Source: Streptomyces hydrogenans
GTDB taxonomy: Bacteria > Actinomycetota > Actinomycetes > Streptomycetales > Streptomycetaceae
DNA: 64,000 nucleotides
Direction: 5' to 3'
NCBI RefSeq assembly: GCF_014656075.1
Contig: NZ_BNBS01000001.1
Location: forward strand, 227,028-291,027
Position 1 is the first letter of the stretch. Each line of letters opens with the position of its first letter. Below are positions 1 through 64,000 of this stretch, in pieces. The notes beneath the pieces are model-generated. The model had not been told where the DNA came from, did no database searches, and saw only the letters and a list, made by a program, of their open reading frames with translations. A program made the translations under genes and the position numbers.

Positions 1-305
1 CCGCCGGCCACGGCGTTGTGCACGAGGGCGTCGAGGCGGGGTTCGGCGTCCCGGATCCGCCGGGCCAGGGCGCCGACCTGGTCGAGGTCGGAGAGGTCCG
101 CGAGGTAGGTGCGGACCTCGCCGCCGGCGTCCAGGGCGCGGATCTCGTCGGCGAGGGAGTCGAGTCGGCCGGCGTCGCGGCCGTGCAGCAGGACGGTGCC
201 GCCGCGGGCGGCGAGGTCGAGGGCGATGCCCCGGCCGAGGCCCTGGGCGGTGCCGGTGACGAGGGTGGTGTGGTGGTGCGGGAGCCGGTTCATGCGGGTG
301 ATCAT
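1..305 (-). CDS. SDR-family oxidoreductase, N-terminal part (runs off the window edge)
   Basis: The reverse-strand frame opens with an NAD(P)-binding Rossmann signature, LVTGTAQGLGRGIA, near residue 15. A basic loop (LLHGRD) follows, then the LVHNAVAG segment, the SDR equivalent of the NNAG motif. The catalytic Ser-Tyr-Lys region lies beyond base 1, so the substrate cannot be inferred. ATG starts at 305 and 293 are both possible; 305 gives MITRMNR before the fold, and neither has a clear ribosome binding site. It sits downstream of, and on the same strand as, the aldolase and SIS isomerase genes, so a role in the same sugar pathway is possible but not shown. Confidence 0.8.
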   Translation of the reverse strand, partial: MITRMNRLPHHHTTLVTGTAQGLGRGIALDLAARGGTVLLHGRDAGRLDSLADEIRALDAGGEVRTYLADLSDLDQVGALARRIRDAEPRLDALVHNAVAG

Positions 306-342
306 GGCCGGGCGGTCGGCGGGGTGGGGAGGGCGCGCCGGA

Positions 343-363
343 CCTGGTGTCGTCACCACCAGG
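343..363 (-). terminator. Small inverted repeat between the aldolase and SDR genes
   Basis: CCTGGTG and CACCAGG form a perfect 7-bp inverted repeat with a 7-nt loop, just past the stop of the aldolase gene. It could be a weak attenuator/terminator or an operator for the SDR gene. There is no T tract, so the function is undecided. Confidence 0.3.
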
Positions 364-388
364 CTCGGCGGCCGGGTCCCGGTGCGGG

Positions 389-1225
389 TCAGCGGGGGTC
401 GAGGAGTCCGAGGAGCCGGGTGACGGCCTCGGCGACGGCGGTGCGGGCCGGGGCGAGGTAGCGGCGCGGGTCCACGTCGGCGGGGTGGGCGGCGAGGTGG
501 TCGCGGACGGCGCGGGTGAAGACCTGGTTGAGGTGGGTGGAGACGTTCACCTTGGTCATGCCGGCGGCCACGGCCCGCGCGAGGAGGGGGTCGGGGACGC
601 CGGAGGAGCCGTGCAGCACGAGGGGGACGTCGACGGCGGCCCGGAGCCGGGCGATGAGGTCGAGGTCCAGGACGGCGTCCCGGGTGACCATCTGGTGGAC
701 GCTGCCGACGGCGACGGCGAGGGCGTCCACACCGGTGGCGGCGACGAAGGAGCGGGCCTCGTCGGGGTCGGTGCGGACGCCGGGGTCGTGCGCCCCGCCC
801 TTGCCGCCGATCTCGCCGAGTTCGCCCTCGACCCAGACGCCGTTCCGGTGGCAGTGCTCGACGACCGCGCGGGTCGCGGCCACGTTCTCCTCGTACGGCA
901 GCCGCGCCGCGTCGAACATCACGGAGCCGAGGCCGAGTTCCACGGCCTCGTGGACGAGGTCCGTGCTCTCGGCGTGGTCGAGGTGGACGGCGACGGGGGT
1001 CTTGGCGGCGCGGGCGAGCGCGAGGCAGGCGAGCGCGACGGGTTCGAGACCGCCGTGGTAGCGGACGGTGTTCTCGCTGATCTGGAGGACGACCGGGCGG
1101 TCGGCCCGCTCGGCTCCGGCGACGATGGCCTGGGCGTGCTCCAGTTGGAGGACGTTGAAGGCGCCCGTGCCGGCGCCGCCGGCGCGGGCCCGCCGGACGA
1201 GCTCGTGGGTCGGGGTCAGTGGCAT
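389..1225 (-). CDS. Class II (zinc) ketose-bisphosphate aldolase, FbaA/GatY/KbaY family
   Basis: The 278-aa protein is collinear with class II aldolases, which cleave fructose- or tagatose-1,6-bisphosphate to DHAP and glyceraldehyde-3-phosphate in the cytosol. Visible family marks are GAFNV near residue 22, the zinc-site HLDHA near 81, EGELGEIGG near 136 and LHGSSGVPD near 207, the last carrying another zinc ligand His and the phosphate loop. The second His site reads GSVHQM rather than the usual GTxHG. The size is that of the GatY/KbaY branch rather than the larger housekeeping Fba. It lies beside a SIS isomerase and opposite a DeoR regulator, a layout typical of amino-sugar or galactitol/tagatose catabolic clusters. 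The exact sugar is inferred only. Confidence 0.85.
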   Translation of the reverse strand: MPLTPTHELVRRARAGGAGTGAFNVLQLEHAQAIVAGAERADRPVVLQISENTVRYHGGLEPVALACLALARAAKTPVAVHLDHAESTDLVHEAVELGLGSVMFDAARLPYEENVAATRAVVEHCHRNGVWVEGELGEIGGKGGAHDPGVRTDPDEARSFVAATGVDALAVAVGSVHQMVTRDAVLDLDLIARLRAAVDVPLVLHGSSGVPDPLLARAVAAGMTKVNVSTHLNQVFTRAVRDHLAAHPADVDPRRYLAPARTAVAEAVTRLLGLLDPR

Positions 1226-1303
1226 GGTCCTGCTCCGGGTGCGGGTCGGGGTCGGGGGCTGGTGGACGGGCCGAGTACCGGGCTGGGGCGGGAGGCTCCG
1301 CGC

Positions 1304-2233
1304 TCAGGCCCCGGCGCCCGCGTCGGCGAGGACGACGGAGCGGGTGAGGTTGCGGGGCCGGTCCGGGTCGAGGCCGCGGTCCTCGGCGACCGCGACGGCG
1401 AGCCGCTGGGCCAGGACGAGTTCGGCGAGCGGGTCGAGGTCTCCGGCGACGAGGGTGCCGCCGACCGCGCGGACCTCCTCGGCGAGGCCGTCGGGCAGCG
1501 GGCCGAAGCTCCAGGCGACGCGCCCGGGGGCGGTGATGCTGATGGGCCCGTGGCGGTACTCCATCGCCGGGTACGCCTCCGTCCAGGCGCCGGCCGCCTC
1601 GCGCATCTTGAGCCCGGCCTCCTGGGCGAGGCCGTAGGTCCAGCCGGTGCCGAGGAAGGTGAACTGCCCGGCCTCCCGGACGGCGGTCTCCAGCGGGCGG
1701 GCGAGGGCGAGTTCGGCGTCGTCGGCGGCGCGGGCGACGGTCCCCACCCCGTCGGGCAGGGCGTCCTCGGCCTCCAGGTGGGCGCGGAACAGGGCGAGGG
1801 CCGTGGTGGCGAAGCGGGTCTGGACGACCGACTCCTCGTCGGCGAAGTCGAGGACCGCGACGGCGTCGGCCAGCTCCATGACGGGGGTGGCCGGGTCGGC
1901 GGTGATCGCCGCGGTGGGGACCGTCCCGGCCAGTCGGGCGAGGACCGCCAGGACCTCGCTGGTGGTGCCGGAGCGGGTGAGGGCGACGACCCGGTCGTAG
2001 CGGCGGGAGAAGGGGAAGCGGGAGGCGGCGAAGGCGTCGGTCTCGCCGTGGCCGCCGGCCTCGCGCAGGTCGGCGTAGGCCTGGGCCATGAACCAGGAGG
2101 TGCCGCAGCCGATCACGGCGACGCGCTCGCCGCGCCGGGGCAGCGCGGACGCGTGCCGCGGCAGCGTGCGCAGCGCCTCGCGCCAGACGGCGGGTTGGGT
2201 GGCGATCTCGGTGGTGGTACGGGAGGGGGCCAT
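1304..2233 (-). CDS. SIS-domain sugar isomerase/deaminase (AgaS/GlmS-isomerase-like)
   Basis: This 309-aa protein has two SIS (sugar isomerase) halves. The first has IGCGTSWFMAQAYADLREA near residue 40 and the phosphosugar-binding LTRSGTTSEV near 86. The second has FLGTGWTYGLAQEAGLKMREA near 190 and YRHGPIS near 222, the segment that supplies active-site residues in GlmS-type isomerases. The family converts ketose-6-phosphates to aldose- or amino-sugar phosphates. The start at 2233 (ATGGCCCCC) is preferred because upstream codons lie in the divergent promoter region. It probably forms an operon with the aldolase 78 bases downstream and is repressed by the divergently encoded DeoR protein. Alternative: glucosamine-6-phosphate deaminase-like activity. 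Confidence 0.85.
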   Translation of the reverse strand: MAPSRTTTEIATQPAVWREALRTLPRHASALPRRGERVAVIGCGTSWFMAQAYADLREAGGHGETDAFAASRFPFSRRYDRVVALTRSGTTSEVLAVLARLAGTVPTAAITADPATPVMELADAVAVLDFADEESVVQTRFATTALALFRAHLEAEDALPDGVGTVARAADDAELALARPLETAVREAGQFTFLGTGWTYGLAQEAGLKMREAAGAWTEAYPAMEYRHGPISITAPGRVAWSFGPLPDGLAEEVRAVGGTLVAGDLDPLAELVLAQRLAVAVAEDRGLDPDRPRNLTRSVVLADAGAGA

Positions 2234-2381
2234 GCGCACTCCTTGCACGAAAGAGACAGCAGAGATGCGTGAAGATGCTCGAAGAAAGCAGTATTCAAGC
2301 AGATTCACACACCCTTCGGCCAGGGTGCCTGCGTACGGCGACGTAGGATCAGGGCCGTACCCACGGGAGGATCGGTCCTGC
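2234..2381. promoter_or_regulatory. Divergent promoter region of the sugar operon and deoR-type gene
   Basis: This 148-base gap between two divergent genes is locally AT- and purine-rich (around 2250-2310, with CTCGAAGAAAGCAG and TTCAAGCAGATTC), unlike the surrounding coding DNA. DeoR-family repressors normally bind such intergenic tracts. No exact operator repeat could be assigned by eye. Confidence 0.5.
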
Positions 2382-3188
2382 ATGTCCAAGCACGAGCGGT
2401 GGAACGCGCTCCTGGAACTCCTCGCGTCCGCGGGCAGGCTGGAGGTCGAGGAGGCCGCGACGTCCCTGGCCGTCTCCGCGGCCACCATCCGCCGCGACCT
2501 CGACGAACTCGCCGAGCAGCGCCTCCTGGTCCGCACCCGCGGCGGAGCGCTCGCGCACGGGGTGTCGTACGAGCTGCCGCTGCGCTACAAGTCGGGCCGG
2601 CACGCCGCGGAGAAGTCCCGGATCGCCGCCGCCGCGGCCGAGCTGATCGCGCCGGGCGAGGTCGTCGGACTGAACGGCGGGACGACGACCAGCGAGGTCG
2701 CGCGGGCGCTGGCCGTGCGGTTCGCGGGCGAGCGCCCCGAGGCCGGCCATCCCGCCCCGGCCGCCGGCCCCGCCCTGACCGTGGTCACCAACGCGCTCAA
2801 CATCGCCTCCGAGCTGGCGGTGCGCCCCCAGATCAAGCTCGTGACGACCGGCGGGGTGGCCCGCCCGCAGAGCTACGAACTGGTGGGTCCGCTCGCCGCA
2901 GGCGTCCTGGACGAGGTGGTCCTCGACACGGTGGTGCTCGGGGTCGACGGGGTGGACCCGGCGCTCGGGGCGATGGCGCACCAGGAGGAGGAGGCCAGCA
3001 TCAGCCGGCTCTTCGCCGAACGGGCCGGCCGGGTCGTCGTGGTGACCGACTCGTCGAAGCTGGGGCGGCGCGCCTTCGCCCGGATCTGCGGCCTCGACCG
3101 GGTCGACCTGCTGGTGACCGACACCGGCGTCGACCCGGGGACGGCGGACCGGCTGACCGAGGCGGGGGTCCGGGTCCACACCGTCTGA
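2382..3188 (+). CDS. DeoR/GlpR-family transcriptional repressor
   Basis: The 268-aa protein has an N-terminal winged helix-turn-helix with the DeoR signature (VEEAATSLAVSAATIRRDL, residues ~20-38, then RTRGGAL). A DeoRC sensor domain follows, with the phosphosugar-binding LNGGTTTSEVARAL near 97, VVTNALNIA near 134 and VLGVDGVD near 184, and TDSSKLGRRAF near 222. The family senses phosphorylated sugars and represses nearby catabolic genes. It is divergent from the SIS isomerase/aldolase pair and probably represses them. A short insert (ERPEAGHPAPAAGPA) in the sensor domain is unusual. The ATG start follows GGGAGGATCGGTCCTGC. Confidence 0.9.
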   Translation: MSKHERWNALLELLASAGRLEVEEAATSLAVSAATIRRDLDELAEQRLLVRTRGGALAHGVSYELPLRYKSGRHAAEKSRIAAAAAELIAPGEVVGLNGGTTTSEVARALAVRFAGERPEAGHPAPAAGPALTVVTNALNIASELAVRPQIKLVTTGGVARPQSYELVGPLAAGVLDEVVLDTVVLGVDGVDPALGAMAHQEEEASISRLFAERAGRVVVVTDSSKLGRRAFARICGLDRVDLLVTDTGVDPGTADRLTEAGVRVHTV

Positions 3189-3205
3189 CGACCCCCGCAC
3201 CACCT

Positions 3206-3275
3206 ATTGGTCGCACCTGATACCAATCCCGCACTGGTTGGACCAGGGTGAACGCCCGCGATCCGGGTGTTCACC
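3206..3275. promoter_or_regulatory. Cluster of inverted repeats upstream of phospholipase C (GntR-like and PHO-box-like half sites)
   Basis: Three symmetric elements lie in 70 bases. ATTGGT (3206) is inverted to ACCAAT (3222). CTGGT-TGG-ACCAG (3234-3246) resembles a GntR/DasR operator (consensus ACTGGTCTAGACCAGT) but its centre is one base shorter. GGTGAAC (3247) is inverted to GTTCACC (3269); GTTCACC is the core of Streptomyces PHO boxes, though these are normally direct repeats. Phospholipase genes are often phosphate-regulated. Binding by PhoP or a GntR protein is inference. Confidence 0.4.
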
Positions 3276-3371
3276 AAGCCCTTACTTCACGGGCGTATAC
3301 CTTTGGGCGCCGCTCCCCCATCATGTCTGCCGACGTGCCCGCGGGGCACACCGTGACAGGAGGGGCGGGGC

Positions 3372-5408
3372 ATGCTTCCCATCAGCCGCAGAGGGTTCGT
3401 CGGGATCGGCGCGGGGCTCGGTGCCGGACTCGTCACGGGGGCCGGACTGCCCCCGGCGACGGCCTCGGCCGCCGCGCGGGCCGCGACCGGCACCCTGACC
3501 GACGTCCGGCACGTGGTGATCCTGATGCAGGAGAACCGCAGCTTCGACCACTACTTCGGCACGCTCCGCGGCGTGCGCGGCTTCGGCGACCGGGCGGCGG
3601 GAAACATCCCCGGCGGCTGGGGCACCTTCCAGCAGCCGAACTGGGGCGGCCGGCAGTTCCCGTGGAAGCTGAGCGACACGCCGCCGGCCGGCGGGGTCGA
3701 CGGCGAGACGCTCGCCCAGTGCAACGGCGACCTGCCGCACAGCTGGACCTCGCAGCACTCCGCGTGGAACAAGGGCCGGCTCGACAACTGGGTGACGGGC
3801 GTGGGCAACACCCGCACGCTCGGCCACCTGGACCGCGAGGACATCCCCTTCCACCACGCGCTCGCCGATCACTACACGGTCTGCGACGCGTACTTCTGCT
3901 CGGCGCTCAGCGCCACCGGCCCCAACCGCACCTTCCTGTGGAGCGGGAAGATCGACGGCTCCAGCAAGGACGGCGGCGACGAGTCGGGCCTGACCTGGGA
4001 GACGTACGCGGAGGCGCTGCAGCGGGCCGGGGTGAGCTGGAAGGTCTACCAGAACGCCCAGGACAACTACGGCGACAACGGCCTCGCGTACTTCAAGAGG
4101 TTCACCGACGCCCGGCCCGGCGACCCGCTGTACGACCGGGGCATGGCCTCGGTCCCGAAGGTCACCGGCTCGACCCCGGACGACATCGCCGCCGCGATCC
4201 GCGCCGACGTCGTCGCCGGGACGCTGCCGCAGGTGTCGTGGGTGGTGGCGAACGAGGCGTTCTCCGAGCACCCGTACGCCCCTCCCGGCGACGGCGCCCA
4301 CTTCGTCGACCTGGTCTACCGCGCCCTGACGGCGAACCCCGAGGTCTTCGACTCGACCGTGATGATCCTCAACTACGACGAGAACGACGGCTTCTTCGAC
4401 CACGTGCCACCGCCCGTCGCCCCGCCCGGCACCCCCGGCGAGTACCTCGACGGCGCGCCGATCGGCCTCGGCTTCCGGGTCCCCATGCTGGTCATGTCCC
4501 CGTGGACGCGCGGCGGCTGGGTCAGCTCGGAGGTCTTCGACCACACCTCGGTCCTGCGCTTCCTGGAGACCTGGACCGCCGCCCTCGGCACCCCGGCGGC
4601 CTGCCCGAACATCAGCGCCTGGCGGCGGAGGGTGACCGGCGACCTCACCGGCGTCTTCGACTTCGCCCGCCCGGTGTACGGGGTCCCCGCCGGCCTCCCG
4701 TCGACGGCGAAGGTCATCGGCATGTCCACCTGCGGCCCGCTTCCCAACCCCGCGCCGCAGAACAACGCGCTGCCCGCCCAGGAGCCCGGCAACCGCCCGG
4801 CGCGGGCCCTGCCCTACCAGCCGAACGGCAACCTCGACCGCTTCGAGTTCGGGGCGGCGGGCAAGATCCTCGCCTGGTTCTCCATGACCAACGAGGGCCC
4901 GCAGGCCCGACGGGCCGCCCACTTCTCGATCCACCCGCACCAGTACCGCGACACCGCCGCCTGGCAGTACACGGTCGATCCCGGCACCACCGCCACCGAC
5001 TACTTCAACATCGGCCTCGGCTCCGGCTCGGGGAAGTACGACCTCTCGATGATGGGCCCGAACCGCTTCCTGCGCCGGTTCATCGGCGACGCCTCCAAGG
5101 CCGGCAGGGCGATCGAGGCGGCGGCCCGCTTCGCCGTCGAACCGGGCACCGGGAAGACGGCGATCTGGTTCCGGCTCACCAACACCTCGGCCGGCCCGGT
5201 CACCTTCACGATCCGCTCCAACGCCTACCGCGCGGACGGCCCGTGGACCTACACCGTCCCGGCGAACTCCACGCGCGAGGACCACTTCAACGCGGTGGCG
5301 TACCAGGACGGCTGGTACGACTTCACCGTCCTGGCGGACATCGACGGCACCTGGTCGCGCCGCTACACCGGCCACATCGAGACGGGGGCGCCGAGCGTCA
5401 CCGGCTGA
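3372..5408 (+). CDS. Secreted phosphocholine-type phospholipase C (non-haemolytic PLC family)
   Basis: The 678-aa protein belongs to the bacterial phosphatidylcholine-hydrolysing phospholipase C/acid phosphatase superfamily. It starts with a twin-arginine signal (ISRRGFVGIGAGLG). The catalytic domain has the metal/nucleophile motif MQENRSFDHYFGT near residue 52, HYTVCDAYFCS near 172 and NYDENDGFFDHVPPP near 333. Two C-terminal beta-sandwich repeats (DUF756, about 480-570 and 590-675) share F..TN. and W.YTV elements, as in Pseudomonas PlcH/PlcN. It would act outside the cell to release phosphate-containing head groups. The start is chosen because the Tat signal begins at once after an AGGAGGGGCGGGGC ribosome binding site. 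Confidence 0.92.
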   Translation: MLPISRRGFVGIGAGLGAGLVTGAGLPPATASAAARAATGTLTDVRHVVILMQENRSFDHYFGTLRGVRGFGDRAAGNIPGGWGTFQQPNWGGRQFPWKLSDTPPAGGVDGETLAQCNGDLPHSWTSQHSAWNKGRLDNWVTGVGNTRTLGHLDREDIPFHHALADHYTVCDAYFCSALSATGPNRTFLWSGKIDGSSKDGGDESGLTWETYAEALQRAGVSWKVYQNAQDNYGDNGLAYFKRFTDARPGDPLYDRGMASVPKVTGSTPDDIAAAIRADVVAGTLPQVSWVVANEAFSEHPYAPPGDGAHFVDLVYRALTANPEVFDSTVMILNYDENDGFFDHVPPPVAPPGTPGEYLDGAPIGLGFRVPMLVMSPWTRGGWVSSEVFDHTSVLRFLETWTAALGTPAACPNISAWRRRVTGDLTGVFDFARPVYGVPAGLPSTAKVIGMSTCGPLPNPAPQNNALPAQEPGNRPARALPYQPNGNLDRFEFGAAGKILAWFSMTNEGPQARRAAHFSIHPHQYRDTAAWQYTVDPGTTATDYFNIGLGSGSGKYDLSMMGPNRFLRRFIGDASKAGRAIEAAARFAVEPGTGKTAIWFRLTNTSAGPVTFTIRSNAYRADGPWTYTVPANSTREDHFNAVAYQDGWYDFTVLADIDGTWSRRYTGHIETGAPSVTG

Positions 5409-5426
5409 CCGCCCCGGCGCGCGCCC

Positions 5427-6026
5427 TCACCGCCCGGCCAGGGCCGCGCGCCGGATCGTGGCGTCGAGGAGCGCGAGCGCGTCCTCGGCGGTGCGGCCCG
5501 GGGCGCGGTTCCAGGGGCCGATGAGTCCGTGCCACCCGCGGGACCGCAGCTCGGTCATGACCCAGGCGCCGGCCTCGTTCATGGTCGACGCGCTGCCGTG
5601 GCCGAGCCGATGGGCGGCGAGCAGGGCGCCGCAGAGACAGCGGGCGCCCCGGGCGTCGCGCAGCTTGTACGGGGTGTTCTGCCAGCCCCATTCGGTCAGC
5701 ACCCGGCGCGCGTGGGCGAGGTGGACGGAGGGGCGCACGTCGGACCGGCCGATCCGGCGCCAGACGTGCAGCCGGTCCGGGAGGGCGGCCCCGATCCGGC
5801 CGGGCAGCGGGCGCTCGGCGGGCGGGGCCGGAGGCAGCGCGCCGAGCGCGTCGGCCACCAGCCGGTCCACGGGGACGGTGAGGAGACTCCGCCACGCGTC
5901 GGAGGCGGGGGCGGGCGGAGCCGGGGGCGCGGACGGGAGCAGGCGATCCCAGGCGGCGCTCTCGTAGAGGCGGGCGGCCTCGCGGTCGAGCGCGTCGGGG
6001 TCGTTCAGCAGGGCGGGGGAGGACAT
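5427..6026 (-). CDS. DUF6197-family protein
   Basis: The 199-aa protein has a conserved core, AHARRVLTEWGWQNTPYKL followed by RDARGARCLCGALLAAHR, the pattern of the actinobacterial DUF6197 family of unknown function. The N-terminal ~90 residues are Ala/Pro-rich and low complexity. A second conserved stretch, WNRAPGRTAEDALALLDATI, closes the protein. The start at 6026 (MSSPALL) was chosen over longer openings because upstream sequence becomes AT-rich and non-coding. It converges on the phospholipase C gene across 18 bases. Confidence 0.7.
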   Translation of the reverse strand: MSSPALLNDPDALDREAARLYESAAWDRLLPSAPPAPPAPASDAWRSLLTVPVDRLVADALGALPPAPPAERPLPGRIGAALPDRLHVWRRIGRSDVRPSVHLAHARRVLTEWGWQNTPYKLRDARGARCLCGALLAAHRLGHGSASTMNEAGAWVMTELRSRGWHGLIGPWNRAPGRTAEDALALLDATIRRAALAGR

Positions 6027-6361
6027 TCCCCCATCATTAGCGCCGTAATGTCCGATTTGCGACTTATGCCCACTCGCATGGAGCAGTCGCGCGACCAACG
6101 ACCCCCGGCATTACGCCGCAGAATTCCCCGAAGGGTACGAGCCGCCCTATTCGGACATTAAGCACCCCGTGACGCGACTCACTTTCTCCGTGCCGACGAC
6201 GGGTCCTCCTCCGTCACGAACCGTGCGCCGCAAGGGATTCCGGAGGGGGTGCCGAAACGATCGATCTTGAATTCCGCCGATTCGATCTCCACCTTCCCTT
6301 TTCCCGCACATTCGCATCTTGTTCCCCGGCGCATTTCTCGCCTACGGTCACCTCCATTCGA
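6027..6361. other. Non-coding stretch upstream of the riboswitch
   Basis: There is no convincing gene here. The sequence is distinctly AT-richer than its surroundings (for example 6035-6070 and 6250-6330) and presumably contains the divergent promoters for the DUF6197 gene and for the riboswitch-controlled cell-wall gene. No -10/-35 pair could be fixed with confidence. Confidence 0.5.
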
Positions 6362-6535
6362 GCGGATCGCCGAATCCTGCCACCGCTCGAAAGACCTCCC
6401 ATTTCACCCGACGGCAGGAGCGGGGGACCCACCACACCGCCGGTCCGGCCCTGCCGGAACGGCTCGGGGTGAAGCCGCGTGCGCGCGGCCGGACAGCTCC
6501 AGTCCGAACCCGACAGCTCACTTCGCAGGCGCCGG
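6362..6535 (+). ncRNA. Cyclic di-AMP (ydaO/yuaA) riboswitch
   Basis: Hallmarks of the class appear in order: ATCGCCGAATCCTGCC at 6366, GGCAGGAGCGGGGGACCCA at 6413, GGGGTGAAGCC at 6466, GACAGCTC at 6492, CCGAACCCGACAGCTCACTT at 6504 and TTCGCAGGCG just before the ribosome binding site. In actinomycetes this riboswitch sits ahead of cell-wall hydrolase and Rpf-type genes and turns them off when c-di-AMP is high. Here it leads straight into a LysM/transglycosylase gene, as expected. The outer boundaries are approximate. Confidence 0.9.
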
Positions 6536-6548
6536 AGAGGAAACCGTC

Positions 6549-7439
6549 ATGCCCGCTCACGGCAAGCACCGCCGCCCCCGACGCCGCCCCGTCTCCCGAG
6601 GTCTCGCTTTCGCGGGCACCGGCGGAGTCGCCCTCGCCCTGCCGCTGGTCGTGCCCGCCGCGGCCGGCGCCGCGCCCCTCCCCGAGTCCGCCGCACCGGC
6701 CGCCGCCGTCAGCGCCCCGACCGTACGGACCGCCGCCGTCACGCAGGCGCCGGCCGCTCCCGCCGCCACCCGCGCGTACACCGTGGTGAAGGGCGACTCG
6801 CTTTCCCTGATCGCCCATCGAAAGGGAATTCAGGGCGGCTGGAAGTCGCTTTACCAGGCGAACAAGACGACCGTCGGTGACAATCCGTCACTCATTCATC
6901 CGGGGCTGGAACTGACGATTCGTCGGGATTCCTCGAAGGCCGCTCCCGCGCCCGAGAAGACGGTCCGGAAGAGCGCCGCGAAGCCCGCCTCCACCGGTTC
7001 GGCCGAACGGGCGAGCCGCTCCGCCGCCCGCACGGCGACCCCCGCCGTACAGACCCAGGCCCCGACCCAGGCCAAGCCGGTCGCCGTCCAGGCCGCGGCC
7101 CCGGCCGCCGCCCGGTACGGCGACAACCTCGACGGCTGGATCCGCGAGTCGCTGGACGTGATGGCCCGTTACGGCATCCCCGGTTCGTACGACGGCATCC
7201 TCCGCAACGTCATGCGCGAGTCCTCCGGCAACCCCCGCGCCGTCAACCTCTGGGACTCCAACGCCGTGAAGGGCACCCCCTCGAAGGGCCTGCTCCAGGT
7301 CATCGACCCGACGTTCTCGGCCTACCACGTGCCGGGCACCTCGCTCGACCCGTACGACCCCGTCGCGAACATCACCGCCGCCTGCAACTACGCGGCCGAC
7401 CGGTACGGCTCCATCGACAACGTCAACGGCGCCTACTGA
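6549..7439 (+). CDS. Secreted LysM / transglycosylase-SLT cell-wall protein
   Basis: The 296-aa protein has an N-terminal export signal with basic start (MPAHGKHRRPRRRP) and an Ala-rich hydrophobic core ending near AGAAP. It continues with a LysM domain (YTVVKGDSLSLIAHRKGI, ~residues 77-122, peptidoglycan binding), an Ala/Lys/Thr-rich linker and a C-terminal SLT-type lytic transglycosylase domain. That domain shows ILRNVMRESSGNPRAVN (the catalytic Glu lies in MRESSGNP), KGLLQVIDPTF and the C-terminal YAADRYGS. It should cleave peptidoglycan outside the membrane. The AGAGGAAACCGTC ribosome binding site directly follows the c-di-AMP riboswitch, linking expression to cell-wall and osmotic status. 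Confidence 0.92.
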   Translation: MPAHGKHRRPRRRPVSRGLAFAGTGGVALALPLVVPAAAGAAPLPESAAPAAAVSAPTVRTAAVTQAPAAPAATRAYTVVKGDSLSLIAHRKGIQGGWKSLYQANKTTVGDNPSLIHPGLELTIRRDSSKAAPAPEKTVRKSAAKPASTGSAERASRSAARTATPAVQTQAPTQAKPVAVQAAAPAAARYGDNLDGWIRESLDVMARYGIPGSYDGILRNVMRESSGNPRAVNLWDSNAVKGTPSKGLLQVIDPTFSAYHVPGTSLDPYDPVANITAACNYAADRYGSIDNVNGAY

Positions 7440-8737
7440 TCCCGTCCGGCCACCGCCGCCGCGAAGTGGGCGGCGAACCAGTCCGTGGCCAGCGCCGCCA
7501 CCTCCTCCAGGGCCCCCGGCTCCTCGAAGAGGTGGCCGGCGCCCGGCACGACCTCGAGCCGGTGCTCGCAGCGCAGCAGCTCCCCGGCCCGCCGGTTGAG
7601 GTCCAGGACGAGGTCGTCGCTCCCGCCGACGACCAGCAGTGTCGGGGCCCGTACCCCGGCGAGCCGGTCCCCCGCCAGATCGGGCCGGCCGCCCCGGGAC
7701 ACCACGGCGGCCACGTCGTCGCCCGGTTCCGCCGCCGCCCACAGCGCGGCGGCCGCGCCCGTACTCGCCCCGAAGTAGCCCCTCGGCAGCCCCTCAGTAC
7801 CGGACCACCCGGCCGTCCACACGGCGGCGTGTCCCAGCCGCTCGGCCAGCAGCGGGGTGTCGAAGACCCGTGACCTGTCGGTGGCCTCGGCCTCCGTGAG
7901 CAGGTCGAAGAGGAGCGTGGCCAGCCCCGCGCCGTTCAGGGCCGCGGCGACCGCGCGGTTGCGGGGACTGTGCCGGCCGCTGCCGCTCCCGTGCGCGAAG
8001 AGGACCAGCCCGGCGGCCCCGTCGGGCACCGCCAGGTCACCCGGCAGCACCGGACCGCCCGCCGGGATCCGTACGGCCGTGTGCCGGACGACCGCGGCCC
8101 GCGCCGCCCGGCTCCGGTCGAGCCGCTCCACCACCTCGGCGTCCGGCGTCTGCTCGAACTCCCGGTAGAACTGCCCGACCGCGTAGAACCCCTCCGGGGC
8201 GTGCACGGCGACCGTCTCGTCGGCCTCACCGCCGAGCCGGTCCGCCCAGCCGTGCGGCGCCACCGGCACCGCCAGCACGATCCGTGCCGCGCCCCCGGCC
8301 CTGACCACCCGGCAGGCGGCCAGCGCGGTCGCGCCGGTGGCGAGCCCGTCGTCGACGACCACCACCGTCCGCCCCTCCAGCGGCACCGGACGACGGCTGC
8401 CCCGGTACGTCCGGGCCCGCTCGGCCATGACCGCCCGCTCCCGCTCCTCGGCCGCCGCCAGGTCCCGCTCGGCCACGCCCGCGTCCCCCACGATCCGCTC
8501 GTTGACCACCCGGACCCCGCCCTCCCCGATGGCCCCCATGGCCAGCTCGGGCCGGCCCGGCACCCCCAGCTTCCGCACGAGGCAGATGTCGAGCGGCGCG
8601 CCGAGCGCCTCGGCCACCTCCGCCGCCACCGGCACCCCGCCCCGGGGCAGCCCGAGGACGATGACGTCACGCCCCTGGAGATGGCCGAGCCGGGCGGCGA
8701 GCTGCCGCCCCGCGTCGGCACGGTCGGCGAAGTACAT
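7433..8737 (-). CDS. Phosphoribosyltransferase fused to an alpha/beta hydrolase (dienelactone-hydrolase-like)
   Basis: This is a 434-aa two-domain protein. The N-terminal half is a PRTase fold: VLGLPRGGVPVAAEVA, then the PRPP-binding VVVVDDGLATGATALAA near residue 125. The C-terminal half is an alpha/beta hydrolase of the DLH type: LVLFAHGSGSGRHSPRN near 228, nucleophile region GYFGASTGAAAALW near 309, acid VVGGSDD near 363 and His GAGHLFEEPG near 393. Such fusions are known in actinobacteria and some stress loci, but their substrate is not established. The start at 8737 (MYFADRADAG) was chosen at the family-typical beginning. It overlaps the preceding + strand gene tail to tail by 7 bases. 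Neighbour: a universal stress protein. Confidence 0.85.
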   Translation of the reverse strand: MYFADRADAGRQLAARLGHLQGRDVIVLGLPRGGVPVAAEVAEALGAPLDICLVRKLGVPGRPELAMGAIGEGGVRVVNERIVGDAGVAERDLAAAEERERAVMAERARTYRGSRRPVPLEGRTVVVVDDGLATGATALAACRVVRAGGAARIVLAVPVAPHGWADRLGGEADETVAVHAPEGFYAVGQFYREFEQTPDAEVVERLDRSRAARAAVVRHTAVRIPAGGPVLPGDLAVPDGAAGLVLFAHGSGSGRHSPRNRAVAAALNGAGLATLLFDLLTEAEATDRSRVFDTPLLAERLGHAAVWTAGWSGTEGLPRGYFGASTGAAAALWAAAEPGDDVAAVVSRGGRPDLAGDRLAGVRAPTLLVVGGSDDLVLDLNRRAGELLRCEHRLEVVPGAGHLFEEPGALEEVAALATDWFAAHFAAAVAGRDQ

Positions 8738-8845
8738 GACAGGCCGCCTTCCCGGTGGGCGTCCCCCCTCCACGGACGGGCCGTCCGGCCCGGCCTCCCC
8801 TTCCAGGGTCCCACCGGGCGGACGCCCCGGCGGGCGCTCCCCGCC

Positions 8846-9760
8846 TCAGGCGACGCCGTCGCGCACGATGGCGACCGGGCACCGGGCGTGGTGCAGGAGG
8901 GCCTGGCTCACGGAGCCCAGCAGCAGCCCGGCGAAACCGCCGCGCCCCCGCGCGCCCATGACGACCAGCTGGGCGTTCTCGCTCTCCTCCAGCAGGACCT
9001 CGCGGGGCCGGCCGCGCACCAGCCGGGGTTCGGCCTCGACGCCGGGGTGGCGTTCGGCGGCCCGGGCGAGCGCCGCGTCGAGGACCCGGGCGGCCTCCTC
9101 GTGCACCTGCTCCGCGCTGTGGAAGAGCCCCGTGAGGTCCCCCGGGCCCGACCGCGGCGTCCAGGCGTGGACGGCGACGAGCCCGGCCCCGCGCGCCCGC
9201 GCCTCGGTGAAGGCGAAGTCGACGGCCGCGTCGGAGTCCGGGGAGCCGTCGACGGCCAGGAGCACCGGCCCGTCCGGCTCGCCCGGGCCGCGCACGACCA
9301 GGACGGGGCACGCGGCGTGGGCGGCGAGGTGGACGGCGACCGAACCGAGCACCACACCGGCGAAGCCGCCGGTCCCCCGGCTGCCGACGACCACCAGCTC
9401 CGCCCCCTTGGAGCGGGTGGCGAGGACGACGAGCGGTTCGCCGGAGATCAGCTCGCCTGAGACCTCGGTGCCCGGGGCGACCGTCCGGGCCCGGGCCACG
9501 GCCGTGTCCACGACGATCTGCGCCTGCCGCCGCAGCCCGCTCTCGGTCGGCCCGTACACGGAGGGTTCCAGGCCGACCCGGAACAGCGGCCAGATGAAGG
9601 CGTGCGCGACGACCAGCCGGGCACCCCGCCGGCCGGCCTCCCGCGCCGCCGCCTCGACCGCTTCGAGCGACGACGGCGAACCGTCCGTCCCGACGAGGAC
9701 GAACGGCCCGCCGGCCGTCGTGGTCTCCGGTGCCGCCGCCCGTTCCTCGCTGCGCCCCAT
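8846..9760 (-). CDS. Tandem universal stress protein (two Usp domains)
   Basis: The 304-aa protein contains two UspA folds. The first opens with VLVGTDGSPSSLEAV and ends with the ATP-loop VVGSRGTGGFAGVVLGSV. The second opens with VLLAVDGSPDSDAAVDFA and ends with VVMGARGRGGFAGLLLGSV. Both keep the G-2x-G-9x-G(S/T) nucleotide-binding pattern, so ATP binding is expected. Role: cytosolic stress/energy sensing. The ATG start at 9760 has an AGGAAC ribosome binding site. It lies in tandem upstream of the PRTase-hydrolase gene, consistent with a stress or dormancy cluster. Confidence 0.9.
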   Translation of the reverse strand: MGRSEERAAAPETTTAGGPFVLVGTDGSPSSLEAVEAAAREAGRRGARLVVAHAFIWPLFRVGLEPSVYGPTESGLRRQAQIVVDTAVARARTVAPGTEVSGELISGEPLVVLATRSKGAELVVVGSRGTGGFAGVVLGSVAVHLAAHAACPVLVVRGPGEPDGPVLLAVDGSPDSDAAVDFAFTEARARGAGLVAVHAWTPRSGPGDLTGLFHSAEQVHEEAARVLDAALARAAERHPGVEAEPRLVRGRPREVLLEESENAQLVVMGARGRGGFAGLLLGSVSQALLHHARCPVAIVRDGVA

Positions 9761-9909
9761 CGCTGTTCCTGCCTTCCGGTCGTGCTCCGCCCGTCGCGGG
9801 TGCCCTCGTGATCGAGTACACCCGTCGACTGCCCGCACGACCGGGCGCCACGCGGGCCGGAAGTCCCGTCCGACCCCGCGGAAGGTCCCGGAAGCTGCTC
9901 CCCGGGGGC

Positions 9910-10674
9910 TCAGGCCGCGAGGAACGCCTCGATGGCCCGGGCGAGGTCCTTCGGGGTCTCCTCCGGCGGGTAGTGCCCGGCGTCCGCGAGGACCTCCAGG
10001 CGCGCGTTGGGGTACCAGCGCAGCCAGGTCGCCTCCATCGCCTCGGCGCCGAGCGCCGGGTCGTGCGCGCCGACGACCAGCAGCACGGGCGTCGGGTTGT
10101 CGCGGACCCGCTCGTGGAAGTCGGTGCCGGACCACGAGTCCAGGTAGGCGCGGAAGGCGGCGACCGAGGAGCGGCCGACCGAACGGTCGACGACCGCGTC
10201 CAGCCACGGGCCCGTGTGCCGGCCGCCGGTGGTGTGGTCGATGATGACCCGTCGCAGCGCCGGGTCGTCGGCCGCACCGGCGAACAACCGCCGGCTCTCC
10301 TCGTCCAGCGGGAAACCGGCCGCGGAGACCGGCGAGATCCCGACGATCGAGCGGACCCGGTCGGGGGCGTCGAGCAGCATCAGCTGGGCCGCCTTGCCGC
10401 CCATCGAGTGGCCGATGACCGAGAAGGAGTCCCAGCCCAGGTCGTCGGCGACGGCCAGGGCGTCCGCGGCGACCTCCTCCATGGTGTAGGCGCCGTCGGC
10501 GTCCCGCGCCTCGCCGTAGCCCCGGCAGTCGAGGAAGGCGTAGCTGCCCGCCGTCTCGTCGAGGTGGGCGCGGAGCGGGTCGAAGCTGCTGCGGTCGCCG
10601 AACCAGTTGTGAAGGACGAGGGCCCTCCCCGGACCGTCGCCGTGGACGTCGTACGGAAGGACCCGGCCGGTCAT
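9910..10674 (-). CDS. Alpha/beta hydrolase
   Basis: The 254-aa protein has an alpha/beta-hydrolase fold with LVLHNWFGDRSSF (oxyanion region, HN in place of HG), the DCRGYGEA strand, nucleophile elbow VIGHSMGGKAAQ near residue 90, acid VVGAHDPAL near 201 and the catalytic His in ADAGHYPPEET near 233. It is the size of small esterase/haloperoxidase-like enzymes, and the substrate is unknown. It is transcribed away from the large sensor phosphatase at 10938. Confidence 0.85.
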   Translation of the reverse strand: MTGRVLPYDVHGDGPGRALVLHNWFGDRSSFDPLRAHLDETAGSYAFLDCRGYGEARDADGAYTMEEVAADALAVADDLGWDSFSVIGHSMGGKAAQLMLLDAPDRVRSIVGISPVSAAGFPLDEESRRLFAGAADDPALRRVIIDHTTGGRHTGPWLDAVVDRSVGRSSVAAFRAYLDSWSGTDFHERVRDNPTPVLLVVGAHDPALGAEAMEATWLRWYPNARLEVLADAGHYPPEETPKDLARAIEAFLAA

Positions 10675-10812
10675 GCTGCCCCCTGCGCGCGAGGTGGTGA
10701 CGTGAGTGGTGGTCGCGCCCGCCGCACGCTCACGGCGACGGACGACGACCGAGTGTGACGGCCCGGACGCTCCGGGTCAACAGCCCCGGGAGCCGTGTGG
10801 GCGACGGCGGCC

Positions 10813-10858
10813 CGCGCGCGGGGGCCGCGGCCGGCCGCCGCCGCGGCCCCCACGCGCG
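10813..10858. other. Very strong GC hairpin in the divergent intergenic region
   Basis: GGGGGCCGCGG (10820-10830) pairs perfectly with CCGCGGCCCCC (10841-10851) around a 10-nt loop. After one C/A mismatch, six further CG/GC pairs extend it. It lies in the 263-base gap between the divergent hydrolase and phosphatase genes and would be in the 5' leader of the latter. It could be an attenuator, a transcription insulator or a protein site. Confidence 0.5.
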
Positions 10859-10937
10859 CGTGGAGACCTGCGTGAGCGGGCCCCCTGGGTCCCGCGCCGG
10901 GATGCGGCGGGTTTCACGGCGGGCGCATCCTGACTGT

Positions 10938-13484
10938 GTGACCCCGCACGGCCCGTCCCCCGGCACGCCGCCGCAAGCCTTGATCCAGGCGCTGGCGGAG
11001 GCGGCGACGGACGCCGTGGAAGCGGTCGGCGGATACGCGGGCGGGGTGTACCTGCGCTCCGGCACGCCGGGACTGCTGCGCCTCTCGGTGCTGGCCGGGC
11101 TGCCGGGCGAGCTGTTCCGGCCCTGGTCGCGAATGCACACCAACCGCCCCTTCCCCATCGCCGAGGTCCACCGGTCCGGACAGTCGGTGCACCTGTCGGA
11201 CGTCGAGGAGTCGATGCGGCGGTTCCCCCAGCTGGTGGCCAGCCTCCCCTTCCCGTTCGGTTCCCTGTACTCCCCCGTGGTCGCCGGCCGGGAACGCTTC
11301 GGCGTCCTCGTGGTGCTCCGGCCCCCGACCCCCGGCCTGCCGGTCGGCGCGCGGGACCGGGAGCGGATGACCCGCGCCGGACTGCGCCTCGGAGAGGTCC
11401 TCGCGGAGCTGACGGCACGCGGGACGGGCGTGTGGTGGCCCGGTGACCCGCTGTGCGTGCAGCTGCCGTCGGGCGCGGTGCCGCCGGTGCGGTTCGGCTC
11501 CTTCGACTGGGACCTGGCGGCGGGGAGCGTGACCATGGACGACGGGCTGCGGGCGATCCTCGGGGTGCCCGGCCCGTCGCCGATGCCGATCGAGGCGCTG
11601 ACCTCGCGACTCGATCCGGAGGACGGCTTCGCGCTGTGGGCGGCGGCCCGCCGGACGGGCGCCGCGGACGGCGGGGGCTCGGTCCGCCGACTGCGGCTCA
11701 AGGGGCCGGACGGCGGGCTGCACCTGCTGGAGGTCTCGGCGCGCTCCCGGTTCGTCGGGGCGGACGGCCACGGGCACCTGGCGGGCGCCCTGGTGGACCT
11801 GGGCACGAGCCTCGTCGGCTCGGACGCCACGGACCGGCTGCCGCGGGCGATCCTGGCCATCGACCGGCTGGGCCGCGTCACCTACGTGAACGAGCGCACC
11901 GAGCGCCTGCTCGGACGGCCGCGCGGGGCGCTGGCCGGGCGGCCGCTGTGGGAGGCGCTGCCGTGGTTCGCCCACCCGTTCCACGAGGAGCAGCTGCGGG
12001 CGGCGCTGCTGTCGACGGAGCCGGTGCGCTTCCTGGCCCGCCCCGAGGACGGCGGGTGGCTGTCGGTGTCCCTGCACCCGGGCCGGGACGGCGTGACCAT
12101 GGTGCTCGTCCCGGAGGAGGGCCAGGGGGCCGAGCAGCCTCCCGCGCCGGAGACCGGTACGGGCTCCGCCGCGGCCTCCCCCGTGGCGTTCCCGCCCCCG
12201 CCCCCACCGCCGCCCCCGCCGCAGCCGTCGGAGCGCGCCGGGGACGGGCTCGGCACGGAGGCCGCGCGGGCGGCGTCGCTCTACCGGCCGGTGGCGCTGG
12301 CGATCGCGCTGACCGAGGCCATGACCGCCCGGCAGGTCTCCGCGGTGGTGACCGAGGAGCTGCTGCCGGCCTTCGGCGGCCGGCAGCTGGCGATCTACCT
12401 GCTGAGCGACCGGCGGCTGTACCTGGCGTGGGAGACGGGATTCCCGCCGGGCTTCCTGGACCAGTTCGACGGGGCGGCGCTCGACGCGCACGTCCCGGGG
12501 GTGGACGTGCTGACGTCCGGCCGGGCGATGTTCTTCGAGTCGATGCAGATCCTGGGCCGGGCCTATCCGGAGCTGCCGCTGGACGCGCAGACGGGGGCGC
12601 GGGCGTTCCTGCCGCTGATCGCCTCGGGCCGGCCGGTGGGCTCGTGCATCCTCGGCTTCGACCGCCCCCGGGACTTCAGTCCGGAGGAACGGGCCGTCCT
12701 CACCGCGCTGACCGGGCTGATCGCGCAGGCGCTGGAGCGTGCGCAGCGGTACGACACCGAGGCCGCCGTGGCGCGCGGGCTCCAGGACGCGCTGCTCCCG
12801 CACCGGCTGCCGGTGCGGGAGGGCCTGGAGACGGTGGGCCGCTACCTGCCGGGGACGCAGGGCATGGACGTGGGGGGCGACTGGTACGACGTGGTGGAGA
12901 CGGCCCGGGGCGAGCTGGCGCTGGTGATCGGGGACGTGCAGGGGCACGGGGTCGCGGCGGCGGCCACGATGGGACAGCTGCGGAGCGCGGTGCGCGCCTT
13001 CGCGCTGAGCGGGCTGCCGCCGCAGGACGTGGTGCGGGGCACCAACCGGCTGCTCATCGATCTGGACCCGGGACAGTTCGCGAGCGCCTGCTACGTGCTC
13101 CTGGACGCGCGGACCGGGGAGGTGCAGGCGGTCCGGGCCGGGCATCCGCAGCCGTTGCTGCGGCATCCGGACGGTTCGGCGGAGCTGCTGGACATCGCGG
13201 GCGGGGTGGTCCTGGGGGTGGACGGGCGTGCCGCCTATCCGGTGACGCGGCTGCGGCTGGCCGAGGGCGCGGTGCTGGCGCTGTTCACGGACGGTCTGGT
13301 GGAGCGGCCGGGCGCCGACATCGACGAGGGGGTGGAGCGGCTGCGGCGGACGCTGGCGTCGACGGGCTCGCTGCCGCTGGCGGAGGCGGCGGACCGGCTG
13401 ATGCACGAGGCGGTGCGGTCCTCGGACCGGCCGGACGACATCGCCCTGCTGCTCGCGGCGCGGTGGCGGGGGCGCGGCGGATAG
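10938..13484 (+). CDS. Multi-sensor PP2C (SpoIIE-type) serine phosphatase with GAF, PAS and GAF domains
   Basis: About 848 aa. Residues ~10-155 form a GAF-like region. A PAS-type region follows, containing [20 protein letters not shown] and, near 390, a conspicuous polyproline run with a QPS end. A second GAF (~450-610) precedes the SpoIIE/PP2C domain, which has [11 protein letters not shown], the metal-binding [45 protein letters not shown] and DDIALLL. In streptomycetes such proteins dephosphorylate anti-anti-sigma factors in response to internal signals. GTG at 10938 (MTPHGPSPG) is preferred; an ATG at 10902 is in frame. It is one of three SpoIIE phosphatases in this window. Confidence 0.88.
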
Positions 13485-13633
13485 CGCCCGTCGCGCGCCC
13501 GGCGGCTCACCCGGTCGGGTCAGCGGCGCTGGTCGGCGGGGGTGGGCAGGGCGAGGCTGGGGAGATCCGGGCCGTTCGGGCCGGACGAGACGGGGCGGGC
13601 CGCGCGGCGGGCCGTCCGAGGCGAGGAGGTCCC

Positions 13634-13882
13634 GTGCAGCAGGACAAGCAGCCCGACTACCGGCCCGTGGTCTTCCGTGACCGCTCGGCGGGATACGCGT
13701 TCCTGACGCGGTCGACCGCGACGAGCGAGCAGAGCATCGAGTGGGACGACGGCAACACCTATCCGGTGATCGACGTCGAGATCTCCTCGGAGAGCCACCC
13801 GTACTTCACGGGCAAGGCCCGGAGCGTCGACCCGGAGGGCCGGATCGCCCGGTTCGAGCGCCGGTACGGCGAGGGCGACTGA
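13634..13882 (+). CDS. rpmE2: Ribosomal protein L31 type B (zinc-free paralogue)
   Basis: The 82-aa protein matches type B L31 ([43 protein letters not shown]). It lacks the CxxC zinc pair of type A L31. In streptomycetes the C-minus paralogue replaces the zinc form on the 50S subunit under zinc starvation and is normally Zur-controlled. No Zur box was identified by eye. The start is GTG behind GAGGAGGTCCC. Confidence 0.92.
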
Positions 13883-13969
13883 GCGCGGGAAGGAGCCGGG
13901 GCGGTGGGAGTGGAGTCCGTGGACACCGCTCCCGCCGCCCCGTGCCACGACGTGCCGGGTGCGGTCGGG

Positions 13970-14467
13970 TCAGCCCTCGACGACGCCGGACTTGGCGATC
14001 GTGATCTTGGCCTTGGTGGCGCCGGAGCCGGAGCCCAGGGCCTCGACCTGCTTGACGATGTCCTGGCCCTCGACGACCTCGCCGAAGACGACGTGCTTGC
14101 CGTCCAGCCAGTCGGTCACGATGGTGGTGATGAAGAACTGCGAACCGTTGGTGTTACGGCCCGCGTTCGCCATCGAGAGCAGGAACGGGCGGTCGTGCTT
14201 CAGCTTGAAGTTCTCGTCCGCGAACTTCTCGCCGTAGATGCTCTTGCCGCCGGTGCCGTTGCCCGCGGTGAAGTCGCCGCCCTGCAGCATGAAGGCGGGG
14301 ATGACGCGGTGGAAGGAGGAGCCCTCGTAGCCGAAGCCGTGCTGGCCGGTGGCGAGCTCGCGGAAGTTCTTGGCCGTGTCCGGGACGACGTCGTCGAACA
14401 GCTGGAAGACGATCCGGCCGGCCGGCTTGTCGTCGATGGTGATGTCGAAGAAAACGTTGTTGCTCAT
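13970..14467 (-). CDS. Peptidyl-prolyl cis-trans isomerase, cyclophilin type
   Basis: The 165-aa single-domain cyclophilin shows [19 protein letters not shown], the catalytic-site [16 protein letters not shown] (with Arg of FHR), [31 protein letters not shown] and [12 protein letters not shown]. No signal peptide is present, so it is cytosolic and assists protein folding. The ATG start at 14467 follows an AGGATGTCCCC ribosome binding site. Confidence in the family is very high. Confidence 0.96.
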
Positions 14468-14535
14468 GGGGACATCCTGTCATTACCCGCGCACCGCGCG
14501 CGCACGGGCCGCCTCCCGGCGGGTCTCACGACACG

Positions 14536-14568
14536 CCGGTGCCCCGCGCCTGGAGCGCGGGGCACCGG
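14536..14568 (-). terminator. Hairpin terminator after the small secreted-protein gene
   Basis: CCGGTGCCCCGCGC and GCGCGGGGCACCGG form a perfect 14-bp stem with a 5-nt loop (14550-14554), 20 bases past the stop of the gene at 14588-14800. Streptomyces terminators often lack a T run, so this is probably an intrinsic terminator. Confidence 0.7.
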
Positions 14569-14587
14569 AGGCGGTGGGGGCCCGGGA

Positions 14588-14800
14588 TCAGCGGAGTCCC
14601 TGGGCGGAGCTGTCGGCGACGGTGCTCTCCACGGTGGTGACGGTCTCGTGGAGGACGGTCCCGGCGCCCTCCTCCTGGAGGAGTCCGGTGGCCCCGCCGA
14701 GCGGACTCTCCGCGGCGCTGGCCTGCGGCGGCGGGGTGACGAGGGCGGTGACGACGCCTGCGGCGAGGGAGGCGATGGCGAGCATGCTGCGCTTCTTCAT
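14588..14800 (-). CDS. Small secreted protein of unknown function
   Basis: The 70-aa protein has a clear signal peptide: MKKRSMLAIASLAAGVVTAL, then PPPQASAAES, with cleavage likely after ASA. The mature part is only ~40 residues, acidic and Thr/Val-rich (ETVTTVESTVADSSAQ), with no recognisable domain. It has its own strong terminator. Streptomycetes encode many such exported peptides; it is not a chaplin (no paired Cys or chaplin repeat). Confidence 0.7.
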   Translation of the reverse strand: MKKRSMLAIASLAAGVVTALVTPPPQASAAESPLGGATGLLQEEGAGTVLHETVTTVESTVADSSAQGLR

Positions 14801-15029
14801 GCCCTGGTCAACTACTGGGACGGAAAAGGGTTACGGTTCCCGGCCCGTCGGCGCGGAGGCGGTGTCCTCTTCCGGGTCGAGGACGAGGGAGGCGATCCGT
14901 CCGTCCGTCTGTCCGTCAACTCGCCGCCGTCGAGGAGGAAGCCGATGTGGTCGGCGGGGCCCTCGGCACCGCGGCGGCCGACGACGTGGGTGCGCTCCGC
15001 CGCGGGGCGCCCGGCGGCTCCGGGGCCGG

Positions 15030-15773
15030 TCACCGGAGGGTGTGGTCGGCCCCCGCGGTGACGAGTCCGGCCTCGTAGGCGAGGATGACGAGCTGGACCC
15101 GGTCGCGGGCGTCGAGCTTGGCGAGGAGCCGGGTGACGTAGGTCTTGACGGTGGCGAGCGAGATGTGGAGCCCCTCGGCGATCTCCGTGTTCGACAGGCC
15201 GCGGCCGACGAGGGTGAGGACTTCCTGTTCGCGCTCGGTGGTGCGCTCGACGAGCCGCAGGGCGGCGGGCGAGGGCGAGGCCCCGGGGCCGTCCCGTCCT
15301 TCGCGGGGGCGGCGGGTGAACTGCTTGATGAGGCGTCCGGTGACGCCGGGGGCGATGAGGGCGTCGCCGGAGGCGACGACGCGGACGGCGGCGAGTATGT
15401 CGGCCACGGACATGTCCTTGACCAGGAAGCCGGAGGCGCCGGCGTCGAGCGCGCCGAAGACGTCCTCGTCGGCGTCGAAGGTGGTGAGGACGACCACCCG
15501 GGCGCCGGTGTCCCCCGAGGTGATCCGCCGGGTGGCCTCGATGCCGTCGACGCCGGGCATGCGCAGGTCCATCACGACCACGTCGGCGCCGGTCTCCTCG
15601 ACGAGCCGGACGGCCTCGGCGCCGTCGGACGCCTCGCCGGCGACCAGGAGGTCGTCGGTCTCGGCGATGACCATGCGCAGGGCGGTGCGCGCCAGCGGCT
15701 GGTCGTCGGCGAGGACGACCCGGACCCGGGGCGTCGGGGCGGTGGAGGGGGAGACGGTGGTGGTGTCGTTCAT
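15030..15773 (-). CDS. LuxR/NarL-family response regulator
   Basis: The 247-aa protein has a receiver domain with VVLADDQPL (acid pocket), phospho-acceptor in VVVMDLRMPGVDGIEATRR near residue 75, and VVVLTTFDADEDVFGAL. The C-terminal LuxR helix-turn-helix reads LTEREQEVL-type TTEREQEVLTLVGRGLSN and ISLATVKTYVTRLLAKL. A long linker with RRPREGRDGPGASPSP is unusual but common in streptomycetes. It overlaps its partner histidine kinase by 4 bases (ATGA). Probable target: the divergent ABC exporter. Confidence 0.93.
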   Translation of the reverse strand: MNDTTTVSPSTAPTPRVRVVLADDQPLARTALRMVIAETDDLLVAGEASDGAEAVRLVEETGADVVVMDLRMPGVDGIEATRRITSGDTGARVVVLTTFDADEDVFGALDAGASGFLVKDMSVADILAAVRVVASGDALIAPGVTGRLIKQFTRRPREGRDGPGASPSPAALRLVERTTEREQEVLTLVGRGLSNTEIAEGLHISLATVKTYVTRLLAKLDARDRVQLVILAYEAGLVTAGADHTLR

Positions 15774-17017
15774 GCGGGGGCGGCTCCTGGTGGGACGGGA
15801 AGGTGGGCGGTGACGCGGAATCCTCCGCCGGGGCGGGGCCCGGCGGTGAACTCCCCGTGCAGCAGTCCGACGCGCTCGCGCATCCCGACGAGGCCGTACC
15901 CGGAACCCGCGCCGGTCCGCTCGCGGCGGCGCTCCTCGGGAGCGGGCCCGGGGTCCTCGACGGTGAGGACGAGGGTCTCGGGGTCGCGGTGGTCGACGGT
16001 GATGGTGCAGCGGTCGGCGCCGGAGTGGCGGACGACGTTGGTGACGGACTCCTGGAGGACGCGGAAGGCGGAGAGGTCGACGTCGGGCGGCAGCGGCCGC
16101 GGCGCGCCGACCCGGCGGACGGTGACGCGCACCCCGGCGGCGCCGGTCGTCTCTGCGAGGCGGTCGAGGGCGGCGAGCCCCGGCGGGCCGGACGGGTCGG
16201 GCTCGGCGGCGGTGTCGGCGGGTATGTCCGGCGGGGCGTCGGCGGCACGGAGGGCGCCGAGCATCCGGCGGAGGCCGGCGAGGGTCTCGCGGCTGGCGGT
16301 CTCGATCTCGCCGAGGGCTTCACGGGCCAGCTCGGGCCGCTTGTCGATGACGAGCCGGGCGGCGCCGGCCTGGAGGGCGACGATGCCGATGCTGTGGGCG
16401 ACGGTGTCGTGCATCTCGCGGGCGATCCGGAGCCGTTCGGCGACGACGGCCTGTTCGGCGGTGCGGGCCCTGGTCTCGTCGGCGTGGAGCCGGTTCTGGC
16501 GCACGGAGCGGCCGAAGAGCCAGACGGCGCCCGCGGTGGAGAGCACGGCGAGGGCGGTGGTGGTGCCCGCGCTCCAGCCGGCGAGCAGCCGGATGGCGAG
16601 GTGGCCGAGGGCGACGCCGACCGCGAGGAGGACGGCGCGCTCGGACTCCTTCCTCGGCCGGTGGACGGCGATCGTGTAGAGGGCGACGTCGACGGCGAGG
16701 TACTGGGCGAGCGGTATGGCGGTGACGCCCAGCGGAAAGGAGCAGAGGACGGCGGCGGCGAGGAGGTGGCCGAGCCCGGCGGTGGCCCTGCGGTCGAGGA
16801 GCGCGCTGCCGCGGAGGGCCAGGGCGGTGGCGAGGGCGAGCATGGTGAGCCCGTCCCAGCGGAGGAAGACGACGCCCACGAGCACGTCGGCCTCTTCCTG
16901 ACCGGGCAGGCGCATGCGCAGGAGCACGGTGAAGAGGAGGCCGGCGAGCCAGGCGAGCGCGGCCCACCAGCCGGGCGTGACCCGTTCGCGGAGCGGAACC
17001 GCCGAGGACGCTGACAT
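15770..17017 (-). CDS. Membrane sensor histidine kinase (HisKA_3 type)
   Basis: The 415-aa protein has about four to six N-terminal hydrophobic segments (residues ~15-165), then the dimerisation/phosphoacceptor helix ERLRIAREMHDTVAHSIG (His in EMHD) and a GHKL ATPase domain (ESVTNVVRHSGA, TVEDPGPAP, GYGLVGMRERVGLL). It is typical of the NarL-type two-component kinases of Streptomyces that control neighbouring ABC exporters. The start at 17017 (MSASSAVPLR) was chosen since earlier codons lie in the divergent promoter. Confidence 0.92.
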   Translation of the reverse strand: MSASSAVPLRERVTPGWWAALAWLAGLLFTVLLRMRLPGQEEADVLVGVVFLRWDGLTMLALATALALRGSALLDRRATAGLGHLLAAAVLCSFPLGVTAIPLAQYLAVDVALYTIAVHRPRKESERAVLLAVGVALGHLAIRLLAGWSAGTTTALAVLSTAGAVWLFGRSVRQNRLHADETRARTAEQAVVAERLRIAREMHDTVAHSIGIVALQAGAARLVIDKRPELAREALGEIETASRETLAGLRRMLGALRAADAPPDIPADTAAEPDPSGPPGLAALDRLAETTGAAGVRVTVRRVGAPRPLPPDVDLSAFRVLQESVTNVVRHSGADRCTITVDHRDPETLVLTVEDPGPAPEERRRERTGAGSGYGLVGMRERVGLLHGEFTAGPRPGGGFRVTAHLPVPPGAAPA

Positions 17018-17061
17018 GCGGGGATCGTAGATCGCGGGGCGGTGCCTGGTCATCAGACCCA

Positions 17062-17073
17062 GGTTGTACAACC
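17062..17073. promoter_or_regulatory. Perfect palindrome between kinase and ABC exporter genes
   Basis: GGTTGTACAACC is a perfect 12-base palindrome in the 133-base divergent gap, flanked by CCC/GGG. It is a good candidate for the binding site of the LuxR-type regulator encoded next door, or of a TetR/GntR protein. Assignment is inference. Confidence 0.5.
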
Positions 17074-17150
17074 GGGGATGACTGTCCGTCGGTTGATTGT
17101 CAGTCCTGGTCCGATGCCCGGGGAGGGGGCGGGGCGGCACCGTGGTGGGC

Positions 17151-18059
17151 ATGATCGAAGTCAGGGAACTCACGAAGCGCTACGGCGCCACCACCGCGGT
17201 CGACGGGTTGACGTTCACCGTGCGGCCGGGCCGGGTCACCGGCTTCCTCGGGCCCAACGGAGCGGGGAAGAGCACGACGCTGCGGATGGTCCTCGGACTG
17301 CACGCGCCGACGAGCGGCGCGGTGACGGTCGACGGCCGGCGGTTCGCGGACCGGCCGCGCGGGCTGCGGCACGTGGGCGCGCTGCTGGACGCCGCGGACG
17401 TGCACGGCGGACGGACGGCGCGGGCGCACCTCGCGGTCCTCGCGCGGAGCAACCGGATACCGGTGGCCCGGGTGGACGCGGTGCTGGAGGAGGTCGGTCT
17501 CGGTGCTGCGGCGCGGCGTCGGATCGGCGGCTTCTCACTGGGGATGCGGCAGCGGCTGGGCATAGCGGGCGCGCTGCTGGGCGATCCGCCGGTGCTGCTG
17601 TTCGACGAGCCGCTGAACGGGCTGGACCCGGAGGGGGTGCGCTGGGTGCGGGAGTTGTTCGGGCGGCTCGCCGGGGAGGGGCGGACGGTGTTCGTCTCCA
17701 GCCATCTGATGAGCGAGATGGAGCACACGGCCGACGACCTGGTGGTGGTCGGCCGGGGGCGGCTGATCGCGGAGGAGAGCCTGGCCGAGTTCGCGGCGCG
17801 CGGGGCGCGGCCGAGCGTGGCGGTCGGGACGCCGGATCCGGGGGTGCTGGCGCCGCTGTTGCTGGCCTCGGGCGCGGAGGTCGTCTCGGAGGAGGGCAGG
17901 CTGACGGTGACCGGGCTGAGCGCGGCCCGGATCGGTGAGCTGGCGGCCGAGCACCGGGTGGTGCTGGACCAGCTGACCACCCGCAGGGCCTCCCTCGAGG
18001 AGGCGTTCATGGAGCTGACGGCGGAGAGCGCCGACTACACGGCAGGAGGTGCGCGATGA
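17151..18059 (+). CDS. ABC transporter ATP-binding protein (DrrA/CcmA type)
   Basis: The 302-aa protein has Walker A GFLGPNGAGKSTT near residue 33, a degenerate ABC signature FSLGMRQRLGIAGALL near 128, Walker B VLLFDEPLNGLDPEG near 149 and the H-loop SSHLMSEME. A C-terminal ~90-residue extension ends RASLEEAFMELT, as in daunorubicin-type exporters. The permease gene overlaps by 4 bases, forming the usual two-gene ABC-2 exporter, probably regulated by the divergent two-component system. Confidence 0.94.
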   Translation: MIEVRELTKRYGATTAVDGLTFTVRPGRVTGFLGPNGAGKSTTLRMVLGLHAPTSGAVTVDGRRFADRPRGLRHVGALLDAADVHGGRTARAHLAVLARSNRIPVARVDAVLEEVGLGAAARRRIGGFSLGMRQRLGIAGALLGDPPVLLFDEPLNGLDPEGVRWVRELFGRLAGEGRTVFVSSHLMSEMEHTADDLVVVGRGRLIAEESLAEFAARGARPSVAVGTPDPGVLAPLLLASGAEVVSEEGRLTVTGLSAARIGELAAEHRVVLDQLTTRRASLEEAFMELTAESADYTAGGAR

Positions 18060-18883
18060 CGGCGCTGGTCGTTCCCGTGGTGGAGCCGCGGGCCCGGTTC
18101 CGGGATCTGGTGGGTTCGGAGTGGCTGAAGCTGTGGTCGCTGCGGTCGACCGGCTGGTCGCTGTTGCTGGGCGCGCTGGCGGTGATGGCGTTCAACGTGG
18201 GCACGGCGTGGGACCACTACCGGTACTGGTTCGCGTATGACGAGGCGTCGCGGGCGTCGTTCGTGGCGGACGGGCTGGCGCTGGGGGACGCGTTCACGGG
18301 GAACGCGGCGATGGTGCTGATCCTGTGCTCGGCCGCGACGGGCGCGGTGGCGATGGTCGGCGAGTACGGCAGCGGGCAGGTGCGGACGAGCTTCGCGGCG
18401 GTGCCGGCCCGGGGGCAGCTGATATCGGCGAAGGCGCTGGTGCTGGCCGGGGTGCAGGCCGGGTTCGGGGTGGTGGTGGCGGGCGGTTCGTTCTGGGTGT
18501 CGCAGGCGGTGTTGTCGCTGCGGGGCGTGGGGGTGTCGCTGGGTCATCCGGGCGCGGTGCGGCTGGTGGTGGCGTCGGCGCTGCTGGCGCCGGTGTGCGC
18601 GCTGGCGGGGATGGCGCTGGGGGCGCTGGTGCGGCGCGGGGCGGCGGCGGTGGTCGGCGCGGTGGTACTGCTGCTGTTCCTGCCGATGGTGCTGAGTGAG
18701 GAGCGGTGGCTGACGGCGGTGCTGGGGCACGCGACGCCGTTCCGGGCGTGGCAGCGGCTGGCCGGAGAGGGGATGGCGACTCCGTTCCCGTGGACGACGG
18801 GCGGGGCGTGGCTGGTGTACGGCGGGTGGGCCGTGGGGGCGGTGGTGGTGGCGGTGCTGACGGTGCGCCGGCGGGATCAGTGA
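18056..18883 (+). CDS. ABC-2 type transporter permease
   Basis: The 275-aa protein has six hydrophobic segments, beginning after FRDLVGSEWLKLWSLRSTGW, a motif common in ABC-2 permeases. Other features are LILCSAATGAVAMVGEYGSGQVRTSF and a last helix at AVVVAVLTVRRRDQ. It starts by ATGA overlap with the ATPase gene and acts in the membrane with it. Substrate unknown; a drug or lipid is typical. It converges with the YihY gene by a 7-base overlap. Confidence 0.9.
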   Translation: MTALVVPVVEPRARFRDLVGSEWLKLWSLRSTGWSLLLGALAVMAFNVGTAWDHYRYWFAYDEASRASFVADGLALGDAFTGNAAMVLILCSAATGAVAMVGEYGSGQVRTSFAAVPARGQLISAKALVLAGVQAGFGVVVAGGSFWVSQAVLSLRGVGVSLGHPGAVRLVVASALLAPVCALAGMALGALVRRGAAAVVGAVVLLLFLPMVLSEERWLTAVLGHATPFRAWQRLAGEGMATPFPWTTGGAWLVYGGWAVGAVVVAVLTVRRRDQ

Positions 18884-19782
18884 GCGGTGGGCCCGGGTCG
18901 GTCGGGGTGGGTGCGGGTGAGGCGCCGGTCGACCCGGGTCTCGTGGACGAGGCGGCCGACGAGGGCGCTGCCGTAGACGACGAAGCCGACGCCGACGAGC
19001 CAGGACTGGAGGACGAGGACGGTGCCGAACTGGCCGTAGGTGACGGCGTTGGAGGCGATCAGGGGGGAGAAGACCAGTTGGGAGAAGATCCGCAGTCCGA
19101 GGAGGCCCAGGGCGGTGAGGACGGCGCCGGGCAGGAGGGCGCGCCAGCGGATGCGGCCGCACAGGAGGAAGCGCTGGGACCACCAGAAGAAGAGGAAGGT
19201 GCCGATGAGGTCGCCGAGGGCGACGAGGACGGTCACGCCGGCGGGGGCGCGTTCGGGGGCCGGGAAGGCGACGAAGAGGAGGAGGGCGCCGACGAGGACG
19301 GCGAGCCAGACGACATGGCGCCACATGGTGTGCCAGCGGGCGGTGGGGAGGTCCCAGGCGCGTTCGTAGCCGGTCTGGACGGCGGAGCCGAAGGTGACGC
19401 CGAAGGCGGCGAGGGCGGCGAGGCCGAAGGCGGTGGTGCGCTGGAGTGCCTGACCGGGCTGGCCGAAGAGTTGTTCGACCTCTTCCTCGGAGACCTCGGT
19501 GACGCCGAGGCCCTGGATGAGCCAGCGGGCGAAGCCCTGGCCGCGGGAGAGGTCGGCGGCGGCCACCACGATGAGCAGGGGGACGAGGGTGAGGAGGCTG
19601 AGGGCGGCGAAACCCATGGCGCGGTGCATGAGTTCCATGGCGCGGCCGCGGTTCCAGGCGAGCCCCACGGGGGAGTCGAGCAGGCGGGCGTGCAGCCGGT
19701 GGATCGGTCGGGCTGGTTCGGGCGGCGGCTGGTCGCTCGGCGTACCGGGGGTGGGGGGCATGTCTGGTCCGGTACCCGCCAC
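18877..19782 (-). CDS. YihY/BrkB-family inner membrane protein
   Basis: The 301-aa protein has the family's arrangement of six membrane helices: MGFAALSLLTLVPLLIVVAA, LAALAAFGVTFGSAVQTGYERAWDLP, the conserved W-H-T-x-W-R-H segment RWHTMWRHVVWLAVLVGALL, FFWWSQRFLL and LLPGAVLTALGLLGLRIFSQL. The cellular role of YihY proteins is not settled; ribonuclease BN was an earlier misassignment. The start is GTG at 19782, with an internal ATG at 19761 also possible. Confidence 0.85.
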   Translation of the reverse strand: MAGTGPDMPPTPGTPSDQPPPEPARPIHRLHARLLDSPVGLAWNRGRAMELMHRAMGFAALSLLTLVPLLIVVAAADLSRGQGFARWLIQGLGVTEVSEEEVEQLFGQPGQALQRTTAFGLAALAAFGVTFGSAVQTGYERAWDLPTARWHTMWRHVVWLAVLVGALLLFVAFPAPERAPAGVTVLVALGDLIGTFLFFWWSQRFLLCGRIRWRALLPGAVLTALGLLGLRIFSQLVFSPLIASNAVTYGQFGTVLVLQSWLVGVGFVVYGSALVGRLVHETRVDRRLTRTHPDRPGPTAH

Positions 19783-19826
19783 GGCGCCGGGTGCTGCGGT
19801 GATGGGGCCGAACGGGTGGGTGGGGG

Positions 19827-20303
19827 TCAGGGCAGGGGGCGGGCTCCGGGGCCGGGGGCGACGGTCACGTCACGGGCGGTGAGGACCTCGGCGTCCTCGC
19901 CGGCGCACTGGACGACGACCTGGACGGGGGCTCCGCAGGCGGTGTGGCGGATGTCCAGGGCGGGGCCCTCGGGGTCGCCGGTGTGGGTGTCGCCCCACTG
20001 CTTGAGGGCGAGCATGACGGGCCAGAGGTCGATGCCCTTGGGGGTGAGGCGGTACTCGTTGCGGGTGCGGGTGCCGGGTTCCCGGTACGGGACGCTGCGG
20101 AGGACACCGGCGGCGACGAGTTTGCGGAGCCGGTCGGCGAGGACGGCCTCGGAGAGGCCGATGTGGCGGTGGAAGTCGTCGTAGCGGCGGACGCCGTTGA
20201 AGGCGTCGCGCAGGATGAGCAGGCTCCACTTCTCGCCCACGAGGTCCAGGGTGCGCCGGACCGAGCAGTTCTCGGTGTCCGTCTCCAGCCACTTCATCGT
20301 CAC
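19827..20303 (-). CDS. HxlR-family transcriptional regulator
   Basis: The ~158-aa protein has the HxlR winged helix: CSVRRTLDLVGEKWSLLILRD (Cys near residue 13), RYDDFHRHIGLSEAVLADRL and RNEYRLTPKGIDLWPVMLAL. The C-terminal extension contains HTACGAPVQVV with a second Cys, allowing a thiol or redox switch as known for HypR/YodB-like members. The GTG start at 20303 gives better ribosome binding site spacing (AGGTGG) than the ATG at 20297. Divergent from a thioesterase across a palindrome-containing promoter. Confidence 0.88.
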   Translation of the reverse strand: MTMKWLETDTENCSVRRTLDLVGEKWSLLILRDAFNGVRRYDDFHRHIGLSEAVLADRLRKLVAAGVLRSVPYREPGTRTRNEYRLTPKGIDLWPVMLALKQWGDTHTGDPEGPALDIRHTACGAPVQVVVQCAGEDAEVLTARDVTVAPGPGARPLP

Positions 20304-20326
20304 ACTCTAGCCACCTGGCTGCGTCG

Positions 20327-20356
20327 TTGACAGTCAGCTGACGTGGGGTCTAGCTT
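20327..20356 (+). promoter_or_regulatory. Promoter with embedded palindromic operator for the thioesterase gene
   Basis: A TTGACA -35 box and TAGCTT -10 box are separated by 18 bases. The 10-base perfect palindrome GTCAGCTGAC lies between them (20333-20342). This is where the divergent HxlR regulator would be expected to bind to block both promoters. Confidence 0.65.
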
Positions 20357-20412
20357 CGCAGTACAGAGCCAGCCGTCGGTACGGCGGGCGGGAACGACGG
20401 AGTGGAGTGGTC

Positions 20413-20931
20413 ATGGGGCGGTCACGGACGGTCGAGTGGGAGGACGCCGGGGCCACCGCGCGGGCGGCGGCGTCGATGGCGGGGCTCGACTTCCTGCGGG
20501 AGATGATCGCGGGCCGGCTGCCGGGCCCGCCGATCGCGGCGCTGCTCGGGTTCTCGCTGGAGGAGGCCGAGCACGGGCGTGCCGTCTTCGCCCTGGAGCC
20601 GGGCGAGGAGCACTACAACCCGATCGGCAGTGTGCACGGCGGGGTCTACGCCACGCTCCTCGACTCGGCGGCCGGGTGCGCGGTGCACACCACGCTCCCA
20701 CAGGGCACCGCCTACACCTCGCTCGACCTGCAGACCCGCTTCCTGCGCCCGATCACGATGGACACCGGCAAGGTGCGGGCCGTGGGCACGGTCCTCTCGC
20801 AGGGACGGCGCACCGCGCTCGCGGAGGCCGGCCTCTACGACGCGCAGGACCGCCTCCTGGCGCACGCCACCAGCACCTGCATGCTCTTCCCGGTTCCCGG
20901 CCGGGAGACGGGCGACGGCGCTCGCGCCTGA
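20413..20931 (+). CDS. PaaI-type hotdog thioesterase
   Basis: The 172-aa hotdog-fold protein has LGFSLEEAEHGRAVFAL, the active-site helix region HYNPIGSVHGGVYATLLDSAAG, and YTSLDLQTRFLRPI. The catalytic HGG-x-D/E-type geometry (VHGGVYATLLD) is kept. The family hydrolyses acyl- or aryl-CoA thioesters, for example in phenylacetate-like pathways. A GTG at 20407 is an alternative start. The regulator next door is HxlR-type, often induced by reactive electrophiles or aldehydes. Confidence 0.87.
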   Translation: MGRSRTVEWEDAGATARAAASMAGLDFLREMIAGRLPGPPIAALLGFSLEEAEHGRAVFALEPGEEHYNPIGSVHGGVYATLLDSAAGCAVHTTLPQGTAYTSLDLQTRFLRPITMDTGKVRAVGTVLSQGRRTALAEAGLYDAQDRLLAHATSTCMLFPVPGRETGDGARA

Positions 20932-20953
20932 CGCCCTGCACGCGCCCGTCCGG

Positions 20954-21319
20954 TCAGCGCTGGGCGAGGACCGGGCGGGCGCGGGTACAGCGGTCGGGCG
21001 CCACGTCCGGGACCGCGGTGGCCTGGAGGGCGGCGCTGACCAGGGTGGCGAGCAGGTCGATGTCGGAGCCCGCGTCGAGCAGGACCGTCACCCAGCCGGA
21101 TCCGGCCCGGAGCCGTACCGCGGTGGAGTTCTGGAGGGCGGGGCGCAGCCTGGCGACCATCGCGCGGGTGAGGTGGACGTCGGCCTCGTGCTCGCCGTGG
21201 AAGTGGACGATCTCCTCCGTCGCCGTCCCGAGACCGAGTTCCGCACCGCAGTGCGCCCGGCCGGGGGTCAGCGAGGGCCAGCTCATCAGACGTTCACTGG
21301 CATGCCTGGCCGTGTTCAT
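20954..21319 (-). CDS. Luciferase-domain (DUF5519-like) small protein
   Basis: The 121-aa protein has a conserved core EIVHFHGEHEADVHLTRAM followed by NSTAVRLRAGSGWVTVLLDAGSDIDLLATLV. This resembles the short actinobacterial luciferase-domain (DUF5519) proteins, whose function is unknown and probably not luminescence. It has no signal or membrane segment. The start at 21319 (MNTARHASERL) is placed where the compositional coding signal begins. Confidence 0.6.
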   Translation of the reverse strand: MNTARHASERLMSWPSLTPGRAHCGAELGLGTATEEIVHFHGEHEADVHLTRAMVARLRPALQNSTAVRLRAGSGWVTVLLDAGSDIDLLATLVSAALQATAVPDVAPDRCTRARPVLAQR

Positions 21320-21469
21320 ACGAGGAGCGTGCCGGGCTCCGGGGCGCGGCACAAGCGTCCTGGCGAAAGAATCCCGTCGAGTCCGGAAACCGTCGGTCGG
21401 AGAGGGCGATGTGACTCTTTGTCACCACCGTGGGTGGGGTCCGGGAAGCGCTCCGTCACCGCCGCCGGA

Positions 21470-22624
21470 TCAGCTCGCCGGGCGGCCGCGGACCCGGGCC
21501 GCGAGGACGGCGACGTCGTCCTCGGCGTGGTGGGCGTCGAGCCGGTCGAGGACCTCGTCGACGACCCGTTCCGGTCCGGGGTCCGGGGGCAGGCGGAGTC
21601 CGGCCAGCCGGGCCAGTGAGACGTCGATGTCCTCTCCCCTGCGCTCGACCAGGCCGTCGGTGAAGAGCAGCAGGGTGTCGCCCTCGGCCAGCGGCCGAGT
21701 GGCGGGGTCGTAGCCGCCTACACCGGTGCCGAGCGGCGGACCGACGGGGAGGTCCACTAGTTCGGCCGAGCCGTCCGCGCCGAAGACCGCCGGCGGCAGG
21801 TGACCGGCGCTGGCGAAGGTCGCGGTGCCGCGCCCCGGGTCCACGCGGACCAGGAGGCAGGTCGCCGGGCGGCGGGCGCCGTCCTGGGCGACGACCGCGT
21901 CCAGATGGCGCAGCACCCGGTGGGGCGGCAGGTCGGTGGCCGCCACCTCGCGGAGCGCGGAGCGGTAGGCGTTCATGTCGACGGCCGCGTCGAGACCGTG
22001 GCCCATGACGTCGCCGACGACGAGCAGGCTGCGGCCGAAGTGGAGCCGTACCGTCTCGAACCAGTCACCGCCGACCAGGGTCCGGGGGCCGGCGGGCAGG
22101 TAGCGGCCGGCGATCTCCAGATTGGGGTGCGGCCTGCCGGGTTCGGCGACGAGCGCCCGCTGGAGGTGGAGGGCGGTGTCCTCGGTGGCGGCGAGCCGCC
22201 GGGCGTGCCGGATGTGACGGGCGGCCAGCCGCGCCGCCTGCCGCAGCACGGTGAGGTCGTCGTCGGTGTACGGCGGTGCGGTGCGGGCGAGCGTGACCGT
22301 GCCCAGGGGCCGCTCGCGGTCCACGGCGAGCGGGACCGTCAGCGTCTGCGCGGCTCCCGGACCCGCGGGGGCCGGCGCGGAGGGGGCCGCCGGGTCCGGC
22401 ACGGCGTCCTCGCCGGGCGCGGGCGTCAGGGCGACGGTGGCCGCGCCGCCGGGGTGCCGGGCGAGGAAGGCGGTGAGTTCGCGGCAGGTGGTGGTCTCGT
22501 CGAGCGTCGTGCCGATGGATCCGATGGCCGCGTCCAGGGCCTCGGCCAGGCGTGCGGCCGCCCCGACGGACGTCCGCCCCGGGCCACCGGGGGTGGGCGG
22601 GGATGCCGCTTCTCGTTCCGCCAC
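21470..22624 (-). CDS. GAF-SpoIIE PP2C phosphatase
   Basis: The 384-aa protein has an N-terminal GAF-like sensor (~20-150) and a C-terminal PP2C domain: LQRALVAEPGRPHPNLEIAGRYLPA, TLVGGDWFETVRL (metal Asp), [46 protein letters not shown] and DDVAVLAARV. It probably acts in anti-sigma/anti-anti-sigma networks. The start is GTG at 22624. It is divergent from the MoxR/VWA operon. Confidence 0.9.
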   Translation of the reverse strand: MAEREAASPPTPGGPGRTSVGAAARLAEALDAAIGSIGTTLDETTTCRELTAFLARHPGGAATVALTPAPGEDAVPDPAAPSAPAPAGPGAAQTLTVPLAVDRERPLGTVTLARTAPPYTDDDLTVLRQAARLAARHIRHARRLAATEDTALHLQRALVAEPGRPHPNLEIAGRYLPAGPRTLVGGDWFETVRLHFGRSLLVVGDVMGHGLDAAVDMNAYRSALREVAATDLPPHRVLRHLDAVVAQDGARRPATCLLVRVDPGRGTATFASAGHLPPAVFGADGSAELVDLPVGPPLGTGVGGYDPATRPLAEGDTLLLFTDGLVERRGEDIDVSLARLAGLRLPPDPGPERVVDEVLDRLDAHHAEDDVAVLAARVRGRPAS

Positions 22625-22813
22625 GACACCTCCACCGCCGTGCGGTCACCGGGCGGGCGGCCGACGCCCGCTCACCCCATTGCACCAGCGGGCGGCGCTC
22701 CGCGCACGGTGCGCACCGTGCGCGGAGGACGGTTGTGCGGCGATGCGGGATCTGATCAAGTACAGCATGAGGCTACCGGTCGGTATCTTTCTTCGCTCCC
22801 CGGGGGGACAGCC

Positions 22814-23683
22814 ATGACGAACGGGTTCTTCGGCTCCGTCGACGAGGTCGCCGAGCGACTCGCGGCGACCGGCTATCTGGCCTCGCCCGCCATCGCGACC
22901 ACGGTCTTCCTCGCCGACCGGCTGGGCAAGCCGCTGCTGGTGGAGGGCCCGGCCGGGGTCGGCAAGACACAGCTGGCCAAGGCTGTCACGGAGGCGACCG
23001 GGGCCCGGCTGATACGGCTCCAGTGCTACGAGGGCGTCGACGAGGCCCGGGCGCTGTACGAGTGGAACCACGCCAAGCAGCTGCTGCGGATCACCGCGGG
23101 CCGGGGCGAGTCCTGGGACGAGACCCGCACCGACATCTTCAGCGAGGAGTTCCTGCTCCCCCGGCCGCTGCTGACCGCGATCCGCTCCGAGGAGCCGACC
23201 GTGCTGCTCGTGGACGAGACCGACAAGGCGGATGTCGAGGTCGAGGGCCTGCTTTTGGAGGTCCTCGGGGACTTCCAGGTCACCGTGCCCGAGCTGGGGA
23301 CGATCACCGCCACCAGGCGCCCCTTCACGGTCCTCACCTCGAACGCGAGCCGCGAGCTGTCCGAGGCGCTGCGCCGGCGCTGTCTCTTCCTGCACATCGG
23401 CTTCCCGGAGGAGGAGCTGGAGCGCCGGATCGTCACGCTCAAGGTGCCCGGTCTGGACGCGTCTCTCGCCGCCTCCGTCGTCCGGGTCGTGGGGGCGCTG
23501 CGCGCGATGCGGCTGCGGAAGGTGCCGTCCGTGGCGGAGACGATCGACTGGGCGCGGACGCTGCTCGCGCTCGGCGCGGACCGGCTGGACGAGCGGGTGG
23601 TCCGGGAGACGCTGGGCGTGCTGCTCAAGCACCAGGACGACATCGTGCGGGCCGGGGCCGAACTCGACCTGGACGCGGTGTGA
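22814..23683 (+). CDS. MoxR-type AAA+ ATPase (CoxD-like)
   Basis: The 289-aa protein has Walker A VEGPAGVGKTQLAKA near residue 41, Walker B VLLVDETDKADVEVEGLLLEVL near 131, sensor 1 FTVLTSNASRELSEALRRRC and an arginine-finger region. In the MoxR/CoxD subclass these ATPases work as chaperones that insert cofactors or mature a partner protein together with a VWA protein. The next gene, a CoxE-like VWA protein, overlaps by 4 bases, so the two form a translationally coupled pair. Confidence 0.92.
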   Translation: MTNGFFGSVDEVAERLAATGYLASPAIATTVFLADRLGKPLLVEGPAGVGKTQLAKAVTEATGARLIRLQCYEGVDEARALYEWNHAKQLLRITAGRGESWDETRTDIFSEEFLLPRPLLTAIRSEEPTVLLVDETDKADVEVEGLLLEVLGDFQVTVPELGTITATRRPFTVLTSNASRELSEALRRRCLFLHIGFPEEELERRIVTLKVPGLDASLAASVVRVVGALRAMRLRKVPSVAETIDWARTLLALGADRLDERVVRETLGVLLKHQDDIVRAGAELDLDAV

Positions 23684-25116
23684 CCGGCGGCCCGGTGCCG
23701 GACCCCGCCGGCTCCCCGGTCGACGGGCCCGTGGCGCGGCTGGCCGGCCTGGTGGGCGCGCTGCGCGCGCACGGTTTCGGCATCGGCACCGGCGAGACCG
23801 TCGACGCCGGGCTCGCGCTGGAGGCCGTGGGCTTCGCCGACCGGGGCCTGATGCGCGAGGCGCTCGCCGCGACCCTGCTCCACGGGGAACGGCAGCGCCC
23901 CGTCTTCGACCGGGTCTTCGACCTCTACTTCCCGGCGACGGTGACCGGCGACGGGACCGGACTGCGCGGGACCGGACGGCAGGGCGACGGGGACGCGGGC
24001 GGGGACGGCGGCGCCGATCTCGCCGGGCTGCGCGCCCGGATCGCGGAGGCCCTCGCCGTCGGCGACACCGCCCTCCTGGACCGGCTCGCGGCCGAGGCGG
24101 TGGCCGGCTTCGGCGGCTACGGCTCCGGGCCGGGGACCGACGGCTGGTCCTCGCACCAGACGCTCTCCCGGCTCCGCCCCGAGACCCTCCTGGCCCGGGT
24201 GCGGGCCGCGCGCACGGCCGCCGGCCAGGACCCCGCCTTCACCGACCGGCTGCTGGACGACGAGATCCGGCGGGCGATCGAGGGTTTCCGCGAGCGGGTG
24301 CGGACCGAGGCGCGGCGGCGGGTCGCCGAGCTGCGGGGCCGCGACGAGGTGGCGCGGCGGGCGGTCGCCGGGACCCCCGACCGGGTGGACTTCCTGCTGG
24401 CCGGACGCGAACAGCTGGACGAGCTGCGGCGTACGGTTCGGCCGCTGGCGCGGAAGCTGGCCACCCGGCTCGCGGCCCGGCGTCGGCGGGCCGCCCGCGG
24501 CGAGATCGATCTGCGCCGGACGCTGCGGGGTTCGCTGTCGACCGGCGGCGTGCCGGTGCGGCCGGTGCTGCGCCGACGCCGTCCGGGCCGTCCGGAGCTG
24601 GTGCTGCTGTGCGACGTGTCCGGGTCGGTGGCCGGGTTCGCACAGTTCACGATGGCGCTGGTGCAGGCGCTCCGGGACGGGTTCGGCCGGGTGCGGGTGT
24701 TCGCCTTCGTCAACCGGGTCGACGAGGTCACCGACCTCCTGGCACCGGGTGCGGTGGACCCTGCGGGCCTCGGCGAGCGGATCCTCGCGGAGGCCCGCCT
24801 GACCGGCTGGCACGGGCAGAGCGACTACGGGGCGGCGCTCGACGGGTTCGTCGAGCGGTACGCGGACGCGCTCGGCCCGCGCACGGTCGTCTTCGTCCTC
24901 GGCGACGCCCGCACCAACCGCGCCGACCCCCGCCCGGAGTCGCTGCGGCTGATCGTGGACCGGGCCCGCCGGGTCCACTGGCTCAACCCCGAGCAGCCCG
25001 CGCTGTGGGGCACCGGCGACTCGGTGGCACCGCTCTACGCGGAGCTGGTGGACATGCGCCCCTGCCGCAACGCCCGCCAACTCGGCGAGCTGATCGGCCG
25101 CCTGCTCCCCGTCTGA
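23680..25116 (+). CDS. VWA-domain protein, CoxE family
   Basis: The 478-aa protein has the CoxE architecture: an N-terminal helical region (LVGALRAHGFGIGTGETVD), a central charged stretch, RRTLRGSLSTGG, and a C-terminal von Willebrand A domain with a MIDAS motif LVLLCDVSGSVAGFAQF near residue 306. The domain later shows WHGQSDYGAAL and FVLGDARTNRADPRPESL. It partners the upstream MoxR ATPase. The start is GTG overlapping the stop of that gene. Confidence 0.9.
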   Translation: MTGGPVPDPAGSPVDGPVARLAGLVGALRAHGFGIGTGETVDAGLALEAVGFADRGLMREALAATLLHGERQRPVFDRVFDLYFPATVTGDGTGLRGTGRQGDGDAGGDGGADLAGLRARIAEALAVGDTALLDRLAAEAVAGFGGYGSGPGTDGWSSHQTLSRLRPETLLARVRAARTAAGQDPAFTDRLLDDEIRRAIEGFRERVRTEARRRVAELRGRDEVARRAVAGTPDRVDFLLAGREQLDELRRTVRPLARKLATRLAARRRRAARGEIDLRRTLRGSLSTGGVPVRPVLRRRRPGRPELVLLCDVSGSVAGFAQFTMALVQALRDGFGRVRVFAFVNRVDEVTDLLAPGAVDPAGLGERILAEARLTGWHGQSDYGAALDGFVERYADALGPRTVVFVLGDARTNRADPRPESLRLIVDRARRVHWLNPEQPALWGTGDSVAPLYAELVDMRPCRNARQLGELIGRLLPV

Positions 25117-25188
25117 CCCCCGCCCCGACCCCGCGTGGCATCCGGCGGAATCCCGGCACGGCGGGTCCGCCCGTGGCACGATCGGGCC

Positions 25189-25401
25189 ATGCCGACGAAC
25201 GGATCCGACCGCCCCGAGACCGACTTCCCGCGCGGTGTCGGCGCTCCGGCGACCCGTGCCCTCGCCGCCGCCGGATACACCCGGCTCGACCAGCTCGCGG
25301 ACGTGCCGGCGGCCGAGCTCGCCGCCCTGCACGGCGTGGGGCCGAAGGCCCTGCGGGTGCTCGGCGAGGCGCTGGCCGAGCGCGGCCGCTCGCTCGGCTG
25401 A
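25189..25401 (+). CDS. Small helix-hairpin-helix protein
   Basis: The 70-aa protein contains GVGAPATRALAAAGYTRLDQLADV and ELAALHGVGPKALRVLGEAL, a tandem helix-hairpin-helix arrangement resembling the RNA polymerase alpha C-terminal domain or DUF4332. It may bind DNA nonspecifically. The ATG at 25189 was chosen over an upstream GTG because the sequence before it (PARRVRPWHDRA) is not conserved-looking. Confidence 0.75.
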   Translation: MPTNGSDRPETDFPRGVGAPATRALAAAGYTRLDQLADVPAAELAALHGVGPKALRVLGEALAERGRSLG

Positions 25402-25466
25402 CGGACTCCGCCGCCCCGCCCGTCCCGGGTGTACGGCCCCGGGGCGGGCGAATTAGCGTGGGGCCC

Positions 25467-26054
25467 ATGGAACTCCTGGGAGACATCACCCCCGACCGTC
25501 CGCTGCTCGTCCTCGCCGTGAAGGAGGAGGCGCAGTTCCTCGACACGGCCCTGCCCGTGCTCCTCACCGGCATGGGCAAGGTGAACGCGGCGACCGCGCT
25601 CGCCACCGCCCTGGCCCGGGGGCCGCGTCCCTCCGGCATCGTCAACCTCGGCACCGCGGGCGCCCTGCGCTCGGGCTGGACGGGCACCCACGTCGTCGGG
25701 ACGGTCGTCCAGCACGACCTGGACGGCGAGCTCCTCGCGACGCTGACCGGCGAGACGTACGGGGCGCCGATCGCCCTCCCCGACGGCGGTGACGTGGTCC
25801 TCGCCACCGGGGATGCGTTCATCTCCGACGAGGCCGCCCGGGCCCGGCTGGCCGAGCGGGCCCCGCTGGTCGACATGGAGGGCTACGCCCTGGCCGCCGC
25901 CGCGGAGCTCGCCGGGGTGCCGCTGCGGATCGTGAAGCACGTCAGCGACGAGGCGGGGGACGGCGCCGACCGCACCTGGCGCGAGTCGGTCGCCGCCTGC
26001 TCCCGCGAGCTGGCCGACTGGGCGGCCGCCCACATCCCGGCGTACCGCGCCTGA
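25467..26054 (+). CDS. Nucleoside phosphorylase-fold nucleosidase (MTAN/SAH-type)
   Basis: The 195-aa protein has LVLAVKEEAQFL, LLTGMGKVNAATALATAL, GIVNLGTAGALRSGW, ISDEAARARLAERAPLVDMEGYALAA (the purine-ribose-binding MEG motif) and IVKHVSDEAGD (catalytic Asp region). These match the PNP/UDP family, nucleosidase branch. It is shorter than typical MTA/SAH nucleosidases but matches actinobacterial 'nucleosidase' members. Likely reaction: cleavage of a purine nucleoside by-product in the cytosol. Confidence 0.85.
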   Translation: MELLGDITPDRPLLVLAVKEEAQFLDTALPVLLTGMGKVNAATALATALARGPRPSGIVNLGTAGALRSGWTGTHVVGTVVQHDLDGELLATLTGETYGAPIALPDGGDVVLATGDAFISDEAARARLAERAPLVDMEGYALAAAAELAGVPLRIVKHVSDEAGDGADRTWRESVAACSRELADWAAAHIPAYRA

Positions 26055-26097
26055 CACCCGCGCGGTCCACCCGGCCCCTCCCCCTGCCCCGCGCGGC

Positions 26098-27288
26098 TCA
26101 CGGGTTCTGGAAGTGGACCTCCGGGTGTTCCGGCGCCGGGCCCTCGAGCGGTCCTTCGGGGGCTCCGCGCAGATGGCGGTCGAAGAAGGCCGCCACGTAG
26201 GCGCGGGTCAGGTGGACGGCCCGCTCGGGCGCGAGGTCCGCGGCGGGCAGGCCGAAGTGGCGCTCGGCGAGCGGGAAGTCGGAGAAGGTCGAGTGCCGCG
26301 CCCCGGCGACGGTGAGCCACCGCTTCCACCCGTCGAGCGCTGGCCAGATCCGGTCCCAGGTGGTGTCCAGGCCGCCGGGCAGATGGACCTCGTCGTGGGT
26401 GCCGAGCATCAGGAAGGGCCGGCCCCGCAGTCCCTCGGCCGGCAGGTCCGCCCAGAAGGCCCCGTCCATGTTCACGCCCGCGTCGACCCTGCGGTCGGCC
26501 GCCATCGTGGTGGCCGCGCTCGCGCCGCCGATGGAGTGCCCGGCCATCCCGATCCGGCGGGTGTCGATCACGCGCGCGTGACGCCACGCCGGGGCCGGGC
26601 CGGTGAGGCGGTCCAGGACGAAGCGCATGTCGGCGGCGCGGGTGGAGGTCACGACGCTTCCGGGAACGCCCTGTTCGTCGAGGGCGGCGCAGGCGACGCA
26701 GCCCAGCGTCTCGCCGCCGGGGAGGGTGATGCCGTACGACTCGTAGGCGTGGTCGACGGAGGCGACGACGTAGCCGCGCGAGGCGAGGTCCTCGGCGAGG
26801 TGGGTGAGGGTCCAGCGGGAGACGGAGAAGCCCGGCGAGAGCAGGACGAGCGGGCGGCGTCCGGGTGCGGGGCGGACGTCGCTCCGGCTGTGCGTCCGGG
26901 TGGCGGCCAGGACGTCCGCCGGCATCGCGGCGCCCACGCCCAGCCCCTCGGCGAGCCGCCGCGCCTCCTCACGGGTCGCGTACGGGGCTCGGGCGCCGCC
27001 GCCGGGGCGGGCGGCCGGGTAGTGGAGGGTGACCATCAGCCGCCGCCCGTCGGCCGTCGGCACCCAGGGGTCCGTACGGGAGCGGTCGACGAGCGGCAGC
27101 ACGGTGCTGCCCACGGGGTGCGGTCCGGTCGGTACCGGCAGCGCGAACGGAACCGCGGCCGCGCGGGCGTCGACACCGCCGCGGGCACCGGCGGCGGACT
27201 GCGTGCCGGAGGCGGCGGCGGTCCCGGCGGATAACGCGAGGGAGCAGACGAGAACGGCGGCCGCGGCCGCCCGGGTGAATCGCTTCAT
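26098..27288 (-). CDS. Secreted alpha/beta hydrolase, PAF-acetylhydrolase/lipase-like
   Basis: The ~396-aa protein has a signal peptide (KRFTRAAAAAVLVCSLALS, cleavage near AAAS). The mature enzyme has VTLHYPA, LVLLSPGFSVSRWTLTHLAEDL, VDHAYESYGI, nucleophile elbow IGMAGHSIGGASAATTM near residue 245, FLMLGTHDEVHLPGG and the His segment GARHSTFSDFPL. It is similar to streptomycete lipases and plastic-degrading-like esterases. ATG at 27288 is used; an in-frame GTG lies three codons upstream. Confidence 0.85.
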   Translation of the reverse strand: MKRFTRAAAAAVLVCSLALSAGTAAASGTQSAAGARGGVDARAAAVPFALPVPTGPHPVGSTVLPLVDRSRTDPWVPTADGRRLMVTLHYPAARPGGGARAPYATREEARRLAEGLGVGAAMPADVLAATRTHSRSDVRPAPGRRPLVLLSPGFSVSRWTLTHLAEDLASRGYVVASVDHAYESYGITLPGGETLGCVACAALDEQGVPGSVVTSTRAADMRFVLDRLTGPAPAWRHARVIDTRRIGMAGHSIGGASAATTMAADRRVDAGVNMDGAFWADLPAEGLRGRPFLMLGTHDEVHLPGGLDTTWDRIWPALDGWKRWLTVAGARHSTFSDFPLAERHFGLPAADLAPERAVHLTRAYVAAFFDRHLRGAPEGPLEGPAPEHPEVHFQNP

Positions 27289-27385
27289 GCGGGTCACGCT
27301 AGAAGCCCGCCCCCGCGCGCCGCGTCCACCCCGAGGCGTAATCCACCGCGGCGACGTCCGTCCGGTCCACCGGACCGGCGGGGCC

Positions 27386-29272
27386 TCAGCCCAGCGGCAG
27401 TTCCAGGAAGGACGACGCCTCGGCCGGCGAGCCGAGTTCGGTCTGCGTCCAGGTCACGGACGCGTCCCCGTACAGCGGGTCCTTGCTGTCGACGACGAGC
27501 ATCAGCCGGTGACCGGCGGGGATGTCGTAGGCGGCGGCCTGGAGGCGCCAGGTGACGGTGGTGTCCCGGTCGGGGGTCAGGTCGTAGGCGTTGAGCGGTT
27601 CGTGGGTGATGATGCGGGCCGTGTCGTCCTCGGCGACGTCGAAGAGGTGGGCGATGAGCCCGGCGGCGGAGACGGTGGAGCGGACGGTGAGGCGGAGCCT
27701 CGGGACGCCGCGGACGCGCCGGCCGACCGGACCGCCGTCGGCCGGGACGAGCGGCGCCGTGGTCCAGGCGAGGGCGTGCCGCCGGTCGATCTTGCGGATG
27801 TCGTAGATCTTGGGGTTGCCCCTCCACTCGGCCTGGCCGGTCCTGAGCGGTTCGCCCATCGCGGTGGCCTCCGTGTCGACGCCCGCGAGGAAGGTGCGGC
27901 GCCAGCCGGTGGTCGCCGCGTCCTCCCCGGCGGGCACGAGCCGGCCGTCGGTGCCGCCGGCGCCCTCGCCGGTGAGGCCGAGCACCTCGTGGCCGACGGT
28001 GACGTCCCGCCAGGTGGGCCGGGACTCGCGGACGGCGGGTTCGACGATCCGCCGGGCGCCGGTGGGCCGTCCGGTGACCGGGTCGGTCGCGGGCTCGGTG
28101 ACGTACGTGAACATCACCTGGCCGCAGACCTCGTCCCACTCCTCGACGCCGTTGCGCTCGCCCTTGAGGTGGTGGTCGAGCCAGGCGTACGCCTCGTCCA
28201 GGACGGGGTCGGGCGCGCCCGGAGCGGTTCCGAGGAGGCCGACGCCCTCGGGGGCCGCGTGGTCGCCGATCCAGAGGTTGAGCCGCTTGGGGACGCGCAG
28301 CCGGTCGAAGGCGTCGACCACCTCGTTGACCGCGAAGAGGCTCTCGTGCCAGGTGTTCGAGAAGAAGGTGGGGGTGCCGTGGTCGTCGGTGAGGTCGGTG
28401 TACGTCTCCGGGGAGCGGCGCTCGGCCCAGCGGACGACCGCGTCGAGGTTCCGGTCGTTCAGGAAGTCGTCCAGGACCCGCCGGTTCTCCTCGTCGAACT
28501 TCTCCTCGACGGGACCGCCGGTGAAGCCGATGAGGGCCTTCACGGCGGCGAGGTGACGGGTCCTGTTCTCGTACAGGCTGGTGGCGAGGTTGCCCCAGGT
28601 GCTCAGGGCGACGACGGCGGCGACGCGCTCGTCGTGGGCGGCGACGAGCTGGCTGATCCCGGAGCCGTAGGACTCGCCCAGGAAGCCGGTGACGGCGGGG
28701 GCGAACCGCTCGATGCCGAAGTCGACCACGGTGGAGCCGTCGGCCACGTCGTGCGGGCCGGCGACGTCGACGTACCCCTCCGAGGTGGTGGGGAGTCCGG
28801 GGATCCCGAGGCCGCGCGGCGTGTAGGCGAGGACGTGGTAGCCGCGCAGGGCGAGCGCCATGTAGAGGCCGGGGAAGAGGCCCCAGCCGAAGGGGGTCCA
28901 GCCGGAGGGGACGACGACGAGCGGGTGGGGGCCCGGCGCGAGCAGGCGCAGGCTGAAGGCGGAGAGGCGGAGCCCGTCGGTGGTCTCGATGCGGTGGTGG
29001 GCCGGCAGCGCCAGGCCGCGCACCCGCGCGACCTGCTCGGCGAGTCCGGCGGGGAGCGCGCCCGCGGCGGGTCCGCCGTCGGTCAGGAGGACGGCGAGGA
29101 CGGTCTGGCCGAAGCGGACGGCCTCGGGGTGGACGGTCCCGCCGGAGGCCCACAGGCCGTCGGCGGCGACGCGGTCCGCGTCGGCCTCGGTGAGGGCCGC
29201 CCCGCTTCCGGGGAATCCAGGGAACTCCTCGGACGAACCGTCGGTGGTGGAGCTGGGCTGGGGCACGTGCAC
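27386..29272 (-). CDS. CocE/NonD-family hydrolase with X-Pro dipeptidyl-peptidase C-terminal domain
   Basis: The ~628-aa protein has an alpha/beta-hydrolase core with LVVVPSGWTPFGWGLFPGLYMAL, the nucleophile elbow TGFLGESYGSGISQLVAA near residue 192 (Ser in GESYG), acid LWIGDHAAPEGVGLL and a helical cap. The C-terminal jelly-roll domain typical of CocE/X-Pro peptidases (RLRLTVRSTVSAAGLIAHLFDV, VTWRLQAAAYDIPAGHRLML) follows. The family hydrolyses esters or N-terminal X-Pro dipeptides. Start: GTG at 29272 or 29266 (VHVPQPSS) after GAGAGGAACGG; no signal peptide. Confidence 0.85.
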   Translation of the reverse strand: MHVPQPSSTTDGSSEEFPGFPGSGAALTEADADRVAADGLWASGGTVHPEAVRFGQTVLAVLLTDGGPAAGALPAGLAEQVARVRGLALPAHHRIETTDGLRLSAFSLRLLAPGPHPLVVVPSGWTPFGWGLFPGLYMALALRGYHVLAYTPRGLGIPGLPTTSEGYVDVAGPHDVADGSTVVDFGIERFAPAVTGFLGESYGSGISQLVAAHDERVAAVVALSTWGNLATSLYENRTRHLAAVKALIGFTGGPVEEKFDEENRRVLDDFLNDRNLDAVVRWAERRSPETYTDLTDDHGTPTFFSNTWHESLFAVNEVVDAFDRLRVPKRLNLWIGDHAAPEGVGLLGTAPGAPDPVLDEAYAWLDHHLKGERNGVEEWDEVCGQVMFTYVTEPATDPVTGRPTGARRIVEPAVRESRPTWRDVTVGHEVLGLTGEGAGGTDGRLVPAGEDAATTGWRRTFLAGVDTEATAMGEPLRTGQAEWRGNPKIYDIRKIDRRHALAWTTAPLVPADGGPVGRRVRGVPRLRLTVRSTVSAAGLIAHLFDVAEDDTARIITHEPLNAYDLTPDRDTTVTWRLQAAAYDIPAGHRLMLVVDSKDPLYGDASVTWTQTELGSPAEASSFLELPLG

Positions 29273-29448
29273 CCGTTCCTCTCGGCTGGAGTGTGACTGT
29301 CCGTCATACGGACGCACGCAAGCCTCACGTATCGGAACGGGAGCGACCAGAGCGCACGAAGGGCGCATGGATCGCGCAAGGGGGCGGCAACGACCCAGGT
29401 CGCCCCGAACTCGACGTTTGGGAGCGGACGGAGTCGTTCCGGAGGGGG

Positions 29449-30585
29449 TCAGCGCGGCAGCTCCGGCGGGTTCGTCCCCTCGGTGCGGACGATGAGCAGC
29501 GCGGCCACGTCGTCGTCGAGCCCGCCGTCGCCGTAGGCGGCGAGGTCCCGGTGGAGGAGGTCGGGCACCTGTTCGGAGGGGGCGGTGGACCACTGCCGCG
29601 CCCGCTCCTCCAGCGGGTAGAAGGTGCCGGCGCGGTCGCGGGTCTCGCTGACGCCGTCGGTGTAGAGCAGCAGCCGGTCGCCGGGGCCGAAGGGGAACTC
29701 CTCCACGTGGTGGTGGGAGTCGGCGAGGCCGGCGAGGTTGAGCGGCAGCGAGGGGTCGGCGACCTCCACCGGACTGACGTCGGTGCCGTGCTGGAGGAGC
29801 GGGGCGGGGTGGCCGCAGTTGAGCAGACGGGCGGTGCCGGTGCCCTCGGGGAGTTCGACGAGGACGACGGTGGCGAAGCGTTCGGCGGCGTCGGAGTCGG
29901 GGTCCCAGGCGGCGTAGCGGGCCAGTCCCTCGTCGAGGCGGTCGGCGAGCGCGGGGAGGTCGGGGGCGTCGTAGGCGGTGGAGCGGAAGGAGCCGAGCAG
30001 GACCGAGGCCGTCTCGACGGCTCCGAGGCCCTTGCCCTGCACGTCGCCGAGCATGATCCGTACCGCGCCGGGGATCCGCACGGCTTCGTAGAAGTCGCCG
30101 CCGATCCGGGCCTTGGCCGCGGCGGCGACGTACAGCAGGTGGAGTTCGACGGGGCCGAGGCGGGGCGGGAGCGGGCGGAGCACCACGCGCTGGACGACGT
30201 CGGCGACGGCGGTCACCTCGGCGAGGTCCCGTTCGTAGCGGGTGCGGACCGCGCTGACCCAGGCGGAGGCGGCGGTGATGCCGAGGATGAGGCCCTCGCT
30301 CGCGAGCAGTTCGTCGGTGCCGGATTCGCCCCGGCCCAGGACGAGCACGGCCCGCAGGACCATCGCGACGACGCCCATGCCGATGGTGCCCCACACGCTC
30401 CAGGTGGCGGCGGCGAGCGCGGGGACGGTGAAGAGGAGCCGGTCGACGCGCTCGGAGTCGGGGGTGACGATGTCCGCGACGACGACCAGGACCATGACCA
30501 GGACGGGCAGGGCGCGCCCGAGGTTGACCTGGGTCCGGGACCCGACGGCGGGCCGGGGCCGGGGCCGGGGACCAGCTGTGTGCAT
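29449..30585 (-). CDS. Membrane-anchored SpoIIE-type PP2C phosphatase
   Basis: The 378-aa protein has three to four N-terminal membrane segments (ALPVLVMVLVVVADIV, LLFTVPALAAATWSVWG, IGMGVVAMVLRAVLVLG, residues ~24-110) followed by a PP2C domain. That domain shows VVLRPLPPRLGPVELHLLYVA, KARIGGDFYEAV (metal Asp), IMLGDVQGKGLGAVETA, NCGHPAPLL, LLLYTDGVSETRDRAG and DDDVAALLIVR. This architecture is very common in Streptomyces, and the partner is usually an STAS-domain anti-anti-sigma factor. It abuts the MFS gene (1 base apart). Confidence 0.9.
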   Translation of the reverse strand: MHTAGPRPRPRPAVGSRTQVNLGRALPVLVMVLVVVADIVTPDSERVDRLLFTVPALAAATWSVWGTIGMGVVAMVLRAVLVLGRGESGTDELLASEGLILGITAASAWVSAVRTRYERDLAEVTAVADVVQRVVLRPLPPRLGPVELHLLYVAAAAKARIGGDFYEAVRIPGAVRIMLGDVQGKGLGAVETASVLLGSFRSTAYDAPDLPALADRLDEGLARYAAWDPDSDAAERFATVVLVELPEGTGTARLLNCGHPAPLLQHGTDVSPVEVADPSLPLNLAGLADSHHHVEEFPFGPGDRLLLYTDGVSETRDRAGTFYPLEERARQWSTAPSEQVPDLLHRDLAAYGDGGLDDDVAALLIVRTEGTNPPELPR

Positions 30586-30586
30586 T

Positions 30587-32065
30587 TCATGATCGTACGC
30601 AGAACGGGCGGCGGGACCGGCGCGCTTCGGACGGGCGTGTCCCGTCGCCCGGGCCGCCGGACGCCCCCGGGAGGGCGAGGGCGGCGGGCAGGGTGAGGCC
30701 CGCGACGAGCGCCAGGACCGGGAGCGCGGCACCGTGGGCGGGGACGAAGCCTCCCGCCGGGACGAGGGCGAGAAGGAGGGCGGCGGTGGCGACGCCGACG
30801 GCGGGGCCGGTGTTCATGGCGGTCTGCTGGAGCCCGCCGGCGACCCCGGCGTGCTCCACGGGAGCGTGCCGGACGATCGCGGCGGTCGCGGTGATCATCA
30901 GGGTGACGAACCCGGCGCCGAGGAGGGCCGCGCCGGTGCCGGTCGCCACGGCGCCCGCACCGGTGTCGAGGCGGGCGAGGACCAGCACCCCGGCGGTGAG
31001 CAGGCCGCCTCCGGCGAGGGCGGTGCGCCGGGGGCCGAGCCGGCGCTGGAGCGGCGGGCAGCCCAGGGCGCCGAGCACCATCAGGACGGCGAGCGGGAGG
31101 AAGCGGAGGCCGGCGTCGAGCGGGTCGAGGCGCTGGACCTCCTGGAGGAAGTACGTCGTGACGAAGAGGGCGCCGGAGAGCGCGGCGGAGGCGGCCAGCA
31201 GTGCGCCGAGTCCGGCGGCCACGGGCCGGCTCCGCAGCAGCGCGGGCGGCAGCAGGGGATGCGGGGCCCGCCGTTCGTGGCGTACGAGGGCGAGCGCGGC
31301 GGCCGCGGAGGCGGCGAGGGTGACGGCGGCCCGTCCGCCGGCGCCGGGGTGCGGGAGGGTGACGAGCCCGTGCACGAGGAGGCCGAGCGCGGTGGCGAGC
31401 AGCAGGGCGCCCAGCGGATCGCCGCCCGCACGCGCGCGTGCCGGGTCCGTCCGGCGGGGCTCGCGGACGGTGAGGGCGAGGAGTCCGACGGCGAGCGTCG
31501 GCGGCACGCCGAGGAGGAAGACGGAGCGCCAGCCGTACGCGGAGACCAGGGCGCCGCCGAGGAGGGGGCCGGCCGCCGCGGCGAGTCCGATGGCGGCGGT
31601 GCGCAGCGCGATGGGGCCGGTGAGCCGGTCGGGCGGGTAGGCGGTGCGGAGCATGCCGAGGGTGGCGGGCTGGAGGAGCGCCCCGCAGACCCCTTGGAGG
31701 ATGCGGAGCAGCACCACGGTGCCGATGCCGGGGGCGAGCGCGATCCCGGCGGAGGCGGCGGCGAAGCCGAGGGAGCCGAGCGCGAAGACCCGGTGGTGGC
31801 CGTGCCGGTCGCCGAGGCGACCGGCGAGGACGAGGAGGCTCGCGACGGCGACGAGATAGCCAGTGCTGGTCCACTGGACCTGGGCGACGCCGGTGTGCAG
31901 GTCCCGTTGGAGGGCGGGTTGGGCGAGGGTCAGGACGGTGCCGTCGAGGGCGACGACGGCGGCGCCGGTGACGCTGCACGCGAGGGTCCGGGCGCGGACG
32001 CTCCGGGTGGGTGCGGGGGCGGCGGTCGCCGAGCCCGGGGCCGCCGGGCCGGTGGTGGCGCTCAT
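30587..32065 (-). CDS. MFS drug:H+ antiporter, DHA2 (14-TM, EmrB/QacA) type
   Basis: The 492-aa protein is almost wholly hydrophobic. Motif C region and family marks are AVVALDGTVLTLAQPALQRDL, WTSTGYLVAVASLLVLAGRLGDRHGHHRVF (motif A), LRILQGVCGALLQPATLGML and GPLLGGALVSAYGWRSVF. It should export a hydrophobic compound by proton antiport. It starts inside the end of the TetR gene (4-base overlap), a repressor-pump operon. Induction is likely by the pump substrate acting on TetR. Confidence 0.92.
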   Translation of the reverse strand: MSATTGPAAPGSATAAPAPTRSVRARTLACSVTGAAVVALDGTVLTLAQPALQRDLHTGVAQVQWTSTGYLVAVASLLVLAGRLGDRHGHHRVFALGSLGFAAASAGIALAPGIGTVVLLRILQGVCGALLQPATLGMLRTAYPPDRLTGPIALRTAAIGLAAAAGPLLGGALVSAYGWRSVFLLGVPPTLAVGLLALTVREPRRTDPARARAGGDPLGALLLATALGLLVHGLVTLPHPGAGGRAAVTLAASAAAALALVRHERRAPHPLLPPALLRSRPVAAGLGALLAASAALSGALFVTTYFLQEVQRLDPLDAGLRFLPLAVLMVLGALGCPPLQRRLGPRRTALAGGGLLTAGVLVLARLDTGAGAVATGTGAALLGAGFVTLMITATAAIVRHAPVEHAGVAGGLQQTAMNTGPAVGVATAALLLALVPAGGFVPAHGAALPVLALVAGLTLPAALALPGASGGPGDGTRPSEARRSRRPFCVRS

Positions 32066-32784
32066 CGGGTGGGCTCCGCCGGGCCGAGGTGGGCGTCGAG
32101 GGCGGCGCGGACGAACGGGGCGGGGTCGTCGGAGCCGGTGGCGAGGGAGAGGCTGCCCCAGTGGCGGAGCTGGGCCAGGCCGTGGAGGTTCGCCCAGAGC
32201 GCGCCGGCTGCGGTGACGGCGTCGGTCCCGGGACGGAGTTCGGCGACGAGGGCGGCGAGCCGGGCGAAGAGCGGCAGGCTCGTCTCGCGCAGCCCCAGCC
32301 GGCCGCTCTCCAGCAGGTCGTGGCGGAACATCAGCTCGTACATGCCGCGGCGCTCGGCGGCGTATCCGAGGTAGACGCGGGTCAGCGTCTCGACGCGCTC
32401 CCGGGGTCCGGCGTCCGTGCGGTCGGCCTCCCGGTCGGCCTCGGCGACGCGCGCGGCGAGTTCGGCGAAGCCCTCGCGGGCGATGGCCGACAGCAGGTCG
32501 AGGTGGGTCGGGAACCAGCGGCGGGGCGCGCCGTGGGAGACGCCGGCGCGGCGGGCGATCTCGCGGAGGGTGAGGGCCTGGGCGCCTTCGGCGTCGACGA
32601 GGGCGACGCCGGTCCTGACGAGCCGCTCCCGCAGCCCGTCGCCCTTCTCTTCCGCGCCGGGACGGGCTTCTGCTTCGGCTTCGGCCCGCGCGTCGGTGCC
32701 TGCATCGACGCCGGGGCCGGCGTCGGCATCGGTCCCGGAGTGGTGGCGAGCCCGGGCGTGGTCCTGAGGTGAAGGCTGAGACAT
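32062..32784 (-). CDS. TetR-family repressor of the adjacent MFS pump
   Basis: The ~240-aa protein begins with an unusual ~45-residue His/Asp/Ala/Glu-rich disordered tail. The TetR helix-turn-helix follows (LRERLVRTGVALVDAEGAQ, LTLREIARRAGVSHGAPRRWFPT, ~residues 50-97) and a TetR_C ligand domain (YLGYAAERRGMYELMFRHDLLES). The start is ATG at 32784 (a GTG two codons upstream is possible). Palindromic operators lie directly upstream, supporting autoregulation. Confidence 0.92.
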   Translation of the reverse strand: MSQPSPQDHARARHHSGTDADAGPGVDAGTDARAEAEAEARPGAEEKGDGLRERLVRTGVALVDAEGAQALTLREIARRAGVSHGAPRRWFPTHLDLLSAIAREGFAELAARVAEADREADRTDAGPRERVETLTRVYLGYAAERRGMYELMFRHDLLESGRLGLRETSLPLFARLAALVAELRPGTDAVTAAGALWANLHGLAQLRHWGSLSLATGSDDPAPFVRAALDAHLGPAEPTR

Positions 32785-32805
32785 GGACACTGTCTACCAG
32801 TCCCC

Positions 32806-32852
32806 GTAGACAGTGTCTACGATCTTCGAAGCGCGAAATAGACAGCGTCTAC
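32806..32852. promoter_or_regulatory. TetR operator array (GTAGACA-N-TGTCTAC)
   Basis: GTAGACAGTGTCTAC (32806-32820) is a perfect 15-base palindrome. ATAGACAGCGTCTAC (32838-32852) is a near copy 32 bases on. A third half-like copy, ACACTGTCTACC, lies at 32788-32799 beside the TetR start codon. The spacing of about three helical turns suggests two TetR dimers on one face of the DNA. Confidence 0.8.
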
Positions 32853-32881
32853 TCCCCCGGCGCCCCATCGGTTACACTGGT

Positions 32882-33050
32882 GGGCAGCGAAGGGGAGTAG
32901 CCCTGCGAACCGGTCGTCGACACACTGGAACCCCCGGGTTCCCGGTGACCGGGTCCGCGCACGACGCGGACGGGCGAGACCTTCGGCCAGGCATCACCAC
33001 GTCCACAGTTCCGTGGGCGTGGTCCGTCATGCCGGGCCGAGTGGTCCTCC
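32882..33050 (+). ncRNA. yybP-ykoY-type (Mn2+) riboswitch
   Basis: The diagnostic loop pair is present: AAGGGGAGTAGCCC (32890) and GGGCGAGACCTTCGGCC (32971), with GGCAT (32990) pairing to ATGCC (33029) and an internal hairpin CCACGTCCAC/GTGGGCGTGG. This class binds Mn2+ and turns on Mn exporters such as MntP and the GDT1/TMEM165 family. The next gene is a GDT1-family protein, a perfect contextual match. A likely -10 box, TACACT, lies at 32873. Boundaries are approximate. Confidence 0.85.
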
Positions 33051-33111
33051 CGTCGCCCACCGAGGTGTCGTGCGGAGCCACGGGGCCCGGGACCGAGCAG
33101 AGAGCGCCGGT

Positions 33112-33693
33112 ATGCACCTCGACCCCTTGGCGATCGTCACCGCCTTCGGGCTCATCTTCCTCGCCGAGCTTCCCGACAAGACCATGTTCGCGTCGCTCGC
33201 CATGGGCACGCGCATGCGTCCCCTCTACGTGTGGTTCGGCACCTCCGCGGCCTTCGCGGTGCACGTCGCCATCGCCGTCGGCGCCGGCAGCCTCCTCGGG
33301 CTGCTCCCCGGCTGGATCGTCAAACTCGTCTCCGCCCTGATGTTCGGCTTCGGCGCGTTCATCCTGCTGCGCGCCGGGGGCGACGACGAGGACGACGCGG
33401 GCGGCAAGACCGTCACCGGCTTCTGGCCGGTGTTCTCCACCGCCTTCATGGCCGTCTTCATCAGCGAGTGGGGTGACCTGACGCAGATCACCACCGCCAA
33501 CCTCGCCGCCACCAACGGCACCGCGTCGACCGCGATCGGCTCGTTCCTCGCGCTGACCTCGGTCTCCGCCCTGGCGCTGGTCGCCGGCCGTTTCATCGCC
33601 AAGCGCGTGCCGCTCAAGACCGTCCAGCGGGTCGGCGGCGTCTGCATGGCGGGCCTCGCGATCTGGTCCCTGGTCGAGGTCTTCACCGGCTGA
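33112..33693 (+). CDS. GDT1/TMEM165 (UPF0016) family Mn2+/Ca2+ exporter
   Basis: The 193-aa membrane protein has about six helices and the two family signature motifs ExGD(K/R)(T/S): ELPDKTMFASLA near residue 19 and EWGDLTQITTANLA near 120. GDT1 homologues move Mn2+ (or Ca2+) out of the cytosol in exchange for protons. The upstream yybP-ykoY riboswitch gives direct regulatory support for manganese export. Note the Pro in the first motif (ELPDKT rather than ExGDKT), which is common in actinobacteria. Confidence 0.92.
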   Translation: MHLDPLAIVTAFGLIFLAELPDKTMFASLAMGTRMRPLYVWFGTSAAFAVHVAIAVGAGSLLGLLPGWIVKLVSALMFGFGAFILLRAGGDDEDDAGGKTVTGFWPVFSTAFMAVFISEWGDLTQITTANLAATNGTASTAIGSFLALTSVSALALVAGRFIAKRVPLKTVQRVGGVCMAGLAIWSLVEVFTG

Positions 33694-33783
33694 CGGGCCC
33701 CGACCGCTCCCCCTCCGGGGCCGTGACCGCCGCGCGCGGCCGCGGCCCCGGAGCCGTATCCCCCGCTCCCCTCCGGTGCGATC

Positions 33784-34311
33784 ATGCGGACCATGGCCAC
33801 CACCTCCGAACCGGCCGACCGCCTCACGGCGTTCGGGAACCAGCTCGTCGACGTCCACCTCTGGCTCCGCGAGGAGCTCGCCCGGCTCCGCTCCGGGCTC
33901 GACACCTTCCTGTCCGGCGCCGGCGACCGCCCCCGCGAGCTGCGGGCGCACTGCCTCGCCTTCTGCTCCGCGCTCACCCGCCACCACACCGCCGAGGACG
34001 GCGGCGTCTTCCCCGCGCTCGCCGAGGCCCACCCCGAGTTGCGGCCCGTCCTCGACGAGCTGGCCCGCGACCACGTCCAGGTGGAGGAGATCCTGGTCCG
34101 CCTCCAGGCCCTCCTCGACGGCCTGCCCGCCGCCCCGGACGCACCGCTCGGCACGGAGGAGGCCCGCCGGGTGCGCGGCGAGCTGGACGGACTGATCGCG
34201 CTCGTCGAGTCGCACTTCACCTACGAGGAGAAGAAGCTCGTGGCGGCGCTCAACGGGCTCGCCGTCCCGCTGCCCGAGGACTTCGCGCTCCGCGACCTGA
34301 CCGGCCGCTGA
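33784..34311 (+). CDS. Hemerythrin-domain protein
   Basis: The 175-aa four-helix protein carries hemerythrin-type ligands: VDVHLWLREEL (His), FCSALTRHHTAEDGGVFPAL (HH..E), LARDHVQVEEIL (His/Glu) and ESHFTYEEKKLV (H..E). It could bind a non-haem di-iron centre for O2/NO or redox sensing. Alternative start: ATG at 33793. Confidence 0.85.
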   Translation: MRTMATTSEPADRLTAFGNQLVDVHLWLREELARLRSGLDTFLSGAGDRPRELRAHCLAFCSALTRHHTAEDGGVFPALAEAHPELRPVLDELARDHVQVEEILVRLQALLDGLPAAPDAPLGTEEARRVRGELDGLIALVESHFTYEEKKLVAALNGLAVPLPEDFALRDLTGR

Positions 34312-34543
34312 CTCGGCCACCCGCCCGCGGCCGACGGCCCGCGCGCTCCTCACCGGTCACCGTCGGACGACGGTCCGCTCCCCTGGCGGACGACCGCCCG
34401 TTCTCCACCGTCGGACCGCGATCCCCTTCTCCGTCCGCCCGCGGACGAGGCCGACGGCGAGCCTCACCCCGGGAAAGCCGCCGGTGGGGCACCGTCCACC
34501 CCGCAGACACCGGCACGCACCGACCGTCACGAGAGGACGCCCC

Positions 34544-35839
34544 ATGGCCCACGATCCCGTCCACGCCGAGCTCGACCGGCTGGCCGCGCAGGCCTCCGCC
34601 CAGGTGATCGCCTGGCGCCGCCACCTCCACCGGCACCCCGAGCTGTCCAACCGCGAGGAGGGAACCGCCCGGCTGGTCGCCGACCACCTGCGGAGCCTGG
34701 GGCTCGACGAGGTGCGCACGGGCATCGCCGGACACGGCGTGGTGGGCGTGCTGCGCGGCACCGCCGACGGGGACGGCGGCCGGGTGGTGGCGCTGCGCGC
34801 GGACACGGACGCGCTGCCGGTCAAGGACCTGTGCGGGGTGGACTTCGCCTCCTCGGTGGTGGACGCCGACTATCCGGGCGGCCCGTTCCCCGTCTCCCAC
34901 GCCTGTGGCCACGACTGCCACACGGCCATGCTGATGGGCGCGGCGACGGTGCTGGCGGAGGTGCGGGACCGGCTGCCGGGCACGGTCCTCCTCGTCTTCC
35001 AGCCGGCCGAGGAGGGACCGCCGGTGACCGAGACCGGCGGCGCGCTCGCCATGATCGACGCGAACGCCTTCGCCGACCCGGTGCCGACGATGGCGTTCGG
35101 CATGCACGTGACGCCGTTCCCGAAGGGGTACGTGGGCTACCGCGCGGGCAACCAGTACGGCGCCTCGGTGCTGGTCCGGATCACGATCAACGGCAAGCAG
35201 GTCCACGGCTCCACCCCCTGGCAGGGCGTGGACCCGATGCCGGCGGCCGGCGCGGTGCTCACCGGCATCGGGCAGCTGTACCGCCAGGTGTCCGCCTTCG
35301 CCTCGGTCACCGTCACCATCGGGCACATCGAGGACGTCGGCCGGTTCAACATCATCGGCCAGACGGTGACGCTCTGGGGCACCGTCCGCTGCGCCGTCGA
35401 GTCCGACATGGCCGAGGTGCGGGAGCGGCTCCGGCGGCTGGCCGAGCACTCGGCGGCGGCGTACGGGGCGACGGCCGAGGTGGAGTACCTCCAGCCGGTG
35501 CCGCCGGTGCACAACTCCGCGCCCTGGGTGGAGGCGGGACTCCCGACCCTCCGCCGGGTGGTGGGCGAGGAGCGGGTCACCGAGACCGGGGCGACCCTCG
35601 GCTACGACGACGTCTCCGAGTTCATCCGGCGCTTCGGCGGGCTGTACGTGATGCTGGGCGTCCAGGACGCGAAGCTGGGCGCCGACGGGCTGCCGGTCCC
35701 GGAGGAGGGCGGACGCGGCCTCGTCACCAACCACAACCCGCACTTCTACGCCGACGACGACACCCTCGTGACCGGCGTCCGGCTCCACGCGCACGTGGCG
35801 TACGACCATCTGACGGGGGCGCTGCTCCCGGCGGGGTGA
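34544..35839 (+). CDS. M20-family amidohydrolase (hippurate hydrolase/IAA-amino-acid hydrolase type)
   Basis: The 431-aa protein has the M20D pattern: IAWRRHLHRHPELSNREEGTA, VALRADTDALPVKD, SHACGHDCHTAMLMGAA (metal His/Cys/Asp cluster), FQPAEEGPPV (catalytic Glu), ITINGKQVHGSTPWQGVDP (dimerisation-domain His), TLGYDDVSEF (Asp) and NHNPHFYADDD (last His). It cleaves amide bonds of N-acyl amino acids in the cytosol. The start is ATG behind GAGAGGACGCCCC. Confidence 0.9.
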   Translation: MAHDPVHAELDRLAAQASAQVIAWRRHLHRHPELSNREEGTARLVADHLRSLGLDEVRTGIAGHGVVGVLRGTADGDGGRVVALRADTDALPVKDLCGVDFASSVVDADYPGGPFPVSHACGHDCHTAMLMGAATVLAEVRDRLPGTVLLVFQPAEEGPPVTETGGALAMIDANAFADPVPTMAFGMHVTPFPKGYVGYRAGNQYGASVLVRITINGKQVHGSTPWQGVDPMPAAGAVLTGIGQLYRQVSAFASVTVTIGHIEDVGRFNIIGQTVTLWGTVRCAVESDMAEVRERLRRLAEHSAAAYGATAEVEYLQPVPPVHNSAPWVEAGLPTLRRVVGEERVTETGATLGYDDVSEFIRRFGGLYVMLGVQDAKLGADGLPVPEEGGRGLVTNHNPHFYADDDTLVTGVRLHAHVAYDHLTGALLPAG

Positions 35840-35899
35840 GCGCGACGGCGCCAGGCGGCCCCGAGTTGCGTCCTCGTACGCAGCCTGGAGGCTGGGGGT

Positions 35900-36229
35900 A
35901 TGAACCAGGACCTCTCCGACCTCACCGCACTCGCCGACGAGCACCTGGCCGCCGCCCGCACCGCGCCGCACGGGCGCAGCGCCCACCTCGTGCTGCACGA
36001 CGGGGTGCTGCGGCAGACCGTCATCGCGCTGAAGGCCGGCACGGCCCTGGACGAGCACAACGCTCCCCCGGCGGCGAGCCTCCAGGTGCTCACCGGCCGG
36101 GTGCGGCTGACCACCCACGGCTGGGCGGACGAGCTCGCCGCGGGCGCGCTGCGGATGATCCCCAGGGAGCGGCACGGGCTGACCGCGGTGGACGACTGCG
36201 TGGTCCTCCTGACGGCGGTCAACGACTGA
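35900..36229 (+). CDS. Small cupin protein
   Basis: The 109-aa protein has a single cupin barrel (TVIALKAGTALDEHNAPPAASLQVLTGRVRL, ELAAGALRMIPRERHGL). Only the EH..P part of the metal motif is kept in the first half and RHGL in the second. It resembles cytosolic cupins annotated near lipid-A-like or sensor genes; function unknown. Its start ATG follows GGAGGCTGGGGGT. Confidence 0.8.
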   Translation: MNQDLSDLTALADEHLAAARTAPHGRSAHLVLHDGVLRQTVIALKAGTALDEHNAPPAASLQVLTGRVRLTTHGWADELAAGALRMIPRERHGLTAVDDCVVLLTAVND

Positions 36230-36242
36230 CACCGGTCTGCGA

Positions 36243-36305
36243 CAGACGCGGTCCGCGGCTGACGGCGGCCTGTGACGGACGGCGGTCCGTGGCTGACGGC
36301 GGTCG
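36243..36305. repeat. Short tandem imperfect repeat (CGGTCCGYGGCTGACGGCGG)
   Basis: Two imperfect ~32-base units follow one another: a GACAGACG or GACGGACGG lead-in, then CGGTCCGCGGCTGACGGCGG or CGGTCCGTGGCTGACGGCGG. They lie between the convergent cupin and TPR genes. Likely slippage-derived; no coding role seen. Confidence 0.6.
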
Positions 36306-36342
36306 ACGGACGCCGACGAAGGACGGTCGCCGGCGACGGCCC

Positions 36343-36858
36343 TCACCCGATCGCGTCGAGGTCCCGCGCGTAGTGCTCGATGGCCGCGCGGTACTCCCGC
36401 ACGGACGGGTCCTCGCTGGTGGCGGCCAGGAGCTCCAGCAGCAGCCGTACGGAGTCGTGGTGGCGGCCGGTGTTGTAGAGGGCCATCGCGAGGAAGGCGC
36501 GCAGTCCGCCGTCCTCCGGGAACTCGGCCGCGGCCCGTTCGAGCAGCGTGACGGCGTCCTCGTACCGGCCGAGGGTCCGGTAGGTGCTGCCGAGGCCGAG
36601 GAGGGCGCCGCGCCGGTCGTCGGCGGTGAGGCCGTCACCGGCGAGCGCGGTCTCGTAGTAGGGCACGGCCTCGGCCTCCAGGCCGAGCACGTCGTGCGCC
36701 CAGGCGGTCTGGTACGCGACCTCGGCGTCGCCGGGGAGGCGCGCGGCGAGGGCGACCAGCCGCTCCCTGGCCTCTTCCTTGCCGCCCCCGGAACGGAGGG
36801 CGACGGCCTCGGAGAGGAGGCGGTCGCGCTCGTCGGGGGCGGGAGTGCTGTCGTTCAT
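36343..36858 (-). CDS. Tetratricopeptide-repeat protein
   Basis: The 171-aa helical protein has at least three TPR-like units: EEARERLVALAARLPGDAEVAYQTAWAH, GLGSTYRTLGRYEDAVTLLERAAAEFP and FLAMALYNTGRHHDSVRLLLELL. It is a probable cytosolic protein-interaction scaffold; actinobacterial homologues are uncharacterised. Start chosen at ATG 36858 (MNDSTPAPDERD). Confidence 0.85.
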   Translation of the reverse strand: MNDSTPAPDERDRLLSEAVALRSGGGKEEARERLVALAARLPGDAEVAYQTAWAHDVLGLEAEAVPYYETALAGDGLTADDRRGALLGLGSTYRTLGRYEDAVTLLERAAAEFPEDGGLRAFLAMALYNTGRHHDSVRLLLELLAATSEDPSVREYRAAIEHYARDLDAIG

Positions 36859-36990
36859 CCGATCATGCTCGCAGCGCGGGGCGGGATGGGCGAGGTGTTT
36901 TCGCGCGATCCGGCGCGGCGCGCCGGAGGCGACGGCCGAGGGCGGGCCGCGCCCGTCTCCTCGCGCGTCCACCGCTGTTAACGTTCACGA

Positions 36991-38406
36991 ATGCGGCTTT
37001 TGTCCCGATTCGATGTGCGGGGTCTCGCGCGGCGGGCGGCAGCCCTGCGGCCCCGGCGGAGCACCGGCACCGTCACCCTGCCGGAGGACGAGACCGCCGG
37101 CCGGGAGCGGCTCAGGGACCTCGCCTCGCTCCTCTGCGAGCTCGGCTCCGATCTGCTGCGGGCCGCCGAGCGCAGCTCGGAGGTCGACCGGACGCTGCAC
37201 GACATCGCCACCCGTTACGGCACCCGCGCCCGCTGCTTCGTCGTCCCCACCGGGCTCTTCGTGCGGGTCGGCGGCGGGCCCGACGGGCGCGGCGGCGAAC
37301 TCGACTTCGCCCCGGTCGAGGGGCCCGATCTGCGGCTCGACCAGGTGGAGTCGCTCCAGGCGCTGGTCACCCGGATGCGGGCGGAGGAGGTGCCGTTCGA
37401 CGAGGTGCGGCGCACGCTCCGGGAGAACCGGGAGCGGCCGGACCGGTTCAGCCCGGCCGCCACCGTCTTCGGCTACGTGCTGCTGACGGTCGGTCTCGGC
37501 ACCATGCGGCACGCGACCGTGCCCGCCATCGCCGGGTACGCGACGCTCGGCGCGGGCGTCGGCCTGCTGCGCCTCTTCGGCGACCGGCTGCCCGCCGCCC
37601 GCACCGCCCTGCCGGTGGTCGCCGCCATCCTCGTCACCGCGGCCGCGCTGCGCTGGGCGGGCCCCCTCCTCCACGAGAACCCCGCCGTGCTCTACATCCC
37701 GCCGCTCATCGCCTTCCTGCCCGGCGCGGCGCTCACCCTCGGCGCCATCGAACTGGCCACCGGGGCCGCGCTGTCCGGGATCTCCCGGCTGGCCGGCGCG
37801 GTGACCGTCCTGCTGCTGCTCTCGCTCGGCATCCTCGTCGGCTCCGAGCTGCTGCGCCCGCACCCCTCCGGCGGGAAGGCCGCCGAGCCGCTCGGCGCGT
37901 GGGCGCCCTGGGTCGGGGTGCTGCTGCTCGGCTTCGGCTTCCTGCTGTACTTCTCCGCGCCGCCCCGGGTCACCGGCTGGCTGCTCGGCGCGCTCCTCGT
38001 CGAACGGCTCGTGCAGTCGACCGCCTCCGAGCTGGCCGGCGCGACCTTCGGCGCCTTCGCCGCCGGGGCGGTCCTGCCGCCGATGGCGAGCTGGATCGAG
38101 AAGCGTTCCCGCACCCCCGACCAGGTGGTCTTCCTGCCCTGCTTCTGGCTCCTGGTGCCCGGCGCGGTCGGGCTCACCAGCGTCTCGGAGATCATCGTCG
38201 AGAAGGACACCGACGGCGGCCTGAACAGCCTGATCGGCACGGTGATCACGGTCGCCGCGATCGCCCTCGGGGTCCTCGTGGGCGCCGGACTCCAGCGCCG
38301 GCCCCGGCTGCTGCTCGGCGAACCGGCACCGTCCACCCCCGAACCCGGCCCCGCCGGTGACGGACTCCCCGGCGCGGAGCCCTCCCGCGAGGGCGCGGGC
38401 GGCTGA
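36991..38406 (+). CDS. Threonine/serine exporter-family (ThrE) membrane protein
   Basis: The 471-aa protein combines a cytosolic N-terminal domain (ThrE/DUF1212: LLCELGSDLLRAAERSSEVDRTL, ARCFVVPTGLFVRVG) with about ten membrane helices, as in Corynebacterium ThrE (DUF1212+DUF3815). GAALTLGAIELATGAALSGISRL and FLPCFWLLVPGAVGLTSVSEI are family landmarks. It should export Thr/Ser or small peptides. The C-terminal tail is disordered. Confidence 0.87.
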   Translation: MRLLSRFDVRGLARRAAALRPRRSTGTVTLPEDETAGRERLRDLASLLCELGSDLLRAAERSSEVDRTLHDIATRYGTRARCFVVPTGLFVRVGGGPDGRGGELDFAPVEGPDLRLDQVESLQALVTRMRAEEVPFDEVRRTLRENRERPDRFSPAATVFGYVLLTVGLGTMRHATVPAIAGYATLGAGVGLLRLFGDRLPAARTALPVVAAILVTAAALRWAGPLLHENPAVLYIPPLIAFLPGAALTLGAIELATGAALSGISRLAGAVTVLLLLSLGILVGSELLRPHPSGGKAAEPLGAWAPWVGVLLLGFGFLLYFSAPPRVTGWLLGALLVERLVQSTASELAGATFGAFAAGAVLPPMASWIEKRSRTPDQVVFLPCFWLLVPGAVGLTSVSEIIVEKDTDGGLNSLIGTVITVAAIALGVLVGAGLQRRPRLLLGEPAPSTPEPGPAGDGLPGAEPSREGAGG

Positions 38407-38442
38407 GCGGCCCCCGCCGCGAGCCGATCCGGAAGACACTCC

Positions 38443-39789
38443 CTAGAGAGCGGGCCGCAGCGGACTCCCGGCCGATCCGGGACGGGCCGGACGGACGCCC
38501 AGGGCGCTGCCGCGCAGCCAGTCGGGCCAGCCGAGGTTCCAGTCGCCGTAGCCGTTGTCGAACGGGGTCATCGGCTCCCCGTAGCCGTGGACGACCCGCA
38601 CCAGGTCGCCCTCGCGCACCGTGCGGAAGAGCCAGCGGGCCGCCTCCGTCGACATGCCCGTGCAGCCGTGGCTGACGTCCTCGCTGCCCTGCGCGTCCAG
38701 GGACCAGGGAGCCGCGTGCAGGTATTCGCCGCTCCACGTCACCCGAGTGGCCCAGCGCACCTTGAGGTCGTAGAACTCGCGGCTGCCGCGGGCGATGCCG
38801 ATCGAGTCGCCGCGCATCCGGACCATGGACTCCTTGCCGAGGACGACCTTGGTGCCGACCCGGGTGCGGAAGCCGGGCTTGCCGGTGGTGACCGGGATGA
38901 CCCGCAGCAGCCTGCCGTCGCGGTAGACCCGCATCTCGTGCGCGGCGACGTCGGTGACGGCCTCCACGCGGGAGCCGGTCGTGAAGGTGAGGGGGCGTGA
39001 GCGGCCGCCGTGCAGACGGTCGGTGACGCGGGCTCCGTCGAGGCCCGAACGGACCCGGACGGTGGCGCCCGAGGGCCAGTAGACGCGCGGCCGGTAGTGC
39101 AGGGTGTCGGCGTCCACCCAGTGCCAGGCCCCCTCGGCCCGGGGCTCGCTGCGCACCTCCAGCGCCCGCTCGACGATCCTGCGGGCACCCGGCTCGGCGG
39201 CCGGGACGGGGTGGCTGAGCTGGGCGGTGACCGGCTGACCCACGCCGTACGTCCGCCCCGGCGCGCCTTCGCCGGGGCCGAAGGCGACGGTGAGCCGCTC
39301 CCCTTCGGGGGCCTTCGCGGTGCGGACGGCGAGCCGGAGGATCCTGCGGCGCACACCGCCCGGGCGGTCCTCCTCCAGGACGAGCCGGGCGGTGTACGCG
39401 CCTCCGGCGGGCAGCGGGACGTCGCTGGTCCAGCGGGTGCCGTCACCGCCGGCGCGGCCCGCGATCCGGCGCCCCCGGCGGTCGGTGACGGTCACGTCGG
39501 TCAGCCGGCCGGGGGTGCGCAGGGCGAGGTCGACGGGGCCGGTGGCGACGCCGGGCAGCTCGACGGGCGCCGGGGCGTCCAGGCTCACGGTGGTGCGGGG
39601 CACCCGGCAGAGGCCGCCGGTGACGGAGCAGGTGCCGACGGTGAGAAGCGCGGGCCCCGGGGCTGCGGCGACGGCCGCCCGGCCGGGGGCGGGGTCCTGT
39701 GCGGCGGCGGTGGTGACGAGTACGGCCCCGACGGCGAGGGAGAGCGCTCCCCACCCCTGTACGTATCGGCGTGACGGCACGTCGGACAC
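38443..39789 (-). CDS. L,D-transpeptidase with N-terminal Ig-like domains (YkuD family)
   Basis: The 448-aa exported protein has a signal/anchor (WGALSLAVGAVLVTTAAA), two beta-rich Ig-like regions (LTVAFGPGEGAPGRTYGVGQPVTAQLSHPV onward) and the YkuD catalytic domain. That domain shows AHEMRVYRDGRLLRVIPVTTGKPGF and the active site DVSHGCTGMS (Cys near residue 393). It forms 3-3 peptidoglycan cross-links outside the membrane. A C-terminal W-rich tail GDWNLGWPDWLRG resembles the LdtMt2 C-terminal subdomain. Confidence 0.92.
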   Translation of the reverse strand: MSDVPSRRYVQGWGALSLAVGAVLVTTAAAQDPAPGRAAVAAAPGPALLTVGTCSVTGGLCRVPRTTVSLDAPAPVELPGVATGPVDLALRTPGRLTDVTVTDRRGRRIAGRAGGDGTRWTSDVPLPAGGAYTARLVLEEDRPGGVRRRILRLAVRTAKAPEGERLTVAFGPGEGAPGRTYGVGQPVTAQLSHPVPAAEPGARRIVERALEVRSEPRAEGAWHWVDADTLHYRPRVYWPSGATVRVRSGLDGARVTDRLHGGRSRPLTFTTGSRVEAVTDVAAHEMRVYRDGRLLRVIPVTTGKPGFRTRVGTKVVLGKESMVRMRGDSIGIARGSREFYDLKVRWATRVTWSGEYLHAAPWSLDAQGSEDVSHGCTGMSTEAARWLFRTVREGDLVRVVHGYGEPMTPFDNGYGDWNLGWPDWLRGSALGVRPARPGSAGSPLRPAL

Positions 39790-39926
39790 CCTCCCCTTTC
39801 GTCGCTGACCGGTCGGACGGCCGGCGGGCGGACACCGGCCGGATCATCAGAACCGACGAGAGGAGAAAAAGATGATCAAGGCTGCGGGCGTGGCGGGCGA
39901 GAGGCCCGGGAGACGACCCGTCTGGG

Positions 39927-40415
39927 TCAGCGGGGCGGTTCCGGAAGCTCCTCGCCGGTCTCCAGGAGCGACTTGAGGCTGGAGACGATCGCGGGCCAGC
40001 CCTCCCCGACGAGGCCCCGCATCATGCCGTCCGGTTCCAGGCCGTCGTGGGTGACGGTCAGCCGGACCATGTTGTCGCCGGAGGGTTCCAGGGTGAAGGC
40101 GACGGTGGACCTGCGCTCGCGGGAGAGGACTCCGTACACCTCGTCGTCCAGGCCGACGGCCTTCGCCCATTCGGGGGTGAAGGTGTGCCAGGTGTACGCG
40201 AGGCGGCGGCCCGGCACGGCCTCGACGACGACCTGCTCGGGGTCGGCGGTGCTGCGGTCGCCCTCGTCCCACACCATCGGCGCGCCGGGGGTCCACTCCG
40301 TCTCGAAGGCCACGCCCCAGTAGCGCCGGGTGAGTTCCGGCTCGGTGAGCGCCTTCCAGAGCTCGTCCGGGGTGGTCCTGATGTAGCTGGTGTAGACGTA
40401 CGCGTCGGTGTCCAT
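39927..40415 (-). CDS. SRPBCC/AHSA1-family START-like protein
   Basis: The 162-aa protein has the AHSA1 fold: VYTSYIRTTPDELWKALTEPELTRRYWG, GAPMVWDEGD, EAVPGRRLAYTWHTF and RLTVTHDGLE, ending GWPAIVSSLKSLLETGEEL. Such proteins bind hydrophobic ligands and are very often paired with an ArsR or PadR regulator. Here the PadR gene lies divergently. Confidence 0.87.
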   Translation of the reverse strand: MDTDAYVYTSYIRTTPDELWKALTEPELTRRYWGVAFETEWTPGAPMVWDEGDRSTADPEQVVVEAVPGRRLAYTWHTFTPEWAKAVGLDDEVYGVLSRERRSTVAFTLEPSGDNMVRLTVTHDGLEPDGMMRGLVGEGWPAIVSSLKSLLETGEELPEPPR

Positions 40416-40560
40416 GGCGCTGCTCGCTCCTCCGGCTCCCCGGTCGTCTCCCCCGCGGTGTCGTGGTGATCCAGCCTAGGCAGGCACCGGGCCGCCCGCG
40501 CGGCAAGGCCGTGCGGAGCGCGGGTCCCTCCGGACGAGGGGACCTCGGGGCCCTTCCGCG

Positions 40561-40592
40561 CGTTGAATAGGTGCGGAGGAAACTATTCAACG
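40561..40592. promoter_or_regulatory. PadR operator: 10-bp perfect inverted repeat
   Basis: CGTTGAATAG (40561-40570) and CTATTCAACG (40583-40592) are perfect inverted copies with a 12-base spacer, 18 bases ahead of the PadR start codon. The AT-rich arms stand out in this GC-rich DNA. Probable autoregulatory operator. Confidence 0.75.
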
Positions 40593-40610
40593 GACTGCTA
40601 GCGTGTCCGG

Positions 40611-41210
40611 ATGTCGCTCAAGCACGCCGTCCTCGCAGCTCTTCTGGAGGGCGAGGCATCCGGATACGACCTCGCCAAGATCTTCGACGTGTCCGTCGCC
40701 AATTTCTGGGCCGCCACCCCCCAGCAGCTGTACCGCGAGCTCGACCGGCTCTCGGAGGCCGGGCTGATCACCGCCCGGGTGGTCGAGCAGGAACGGCGGC
40801 CGAACAAGCGGATGTTCAGCCTCACCCCGGAAGGCCGGCGGGACCTCGACGCGTTCACCTCGGTGGCGCCCCGGCCGACCGCGGTACGGGACGAGCTGAT
40901 GGTGCAGGTGCAGGCGTGCGACGGCGGCGACACCCCGGCCGTACGGGGCTTCGTGGCCCGGCACATGGACGCCTCCCGGGACAAGCTGGCGCGCTACGAG
41001 CGACTGCGCGAGTGGCTGCTCGGCGGCCGGGACGAGGAGACGTACCTGCGCGAGTCCGAACGCGTCGGCCCGTATCTGACGCTGATGCGCGGCCGCCTGC
41101 TGGAGGAGGAGAACCTCCGCTGGAGCGAGCGGGTCCTGGCGGTGCTGGACGCGCGGATCGCCGCGGGCCGGGGCGGCAGCGGGGTGACGGCGGCTCCTAC
41201 CCTGCGGTAG
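40611..41210 (+). CDS. PadR-family transcriptional regulator
   Basis: The 199-aa protein has the PadR winged helix (SLKHAVLAALLEGEASGYDLAKIF, NFWAATPQQLYRELDRLSEAGLI, VEQERRPNKRMFSLTPEGRRDL) and the C-terminal Vir_act_alpha_C dimerisation helices (LREWLLGGRDEETYLRES). It probably represses itself through the inverted repeat just upstream, and perhaps the divergent SRPBCC gene. Confidence 0.92.
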   Translation: MSLKHAVLAALLEGEASGYDLAKIFDVSVANFWAATPQQLYRELDRLSEAGLITARVVEQERRPNKRMFSLTPEGRRDLDAFTSVAPRPTAVRDELMVQVQACDGGDTPAVRGFVARHMDASRDKLARYERLREWLLGGRDEETYLRESERVGPYLTLMRGRLLEEENLRWSERVLAVLDARIAAGRGGSGVTAAPTLR

Positions 41211-41297
41211 AACTCTCGGGTAGCCCGCCGGGGTGGCCGGCGGGCGCGGAACGGGCGGACACCGGGGGACCGGGGCGCCCGACGAAGGGGCGACCCC

Positions 41298-41756
41298 ATG
41301 AACGTCGGCGATCTCGTCGAGGACTTCACCCTTCCGGATGAGACCGGTGCCGCGCGCTCCCTCTCCGGGCTGCTGGCCGAGGGACCGGTCGTCCTCTTCT
41401 TCTACCCGGCGGCGATGACGGCGGGCTGCACCGCCGAGGCCTGCCACTTCCGCGACCTGGCGGCCGAGTTCCGCGCGGCCGGCGCGCTGCCCGTCGGTGT
41501 CAGCGGCGACGAGGTGGAGCGGCAGCGGGAGTTCGCCGAGCGGCACTCGCTCGGCTATCCGCTGCTCTCCGACCCCGAGGGCTCCGTGCGGGAGCGCTTC
41601 GGCGTGCGGCGCGGCTTCTCGCTGGCCCCGACGAAGCGGGTCACGTTCGTGATCGGGCAGGACCGGCGGGTCAAGGAAGTGGTCCGCAGCGAGCTGCGGA
41701 TGAGCGCCCACGCGGACCGCGCGCTCGCCGCGCTGGCGGCCCTGCGCACCGCCTGA
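41298..41756 (+). CDS. Peroxiredoxin, BCP/PrxQ type
   Basis: The 152-aa thioredoxin-fold protein has DFTLPDETG, VLFFYPAAMTAGCTAEACHFRD (peroxidatic Cys in AGCT, resolving Cys five residues on, the PrxQ spacing), GVSGDEVERQREFAERHSLGYPLLSDPEG and a late Arg region. It reduces peroxides at the expense of thioredoxin in the cytosol. The usual P-x3-T-x2-C is present as PAAMTAGC. Confidence 0.92.
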   Translation: MNVGDLVEDFTLPDETGAARSLSGLLAEGPVVLFFYPAAMTAGCTAEACHFRDLAAEFRAAGALPVGVSGDEVERQREFAERHSLGYPLLSDPEGSVRERFGVRRGFSLAPTKRVTFVIGQDRRVKEVVRSELRMSAHADRALAALAALRTA

Positions 41757-41858
41757 CCGCTCCGGAGAGTCTTCGGCGAACGGGCGCGCACGGCTGCCCT
41801 TCGCTCCGCGTGCCCCGTACCGGCTCCACCGGCACCGGGCACGCCTGGCGGCCCGGTG

Positions 41859-42233
41859 TCAGCCGGCGAGGAGCCGGGCCTTCGCCGCGGCGAACTCCTC
41901 GGGGGTGAGCACTCCCTGCTGGGCCAGCTCACCCAGCCGGGCCAACTGCTCCGTGAGGCCGCCGGGGTCCTGCGCGGCCGGCTGCGCGGCCGGTGCGGCC
42001 TGCGGGGGCGCGGGCGGCGGGGCGGGGGCCGCCTGTTGGGCCTGCTGAGCCTCCTGTTGCTGCTGGTACTGGAGGTCGGCGATGGCCTGTTCCTGGTCCT
42101 GTTCGCGTCGGGAGGCCCGGGCCGCGCTGCGGCCCGCCGCGTACGTGGCTCCGCCGACGAGGGCGCCGCGCAGCAGCGGGGCTCCCGCGGGGCGGACCAC
42201 CGGGCGGACGAGGGGGCGGCGTCGCATGAACAT
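41859..42233 (-). CDS. SHOCT-domain protein
   Basis: The 124-aa protein has an N-terminal basic and glycine-rich hydrophobic segment (RRRPLVRPVVRPAGAPLLRG, ALVGGATYAAG), a Gln/Ala/Pro-rich linker and a C-terminal SHOCT motif (LTEQLARLGELAQQGVLTPEEFAAAKARLL). SHOCT proteins are short oligomerisation modules, often membrane-linked. It sits 6 bases from the DUF6325 gene, probably co-transcribed. Confidence 0.85.
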   Translation of the reverse strand: MFMRRRPLVRPVVRPAGAPLLRGALVGGATYAAGRSAARASRREQDQEQAIADLQYQQQQEAQQAQQAAPAPPPAPPQAAPAAQPAAQDPGGLTEQLARLGELAQQGVLTPEEFAAAKARLLAG

Positions 42234-42239
42234 CCGGCC

Positions 42240-42677
42240 TCAGCTCCTTTCGGCGGCCGCGGCGACCGCTTCCTGATAGGCGGTCCGCGCCTCTTCCACA
42301 TGGGCGTCGGGGATGGGCACCCGCGCCGCGACGCGACCGCCCGCCTCGCGGATCGCCTCGGCGGCCCGCGCGGCCCAGATGTGCTCGACCAGCAGCATCA
42401 GCGCGCAGGAACCCGCTTCGAGCGACTGGGCGACCTCGGCCGCGTCCTCGGGGCCGAGCAGGTTGGCCTCGGGCCCGATCTCCGCCGTGGCCTCGTCGTA
42501 CTCGTCGTACTCGATGAGCTCGGAGCTGGAGACCTCCCCGGAGGGCGACTTCACCACCACGAGCGAGTCGATCAGCCGGACCTGCCCCTCCTTGCGGAGG
42601 TCGGCGATCGCGGCGACGGCCGCCACCTTGAGCCGCTCGCCCGGAAAGGCGAGCACCACGCATTCCACCGGTCCCAT
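42240..42677 (-). CDS. DUF6325/DUF1269-type protein
   Basis: The 145-aa protein has an opening VECVVLAFPGERLKVAAVAAIADL, then RLIDSLVVVKSPSGEV, and a closing SCALMLLVEHIWAARAAEAIREAGGRVAARVPIP. This matches actinobacterial DUF6325 (related to DUF1269 membrane-associated proteins). Function unknown. It partners the SHOCT protein in a conserved-looking two-gene unit, facing another SHOCT membrane protein. Confidence 0.8.
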   Translation of the reverse strand: MGPVECVVLAFPGERLKVAAVAAIADLRKEGQVRLIDSLVVVKSPSGEVSSSELIEYDEYDEATAEIGPEANLLGPEDAAEVAQSLEAGSCALMLLVEHIWAARAAEAIREAGGRVAARVPIPDAHVEEARTAYQEAVAAAAERS

Positions 42678-42863
42678 GAAACTCCGCTCCTCGTCATCCC
42701 CCGTGGCCGCCCTCCACGGACGGGATCTCCATGCGACCACGGAGGCCACGGGCCCGCACGCCGAGTGCGACCGCGCGGCCACGACATGCGAGGGCGGGCC
42801 GGACGGGTGAGACTCGCTGCAACGCGCGGCCTCCCGGCCGGCGAGGGAACGGAGTGTGCAGGA

Positions 42864-43268
42864 ATGGACGACTACCCCCTCCTGAACGTCTTCTGGACGA
42901 TGATGTGGTTCTTCCTCTGGATCATGTGGCTCTTCCTGCTCTTCAAGGTGATCTCCGACATCTTCCGGGACCACGAGATGGGCGGCTGGGGCAAGGCGGG
43001 GTGGCTGATCTTCTGCATCCTGCTCCCCTATCTGGGCGTCCTCGTCTACGTGATCGCCCGGGGCAAGGGCATGAGCCGGCGTGACGCGAAGCAGGCGAAG
43101 GACGCGGAGGCCCGCTTCCAGGAGTACATCCGGCAGACGGCGGGCACCCAGGCCGCGGCGGGCGGCCCGAGTGCCTCGGACGAACTGGCGCGGCTCGCCG
43201 ACCTCAAGACGAAGGGCGCGATCTCCGAGGAGGAGTTCCAGCAGGCGAAGGCCAAGGTCCTCGCCTGA
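42864..43268 (+). CDS. Membrane protein with PLDc_N-like helices and SHOCT domain
   Basis: The 134-aa protein has two membrane helices (LNVFWTMMWFFLWIMWLFLLF and KAGWLIFCILLPYLGVLVYVI) followed by RGKGMSRRDAKQAKDAEARF and a C-terminal SHOCT motif (LARLADLKTKGAISEEEFQQAKAKVL). The hydrophobic part resembles the phospholipase-D N-terminal domain. The start ATG is behind GTGCAGGA. It is divergent from the SHOCT/DUF6325 pair. Confidence 0.87.
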   Translation: MDDYPLLNVFWTMMWFFLWIMWLFLLFKVISDIFRDHEMGGWGKAGWLIFCILLPYLGVLVYVIARGKGMSRRDAKQAKDAEARFQEYIRQTAGTQAAAGGPSASDELARLADLKTKGAISEEEFQQAKAKVLA

Positions 43269-43324
43269 CCCGCTCCCGCCCCACCCCCCGCCCGGCGGGC
43301 CCCGGTGTCCCGGACTGCGCACCC

Positions 43325-43347
43325 TTAATGCGAGTCCGGGATACCTC
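43325..43347. promoter_or_regulatory. NsrR-like site upstream of nsrR
   Basis: TTAATGCGAGTCCGGGATACCTC resembles the element ahead of hmpA (AAATACGTAGATCATCTACC): both have AAT(A/G)CG, a central GAT/GTC and a TACC(T) end. This fits autoregulation by NsrR, as known in streptomycetes. The site lies 18 bases before the GTG start. Confidence 0.55.
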
Positions 43348-43364
43348 TTTGATACGGTCGGCTC

Positions 43365-43808
43365 GTGAGGTTGACCAAGTTCACCGACCTGGCCCTGCGC
43401 GCCGTGATGCGCCTGGCGGTCGCCGACGACGAGGAGCCCGTCACCACGCGAGCGGTGGCGGAGGAGATGGCGGTGCCGCACGCCCACATGGCGAAGGTGG
43501 TCACCCGACTCCGGCACCTCGGCGTGGTGGAGGCCCGGCGCGGGCGGGGAGGCGGGCTCGCCCTCACGGACTTCGGCCGGCGCTCCTCGGTGGGCTGGCT
43601 GACCAGGACACTGGAGGGCGAGGAGGAGGTCGTCGGCTGCGAGGCCGATCCGCCGTGCCCGCTGCGGGCGGCCTGCCGGCTGCGCGGCGCGCTGCGGGAG
43701 GCCCAGGACGCCTTCTACCGCGCGCTCGACCCGCTCACGGTGGCCGACCTCGTACGGTCGCCGACCGGTCCGGTGCTGCTCTCGCTCACCCCGCGCCCTC
43801 CGTCGTGA
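43365..43808 (+). CDS. nsrR: NsrR, Rrf2-family nitric-oxide-sensing [4Fe-4S] repressor
   Basis: The 147-aa protein is an Rrf2 winged-helix regulator (MRLTKFTDLALRAVMRLAV, TTRAVAEEMAVPHAHMAKVV, RLRHLGVVEARRGRGGGLAL). The three cluster cysteines appear as GCEADPPCPLRAACRL near residues 86-101. NsrR senses NO by nitrosylation of its cluster and releases the hmp promoter. The flavohaemoglobin gene follows directly with a matching operator, so the assignment is strong. Confidence 0.92.
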   Translation: MRLTKFTDLALRAVMRLAVADDEEPVTTRAVAEEMAVPHAHMAKVVTRLRHLGVVEARRGRGGGLALTDFGRRSSVGWLTRTLEGEEEVVGCEADPPCPLRAACRLRGALREAQDAFYRALDPLTVADLVRSPTGPVLLSLTPRPPS

Positions 43809-43861
43809 CCCCGCACGCACCACCCCGGGCGGCCCTCGCCGCCCGGGATTCCACCTCGTTT

Positions 43862-43885
43862 TAAATACGTAGATCATCTACCAGA
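43862..43885. promoter_or_regulatory. NsrR operator upstream of the flavohaemoglobin gene
   Basis: TAAATACGTAGATCATCTACC is AT-rich in a GC-rich setting and shows dyad symmetry around GTAGAT/ATCTAC. It matches the type of site used by Streptomyces NsrR at hmpA promoters and lies immediately upstream of the hmpA start. Confidence 0.7.
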
Positions 43886-43897
43886 TTGAGAGTTCCG

Positions 43898-45085
43898 ATG
43901 CTGTCCGAGCAGGCCGTACCCGTCGTCCGCGCCACCCTGCCCGCCGTCGGCGGAGCGCTCGACCAGATCACCGAGCGCTTCTACGGGCGGCTCTTCGACG
44001 CCCACCCCGAGCTGCTGCGCGACCTCTTCAACCGGGGCAACCAGGCCAACGGCGACCAGCGCAAGGCGCTGGCCGGCTCCATAGCCGCCTTCGCCGTCGC
44101 GCTCCTGGAGCACCCGGACACCCGTCCGGACACGCTGCTCTCGCGCATCGCCCACAAGCACGCCTCCCTCGGCGTCACGGCCGACCAGTACAAGATCGTG
44201 CACGAGCACCTCTTCGCCGCGATCGTCGAGGTGCTCGGCGAGGCCGTCACCCCCGAGGTCGCCCAGGCGTGGGACGAGGTCTACTGGCTGATGGCGAACG
44301 CGCTCATCGCCCTGGAGAACCGCCTCTACCAGGAGGCGGGCGTCGCGGCCGGCGACGTCTGGCGCGCGGTGCGGATCTCCGAGCGGCGCGAGGAGACCGC
44401 GGACACCGTCTCCCTCGTCCTCACCGCCCCGGACGGCTCGCCGCTGCCGCCGTTCCGGCCCGGCCAGTACGTGAGCGTGCGCGTCGCCCTGCCGGACGGC
44501 GCCCACCAGATCCGCCAGTACAGCCTCTCCTCCGCCCCCGGCCGTCCCGCCTGGCGGATCACGGTCAAGCGGGTCGACGGCGACCCGGCGGGCGAGGTCT
44601 CGAACCAGCTCCACGCCCACGCGGCGACGGGTGACGTCCTGGAGGTCTCCGCGCCCTTCGGCGACCTGGTGCTGCCCGAGGGCGAGGCGCCGCTGCTGCT
44701 CGCCTCGGCCGGCATCGGCAGCACCCCGATGCTCGCCATGCTCGACCACCTGGCCGCCACCGGCGCCCGGCGCCCGGTCGTCGTCGTGCACGCCGACCGC
44801 TCCCCCGAGTCCCACGCCCACGCCGAGGAGCTGCGCGAGCTGGTCGGCCGGCTGCCGGAGGGGAGCCTGCACCTCTGGTACGAGGAGCCGGGCGCGTCCG
44901 GCGCGCGCGAGGGCCTCGCCGAGGTCGGCTCCCTGGAACTGCCGGCCGGCACCCACGCGTACCTCTGCGGTCCGCTGCCCTTCCTGCGGACGGTCCGCGG
45001 CGACCTCGTCGCCTCCGGCGTCGCCCCGGCGGACGTCCACTACGAGGTCTTCGGCCCCGACCTCTGGCTGGGCACCGCCGCCTGA
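43898..45085 (+). CDS. hmpA: Flavohaemoglobin nitric oxide dioxygenase
   Basis: The 395-aa protein joins three modules: a globin (residues ~1-138, proximal His in LLSRIAHKHASLGV, distal region FYGRLFDAHPELL), a FAD-binding domain (FRPGQYVSVRV, IRQYSLSSAPG) and an NAD domain (LLLASAGIGSTPMLAML, YLCGPLPFLRTV). It converts NO and O2 to nitrate with NAD(P)H. It is preceded by nsrR and an NsrR-type operator and followed by a strong terminator. Confidence 0.96.
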   Translation: MLSEQAVPVVRATLPAVGGALDQITERFYGRLFDAHPELLRDLFNRGNQANGDQRKALAGSIAAFAVALLEHPDTRPDTLLSRIAHKHASLGVTADQYKIVHEHLFAAIVEVLGEAVTPEVAQAWDEVYWLMANALIALENRLYQEAGVAAGDVWRAVRISERREETADTVSLVLTAPDGSPLPPFRPGQYVSVRVALPDGAHQIRQYSLSSAPGRPAWRITVKRVDGDPAGEVSNQLHAHAATGDVLEVSAPFGDLVLPEGEAPLLLASAGIGSTPMLAMLDHLAATGARRPVVVVHADRSPESHAHAEELRELVGRLPEGSLHLWYEEPGASGAREGLAEVGSLELPAGTHAYLCGPLPFLRTVRGDLVASGVAPADVHYEVFGPDLWLGTAA

Positions 45086-45099
45086 CCCGGGCCGCGGAC

Positions 45100-45139
45100 G
45101 GTCGGTCCGGGGCGCGGGAGTCGGCGCCCCGGACCGACC
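45100..45139 (+). terminator. Strong hairpin terminator after hmpA
   Basis: GGTCGGTCCGGGGCGC and GCGCCCCGGACCGACC form a perfect 16-bp stem with an 8-nt loop, 14 bases past the hmpA stop. There is no T tract, typical for actinomycetes. Confidence 0.8.
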
Positions 45140-45247
45140 ATGATCCTTCGATCCCCAAGCACCATGGCGTTCCCGCTGCGGATCCTGCATAGTGTGGGCG
45201 CGGATCGGCCTCGTAATCAGTGGGCCGACAGGGAATGGACGGAAGCG

Positions 45248-46012
45248 ATGGGATCGTACGGAGCGGGTGGCACCCACCTCGACGCGCGGCGGCCGGTACG
45301 GGGGATCGCCCTCGACATCGGCAGCTCACGGACACGGGCCTGGGCGCCGGGCGCCGGTGTCTTCGCGGACGTGCCGAGCACGGCGGTCCGGCGCGGCCGG
45401 ATGCCGGACGACTCCTCCCAGCTGCTGCTCCTCAAGCGGCTCGCCGCTTCCGCGCCGGGCGCGGAGGGCCACGACACCGTCGTGATGCTGACCCATCCGG
45501 TGCTCGCCGCCCCGGCGGAGCGCGAGGCCGCCCGCCGGGTGGTGGCCGGGCTCGGCCCGGTCCGGGTGATCGCCGTCGACAGCGCCCGCGCCGCGGCCGC
45601 CTACGCGGCGCCGTCGGGCGGCGGTCCGCTGCTCGTGGTCGACCTGGGAGCCCGGCTGACCGAGGTCACGCTCGTCGTGGACGGGCAGGTGCAGGACGCG
45701 CGGCTCGCGGAGCTCGGCATGGACGACCTGCCGGCGCACGACGGGGCGCCGGACGCCGTGGTGGGCACGGCCGCGGACATGGTGGCCGACCTGTGGCGCG
45801 AGGACGGCACCGGCGCGGTGCGCGGGGCGCTGCGCCGCGGGGTCCTGGTGACCGGCGGCGGCGCGCTCCGGCTCGACGTGACCGCGCGGCTCGCGCAGGT
45901 GCTGCGCGGCCGGGTCCGACTGGCCAACGACCCGGCGACCAGCGTGGTCCGGGGCGCCGGCCTGATGCTCGCCTCGGCACTGCGGCACCCGGGAGCCCGG
46001 CGCACCCCGTGA
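45248..46012 (+). CDS. Short MreB/Hsp70-like actin-fold protein
   Basis: The 254-aa protein keeps the actin-fold nucleotide motifs: phosphate-1 GIALDIGSSRTRAW near residue 20, phosphate-2 LLVVDLGARLTEVTLVVDG near 136 and adenosine GVLVTGGGALRLDV near 201. RGAGLMLASAL occupies the place of the MreB C-terminal helix. It is ~80-90 residues shorter than MreB, so a subdomain is reduced or missing. Streptomycetes carry such MreB-like paralogues besides MreB and Mbl. Polymerisation is unproven. Confidence 0.8.
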   Translation: MGSYGAGGTHLDARRPVRGIALDIGSSRTRAWAPGAGVFADVPSTAVRRGRMPDDSSQLLLLKRLAASAPGAEGHDTVVMLTHPVLAAPAEREAARRVVAGLGPVRVIAVDSARAAAAYAAPSGGGPLLVVDLGARLTEVTLVVDGQVQDARLAELGMDDLPAHDGAPDAVVGTAADMVADLWREDGTGAVRGALRRGVLVTGGGALRLDVTARLAQVLRGRVRLANDPATSVVRGAGLMLASALRHPGARRTP

Positions 46013-46026
46013 CGGGTGCGCCGGGC
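45995..46026. terminator. Bidirectional hairpin between convergent genes
   Basis: GCCCGGCGCACCC and GGGTGCGCCGGGC pair perfectly over 13 bp with a 6-nt loop. The hairpin overlaps the last codons of the actin-like gene and ends just before the stop of the opposite-strand secreted protein gene. Confidence 0.7.
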
Positions 46027-46032
46027 CCGGGG

Positions 46033-46404
46033 TCAGCAGCCGGTCGCCCAGATGTGGGAGTCGCCGCGGTCGTTGGCCGCGCCGTTGTACCCCACCTCCT
46101 GTCCCGGGGCGAGACAGACGGTCATGCTGCCGCCCTGCCAGGCGCTCTCGTAGACCCGGACGTGGTCCTTGATGCCGGGACCCGAGATGCCGTGGTTGGC
46201 CCACGAGGAGTCGGTGTCGGAGATCCAGCTCTCCCACCAGCCGTCGTCACCGCTCCAGTTGGCCCGCTGTCCGCCGAAGTTCGCCTCCTGCCAGACGCAG
46301 AAGTGTCCGGAGGGGCAGTCGGCGGCGGTGGCGGACCCGGCGACGGCGAGGCCGGTGGTGAGGGTGAGCAGGGCGGCGGCCGTGGTGGCCAGAAGTCGCT
46401 TCAC
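46033..46404 (-). CDS. Secreted peptidase-inhibitor family I36 protein
   Basis: The 123-aa protein has a signal peptide (KRLLATTAAALLTLTTGLAV, cleavage near ATA-AD). Its mature region has a beta/gamma-crystallin-like I36 pattern: CPSGHFCVWQEANFGGQRANWSGDD, SSWANHGI and VRVYESAWQGG, with four conserved Cys. The type member (Streptomyces SMI) inhibits a metalloprotease. The GTG start at 46404 overlaps the stop of the upstream lipoprotein gene. Confidence 0.87.
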   Translation of the reverse strand: MKRLLATTAAALLTLTTGLAVAGSATAADCPSGHFCVWQEANFGGQRANWSGDDGWWESWISDTDSSWANHGISGPGIKDHVRVYESAWQGGSMTVCLAPGQEVGYNGAANDRGDSHIWATGC

Positions 46405-47117
46405 GAGGGGGCGTTGCCTTTCGGTGGTGGGGTGGGTGCGGGCAGCAGGACCGCCCGCCGCAGCGCGCGGTCGCGCAACTGCCGGTAGGTGGCGAGCTCC
46501 TCGTGGTGCAGGGCGCGCACCTCGGTCAGCTCGGCGCGCTCCAGCCGGGCGCGCGTCTCGTCGAGACCGGTCTCCCGCGCGCAGCGGGCGGCCTCCCCGG
46601 GGTCGGGGTGCTCGGGACGGGGGCGGCCTGGCGGTGCGACGCAGGTGGTCCACCGGGCGAGGGCGGCGCGGTGGGCGGGGTCGTCGCGGTAGCGGGCCTG
46701 GGCCTCGGCGCGGAGGTTGTCGACGACGACCTGGACCCGGAACCAGCTTCGCTGGTCGCCGTAGAGCCGGTCGCGGGCGGCGGCGAGGCAGCCGTCGCTG
46801 TGGGCGGTGACGGTGGCGCCGGTGGCGAGTGTCACGGAGAGTTCGCGCGGGCCGGTCCCGAACAGGGCGGCCTGCAGGGCCCGGTCCTCGGCGGGGGCCC
46901 GCGGTTCGGCGGTGGCCCGGACGCCTCGGCCGGTGAGGCAGTCGTCGACGAGGCGACGCTCCGCCGTCCTGAGGAGGGCGTCCTGGGCGGCGCGCGCCGT
47001 CGGTACGGCGGGTGGTCCGGGCAGGTCGGAGCGGATGGAGGCGCAGCCGGTGAGCAGGGCCAGGGCGACGGCGGCCGGCAGGACCCGGCGGGCGAGCGGT
47101 GCGGTGGAGAGCGACAT
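46401..47117 (-). CDS. Putative lipoprotein
   Basis: The 238-aa protein has a lipobox signal peptide (RRVLPAAVALALLTGCAS, Cys near residue 25). The mature part is helical and charged with several Cys (DDCLTGRG, SDGCLAAA, TTCVAPPG, AARCARETGL). No known domain is recognised. It is translationally coupled (4-base overlap) to the I36 inhibitor gene, suggesting a secreted pair. Confidence 0.75.
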   Translation of the reverse strand: MSLSTAPLARRVLPAAVALALLTGCASIRSDLPGPPAVPTARAAQDALLRTAERRLVDDCLTGRGVRATAEPRAPAEDRALQAALFGTGPRELSVTLATGATVTAHSDGCLAAARDRLYGDQRSWFRVQVVVDNLRAEAQARYRDDPAHRAALARWTTCVAPPGRPRPEHPDPGEAARCARETGLDETRARLERAELTEVRALHHEELATYRQLRDRALRRAVLLPAPTPPPKGNAPS

Positions 47118-47298
47118 GGGTCCCCCGGTGCGCGATGGCGTGGTGCCTGGTCGGAGGGCCGGAGCATGATCGTCGACCGACCCGAACGATCACTGCCCGT
47201 GACGACGGCACTCATGCGCGAGCTCACTCGAACGGGTCGAACGCGCCGGGGTGCGCGCCCCTCGGGCGCCGTGCGCGAGCCGCCCCGGACATGGCGGA

Positions 47299-47330
47299 GC
47301 CCCGGCTGGACGGGGGATTCCAGCCGGGGC
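47299..47330. terminator. Hairpin in the 47118-47503 intergenic region
   Basis: GCCCCGGCTGG and CCAGCCGGGGC form a perfect 11-bp stem with a 10-nt loop. The rest of this 386-base gap has no convincing gene: it contains a G-run (around 47366) and an AT-richer patch (47400-47430, ACATAAGGGAGAACGGTGAA) that could be promoter DNA. The hairpin probably separates the deacetylase and lipoprotein transcription units. Confidence 0.6.
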
Positions 47331-47503
47331 CGCTCACCGTGACGGGCGAAGGGCGGTCACCTCTGGGGGGGGACCTTGGGGACCGGGCCCCTTCGCCGTC
47401 ACATAAGGGAGAACGGTGAACCATTACCGAATGTTCCGGACGGTCCGGGGTGAAGGGTGTGAGTCGGCTCACCCGTCACGGTCGGGCCGGGACGGGGTGG
47501 CGG

Positions 47504-48289
47504 TCAGTCCTTCTCGGGGCGGTAGACGGCCCCGGCGCGGGCGGCGCCGGGGGCGAGGAGCTCGGGGACGGTGACGAAGGTGTAGCCGCGCCGCTGGAGC
47601 TCGTCGATGATCCCGGGGACGGCGGGGACGGTGCCGTCGTATATGTCGTGGAGCAGGATGATGCCGTCGCGGTGCGCCTGGGTGAGGACGCGTTCCTCTA
47701 TCAGCGCGGAGTCGGTGGTGGAGTAGTCCTTGGCGGTGATGCTCCAGAGGACCTGGGCGAGGCCGAGTTCGCGGCTGACGTCGCTGACCGTGGAGTCGGT
47801 GCGGCCCTGCGGCGGGCGCATGAGGACGGGCTTGCGTCCGGTGATCCCCTCTATCGCGTCCTGGGTGCGGGAGAGCTCCTCGCGGACCTCGCCCTCGTCG
47901 AGATCGGTGAGGATGCGGTGCGACCAGGTGTGGTTGGCCAGCTCGTGCCCCTCGTCCGCGATGCGCCGGACGACCTGGGGATAGCGGTCGACGTGCTTGT
48001 GACCGAGGAGGAAGAAGGTCGCGGGGACCCGCTTCTCCTTCAGGACGTCCAGGAGGTGCGGGGTGTCCTTGCCCGGCCCGGCGTCGAAGGTGAGCGCGAT
48101 GCACTTCACCCGGGCGCAGTCGACCCGGCGGGACTCCGCGCCGGCCTTGCCGTCGTCGCCCGCCTCGGCCCGCGCCGCCTGTGGCGTGAGCGGGTCCACG
48201 CCGCAGCCGCCGAGGGTGAGCACGAGTGTGGCGGCGGTGAGCACGGCGGCGGTCCTCCCACCGTGACGGCGCGGCCTGGATCGGAACAT
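47504..48289 (-). CDS. Polysaccharide deacetylase lipoprotein (NodB domain, CE4)
   Basis: The ~261-aa protein starts at ATG 48289 (MFRSRPRRHGGR), with a lipobox LVLTLGGCG near residue 27. The NodB domain has motif 1 IALTFDAGPGKDT, motif 2 ANHTWSHRILTDL (H-S/T-x-S-H metal site: HTWSH), motif 3 RPPQGRTDSTV and motif 5 ILLHDIYDGT. It would deacetylate peptidoglycan or another glycan outside the membrane. The usual TFDDGP is TFDAGP, a change seen in several actinobacterial members. Confidence 0.9.
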   Translation of the reverse strand: MFRSRPRRHGGRTAAVLTAATLVLTLGGCGVDPLTPQAARAEAGDDGKAGAESRRVDCARVKCIALTFDAGPGKDTPHLLDVLKEKRVPATFFLLGHKHVDRYPQVVRRIADEGHELANHTWSHRILTDLDEGEVREELSRTQDAIEGITGRKPVLMRPPQGRTDSTVSDVSRELGLAQVLWSITAKDYSTTDSALIEERVLTQAHRDGIILLHDIYDGTVPAVPGIIDELQRRGYTFVTVPELLAPGAARAGAVYRPEKD

Positions 48290-48474
48290 GGCGGTACCCG
48301 CTTTCCCCGGTTTCGTGTGTGACGCGGCCGCCTCCATGCCTGGTCAGGGCATGGAGGCTCGAAGGCCGCCGTGAACTCTACACACGGTGTATACCGAGGT
48401 CGGAAGGGGGGTCTCCCCTTCCGTTCGAGAGGGCCCGCGCGGGACCCTCCCTCCCCGCTCCGGGCACGACGGAA

Positions 48475-48506
48475 CCCCGGGCGGGGCCCGTCCGCTCCGC
48501 CCGGGG
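48475..48506 (-). terminator. Hairpin terminator after the 48529-48903 gene
   Basis: CCCCGGGCGG and CCGCCCGGGG pair perfectly over 10 bp with a 12-nt loop, 22 bases downstream of the stop of the minus-strand gene. Confidence 0.65.
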
Positions 48507-48528
48507 TGTCCGGTGAGGCCGCCCCGGC

Positions 48529-48903
48529 TCAGCGGGGTGCGAGGAGCAACCGCGCCTCGGTCTCCTGGTCGCCCGAGACCGCCTGGATCGACTCGATGTC
48601 GAAGCCCGCGGCGAGCACCTTCTCGACCTCACCGACTGCGTGGTAGCCGCCGGTCAGCGTCGCGACGACCTTGCCGGAGAGCGCGGGGGGAGACACCTCC
48701 TCGCGTCGGCCGCCCGAGGTGTCGAAGGTCGCCATCCACACGGTGGTGACGGGCGCCGTACCCGCCGGGGCGGGAGCTTCCACGTCCTCCAGCACGTAGT
48801 AGTGGTCGAGGACCCCGAAGACGGCGCGGGCGTCCTCCTGGCGGCAGTCGCTCAGCTGAACGTTGACGTCGGTGTCGATGTTCAAGTCGTACACGTCCCT
48901 CAT
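48529..48903 (-). CDS. Hypothetical protein, 124 aa
   Basis: A codon-typical reading frame (MRDVYDLNIDTDVNVQLSD) with DARAVFGVLDHYYVLEDVEAP, a Pro/Ala loop, and VVATLTGGYHAVGEVEKVLAAGFDIESIQAV. It has no signal, membrane segment or recognised domain; the alternation of strands and helices suggests a small alpha/beta fold. It ends near a strong terminator and has a GAGATGAGGGACG start context. Function unknown. Confidence 0.7.
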   Translation of the reverse strand: MRDVYDLNIDTDVNVQLSDCRQEDARAVFGVLDHYYVLEDVEAPAPAGTAPVTTVWMATFDTSGGRREEVSPPALSGKVVATLTGGYHAVGEVEKVLAAGFDIESIQAVSGDQETEARLLLAPR

Positions 48904-48981
48904 CTCCTCGCGGCCCGGTGCCGCCCTTCCAGCATCCCCCTCACCCGCCGGGACGTCGACGTGGCGCCCCGCCGGCCGTCC

Positions 48982-49236
48982 TCAACCCGTGGCCAGGAGG
49001 GTGTCCACGGTGTCGGCCTCGGCGGCGGGCTTGTCTGGGCGGTGGCGCAGGACCCGGGCGAAGCGGAGCGTGATGCCGGCGGGGTACCGGGTGGAGCGCT
49101 GGAGGCCGTCGTAGGCGATCTCCACGACCAGTTCGGGCCGGACTCTCACGGTGTGGCCGTCGTCCTCGACCGCCAGTTCACCGAGGCGGTCCGTCTGCCA
49201 GCGGAGCATCCGGTCGGTGAGCCCCTTCATCGGCAA
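48982..49236 (-). pseudogene. C-terminal remnant of an ATP-dependent DNA ligase, truncated at the phage junction
   Basis: The ~80 codons from [16 protein letters not shown] through [17 protein letters not shown] and [28 protein letters not shown] match the last OB-fold part of ATP-dependent ligases, including the conserved FKGLTD.ML entry. The adenylation domain and most of the OB fold are absent. Upstream of the MKGLT codons the frame runs through unrelated sequence and reaches a TGA near 49,268. The phage-like DNA starts exactly here, so the gene has been cut by insertion of, or joining to, that DNA. Confidence 0.85.
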
Positions 49237-49308
49237 ATGTACCCAGCATCGTTGACCTGCGGGTTTTCAGGCTCGCATCCTACGCCCCACCCCCGAGAGG
49301 ATCCCGCG
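49226..49308. other. Chromosome-phage junction and leader of the first phage gene
   Basis: Between the ligase remnant and the first phage gene there are ~80 AT-richer bases (CGGCAAATGTACCCAGCATC, then GTTGACCTGCGGGTTTTCAG). A TTGACC hexamer at 49252 could be a -35 box, but no matching -10 at normal spacing is seen. The ligase side ends at GGGGCTCACC/CTTCAT. This may be an attachment-site junction, a phage genome end or an assembly join. Confidence 0.6.
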
Positions 49309-50040
49309 ATGCCCAAGTTGAACCAGATCGTCGCAGTCGAGAAGGGCCTGAAGTCTCGGACGGCAACGGCGGTGACCAAGATCTACCACGACCTCCAGAA
49401 GCCCGCCCTGTTCGCCGGCCTGAGCCGCAAGTACACCCCGATCGACGACGACGGCGAGAAGTTCCCGCCGGAGTCGACCCTCGTCCAGAAGAACGTGGAC
49501 GAGTCTCTGCGTACCGCGGCCAGCGAGCTGACGCAGCTGTTCGACACCGTGGCGACGAAGGAGGAGGGGAACCGGCACGCAACCGCCGACGTGGTCGTGG
49601 ACGGCACCGTCGTCGTCCCTGGCGCGTCGGTGCCGCTGCTGCTCTTCCTGGAGAAGCAGCTGGCCGATATCCGCACGGTCATCAGCAAGGTCCCGACGCT
49701 CGACCCGTCCGAGTCCTGGAGTCCCGACGACACCTCCGGCGGTCACCGTACGGAGCCCGTCCAGACGACGCGGACGCGGAAGGTGCCCAGGACGCTCGTC
49801 AAGTACGAGGCGACCGAGAGGCACCCCGCCCAGACCGAGGTCTACATGGTCGACGAGATGGTCGGCCACTGGGCGACGACGAAGTTCTCCGGCGCCCTGT
49901 CCCCGGCCCGCCGCGACGTGCTCGCCGCCCGTGTCGACGCCCTGTCGGACGCCGTGAAGAAGGCGCGGGAAGAGGCCAACAGCACCGAGGTGAACCAGGT
50001 GCACGTGGGAGAGGCCGTTTTCCAGTACCTCCTTCGATAA
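49309..50040 (+). CDS. DUF7873-family actinophage protein
   Basis: The 243-aa protein starts MPKLNQIVAVEKGLKSR and contains PPESTLVQKNVDESLR, DTVATKEEGNRHATADVVVDG, VPLLLFLEKQLADIRTVISKVPTLDPSESW, EPVQTTRTRKVPRTLVKYEATERHPAQ and SGALSPARRDVLAARVD. This is the conserved pattern of a protein found in many Streptomyces and Arthrobacter phages (DUF7873). Its role is unknown; it is largely helical and cytosolic. The ribosome binding site is GAGAGGATCCCGCG. It is the first phage gene after the junction and is followed by the tRNA block. Confidence 0.88.
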   Translation: MPKLNQIVAVEKGLKSRTATAVTKIYHDLQKPALFAGLSRKYTPIDDDGEKFPPESTLVQKNVDESLRTAASELTQLFDTVATKEEGNRHATADVVVDGTVVVPGASVPLLLFLEKQLADIRTVISKVPTLDPSESWSPDDTSGGHRTEPVQTTRTRKVPRTLVKYEATERHPAQTEVYMVDEMVGHWATTKFSGALSPARRDVLAARVDALSDAVKKAREEANSTEVNQVHVGEAVFQYLLR

Positions 50041-50046
50041 CAGACT

Positions 50047-50084
50047 CCCGGGTTGAGCGCCCGGGTGGCCCCTTTGGTGGGGCC
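50047..50084 (+). terminator. Tandem hairpins after the DUF7873 gene
   Basis: CCCGGG (50047) pairs with CCCGGG (50060) across a 7-nt loop, and GGCCCC (50067) pairs with GGGGCC (50079) around TTTGGT. They may end the upstream transcript or fold as part of the leader of the tRNA region. The second copy of GCCCGGG here competes with the tRNA acceptor strand described next. Confidence 0.4.
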
Positions 50085-50112
50085 GAAGACTGAAGTTGAG
50101 TTTCAGACTCAC

Positions 50113-50193
50113 GATGCAAGGTGACAGTGCAGGTTCGCTCCCTGCCCCGGGCATTCCGCGCCCGGGTAGCCCAACTGGTAGAGGCAGCCTTGT
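50113..50193 (+). tRNA. Candidate circularly permuted tRNA (3' half first), anticodon GAU if joined as described
   Basis: The 3' half comes first: loop piece GATGC (50113), anticodon-stem 3' strand AAGGT (50118), 6-nt variable loop, T-arm GCAGG-TTCGCTC-CCTGC (50129-50145), acceptor CCCGGGC (50146) and discriminator A. After only 6 nt (TTCCGC) comes the 5' half: acceptor GCCCGGG (50160), T8-A9, D-arm GCC...GGC with a GG-containing loop, A26 and anticodon-stem 5' strand GCCTT (50187) then GT. All helices pair in this order. Joining ...GT to GATGC gives a 7-nt loop with U33 and anticodon GAU. A rival conventional reading uses the other GCCCGGG at 50059, but it needs extra bases between the D and anticodon arms. 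Confidence 0.5.
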
Positions 50194-50264
50194 GATTCAG
50201 ACTCAGATTCTCGCTCCAGTTTCAGCAAATCCGCCGTTCTCCTGATCCCTCCGGCGAGGAAAGT

Positions 50265-50344
50265 AACCGAGAGATGCCAGTTCGATTCTGGCTCGCGGCA
50301 CTCGGGCCGCGATGGCTGTAAAGGCAACAGCGCTCGGTCTTGAA
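50265..50344 (+). tRNA. Circularly permuted tRNA gene (3' half upstream of 5' half), anticodon UGA
   Basis: The 3' half is anticodon-stem 3' strand ACCGAG (50266), variable AGAT, T-arm GCCAG-TTCGATT-CTGGC (50276-50292), acceptor TCGCGGC (50293-50299), discriminator A. A 5-nt linker CTCGG follows, then the 5' half: acceptor GCCGCGA (50306-50312), T8-G9, D-arm GCTG-TAAAGGCAA-CAGC, and anticodon-stem 5' strand CTCGGT with CTTGAA. All four stems pair without mismatch, and no complementary acceptor strand exists upstream, so a conventional reading is not possible. Leader GGCGAG (50253) can also pair with trailer CTCGCC (50352), closing an extended helix around the ends. The joined loop would be CTTGAAA. 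Confidence 0.65.
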
Positions 50345-50374
50345 TCTGAAACTCGCCCAACCGTGCAGGAGACC

Positions 50375-50457
50375 TGAGTGGAACCCAGTGATAGGGCAAC
50401 TGGCAGCCCAACTGTCTTAGGAACAGTAGATTGCGGGTTCAAATCCCGCTCACTCAA
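50375..50457 (+). tRNA. tRNA with Leu anticodon UAG; 10-nt insertion in the 5' acceptor strand
   Basis: The body is good: D-arm GGGC-AACTGGCA-GCCC, anticodon arm ACTGT-CTTAGGA-ACAGT (UAG), short 5-nt variable loop, T-arm GCGGG-TTCAAAT-CCCGC, acceptor 3' strand TCACTCA and discriminator A457. The 5' strand needed is TGAGTGA. The sequence has TGA, ten extra bases (GTGGAACCCA), then GTGA directly before T8-A9, so either the gene starts at 50385 with two mismatches or it contains an insertion flanked by GTG repeats. A short variable loop is not normal for a leucine tRNA. Confidence 0.6.
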
Positions 50458-50463
50458 ATACAC

Positions 50464-50497
50464 GGGCGGCCTCGGATGGTGATAGCCGGGGTCGCCC
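50464..50497 (+). terminator. Terminator after the first tRNA group
   Basis: GGGCGGCCTCGG and CCGGGGTCGCCC pair over 12 bp (two G-U) around a 10-nt loop, 6 bases past the tRNA. It is followed by CCCTTAACTC, a mildly T-containing tail. Confidence 0.65.
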
Positions 50498-50526
50498 CCT
50501 TAACTCTAGATTAGAGATGATCAGCC

Positions 50527-50673
50527 ATGATGACCGACGAGGAGTTCGAAACGGCCTGGGCGGAGATCCGTGAGCACGTCCGCCACACGTCCTTCCCGGC
50601 GCCCCCGGCCTCCGATGAGGAGCGGGAGTACGCGCCCCACGGTCATCACGAGTTCGGCGAAGCCCGCCACTGA
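50527..50673 (+). CDS. Small acidic phage protein, 48 aa
   Basis: A reading frame MMTDEEFETAWAEIREHVRH, then TSFPAPPASDEEREYAPHGH and a short tail HEFGEARH, with strong codon bias between the two tRNA groups. Charged helix followed by a His-rich tail; no family recognised. A second ATG one codon later is equally possible; the ribosome binding site is weak (AGAGATGA). Confidence 0.55.
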   Translation: MMTDEEFETAWAEIREHVRHTSFPAPPASDEEREYAPHGHHEFGEARH

Positions 50674-50733
50674 AGACTCCACGGTCCTCACCTCAGACAC
50701 ACCGACGTCTCCGAGGGAACGAGCTGGACACTC

Positions 50734-50845
50734 TGAGGGCCGTGGCCCCACTTGCACGGGACCGCCCCCTTAGCGGGGGGCGGGTGCGGGGGGCCCGCGC
50801 GAACGCCACCCGTGCGGCTGGGATCGAATCCCGGGCCCTCCACCA
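50734..50845 (+). tRNA. tRNA-like element with long variable arm, UAG-type anticodon loop and encoded CCA (possibly degenerate)
   Basis: The 3' end is clear: CTGGG-ATCGAAT-CCCGG T-arm (50818-50834), acceptor GCCCTCC, A and encoded CCA. Upstream, GCCCC-CTTAGCG-GGGG resembles an anticodon arm with UAG, and GGGTG...CACCC a long class II variable arm. The 5' acceptor TGAGGGC pairs at six of seven positions. The proposed D-loop lacks GG and the T-loop has A for T54, so this may be a decayed tRNA-Leu or another tRNA-like domain. Confidence 0.35.
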
Positions 50846-50952
50846 ATCCCCCCGCTCCGCTGATCTCACGCAGCGTCGAGCGGGGTCCGCTCCCCCTGCC
50901 CGTGACGGGCCCAGGCGTAGTTACCACTGGGCTTGGGCGGGGGTCGAGCGCA
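50846..50952 (+). other. Spacer with several small hairpins
   Basis: Non-coding DNA between the tRNA-like element and the next hairpin. CGCTG/CAGCG (50857), CCCGTGACGGG (50899) and CCCAG/CTGGG (50911) could each form short stems. No conserved RNA family is recognised. Confidence 0.4.
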
Positions 50953-50992
50953 GCCCTCCGGCCGGTTTCTGGGATGGGGCCGGCCGGAGGGC
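50953..50992 (+). repeat. Perfect 13-bp inverted repeat ahead of the CAA tRNA
   Basis: GCCCTCCGGCCGG and CCGGCCGGAGGGC pair perfectly with a 14-nt loop, seven bases before the next tRNA. Its GCCCTCC arm repeats the acceptor strand of the preceding tRNA-like element. It may be a terminator or a processing signal. Confidence 0.6.
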
Positions 50993-50998
50993 GCCCAA

Positions 50999-51073
50999 GC
51001 GCTGCTGAAGGGAACTGGCATACCTCGCTGCCTCAAAAGCAGTGGATTCCCGGTTCGAATCCGGGGCGGCGCA
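50999..51073 (+). tRNA. tRNA with Leu anticodon CAA
   Basis: A conventional cloverleaf: acceptor GCGCTGC/GCGGCGC (one G-U), T8, D-arm AGG-...ACTGG...-CCT, anticodon arm GCTGC-CTCAAAA-GCAGT (CAA), 5-nt variable loop GGATT, T-arm CCCGG-TTCGAAT-CCGGG and discriminator A73. CAA would read UUG leucine codons, rare in this GC-rich host. A short variable loop is again unusual for tRNA-Leu. CCA is not encoded. Confidence 0.75.
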
Positions 51074-51109
51074 CTCCACACCCCACCCCCATCGAAGGGA
51101 CGTACGACC

Positions 51110-51292
51110 ATGTCCGCACAGCAGGGCGCCAAGCACCACGCCGCGAAGATGACCACCGCCAAGGTCCGCCAGGCCCGGAAGTACTACGACGCCGGGAGGT
51201 ACACCGTCGCGGCGCTCGCCAAGAAGTACGCGGTCTCCTGGACGGCGATGAACATGATCGTCCGGCGCGAGACCTGGAAGCACGTGTCATGA
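51110..51292 (+). CDS. Small helix-turn-helix phage protein (paralogue of 60751-60945)
   Basis: The 60-aa protein runs MSAQQGAKHHAAKMTTAKVR, a charged stretch, then YTVAALAKKYAVSWTAMNMI, an HTH, and ends RRETWKHVS. The HH-AK start and R-x-TW-x-HV end recur in the protein at 60751, indicating duplication. Such mini-HTH proteins are common in actinophages and resemble the recognition module of HNH homing enzymes. DNA binding is inferred. Confidence 0.8.
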   Translation: MSAQQGAKHHAAKMTTAKVRQARKYYDAGRYTVAALAKKYAVSWTAMNMIVRRETWKHVS

Positions 51293-51642
51293 CCGGCACA
51301 TGGCCGGCGGACCCGCGCGGCGACATGGAACCGATCCTGCGAGCCTCCGTGGAGGCGGCGAAGATGAGGCATCCGTCGGCAGCTCGAACGTCCTGGGACA
51401 ACCTCAACGCCACGGACAGGTGCGACGCCTGCGGTGCCGCTGCCGTCTACCGCGTCGAGCGGGAGCGCCTGGAGCAGCCGGAGGGCTACGCGCAGCCGTA
51501 CATCAACGTGTCGGCGCTGGAGTTCTGCGGCCATCACTGGCGCAAGCACTTCCCCGCCATGGCCGGCGACGGCTGGACCGTCGTCGCCACCAACCCCGCC
51601 CTCGTCGGCCCGGAGAACCGCCTCCAGGGGAGTGATCACTGA
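51289..51642 (+). CDS. DUF7455-like zinc-ribbon phage protein
   Basis: The 117-aa protein contains TDRCDACGAAAVYRVERERL and, later, LEFCGHHWRKHFPAM: a C-x2-C ... C-x2-H pattern typical of the DUF7455 zinc-binding fold, common in actinobacteria and their phages. The N-terminal ~45 residues are unconserved-looking. It starts by an ATGA overlap with the HTH gene and ends at the start of the next, so it is part of a tight operon. Confidence 0.75.
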   Translation: MTGTWPADPRGDMEPILRASVEAAKMRHPSAARTSWDNLNATDRCDACGAAAVYRVERERLEQPEGYAQPYINVSALEFCGHHWRKHFPAMAGDGWTVVATNPALVGPENRLQGSDH

Positions 51643-51731
51643 TGAACACCACCACCTGGCCGGAGCCCCCGGAGGAACGGCAGGCCCGCCTGGCGCGGGT
51701 ACGTGCGCGGAGGCAGGTGAGCGGCAAGTGA
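51642..51731 (+). CDS. Mini-protein, 29 aa
   Basis: ATG at 51642 overlaps the preceding stop (TGATG) and the frame encodes MNTTTWPEPPEERQARLARV and a basic end before stopping at the next start codon. The perfect nesting between two coupled genes supports translation, but the size makes it uncertain. Confidence 0.4.
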   Translation: MNTTTWPEPPEERQARLARVRARRQVSGK

Positions 51732-51901
51732 TGTGCGAGGGCTGCAAGGAGCTGGCGGATCTGGCGCGGCAGTTCCCCGGAACGGGCGCTGCGCGGATCA
51801 AGCACACCCGGAAGAAGAAGCCGCACTGCACGGCACCTCTTACCTGCACCTGTCAGCATCGGCGTGTTTCCGATGGCTACGTCGCGGTGCGCCCCGAATA
51901 G
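51731..51901 (+). CDS. Small Cys-rich phage protein, 56 aa
   Basis: The frame MCEGCKELADLARQFPGTG continues to KKKPHCTAPLTCTCQHRRVS and ends YVAVRPE. CxxC near the start and C...CTC-x-C plus His near the end suggest a zinc-binding mini-protein. It starts with a TGATG overlap to the preceding frame. Confidence 0.6.
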   Translation: MCEGCKELADLARQFPGTGAARIKHTRKKKPHCTAPLTCTCQHRRVSDGYVAVRPE

Positions 51902-51916
51902 GCACCTCTGGTACTC

Positions 51917-51964
51917 CAGCACTTTCACAGTCCCTATGAAGTGGATTCGTAGGGACTGGTGCTG
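51917..51964 (+). promoter_or_regulatory. Two-part stem-loop between small-protein operon and HicA-like gene
   Basis: AGTCCCTA (51929) pairs perfectly with TAGGGACT (51950), and outside it CAGCAC (51917) pairs with GTGCTG (51959), leaving a TTTCAC/G internal loop; the apical loop is 13 nt. It ends 26 bases ahead of the next start codon. It could be a terminator, attenuator or RNase site. Confidence 0.6.
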
Positions 51965-51990
51965 TCTGTGCGGGCAGAGGAGAGACGAGA

Positions 51991-52497
51991 ATGTCACGCC
52001 CCATATACCGGAAGCTGAAGAAGGAAGTCCGGGAAGTAGTGGAATGGGCGGAGCCTCTCGGATGGGCTCTCCAGGGCGAGACTGACAGTAAGAATCACTG
52101 GATTCTTCGCCATGTCGCCACCGGGCAGGATGTCCACCTTCCCTGCACTCCCCGCAACACCCGGACCCTGGAGAATTCCAAGGCCAAGATCCGCCGCCTT
52201 TCAGGGATGTCCAGTGAAAGCGGCCCCGCGGCCCGATATCGCCACGAGTCCCGGCAGTCCGGATTCGACATGCGATCCGCCGCCCGCGAGGCCAAGGGGA
52301 GAGCCGAAGAGCGAGAGCGTATCGCCGCAGAGCACGCTGAATGGCAAGCCGATGTGGCTGGCATCGAGGCCCAGCTCGACGAAGCCATGCGCGCCCTCGT
52401 TGCTCTGAACCCTCGCCGCCATCCTCTACAGGTCCGAAAGCTCGCGGTTCGCATAGTCGAATTGGAAGAGAAGCTGGAAGACCTAACAACTGAATAG
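51991..52497 (+). CDS. HicA-like dsRBD-fold protein with C-terminal coiled coil
   Basis: In this 168-aa protein residues 1-75 resemble the HicA/YcfA fold (LKKEVREVVEWAEPLGWALQ, KNHWILRHVATGQDVHLPCTP, NTRTLENSKAKIRRL), with the G-hydrophobic and H-x-hydrophobic-x-H pattern altered. Residues ~95-168 are a charged coiled coil (AEERERIAAEHAEWQADVAG, VRIVELEEKLEDL). HicA toxins are mRNA interferases, but no HicB antitoxin is adjacent, so an RNA-binding role is more likely. It ends inside an ACAACTGAAT box that precedes the next gene. Confidence 0.7.
   Translation: MSRPIYRKLKKEVREVVEWAEPLGWALQGETDSKNHWILRHVATGQDVHLPCTPRNTRTLENSKAKIRRLSGMSSESGPAARYRHESRQSGFDMRSAAREAKGRAEERERIAAEHAEWQADVAGIEAQLDEAMRALVALNPRRHPLQVRKLAVRIVELEEKLEDLTTE
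52486..52495 (+). promoter_or_regulatory. ACAACTGAAT start-associated box, copy 1
   Basis: The box overlaps the stop codon of the HicA-like gene and ends exactly 8 bases before the ATG of the endonuclease VII gene, where no Shine-Dalgarno sequence is visible. The same decamer at the same distance precedes the genes at 54541 and 57050. Confidence 0.6.
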
Positions 52498-52503
52498 GCC
52501 TTC

Positions 52504-52953
52504 ATGACCGAACTCACGAAGCTGTGCAAGGAGTGCTTCCCGGCGGGGTCTCTGGCGTGGACCTTGAAAACCAAGCCACGCCCCGCCCCTTACCCCGGTC
52601 CTCGCTGCGCCACCCATTGGCGCGAAAAAAAGAAGGCCGTCAAGGCAGCTAACCATGAAAAGCGCGTACAGAATACGTACGGGCTGGAGGCAGGCGAATA
52701 TGCCCGACTCTACACATTCCAAGGCGGCCTGTGCGCTTTGTGTCGACGTGCTACAGGTGCATCTCGACGGCTCAGCGTCGATCACGACCACGCAACCGGG
52801 GAAGTGCGAGGTCTGCTTTGCCGAACATGCAACACGCTTCTCGGTCACGCTCGGGACAAGCTGGCGTTCTTCCGCCGGTGTATTGCATACCTGAGGTTCC
52901 CGCCATGCCGGGCAATGCGTGAGGGCTGGACCGGGTGGTACGCCGATGAGTGA
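52504..52953 (+). CDS. Recombination endonuclease VII (HNH/His-Me finger)
   Basis: The 149-aa protein matches phage endonuclease VII: KLCKECFP (Cys), YGLEAGEYARLYTFQGGLCALCRR, the catalytic block RLSVDHDHATGEVRGLLCRTCNTLLGHARD and LAFFRRCIAYLR. The zinc is held by CALC...CRTC, and the DHDH motif supplies the catalytic His/Asp. It resolves branched DNA such as Holliday junctions during phage DNA maturation. It overlaps the Cas4-like gene by 8 bases. Confidence 0.95.
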   Translation: MTELTKLCKECFPAGSLAWTLKTKPRPAPYPGPRCATHWREKKKAVKAANHEKRVQNTYGLEAGEYARLYTFQGGLCALCRRATGASRRLSVDHDHATGEVRGLLCRTCNTLLGHARDKLAFFRRCIAYLRFPPCRAMREGWTGWYADE

Positions 52954-54271
52954 CCGCATCACCTGCCCCAGCAAGGAATGCGGGAAGAGCCTCGCGCCCA
53001 CCGGCAGCGGCAAGTACCGCCAGCACCTGATGCCCGCGTCGAGGACCCCCTGCGACTTCGGGGGCACCGTCATACCCCAGGAGGAGGAATGCCTGAGCGA
53101 ATCGTCTTCAACACTTGCGACCTCCCCGATTGCCCCGTCTGCGGAGTCACCGCCGGACGATGCGAAGGAGCGTGCCGAGCATGCGATCTCTTCGACGGCC
53201 TCTTCATCTTCGCCTCCGGAAGCGGCGGACGCTGCCTCGACGACTGCCCCTGCGGACTCTGCACTTCCCGGCGTCGAGGAGTACGCGGAGAGGCTAGATG
53301 AGCTGGTCACCGAGGCAGGAGAGCGGGAGCGACAGCGGGTAGAGGCCCGCCTGGTCACCCCCTTCTCCCAGCCGCGCGCGGAGGAAGTGGAGCAGCCTCC
53401 GCTTTTTAGCCAGCCGGCGCCGCCACTCGACGACGCCATCGAGCAGGGCCCGCTCTTCAGCCAGCCGGCCTCCGGGCGCTTGTCGGAGCAACCCGCGGCG
53501 CCCATGTCGGACCTCGGCCGGGACCTGACAGCCCGGCTGAAGGAGATGTTCTACGCCTTCGACAACCGAAGATCGGAGGACAACCGTAGCGCTCAGACCA
53601 CTATGGGCCCGAGTGAGATGGGGACCCCCTGTGACCGTCGACTGGCGCTGTCTCTCATGCGGATGCCGCCAGTCAACCCCGGTGGGGATGGATGGGCCGC
53701 CTTCGTCGGCACCTGCATTCATGCGGGTCTTGAGCAGATGTTCATGTGGGCAAACCACGGAACTGGACGTTTCGCCACTGAGACAAGGCTTGAATTCGAC
53801 AGCAAGTACGTACCGAAGGGCACCGCGGACCTGATCGACCGCACCCTGTTCATGCTGGATGATCACAAATGCCAGGGCCGGTGGAGCCGGAACAAGCTCA
53901 AGTCGCGTGGGCCATCGCAGACTTACCGCGTACAGGCTCACGTGTATGCCTACGGTGCCCGGCAGCGCGGCGAGAAGATCGAGCACGTTGCGATCATCTC
54001 CTGGCCCCGCGACGAATCCACCCTCGACGACCTCTACGTCTGGACCGAGCCCTACAACCCGGCCATCGTCCAGCAGGCGTTCGAGCGCGTGGAAAGGATC
54101 GGCGAAGAGGTCGAACAGAAGCTGGCCGAGACCGGCAGCGACGAGCGCCAGCTCCTCCAGATCAAGGCCCGGATCGGCGCCGACTACGAGGTCGCCGACG
54201 ACTGCCGCTTCTGCAAGTTCTACCTCCCGAACGCCCGCAACATCACTCAAGGATGCGACGGTAGGCGATGA
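52946..54271 (+). CDS. Cas4/RecB-like PD-(D/E)XK exonuclease with long disordered N-terminal region
   Basis: The 441-aa protein opens with a possible zinc knuckle (ITCPSKECGKSLAPTGSGKY). Residues ~45-190 are Ser/Pro/Glu-rich and contain three copies of an FSQP motif (TPFSQP, PLFSQP twice). The nuclease core follows: MGTPCDRRLALSLM (first Fe-S Cys), GTCIHAGLEQMF, PKGTADLIDRTLFMLDDHK (motif II Asp; D-x-K of motif III) and YRVQAHVYAYG. CRFCKFYLP...QGC supplies the remaining cysteines. This is the Cas4/AddB type, a 5'-3' ssDNA exonuclease for replication or recombination. Start at 52946 (MSDRITCPS) is preferred. Confidence 0.88.
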   Translation: MSDRITCPSKECGKSLAPTGSGKYRQHLMPASRTPCDFGGTVIPQEEECLSESSSTLATSPIAPSAESPPDDAKERAEHAISSTASSSSPPEAADAASTTAPADSALPGVEEYAERLDELVTEAGERERQRVEARLVTPFSQPRAEEVEQPPLFSQPAPPLDDAIEQGPLFSQPASGRLSEQPAAPMSDLGRDLTARLKEMFYAFDNRRSEDNRSAQTTMGPSEMGTPCDRRLALSLMRMPPVNPGGDGWAAFVGTCIHAGLEQMFMWANHGTGRFATETRLEFDSKYVPKGTADLIDRTLFMLDDHKCQGRWSRNKLKSRGPSQTYRVQAHVYAYGARQRGEKIEHVAIISWPRDESTLDDLYVWTEPYNPAIVQQAFERVERIGEEVEQKLAETGSDERQLLQIKARIGADYEVADDCRFCKFYLPNARNITQGCDGRR

Positions 54272-54501
54272 TCGATTCCCTCAAGCCGAAGCCGATCAAC
54301 TCTCCCCGTGTCAACGACCCCTCTTACCGGGGGATGCAGTGGGGGCTGCTCTCCTGGGGTCACGACGAGTTCACCTCATGGTTCGGGGTCAGTCTCCCCC
54401 AGGTCTACTGGCCGGGATTCCTCGCCCGCCGGTTCGAGTTCTTCGACAACCACCCGCCGGTCCAGGAAGGGTTCTACGGAATCCTCCACGCGCACAGTTA
54501 G
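54268..54501 (+). CDS. Small phage protein of unknown function, 77 aa
   Basis: The frame MIDSLKPKPINSPRVNDPSY continues with MQWGLLSWGHDEFTSWFGVS and ends FYGILHAHS. It is rich in Trp and Phe with no membrane segment. It is coupled by an ATGA overlap to the Cas4-like nuclease gene. No family recognised. Confidence 0.65.
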   Translation: MIDSLKPKPINSPRVNDPSYRGMQWGLLSWGHDEFTSWFGVSLPQVYWPGFLARRFEFFDNHPPVQEGFYGILHAHS

Positions 54502-54510
54502 AGCACGACA

Positions 54511-54532
54511 ACAACTGAACACACAACTGAAT
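54511..54532 (+). promoter_or_regulatory. ACAACTGAA(C/T) start-associated boxes, copies 2a and 2b
   Basis: ACAACTGAAC (54511-54520) and ACAACTGAAT (54523-54532) stand in near tandem. The second ends exactly 8 bases before the GTG start at 54541. It is the same decamer as at 52486 and 57032. Confidence 0.6.
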
Positions 54533-54540
54533 GAGGGATA

Positions 54541-55305
54541 GTGACCTACCCGCCCCAGCAGCAGTTCTCTCAGCCCTCGTCGGGGGGTAGCGGCGGCGAC
54601 ACCTTCAACGCCGCCGACCACCGCGGGGCTCTCCTCCTGGTGTACCCGAAGCAGTACCAGCCGGAGGTATCGACGAAGAACGGCCCCTCCAGTGCCGCTG
54701 ACGTCGATGTCATCGTCGTCGACCGGCCCGGCCCCGACGGGAAGCCGCTGAGCTTCATCGGCGCCAGGCTCTTCGGCAATCTGGCCAACTCCGTCCGCAA
54801 CGACATCGGTGGCCAGGTGCTCGGCCGGCTCGATCAGATCAGCACCCAGGGAGGCCGGACGCCGTGGGTCCTGAACCAGTTCACCGATCAGGACGCGGCG
54901 ATGGCCGGCCCGGTGCACCAGCAGTACGTGCAGGGGCTGTTCAAGCCGGCGGCGAACCCGATGCAGAGCACGAGCCCGGCGCCGGGTGTTGGTGCGGCTC
55001 CTGCTCAGTGGCAGGGACAGCCGTCTGCACCTGCGACCCCGCCTGGTGCACCCCCCCAGCAGCAGTGGCAGCCCCAGGGCGCACCGCTCCCGGTGCAGAT
55101 GCAGCCCCCGCCGCCTGCGCCTGCTCCGGCGGCCCCGGCTGCACCGGCGCCCCCTGCCCCTGGTGGTGCGCAGGTTGACCCGCAGCTCGCCCAGTTCCTG
55201 GCGGCGCACGGCGTCAACGCGGCGGCCGTTCCCGACAACGGGACGGCCGTGATGATCGGCAAGGCGTTCCCCGACTTCGCCCAGGCCTTCCCCCAGTACC
55301 AGTAG
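54541..55305 (+). CDS. Phage protein with conserved N-terminal domain and Pro/Ala/Gln-rich tail
   Basis: About 254 aa. It begins MTYPPQQQFSQPSSGGSGGD, another FSQP motif. Residues ~22-135 form a folded domain (NAADHRGALLLVYPKQYQPEV, VDVIVVDRPGPDGKPLSFIG, GQVLGRLDQISTQGGRTPWVL, DAAMAGPVHQQYVQGLFK). A low-complexity P/A/Q linker follows, then a short C-terminal segment with FPDFAQAFPQYQ. This domain-linker-acidic-tip layout recalls single-stranded DNA-binding proteins, and its place among nucleases and PrimPol agrees, but homology to SSB is not evident. GTG start. Confidence 0.75.
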   Translation: MTYPPQQQFSQPSSGGSGGDTFNAADHRGALLLVYPKQYQPEVSTKNGPSSAADVDVIVVDRPGPDGKPLSFIGARLFGNLANSVRNDIGGQVLGRLDQISTQGGRTPWVLNQFTDQDAAMAGPVHQQYVQGLFKPAANPMQSTSPAPGVGAAPAQWQGQPSAPATPPGAPPQQQWQPQGAPLPVQMQPPPPAPAPAAPAAPAPPAPGGAQVDPQLAQFLAAHGVNAAAVPDNGTAVMIGKAFPDFAQAFPQYQ

Positions 55306-55341
55306 CACCGACATCCGACCCGCGCCCTCCAAGGAGACCCC

Positions 55342-56226
55342 ATGGTCTACCTCGTCATCGCCGGCCTCCTCCTCCTGGCCGCTGTCGCCGCCTTCGTCGC
55401 CTACAAGGGGGTGAAGGACTTCGACGGCGATCCGATTCCGGGGCTGAAGTGGGCCTCGGTCGGCCTGGTCACGGTCCTGGTCATCGTCTCCGTCGGCATG
55501 TCGATCACGACCGTCGGCGCCCGCTCCGTCGGTATCCAGACCGCCTTCGGGAAGTACAGCGCCACGCTGTCCAACGGCCTCCAGTTCGTCGCCCCCTGGT
55601 CGAATGTGGAGGAGTTCTCCACGCAGGTGCAGTACCTCGACCTGGACGGCCAGGAGGCCGTTCCGGTGACGTTCAAGGGCGGCGGTGGCGGCGGGGTGAA
55701 CGCCACTCCCCGCTGGCGTATCGACGCCGACGGGGCCGAGGAGCTGTGGAAGAAGTACCGGACCTTCGAGTCGGTGAAGACGAAGCTGGTGAACTCCGCG
55801 GCGAAGGACTCGGTGCGGGTGGTGCTGTCGCAGTACACCCCGAACGAGGCGAGGGCCGGCGAGAACCTGCGGAAGATCGCCGACCAGATCCAGGACGACC
55901 TGGCCGAGTCCCTGGCCGATGACGGCGTGATCATCGATTCGATCAGCGTCAAGGGGATCTCCCTCGACCAGCGGTCGCAGGAGTCGCTCGACAAGATCGT
56001 CACCGCGAACAACAACATCGAGCGCGCGAAGGCCGAGCGTGAGCGGGCCCGGATCGATGGCGAGACCGCCAAGATCCGCAAGGCCGAAGGGTCGCTGACC
56101 CCGGAGGCCCTCACCCGGTACTGCCTCGAAGTCGTCAACAACTGGAACGTCGACCGGAACGGCTCCATGCCCGCGGGCTTCACCTGCCTCGGCGTCGCCG
56201 CCCCGTTCACCGTCACGAACAAGTAA
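55342..56226 (+). CDS. SPFH/band-7 (prohib­itin-like) membrane protein
   Basis: The 294-aa protein has two N-terminal membrane helices (VIAGLLLLAAVAAFVAYKG and ASVGLVTVLVIVSVGMSI), then the SPFH domain: VGARSVGIQTAFGKYSATLS, LQYLDLDGQEAV-type QYLDLDGQEAVPVTFK, RTFESVKTKLVNSAAKDSVR and LADDGVIIDSISVKGISLDQ. The helical end NNIERAKAERERARIDGE completes it. SPFH proteins form membrane ring assemblies; phage copies may protect or organise replication at the membrane. Start ATG with AAGGAGACCCC. Confidence 0.92.
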   Translation: MVYLVIAGLLLLAAVAAFVAYKGVKDFDGDPIPGLKWASVGLVTVLVIVSVGMSITTVGARSVGIQTAFGKYSATLSNGLQFVAPWSNVEEFSTQVQYLDLDGQEAVPVTFKGGGGGGVNATPRWRIDADGAEELWKKYRTFESVKTKLVNSAAKDSVRVVLSQYTPNEARAGENLRKIADQIQDDLAESLADDGVIIDSISVKGISLDQRSQESLDKIVTANNNIERAKAERERARIDGETAKIRKAEGSLTPEALTRYCLEVVNNWNVDRNGSMPAGFTCLGVAAPFTVTNK

Positions 56227-56233
56227 GGACCCC

Positions 56234-56584
56234 ATGCCCGCTGCGACCCGCAAGGCGCCCGCCAAGAAGGCGGCGTCCCGAGCCCGCAAGCCGAAGAACG
56301 ACACCCCCGTGGAGGCACCCGTGAGCGAGACCGTCGAGACCCCCGAGACCGAGGCGCCGGCCCCGAAGCGCAAGGGGCCGAAGCCCAACCCGGTGTCCCG
56401 GGTGCAGCGCGCCAAGGCCAAGCTGGAGAAGGCCCGCCGTGACGCCGCGAGGGTGCAGGCCGTCGCCGCCGCCCTCGCCGCCGCCGAGGCCGAGTACGAA
56501 GACGCCCTCGCCGCCCTCCAGGCCGACCTCGACGGCCTCGGCCTCGACACCGACGACGTCGCCGCCGAGGACACCGGTGAGTGA
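56234..56584 (+). CDS. Basic Ala/Lys-Pro-rich protein (histone-H1-like tail plus coiled coil)
   Basis: In this 116-aa protein the first ~60 residues alternate KAPAKKAASRARKPK with an acidic patch (ETVETPETEAP) and KRKGPKPNPVSR. Residues ~60-105 form an alanine-rich coiled coil (AKAKLEKARRDAARVQAVAA). It is reminiscent of histone-H1-like DNA-compacting proteins of actinobacteria and phages. Function inferred from composition only. Confidence 0.75.
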   Translation: MPAATRKAPAKKAASRARKPKNDTPVEAPVSETVETPETEAPAPKRKGPKPNPVSRVQRAKAKLEKARRDAARVQAVAAALAAAEAEYEDALAALQADLDGLGLDTDDVAAEDTGE

Positions 56585-56735
56585 GGCCGTCGTCGGCCCC
56601 CGCGAGCCGTCCTCGTCTCCGACGATCTACATCCGGATCCCGGTGGCTCCCGAGCTGGAGCTGACCGACGAGGAGACGCGCGAGCTGGGCGTCGCCGCCG
56701 AGCTGGCGCTCCGGAAGATCCTCGGACGACGGTAG
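56577..56735 (+). CDS. Small phage protein, 52 aa
   Basis: GTG at 56577 overlaps the end of the preceding gene by 8 bases. The frame MSEAVVGPREPSSSPTIYIR continues with VAPELELTDEETRELGVAAE and ends LRKILGRR. Acidic helix-rich; unknown family. Overlap and codon use support it. Confidence 0.6.
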   Translation: MSEAVVGPREPSSSPTIYIRIPVAPELELTDEETRELGVAAELALRKILGRR

Positions 56736-56744
56736 GACTGCCGC

Positions 56745-56990
56745 CGGCCCAAGACGCGGTGCCTGGTGGGGATGCCCCCCGTAAAGGGGCAGCCCCGGCG
56801 TGGAGCCGAACCGCAGCCGACCACTACCCAGGCAAGGGGGTCGGTCGCCGAGTGGGATCCGGTGGAAATTATGAGCTGGGAGACGTCCTAGTGCCGGTAG
56901 GGGAGGGAGTCCCGACCCCGTAGATCCGTGACCGGCACCTTGAGCGGTCCGGCGCAGGTACACAAAGCCCTACTAAGAGATGGGCTGGGG
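56745..56990 (+). ncRNA. Unassigned structured RNA candidate with pseudoknot
   Basis: No gene occupies 56736-57049. The stretch folds by inspection into nested helices: TGCCTGG (56760)/CCAGGCA (56828); inside it GGGG-A-TGCCCC/GGGGCA-G-CCCC (56768-56796); GCCGACC (56816) pairs with GGTCGGT (56839), crossing the first helix as a pseudoknot. GTGCCGGT (56891)/ACCGGCAC (56931) encloses GGGGAGGG/CCCGACCCC, and AGCCC (56967)/GGGCT (56982) forms a last stem. The motifs do not match tRNA, tmRNA, RNase P or a group I intron core. A stable non-coding RNA or long leader is inferred. Confidence 0.55.
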
Positions 56991-57031
56991 GTTCTCGGTT
57001 TCGCCCTGCATTGATCGCCTGCGTCGTACCT

Positions 57032-57041
57032 ACAACTGAAT
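57032..57041 (+). promoter_or_regulatory. ACAACTGAAT start-associated box, copy 3
   Basis: Identical to copies at 52486 and 54523, and again exactly 8 bases before a start codon (ATG 57050) that has no clear Shine-Dalgarno sequence. Confidence 0.6.
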
Positions 57042-57049
57042 GGATCCGT

Positions 57050-57349
57050 ATGGACGAGGAAGAGAAGCGCGTAGTCGAGAAGTCCTCGAAGCGGAAGAAG
57101 AAGCAGAAGCGGAAGAAGACAGACCCGCCGAAGCAGCTTGAGACGCTGGTGCCGGATCCCGTCACCGCTTCGACGCTCGACCGCCTCGACGCGTGGAAGG
57201 CCGCAGAGAAGCTCCTGCATGAGGCCAAGTGGGGCACGGGCATCGAGGACGAGGTCGTCATCATCCTGCCGTCCAGCGTCCTCGACCTGGCCAACTGGCT
57301 GCTGTACGGGCCAGCGGGGATGTCGTTCGCGGACGGCGGGGACGACTGA
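57050..57349 (+). CDS. Lys-rich phage protein, 99 aa
   Basis: The first ~28 residues are highly charged (MDEEEKRVVEKSSKRKKKQK), a nuclear-localisation-like basic tail probably binding nucleic acid. A helical part follows (STLDRLDAWKAAEKLLHEAK) and an end VVIILPSSVLDLANWLLYGP. The start at 57050 is supported by the ACAACTGAAT box; an in-frame TTG lies upstream. The stop overlaps the primase start (TGATG). Confidence 0.75.
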   Translation: MDEEEKRVVEKSSKRKKKQKRKKTDPPKQLETLVPDPVTASTLDRLDAWKAAEKLLHEAKWGTGIEDEVVIILPSSVLDLANWLLYGPAGMSFADGGDD

Positions 57350-58266
57350 TGTCGCTGCTCGGATACGCCGCGCGGGCGGCCTCCCAGGGGTTCGCGGTCT
57401 TCCCGTGCAACCCGGCCGGCACCGAGAACCCGGAGAAGCCGGGCGAGCTGATCGAGAAGTGGCCGCACCTGATCCAGCGCGGCAAGCCCTACAAGGTCAA
57501 GTGGGGTGACATCGCCACCACCGACATCACGAAGATCACCCAGTGGTGGACGTACTCCCCCGACGCCAACATCGGCGTCGCCTGCAAGCCGTCCGGGATC
57601 CTCGTCGTCGACTGCGACATACCCAAGAAGCAGGGCCTGCTCCGTGACACCCCTTGGGGGTACCTGCATGAAACGCTTGGGCCCCTCGTTGACGGCTCTG
57701 ATGTTCTGCGCGAGATGTGCAGTCGTTACGGTGACGACTACGCGAGATTCGAGCGGACGTATCGGGTCTGTACGGCCTCCCTCGGCCTGCATCTGTACTA
57801 CCGATGGCCCGCGGGGGTTCAGGCGTCTCAGGCGTCGCCTGTCCCTGGCCTGCTGGATATTCGCTGCAACGGGGGCTCGAAGGGCGGGTACGTCCTCGCC
57901 GCCGGGTCGATAACGGCGAAGGGCTCGTACGTCGCCGAGAACGACCTCCCCATCGCCGACGCCCCACCGTGGCTCATCGAGCTGTGCCGGGAGAAGCCGA
58001 AGCCGAAACCGGTGAAGCCGCTGTTCTCCCAGCCCGGCCACACCGCCTACGGCGGCCTGGTCGAGTCCGTCCGCCTCGCACAGGAGGGGAATCGGAACAA
58101 CTGCCTTCTGTGGGCGGCTCGTTCCATGTGCGAGGACGGAGCCACCGAGGAGAAGTGCATCGAACTCCTCGTGCCAGCCGCCATGGAGTGCGGCCTCGAC
58201 GGCGGTGAACGTCAGGCGCTCGCCACCATCCGCTCCGCCTACCGACTGCAAGGAGCCAGGTCGTGA
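57349..58266 (+). CDS. Bifunctional DNA primase/polymerase (PrimPol, N-terminal domain type)
   Basis: The 305-aa protein opens with the PrimPol domain AARAASQGFAVFPCNPAG, ITQWWTYSPDANIGVACKPSG, the metal-binding LVVDCDIPKK (D-x-D) and TASLGLHLYYRW (catalytic His). LLDIRCNGGSKGGYVLAAGS resembles the G-x-GGYVV-x-P-S segment. A linker KPKPKPVKPLFSQPG bears an FSQP motif, and a helical domain follows (GNRNNCLLWAARSMCEDGAT) like the primase C-terminal/RepB part. It synthesises primers for phage DNA replication. Confidence 0.9.
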   Translation: MSLLGYAARAASQGFAVFPCNPAGTENPEKPGELIEKWPHLIQRGKPYKVKWGDIATTDITKITQWWTYSPDANIGVACKPSGILVVDCDIPKKQGLLRDTPWGYLHETLGPLVDGSDVLREMCSRYGDDYARFERTYRVCTASLGLHLYYRWPAGVQASQASPVPGLLDIRCNGGSKGGYVLAAGSITAKGSYVAENDLPIADAPPWLIELCREKPKPKPVKPLFSQPGHTAYGGLVESVRLAQEGNRNNCLLWAARSMCEDGATEEKCIELLVPAAMECGLDGGERQALATIRSAYRLQGARS

Positions 58267-58502
58267 ACACCGTCATCGCCCTGACCGTCGTCATTGTCAT
58301 CGTCGGCGTCACCCTCTACCTCCTGCCGAGCCACTACCCGAGCGGAGGAGAGCTGCCGAAGCGTAAGCCGGGCGATGACGAGGTGATGGTCATCCTCTCG
58401 CAGGGCTACGAGCCGGTGGAGACGCCGTCTGAACCGCCGGCCCCACTCACCTGGGAGGACCACACCCGGAACTGCCGGATCTGCCAAGAGAGGAACCTGT
58501 GA
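58263..58502 (+). CDS. Small single-span membrane protein, 79 aa
   Basis: GTG start overlapping the primase stop. A single N-terminal membrane helix (VIALTVVIVIVGVTLYLL) is followed by a soluble tail with EDHTRNCRICQERNL (C-x2-C at the end). Function unknown. Confidence 0.7.
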   Translation: MNTVIALTVVIVIVGVTLYLLPSHYPSGGELPKRKPGDDEVMVILSQGYEPVETPSEPPAPLTWEDHTRNCRICQERNL

Positions 58503-58681
58503 AACCGAAGATGACCATCCGCATGGTCCGTTGCGCGAAGTGCGGGGGGTGGCACTCCCACTTCTGGTCCACGTCGTCGATCCCACCGCCTTCGTGCGTC
58601 GAGCGGAAGGCGCGCACCTCGGGTCCCAGCTCACCGGCTTGGGCCAGCAAGTTCGTAGAACTCGATGCCTCCGAAGCGTAA
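58499..58681 (+). CDS. Small Cys-rich protein, 60 aa
   Basis: The frame MKPKMTIRMVRCAKCGGWHS carries a zinc-knuckle CxxC...H, with a further Cys later (PPPSCVERK). GTG start, 4-base overlap with the preceding gene. Unknown function; probably zinc-binding. Confidence 0.6.
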   Translation: MKPKMTIRMVRCAKCGGWHSHFWSTSSIPPPSCVERKARTSGPSSPAWASKFVELDASEA

Positions 58682-58877
58682 GACCGCCGGCGAGCTGAAG
58701 GCGGAGGCCGAGGCGGCGATGATCGCCCGCATCCGCGAGTCACTGGTCGACTGGTACCCCGGCAAGTGGGCCGAGGAGAACGCGATAGGACCCGCGTGCC
58801 ACTGCGGCCTGCGAGGGGTGAAGGAGGCGTGCACCCGCCATGGCCCGACCGATACAGACCCTGTGGCTGCCGGGTGA
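58665..58877 (+). CDS. Small phage protein, 70 aa
   Basis: The frame MPPKRKTAGELKAEAEAAMI, then LVDWYPGKWAEENAIGPACH and CGLRGVKEACTRHGPTDTDP. It has a basic helix and a CHC...C...H cluster that may bind zinc. It overlaps genes on both sides (17 and 38 bases), typical of compact phage operons. Confidence 0.6.
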   Translation: MPPKRKTAGELKAEAEAAMIARIRESLVDWYPGKWAEENAIGPACHCGLRGVKEACTRHGPTDTDPVAAG

Positions 58878-59082
58878 CGAGGTCTCCGTCCTCGACTTCG
58901 AGCGGCGCCGGGCCATCAAGCGCGACGGCCGCTTGACCGCCAAGGAGATCCACGTCGTGGTCCTCGTACGTGCGTGTCGCGCTGCGAAGAGCAGCTACTC
59001 GTGGTGGCGCTGTACCTCGAACCAACCTTGCGTGTTCTGCGAAGAGCTGGCCGAGTTCTGCCAGGAGATGCCGAACGGATAG
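58840..59082 (+). CDS. Small phage protein, 80 aa
   Basis: The frame MARPIQTLWLPGDEVSVLDF, then RLTAKEIHVVVLVRACRAAK and SSYSWWRCTSNQPCVFCEEL. Three late Cys (C..C..C) suggest metal binding. Ends 2 bases before the DnaQ-like exonuclease start. Unknown function. Confidence 0.6.
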   Translation: MARPIQTLWLPGDEVSVLDFERRRAIKRDGRLTAKEIHVVVLVRACRAAKSSYSWWRCTSNQPCVFCEELAEFCQEMPNG

Positions 59083-59084
59083 CA

Positions 59085-59843
59085 ATGCCAAACAACTTCA
59101 TAGGTCCACGGATCCTCAGCCTCGACATCGAGACGAGTCCGGTGGTCGCCCACGCGTGGGGTCTGTTCAAACAGACCGTCGCGATCAACCAGATCATCGA
59201 GCATCCCCGAACCATGTGCTTCGCAGCGAAGTGGATGCACGAGAAGAAGGTCCGCTTCTACAGCGAGTTCGAGCACGGCCCGGAGGTCATGTTCCACGCG
59301 GCACACGGGCTGCTCTCCGAAGCCGACGTCGTCATGCACTACAACGGTGACCGCTTCGATCTGCCCAGGTTGAACAGCGAGTTCCTCATCGCCGGCCTAA
59401 GCCCTCCGGCCCCGTACCAGAGCATCGACCTCTTGAAGGTGATGCGGAAGAACTTCGGGTTCCCCTCCAACAAGCTGGCCTACATCACAGACCGGTTGGG
59501 CCTGGAGAGCAAGGTCAAACACTCCGGCCATGACCTGTGGATCCGCTGCCTGGCCAGCGACCCGAAGGCGTGGGCCGAGATGGGCCGCTACAACCGCCGG
59601 GACGTGACCCTCCTTGAAGACCTCTACGAGAAGGTCCGCCCCTGGATCAAGAACCACCCGCACGTCGGTCTCTACACCGGCGAGCCCGACTGCTGCCCGA
59701 ACTGCGGCGGCGTCGACCTCATGCGCCAGGGCTACGCGCTCACGAGCATGGGCCGCTTCCAGCGGTACCAGTGCCGGGGCTGCGGGACCTGGTCCAGAAG
59801 CAGCCGCCGCGAATCCGGCGTCGGCAACACCCAGATCAAGTAG
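59085..59843 (+). CDS. DnaQ-like 3'-5' exonuclease with C-terminal zinc ribbon
   Basis: The 252-aa protein has the RNase H-fold exonuclease motifs ILSLDIETSPVVAHAWG (Exo I, D-x-E), ADVVMHYNGDRFDLPRLNSEF (Exo II, with N-G-x-x-F-D) and EMGRYNRRDVTLLEDLY (Exo III, Y-x3-D). They are arranged as in the proofreading domain of family B polymerases. A C-terminal ribbon (DCCPNCGGVDL...YQCRGCGTW) is added. No polymerase domain is attached, so it may work with PrimPol or another replicase as a proofreader or nucleotide recycler. Confidence 0.9.
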   Translation: MPNNFIGPRILSLDIETSPVVAHAWGLFKQTVAINQIIEHPRTMCFAAKWMHEKKVRFYSEFEHGPEVMFHAAHGLLSEADVVMHYNGDRFDLPRLNSEFLIAGLSPPAPYQSIDLLKVMRKNFGFPSNKLAYITDRLGLESKVKHSGHDLWIRCLASDPKAWAEMGRYNRRDVTLLEDLYEKVRPWIKNHPHVGLYTGEPDCCPNCGGVDLMRQGYALTSMGRFQRYQCRGCGTWSRSSRRESGVGNTQIK

Positions 59844-59851
59844 GAGCCACC

Positions 59852-60130
59852 ATGGCAGCGAACAAGGACCCGTACGTCCGACCGGGCGAGCTGGGCAGCA
59901 ACGAGCTGACCTACACCCTCCGCGTCGTCGCCGACGGCACCAGGACCGTCGTCGAGGTCTACGACACCGCCGACGTGCAGCTCTGGACCAGGCCCGTCGG
60001 TGTCGGCCGGGCGAGGCGCCGCAAGGGAGACCGCCGGGATTCCGGCCTCGGTACCAGCCTTGCCCTGGCCCGCGCCCTCAAGGACGCCTCCGACAACGCC
60101 TTCAGCACCGTCGAGGACGCCATCGGATGA
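59852..60130 (+). CDS. Small phage protein, 92 aa
   Basis: The frame MAANKDPYVRPGELGSNELT, then YTLRVVADGTRTVVEVYDTA, followed by a basic patch RARRRKGDRRDSGLGTS and a C-terminal helix LALARALKDASDNAFSTVED. The beta-beta...helix order recalls a dsRBD-like or DUF1876 fold. Ribosome binding site TAGGAGCCACC. Overlaps the next gene by 4 bases. Confidence 0.7.
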   Translation: MAANKDPYVRPGELGSNELTYTLRVVADGTRTVVEVYDTADVQLWTRPVGVGRARRRKGDRRDSGLGTSLALARALKDASDNAFSTVEDAIG

Positions 60131-60741
60131 CCCGACATCGGCGCCCCCCGCGGCGAGCCCCCTGGTATCTGGGCGGCGCCGTCGTCCTCATCCTCGGCGG
60201 CCTCGGCATGGGGGCGTCGATGGTCCCGATCGGAGACTCGTCATCGCCACCGTCGACTGTCCCTGTGTCTGCCACACCGACTTCACCTTCTTCGCCGCCG
60301 ACTGCCAGCAGTGCGACGGCACCGGCCGTGTCACCTACCCCGACACGGCCCCCGAAGGCTGCGGCGAGTGCACACAGCTCACACCGTGCGCCAACCCGCG
60401 GGCCGGCTGCTACGTCACACCGCCCCGCCTCGCCGACCACGAAGCCCCGCCCTGCTGTCACACACCGGCCCTCTGCGGCGGCCCCCACAAGGACTGCTAC
60501 GACGCCGCCCGCGCCGAAGCCGTCACCGACGCGCTTCTCGTCACCGCCCCCGACGGTGTCACCGACATCGCCTTCCCCGAAGCCGAGCACGAGTGCGACG
60601 CCCCCCACCCCTACTGCTCCCGCGACGGTCACGCCGACCGGTGGTGACGGCGCCACCGTCGTCCGGGGCCGGCGTGGCTGCATGACCCTGACGATCATCG
60701 ACGGCGTCGAGCACTACGGCGCCCCCTTCCCCTGCCCGTAG
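60127..60741 (+). CDS. Signal-anchored Pro/Thr/Ser-rich phage surface-type protein
   Basis: About 204 aa. A basic start and one membrane segment (RRPPRRAPWYLGGAVVLILG) precede a ~130-residue stalk of P, T, S and A (with many TP/SP pairs), then a short terminal domain VRGRRGCMTLTIIDGVEHYG with APFPCP. The N-terminus and C-terminus look genuine, and the start overlaps the previous stop (ATGA). In the stalk, however, codon third positions are less GC-rich than in the overlapping frame 60240-60647, which raises the possibility of a frameshift or dual coding. Confidence 0.6.
   Translation: MTRHRRPPRRAPWYLGGAVVLILGGLGMGASMVPIGDSSSPPSTVPVSATPTSPSSPPTASSATAPAVSPTPTRPPKAAASAHSSHRAPTRGPAATSHRPASPTTKPRPAVTHRPSAAAPTRTATTPPAPKPSPTRFSSPPPTVSPTSPSPKPSTSATPPTPTAPATVTPTGGDGATVVRGRRGCMTLTIIDGVEHYGAPFPCP
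60240..60647 (+). other. Second, Cys-rich protein-like frame overlapping the Pro/Thr stalk
   Basis: In the frame beginning VIATVDCPCVCHTDFTFFAA the codons end almost only in G or C, and the product carries the zinc-finger pattern CQQCDGTGRV, CGECTQL, CANPRAGCYV, CCHTPALCGG, and a stop at 60647. This looks more protein-like than the Pro/Thr stalk in the other frame. It lacks an ATG/GTG near its 5' end (the nearest GTG in frame is at 60000), so it may be reached by frameshift, be a decayed gene, or be coincidence. Confidence 0.35.
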
Positions 60742-60750
60742 GAGGGCGCC

Positions 60751-60945
60751 ATGGCCGCCAAGCAGGGCGAGAGCCACCACAAGGCGAAGCTGACCGAGGA
60801 CGACGTCCGGGAGATGCGAGAGCGGCACGCAGCCGGGGAGAGCATCGAGTCGATCTGGCTGACGACCTTCGTCGACCTCGGTATCGAGTCGTGCTCGACC
60901 ATCGGCTACGCCATCCACCGCAAGACCTGGAGGCACGTCCGGTGA
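60751..60945 (+). CDS. Small helix-turn-helix phage protein (paralogue of 51110-51292)
   Basis: The 64-aa protein runs MAAKQGESHHKAKLTEDDVR through ERHAAGESIESIWLTTFVDL to STIGYAIHRKTWRHVR. It shares the HHKAK entry, V-R-x-x-R helix, an HTH-like centre and the R-K-TW-R-HV end with the protein at 51110. Possibly a DNA-binding regulator duplicated within the phage. Ribosome binding site AGGAGGGCGCC. Confidence 0.8.
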   Translation: MAAKQGESHHKAKLTEDDVREMRERHAAGESIESIWLTTFVDLGIESCSTIGYAIHRKTWRHVR

Positions 60946-61085
60946 TCCGGTTCTTCTTCTGGTGCGTGCTCGGATACGCCGCAGGTCAGACGCTCGCCCG
61001 CTGGGCGGGCCCGTACATCTTCGCCCGCGTCCAGGCCGCCGGCCTTGACGACGCCTGGGACGTCTACGACGAGGAGGTCAGCTGA
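60942..61085 (+). CDS. Small membrane-like protein, 47 aa
   Basis: GTG start overlapping the HTH gene by 4 bases: MIRFFFWCVLGYAAGQTLAR then WAGPYIFARVQAAGLDDAWD. One N-terminal hydrophobic segment and an acidic end (DVYDEEVS). Unknown function. Confidence 0.6.
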   Translation: MIRFFFWCVLGYAAGQTLARWAGPYIFARVQAAGLDDAWDVYDEEVS

Positions 61086-61444
61086 TGCCCGCCAAGATGA
61101 TCGGCACCGGCCGGACCGCCCGTGAGGGCGGCCTGTCCCACGACGGTGTCCACGACTACAACGGCTTCTGCGACATCGAGCCGAAGTGCTGGGCGGTCAA
61201 TGCTGCCGACCAGGTGGTACCGGCCTACGACCCGCCGCCCAGTCACTACGCCACCGAGAACGGCATACAGCCGTGGGACGTCTTCGATGCGTTCGGGCTC
61301 GACAAGAACACGTACCTCGCCTTCGCCGTCAAGTACCTGCTCCGCGCGGGGAAGAAGGACATCGCGCCCTACCTGGACGACCTGATAAAGGCCCGCAACT
61401 ACATCAACAAGGCCATCGAGATGGAGGAGAAGCGCGATGAATGA
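61085..61444 (+). CDS. DUF3310-family phage protein
   Basis: The 119-aa protein has the DUF3310 core: SHYATENGIQPWDVFDAFGL, NTYLAFAVKYLLRAGKK and YLDDLIKARNYINKAIEMEE. DUF3310 (sometimes called a nucleotide-kinase-associated domain) is widespread in phages and of unknown function. TGATG coupling to the preceding gene. Confidence 0.9.
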   Translation: MPAKMIGTGRTAREGGLSHDGVHDYNGFCDIEPKCWAVNAADQVVPAYDPPPSHYATENGIQPWDVFDAFGLDKNTYLAFAVKYLLRAGKKDIAPYLDDLIKARNYINKAIEMEEKRDE

Positions 61445-61673
61445 CGACGTCACCCGCGTCTTCACCGAGGGCGGCACCGTCGCCCACTACCTCGACTTCT
61501 TCCACTCTCCCAACCATGTGGAGACGGAGGCCCTGTGCGGGCGCACCGCGTATCCGGGCCTGTGGCACGGAACGGGTAGCCAGGAAGAGGAGGAGCGGGC
61601 CGCCGACCTGCGGATCTGCACCCCATGCCGGGCGGTCCTCATCCATCGGCGGAACGGATACGTGCCGCAATGA
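61437..61673 (+). CDS. Small Cys/His phage protein, 78 aa
   Basis: The frame MNDDVTRVFTEGGTVAHYLD, then HVETEALCGRTAYPGLWHGT and DLRICTPCRAVLIHRRNG. The ALCG...C-T-P-C pattern is that of the short zinc-finger proteins common in actinophages. ATGA overlap upstream. Confidence 0.7.
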   Translation: MNDDVTRVFTEGGTVAHYLDFFHSPNHVETEALCGRTAYPGLWHGTGSQEEEERAADLRICTPCRAVLIHRRNGYVPQ

Positions 61674-61903
61674 CAGTGGCTTTCAACGACCCCTCCGCAT
61701 GGGGTTACTGCCAGTTCTGCGCATTCATCGTGGGCGTCGACCTTGAGACCCGCCAGATGCTCGCTCACGAACGAATGATCTCGGGGTTCAACAAGAACCG
61801 CTGCTACGGCAGCCTCATGCCTCCGGCGGTGCAGCCTGGCCCGGAGGCGGAGCCGGTCACGTACGAAGAGGTGATCGCTGATGCGATTCGAGGAGATGAG
61901 TGA
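61670..61903 (+). CDS. Small phage protein, 77 aa
   Basis: The frame MTVAFNDPSAWGYCQFCAFI (C-x2-C), DLETRQMLAHERMISGFNKN and EPVTYEEVIADAIRGDE. Possibly zinc-binding (Cys pair plus H and C). It overlaps both neighbours, by 4 and 23 bases. Confidence 0.65.
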   Translation: MTVAFNDPSAWGYCQFCAFIVGVDLETRQMLAHERMISGFNKNRCYGSLMPPAVQPGPEAEPVTYEEVIADAIRGDE

Positions 61904-62123
61904 CCGCCGCTGGCGCATGATCTGGGCCGGGTGGATCGCGTACTTCACGGCGGCCGAATATGCCGCACTCAAGGGGCGCAACCCCAAGGCCCCGTTCTCC
62001 TACTTCATGCGAACGACGCTGGGCATACAGCATTCGCCACTGCACCACCGCGCCGGCCAGGTGGTATTCGGAGCCGGGATCGTCTGGCTTATTTCTCATT
62101 TGTACGAGAGGGGCGACCGATGA
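61881..62123 (+). CDS. Small membrane-associated phage protein, 80 aa
   Basis: The frame MRFEEMSDRRWRMIWAGWIA has an N-terminal hydrophobic/aromatic helix, and the C-terminal VVFGAGIVWLISHLYERG makes a second hydrophobic helix. An ATG six codons later (MSDRRWRM) would remove most of the overlap with the previous gene. Unknown function. Confidence 0.65.
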   Translation: MRFEEMSDRRWRMIWAGWIAYFTAAEYAALKGRNPKAPFSYFMRTTLGIQHSPLHHRAGQVVFGAGIVWLISHLYERGDR

Positions 62124-63223
62124 CGGGTGTCAACGATCCCCGCCGCCGCAAGCAGTGGCAGTACATGAGGGACATCGGCAAGCCGGCCCGGTGCACCGAG
62201 ACGGAGAGGGAGCAGGCACAGGCTCGCATCCTCTTCCTCGGCCGCGAGATCCGGATGTCGGACCGGCAGATCGCCACCGTGTCAGGCGTCGCGGCGACCT
62301 CGATCAGCCGGGTACGGGACGGCGGGGGCATCACCCGCAGGAACTACGACAAGCTCATGGCGGTGCGCCCGGAGCTGCCGGACCTTCGGGGTTCCGTCGG
62401 CAGCGCCGTCGGAGTCGGCCGGCGCGTCGCGGCCCTGCGAGCCATCGGGTTTCCCCTGCGCACCCTGGCAGTCCTGACCCACGCCTCCGAGACCCGCCTC
62501 AGGGCTCTCTCCCTCGGGCACGGCAAGGTCACCCACTACGAGATGACCCAGCGGATCACGGCGGCGTACGAGAAGCTGCACGACGCCGACCCCGTCGACT
62601 ACGGCGTCACACCGGCGGACATCCTCCGGTGCAAAGCCTGGGCGAAGACTCTTGCGCCTCCGACGGCGTGGGACGACGACACCATCGACGACCCGGAGGC
62701 CATCCCTGAGTGGACTGGGGCCTGCGGCAGCGACGAGGGATACCGGATCCACATCCGGGAGGACATCCCGATGTGCGATCCGTGCCGGCGCCTCGTCGAA
62801 CTCGACGGGCCGTCCCAGCGCTTCTCCGGCACGAAGCTGCGCATCCATATGGACCAGACCGGGCTCGACGCACGCCAGGTGGCTGAGCGAGCGGGCGTCA
62901 CTGTCGACTCGGTACGCCGCTGGGCGTGGGGGCAGCGGCGACCGCAGGTCAGGCACATCGAGTCCCTCGCCAGCGTCCTCGACTGCGCCTTCAACGACCT
63001 GATCGAGGGCGAAGACGTCGTCCAGGATCACGACTTCAACCGGGTCAAATTCGCCATGACGTTGGAAGAGAAGGGCCTCAAGTACAAGGCTCTCGCGGCC
63101 CGGATAGGTGTCTCGCACATGGCCGTCTACTACTGGCTGAACGGCAAGAACACCCCGAAGATCCCGAAGATCGTCAGGGCGGCGGAGGAGTTGGGGGTCG
63201 ACTGGAAGGAGTTCTACCAGTGA
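62120..63223 (+). CDS. Phage regulator with two helix-turn-helix regions
   Basis: The 367-aa protein has one HTH-like segment near residue 50 (MSDRQIATVSGVAATSISRV). A middle part (RRVAALRAIGFPLRTLAVLT) resembles the WhiB/HTH-associated actinophage family, with CGSDEGYRIHIREDIPMCDP (Cys pair). Two C-terminal XRE-like HTHs follow: LDARQVAERAGVTVDSVRRW and KYKALAARIGVSHMAVYYWL. It is likely a sequence-specific DNA-binding protein controlling phage genes, probably early/late switching. ATGA coupling with the preceding gene. Confidence 0.8.
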   Translation: MTGVNDPRRRKQWQYMRDIGKPARCTETEREQAQARILFLGREIRMSDRQIATVSGVAATSISRVRDGGGITRRNYDKLMAVRPELPDLRGSVGSAVGVGRRVAALRAIGFPLRTLAVLTHASETRLRALSLGHGKVTHYEMTQRITAAYEKLHDADPVDYGVTPADILRCKAWAKTLAPPTAWDDDTIDDPEAIPEWTGACGSDEGYRIHIREDIPMCDPCRRLVELDGPSQRFSGTKLRIHMDQTGLDARQVAERAGVTVDSVRRWAWGQRRPQVRHIESLASVLDCAFNDLIEGEDVVQDHDFNRVKFAMTLEEKGLKYKALAARIGVSHMAVYYWLNGKNTPKIPKIVRAAEELGVDWKEFYQ

Positions 63224-63462
63224 GCCACATCTGGCGCTCGAAGCGCCGCCGAGAACAGAAGTCCGCCGCAACCGTCTTTGTCGTCCAGAACCAGGGGCGT
63301 CCCGTTGCGAGCACCGACGATGCGGCAGTGGCCCGTGGATACATCCACACCCGCGTGGACATCGGTTTCGCGTACACCACCACGGCCTGGACGACCACAG
63401 GCAAATTCCTCGTGAATGGCCGCTGGTCCGGATGGGAGATCCGGGAGGTGCGCGCGATATGA
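63220..63462 (+). CDS. Small basic phage protein, 80 aa
   Basis: GTG start overlapping the regulator stop. The frame MSHIWRSKRRREQKSAATVF, QGRPVASTDDAAVARGYIHT and TTAWTTTGKFLVNGRWSGWE looks like a small beta-rich fold. Unknown function. Confidence 0.6.
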   Translation: MSHIWRSKRRREQKSAATVFVVQNQGRPVASTDDAAVARGYIHTRVDIGFAYTTTAWTTTGKFLVNGRWSGWEIREVRAI

Positions 63463-63824
63463 GGGTCGAGCAGCGAGTGCAGGTGCGCATCCTGAACGCC
63501 CAGAGGCTGTACTCATACGCCTGGTGGTTCGACCCGACGGCCGGCGAACTGCCTCTCCAGATCGGAGACAAGGTCGAGCTGCCCCCGAACCAGGTTCAGG
63601 AGGAGGGGAGTTCGGGGACAGTCGTCGCCGTCGGCACCAGCTACAAGGGCGAGCTGAAGAGCATCGTCCGACTGCTGTGGAAGGACGGGGAGGGCCCCGA
63701 TTCGTCTTCGGGCTGGACCCTCGTCGAGACCGGGCCGCCGGATGCCCCAGACGGTGGCCTGGCGCTGCGCCGGAAGGACGCCGGCGACATGTGGCTCGGC
63801 TTCGGCGAGGGCGATTACTCATGA
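63459..63824 (+). CDS. Phage protein of unknown function, 121 aa
   Basis: The frame MRVEQRVQVRILNAQRLYSY, YAWWFDPTAGELPLQIGDKV and VQEEGSSGTVVAVGTSYKGE suggests a beta-barrel (SH3/KOW-like) start: QIGDKVELP followed by GTVVAVGTSY is typical of such barrels. Acidic C-terminal part (DAGDMWLGFGEGDYS). Coupled by 4-base overlap upstream and downstream. Confidence 0.65.
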   Translation: MRVEQRVQVRILNAQRLYSYAWWFDPTAGELPLQIGDKVELPPNQVQEEGSSGTVVAVGTSYKGELKSIVRLLWKDGEGPDSSSGWTLVETGPPDAPDGGLALRRKDAGDMWLGFGEGDYS

Positions 63825-64000
63825 AAGGCCTGGTCCGGATCGCCATCATCGACCGGTGCCCTGACCACCAGGACAAGGTCATCTATCAGTCCTTCCCGGA
63901 GGCCCTCACGTACTCCGCGCTGAACCGGATCCGGTACGGCGGGCGTAAGAGGTCATCTCATTTGGTTGCCTCAGTGGGGAATATTGCTGGTAGGAGCGTC
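63821..64000 (+). CDS. Phage gene start, truncated by the window end
   Basis: ATG at 63821 overlaps the preceding stop, and the frame stays open to the last base (MKGLVRIAIIDRCPDHQDKV, then FPEALTYSALNRIRYGG). The last ~55 bases are visibly poorer in GC than the phage average and use codons such as TTG, GTT, AAT and ATT, so the sequence may change character here. No family can be assigned from the fragment. Confidence 0.5.
   Translation, partial: MKGLVRIAIIDRCPDHQDKVIYQSFPEALTYSALNRIRYGGRKRSSHLVASVGNIAGRSV

What the first reader, a model, noticed from the sequence alone, without database searches (positions are those of the whole stretch)
50253..50357. A phage tRNA gene that is circularly permuted (3' half before 5' half)
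The T-arm half with acceptor TCGCGGC and discriminator A lies upstream of the half with acceptor GCCGCGA, D-arm and anticodon-stem 5' strand, separated by 5 nt. Acceptor (7 bp), D (4 bp), anticodon (5-6 bp) and T (5 bp) stems all pair without mismatch only in the permuted order, and no alternative GCCGCGA exists upstream. The flanking leader GGCGAG and trailer CTCGCC also pair, which would hold the ends together for cleavage and joining. Permuted tRNA genes are known from some algae and archaea, where a splicing endonuclease acts on a bulge-helix-bulge; an equivalent in a phage of a bacterium would need another processing route.
Basis: partly seen in the sequence, partly recalled or inferred. 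Interest (0 to 1): 0.93.

Follow-up and report, generated by a model that had tools for sequence, protein, structure and literature searches.

The report
Two-headed tRNA-mimic RNA beside DUF7873
Next to an uncharacterised gene in this prophage-like region lies a conserved structured element with two tRNA shapes written back to front; it recurs beside the same gene in many phages and bacterial chromosomes and is predicted to be a non-coding RNA that likely imitates tRNA on a new protein partner rather than serving as a tRNA.

Summary
A second permuted unit lies upstream (50118-50191), and both follow a DUF7873 gene (49309-50040). The cassette recurs: 94 of 104 non-redundant DUF7873 loci have one or two units within 500 nt, against 1 of 1060 shuffles. 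Every acceptor pair shows changes on both sides. A covariance model of unit 2 plus its basal stem has its top-class hits (55.7 bits or more) beside DUF7873 in 75 of 75 carrier genomes and in none of the 46 others of that search. It is not a tRNA gene: the anticodon loop is replaced by a long basal stem. The layout is that of YrlA, the bacterial Y RNA that mimics tRNA. The model's tRNA-like core also hits beside TROVE (Ro60) genes, where the basal stem differs; DUF7873-linked RNAs have their own conserved internal loop. I read it as a Y-RNA-type tRNA mimic with two heads and a DUF7873 handle in place of Ro60. Transcription, protein binding and function are untested, and DUF7873 has no recognised fold. 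New variant of a known kind.

The parts
49309..50040 (+). DUF7873 gene (243 aa, MPKLNQ...), candidate partner protein; the mechanical ORF starts earlier, at 48640
   Evidence: Pfam PF25283, 327 bits, E 9e-98, on residues 224-465 of the long ORF; homologues start at the equivalent M
50118..50191 (+). Unit 1, permuted tRNA-like module: anticodon-like stem 50118-50122/50187-50191 (one G-U), T arm 50129-50145, acceptor 50146-50152/50160-50166, D arm 50169-50185 (3 bp)
   Evidence: unit finder, alignment A3 and its covariation, R1 core hit 50125-50187 at 32.2 bits
50239..50371 (+). Basal helix Pa closing unit 2: 50239-50244 (CTCCTG) with 50366-50371 (CAGGAG)
   Evidence: fold; Pa 94.1% of cells paired, all 6 pairs with changes on both sides in A5
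50245..50249 (+). 5' side of the conserved internal loop (AUCGA in relatives; AUCCC here)
   Evidence: A5 columns, motif counts
50358..50365 (+). 3' side of the conserved internal loop (UUAAACGUG in relatives; diverged CAACCGUG here)
   Evidence: A5 columns, motif counts
50253..50357 (+).
   Evidence: fold; Pb 88.5% of cells paired, changes on both sides at all 9 pairs in A5
50267..50337 (+). Unit 2, permuted tRNA-like module: anticodon-like stem 50267-50271/50333-50337, T arm 50276-50292, acceptor 50293-50299/50306-50312, D arm 50315-50331
   Evidence: R1 hit 50234-50376 at 88.6 bits, E 4e-18 (the window is one of the 31 rows of the model)
50385..50457 (+). Ordinary tRNA-Leu gene directly downstream (not part of the element)
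   Evidence: ARAGORN and Rfam, 56.9 bits

Best explanation
The element is the second of two permuted tRNA-like modules in a conserved structured region directly downstream of a DUF7873 gene, predicted to be transcribed as one non-coding RNA of the bacterial Y RNA (YrlA) type that likely binds the DUF7873 protein instead of Ro60. Shown: two modules; permuted order with covarying T, acceptor, D and anticodon-like stems; basal helices Pa and Pb enclosing a conserved internal loop; close co-location with DUF7873; the same tRNA-like core beside TROVE/Ro60 genes, where the flanking basal sequence is different. Inferred: the Pa/Pb stem with its AUCGA/UUAAACG loop is the handle gripped by DUF7873. The two tRNA-shaped heads would recruit enzymes that recognise tRNA, most likely PNPase or another RNase as in the Ro60-YrlA-PNPase complex, steering that enzyme toward chosen RNAs. 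In phages the same heads could also occupy enzymes that attack tRNA during infection.
For: Unit finder: 94 of 104 non-redundant DUF7873 loci have at least one unit (55 two, 39 one), against 0 of 106 reverse complements and 1 of 1060 dinucleotide shuffles. Covariation: unit 1, 48 sequences, 181 both-side-changed cells against a shuffled mean of 57.5 (0 of 500); unit 2, 36 sequences, 174 against 54.1 (0 of 500); unit 2 with Pa and Pb, 31 sequences, 237 against 72.3 (0 of 500), 88.8% of cells paired against 38.9-48.9% in slid controls. Anticodon-like stem, not used for selection: 5 of 5 pairs in 36 of 57 (unit 1) and 39 of 57 (unit 2) against means of 6.9 and 7.1 with shuffled partners. Model R1: in 121 genomes the hits of 55.7 bits or more are one in each of the 75 DUF7873-positive genomes, same strand, beside the gene; 64 of 68 DUF7873 loci, 67 of them not used to build the model though a few are near-copies of each other, have a hit at E under 0.01 within 900 nt. 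YrlA model: E 0.01 or better in 8 of 14 relatives tested, best 49.6 bits. R1 core hits lie 0.9-1.2 kb from TROVE matches in 6 genomes. YrlA scores at TROVE loci (24-43 bits in 7 of 12 loci) are no higher than at DUF7873 loci. Handle, same patterns and windows on both sides: 5' motif plus UUAAAYG in 38 of 57 DUF7873-linked unit 2 (47 of 57 with a looser 3' pattern), 0 of 15 TROVE-linked units. No TROVE match in the window's genome or in 20 of 24 DUF7873-bearing phage records. YrlA biology from passages of PMC8394870 and PMC7790460.
Against: No transcript, protein binding or phenotype was tested. DUF7873 has no recognised fold, so RNA binding by it rests on gene neighbourhood alone. YrlA scores never reach Rfam's gathering score of 69; the window's unit 1 scores 20.7 bits and its unit 2 is not in the E 5 list. 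The window's loop motifs have diverged. The strongest R1 hit outside DUF7873 loci, 55.0 bits beside a TROVE gene (G047), is almost as high as the weakest DUF7873 hit, 55.7. Unit 1 shows no conserved distal helix (20 of 57 against 21.3 in shuffles) and lacks the loop motifs (0 of 57 strict), so the heads are not equivalent. NCCA follows the acceptor in 24 of 55 and 12 of 55 units, which a purely closed mimic does not need. Four of 68 loci (L044, L054, L140, L142) gave no R1 hit in the expected place. DUF7873 is rare in the wider phylum: 6 of 296 genomes, all of the window's genus. One R1 core hit (G055, beside a lysX-like gene) is near neither DUF7873 nor TROVE, so such heads exist outside both systems.
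Confidence: 0.68

Rival explanations
1. A genuine circularly permuted tRNA gene whose transcript is circularised or joined and cut to give a decoding tRNA.
For: All four tRNA stems pair and covary in the permuted order; NCCA follows the acceptor in 24 of 55 unit 1 and 12 of 55 unit 2.
Against: No 7-nt anticodon loop; the anticodon-like stem of unit 2 runs into conserved helices Pb and Pa, which an excised tRNA would not need. Two different modules occur in tandem, usually 140-150 nt apart. The same core occurs beside TROVE genes.
Confidence: 0.04
2. Split-RNA processing as in permuted tmRNA: RNase P and 3' trimming open the acceptor linkers, leaving two- or three-piece RNAs with mature tRNA-like acceptor ends held by base pairing.
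For: Same gene topology as permuted tmRNA (described in passages of PMC10085705); Rfam beta_tmRNA picks up the core weakly in 3 of 14 loci. NCCA is far above the 1 in 64 expected by chance; linkers range from 4 to 89 nt.
Against: The commonest linker is only 7 nt; 31 of 55 unit 1 and 43 of 55 unit 2 have no encoded CCA; Y RNA relatives keep the acceptor closed (recalled from the YrlA structure paper; not read).
Confidence: 0.15
3. The RNA is a Ro60 client: it works in trans with a TROVE protein elsewhere in the cell, and DUF7873 is a bystander or regulator.
For: TROVE and DUF7873 matches co-occur in 50 of 121 genomes, somewhat more than the 42.8 expected from 69 and 75 if independent (my arithmetic).
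Against: 25 of 121 genomes, the window's own among them, have DUF7873 and no TROVE match; 20 of 24 phage records have no TROVE match; the basal stem differs from that of TROVE-linked Y RNAs; the RNA tracks DUF7873 in 75 of 75 genomes.
Confidence: 0.1
4. A decoy that occupies anticodon nucleases or other tRNA-attacking defence enzymes, so that real tRNAs survive.
For: The cassette sits in the tRNA clusters of several phages; competitive inhibition of a nuclease by YrlA's tRNA-like domain has been proposed (PMC7790460, passage read).
Against: There is no anticodon loop to be recognised; the cassette is also in 75 of 121 bacterial genomes sampled, where a phage decoy is not obviously needed; a decoy needs no conserved basal loop or protein.
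Confidence: 0.18
5. Artefact: chance folding, or a relic of tandem tRNA genes whose adjoining halves mimic a permuted tRNA.
For: Tandem tRNA genes do produce such hits: the 44.2-bit R1 hit on contig C30 of the window's genome is a tandem tRNA-Asn pair.
Against: The halves here belong to no complete tRNA: ARAGORN finds only the separate tRNA-Leu genes downstream in the window and none in the 18 kb around the relative L182. Covariation and conserved helices beyond the tRNA part; 1 of 1060 shuffles.
Confidence: 0.01

Closest known systems
YrlA (Rfam RF02553), bacterial Y RNA that mimics tRNA, partner of Ro60/Rsr
   Same: T arm, acceptor hairpin and D arm in the same permuted order, on a long basal stem with an internal loop; the Rfam model matches positions 1-114 in relatives.
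   Different: Two modules in tandem; linked to DUF7873, not TROVE; different basal-loop motif; below the Rfam gathering score.
Permuted (two-piece) tmRNA
   Same: 3' half before 5' half of the tRNA-like domain with a short intervening segment.
   Different: No tmRNA recognised by Rfam or ARAGORN here; two tRNA-like modules; basal helices Pa and Pb.
Circularly permuted tRNA genes of algae and archaea
   Same: Order of halves in the gene.
   Different: No anticodon loop; conserved extra helices; nothing in the anatomy that points to a joined product.
GOLLD, ROOL and HEARO RNAs of phages
   Same: Large structured RNAs near phage tRNA clusters or beside one protein family (recalled for GOLLD and ROOL).
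   Different: None matched at the window. Of 19 loci scanned at gathering score, HEARO appears only in L054.

Membership tests
YrlA-type bacterial Y RNA | tRNA-like domain in the order T arm, acceptor hairpin, D arm | tested here: met
YrlA-type bacterial Y RNA | Basal stem formed by the 5' and 3' parts, with an internal loop | tested here: met
   unit 2: Pa 94.1% and Pb 88.5% of cells paired, with covariation; not found for unit 1
YrlA-type bacterial Y RNA | Encoded beside a Ro60/Rsr (TROVE) gene | tested here: not met
   The adjacent gene is DUF7873; no TROVE match in the window's genome at E 0.001 or better; 4 of 24 phage records have a TROVE match
YrlA-type bacterial Y RNA | Score at or above the Rfam gathering score (69 bits) | tested here: not met
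   20.7 bits in the window, at most 49.6 in relatives. TROVE-linked loci also miss it (24-43 bits), so the test discriminates poorly here
YrlA-type bacterial Y RNA | Ro60-binding motif in the basal stem | tested here: inconclusive
   TROVE-linked units share their own flanking sequence and the DUF7873-linked loop is different, but the Ro60-binding bases are not known to me from a call
YrlA-type bacterial Y RNA | Binds PNPase; carries dihydrouridine and pseudouridine | not testable with these tools
   T-loop TTCRANY and the D-loop GG are kept, but they were selection criteria of the finder
Circularly permuted tRNA gene | 7-nt anticodon loop with an anticodon after re-joining | tested here: not met
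   large internal loop followed by Pb and Pa
Circularly permuted tRNA gene | Joined or circular transcript | not testable with these tools
   no RNA data
Permuted tmRNA | Recognisable tmRNA (tag reading frame, pseudoknots) | tested here: not met
   no tmRNA by ARAGORN or Rfam in the window
DUF7873 (PF25283) | Pfam curated cut-off | tested here: met
   327 bits against cut-off 27

The most novel reading that the evidence does not exclude
A second, Ro60-independent Y-RNP system: DUF7873, a protein of unrecognised fold, carries a two-headed tRNA-mimic RNA through its own conserved handle. This would show that the tRNA-mimic Y RNA head is a portable effector module used with at least two unrelated protein platforms across phages and bacteria.
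Probability: 0.5. Interest if true: 0.86.

Novelty: new variant of a known kind. Interest (0 to 1): 0.74.

Why it matters
Bacterial Y RNAs are described as partners of Ro60. A widespread class with the same tRNA-mimic head, doubled, and tied to a different protein would show that the head is modular and would give a testable role to a large orphan family: a search with one phage member returned 5541 proteins at E 0.001 or better. It also gives a ready set of phage and chromosomal loci for asking what the tRNA-mimic head recruits, and it warns that permuted-tRNA hits in genomes may be Y-RNA-type mimics or tandem-tRNA artefacts.

Tried and rejected
Conventional tRNA using another upstream 5' half: disfavoured, since the acceptors of unit 1 and unit 2 pair 7 of 7 in permuted order and covary in relatives. 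A class II tRNA-Ser with its 5' half near 50057 was considered by eye only and not tested separately.

Tandem-tRNA artefact: shown to exist (tandem tRNA-Asn in the window's genome); similar 127-nt hits recur in many genomes but only that one was opened. Excluded for this locus.

Distribution: DUF7873 in 6 of 296 genomes drawn across the phylum, all in the window's genus, and in 1 of 14 control genomes, so in bacteria it is concentrated, as far as sampled, in the window's family (75 of 121); one search lists further actinobacterial names.

TROVE matches in the family's genomes cover only about 50-85 of 442 profile positions, so I call those genes Ro60 by Pfam label.

R1 core hits (about positions 34-116) outside DUF7873 loci: the cut list shows 9 in 8 genomes. 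Seven (6 genomes) lie within 1.2 kb of a TROVE match. The hit in G023 has the flanking sequence of TROVE-linked units, but that genome has no TROVE match. The hit in G055 lies beside a gene with LPG synthase and lysyl-tRNA-synthetase-like domains, with neither handle. These two were opened only on rechecking.

Distal helix for unit 1: no enrichment. MAFFT misregisters the anticodon-like stem because the variable region differs in length, so its alignment-based pairing is only 59-69%; the per-locus test allows several registers in loci and shuffles alike. In A3 the fourth D pair is unpaired in 47 of 48 rows.

3' hairpin with a GGATAYG-like loop after unit 2: 23 of 57 loci, 0 of 57 mononucleotide shuffles; that script did not find it in the window.

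Motif counts used a looser 3' pattern for DUF7873 loci than for TROVE loci; one search repeats the count with equal patterns, and its numbers are the ones given.

Selection notes: the finder required T, acceptor and D pairing, so pairing percentages of those stems are biased upward; the anticodon-like stem, Pa and Pb were not selected. The controls used 106 loci that included up to 15 minus-strand loci not yet turned round (10 of them are in its list without a unit); one search corrected this to 104 loci. Control stretches: upstream 2 of 104, 500-1000 nt downstream 8 of 104 with a unit. A3 and A4 use 48 and 36 of 57 two-unit loci (linker 12 nt or less). A5 uses 31 of the 34 references printed, which had left out longer linkers and L038, L101, L113; I left out L073, L080 and L090. 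One search tested 14 loci and one search tested 12.

Literature: searches in open-licence PMC papers. DUF7873 is in none, and I saw no report of a permuted tRNA-like RNA beside it in the listings shown. Passages seen: PMC7790460, PMC8394870, PMC7824862, PMC9569102, PMC10085705, PMC8190616. The key YrlA paper (10.1261/rna.047241.114) is not held; its content and the YrlA crystal structure are recalled or second-hand.

Full report
The window stretch 50234-50376 folds at -57.1 kcal/mol with these stems, and none of 200 dinucleotide-preserving shuffles is as stable; for 50240-50370 it was 4 of 200. Conventional tools see nothing there: ARAGORN and Rfam report a tRNA-Leu at 50385-50457 but no RNA at 50253-50357 at the gathering score.

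The element is half of a larger thing. Directly upstream lies a second unit in the same permuted order: T arm 50129-50145, acceptor 50146-50152 with 50160-50166, D arm 50169-50185, anticodon-like stem 50118-50122 with 50187-50191. Both follow a gene whose product is DUF7873 (PF25283, 327 bits), which starts at 49309. Of the downstream genes scanned, several are phage-like (exonuclease, Band-7, Prim-Pol, polymerase exonuclease subunit, repressor), while the upstream genes scanned look chromosomal.

The cassette is widespread in phages and common in the window's bacterial family. DUF7873 is found in 73 phage records of Vibrio, Gordonia, Rhizobium, Klebsiella, Serratia, Arthrobacter, two cyanobacterial genera and Rhodococcus, and 5541 proteins come up in a protein-level search. 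In the family of the window (unnamed here; the two closest named relatives, L035 and L036, are Streptomyces), 75 of 121 genomes have it. Across the phylum it is rare: 6 of 296 genomes, all in the window's genus. In the phage records opened, the DUF7873 gene is typically followed by a stretch of a few hundred bases with little or no annotation.

A strict finder of the permuted unit was run on the 500 nt after DUF7873. Of 104 non-redundant loci, 55 have two units, 39 one and 10 none. Controls, made on 106 loci before up to 15 were re-oriented: 0 of 106 reverse complements, 1 of 1060 shuffles, 2 of 104 upstream stretches, 8 of 104 stretches 500-1000 nt downstream. The spacing between the units is usually 140-150 nt (37 of 48). 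The 55 two-unit loci have 38 (unit 1) and 42 (unit 2) different acceptor 3' strands.

Covariation is strong. Unit 1 (48 sequences): 86.9% of cells paired against 66.5% in shuffles and 37.6-57.8% in slid controls, all seven acceptor pairs with changes on both sides. Unit 2 (36 sequences): 89.8% against 65.1% and 38.8-47.1%. These stems were used for picking the units, so their percentages are biased; the anticodon-like stem was not, and it pairs 5 of 5 in 36 of 57 and 39 of 57 loci against means of 6.9 and 7.1 with shuffled partners. Beyond it, unit 2 has a further helix of 7 bp or more in 49 of 57 loci against 18.1 in shuffles, whereas unit 1 does not (20 of 57 against 21.3). Alignment of unit 2 with its flanks (31 sequences) resolves two helices, Pb (88.5% of cells paired) and Pa (94.1%), with changes on both sides at every pair. 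Between them lies a conserved asymmetric internal loop, AUCGA on one side and UUAAACG on the other.

A covariance model (R1) of unit 2 with Pa and Pb was searched in the 121 genomes. The hits of 55.7 bits or more fall in exactly the 75 genomes with DUF7873, each on the same strand and 143-292 nt after the gene match; in G017 the DUF7873 match is short (profile positions 82-145) and the hit overlaps its end by 27 nt. The margin is thin at the bottom: the next hit, 55.0 bits in G047, lies beside a TROVE match. In 68 DUF7873 loci, only one of which (the window) was used for the model, 64 have a hit at E under 0.01 within 900 nt after the gene. The misses are L044, L054, L140 and L142.

Lesser classes of R1 hits are informative. 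A 127-nt hit of about 44-51 bits recurs in many genomes; the copy in the window's genome is a tandem pair of tRNA-Asn genes, a way to imitate a permuted tRNA and a useful warning. Hits to little more than the tRNA-like core appear nine times outside DUF7873 loci in the list, which is cut: seven, in six genomes, lie about 1 kb from a TROVE (Ro60) match; one (G023) has the same flanking sequence as those but no TROVE match in its genome; one (G055) lies beside a lysX-like gene and has neither handle. The Rfam Y RNA model YrlA matches TROVE loci at 24-43 bits in 7 of 12 and DUF7873-linked units at up to 49.6 bits, with E 0.01 or better in 8 of 14 loci. None of these reaches Rfam's 69-bit gathering score, on either side. 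YrlA is described as a modular RNA with a basal stem that binds Rsr/Ro60 and a tRNA-like domain resembling the D, T and acceptor arms that binds PNPase (passage of PMC8394870). The permuted order is therefore the normal layout of a known RNA.

What differs is the handle. With the same patterns and windows, the 5' motif plus UUAAAYG are found in 38 of 57 DUF7873-linked unit 2 and in 0 of 15 TROVE-linked units; with a looser 3' pattern 47 of 57 and 0 of 15. Unit 1 has none by the strict pattern. The window's genome has no TROVE match, 25 of 121 genomes have DUF7873 without a TROVE match, and 20 of 24 phage records with DUF7873 have none. The simplest reading is that a Y-RNA-type tRNA-mimic head, here doubled, is mounted on a different protein-binding stem whose partner is DUF7873.

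How it likely works is inference: DUF7873 holds the RNA by the Pa/Pb loop, and the two heads bring in enzymes that recognise tRNA, PNPase being the precedent. A protective decoy role in infection is possible, and so is partial processing at the acceptor linkers, since NCCA follows the acceptor in 24 of 55 unit 1 and 12 of 55 unit 2. DUF7873 itself gives no hint: its predicted structure is confident but matches nothing convincingly.

Verdict: observation confirmed and extended; the tRNA-gene interpretation is replaced by a Y-RNA-type tRNA mimic; new variant of a known kind, with the protein partnership the main open question.

Noticed in passing
   Followed up: partly
G000:C30:51559-51685 (L179): Tandem tRNA-Asn genes score 44.2 bits against the permuted model because the 3' half of one and the 5' half of the next imitate a permuted tRNA; a pitfall for permuted-tRNA searches.
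   Followed up: yes
L052:3518-3597 (Klebsiella phage vB_KpM_FBKp24): Annotated tRNA-Sup-TTA lies in the gap after DUF7873 and overlaps the R1 hit at 3531-3693; probably a misannotation of the mimic region.
   Followed up: partly
L003:1054-1582 (Gordonia phage GodonK): Rfam finds a tmRNA (90 bits) spanning 529 nt where the record annotates only a tRNA-His at 1133-1194; the length suggests an insertion.
   Followed up: no
L061-L063, L066, L068, L175, L177, L180, L181, L183: TROVE loci (and L183, without a TROVE match) carry one to three permuted tRNA-like Y RNA units, under Rfam's YrlA gathering score where cmscan was run; the Rfam model seems to miss this branch.
   Followed up: partly
after unit 2 in L002-L004, L039-L041 and others: A hairpin with a GGATAYG-like loop follows unit 2 in 23 of 57 loci; possibly the 3' end of the RNA.
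   Followed up: partly
window 50999-51074: A second tRNA-Leu-like sequence found by ARAGORN scores 28.9 bits, just under Rfam's 29; possibly a decayed or odd tRNA.
   Followed up: no
window 6386-6546: c-di-AMP (ydaO/yuaA) riboswitch, 54 bits, in the chromosomal part of the window.
   Followed up: no
L047 from about 4214: A gene whose start, read by eye, resembles a von Willebrand A domain (DGSGSMSG) follows the RNA; Ro60 also has such a domain (recalled).
   Followed up: no
L054:3450-3659 (Microcoleus phage My-WqHQDG): The gap after DUF7873 holds a HEARO RNA (129 bits) and no unit was found there.
   Followed up: no
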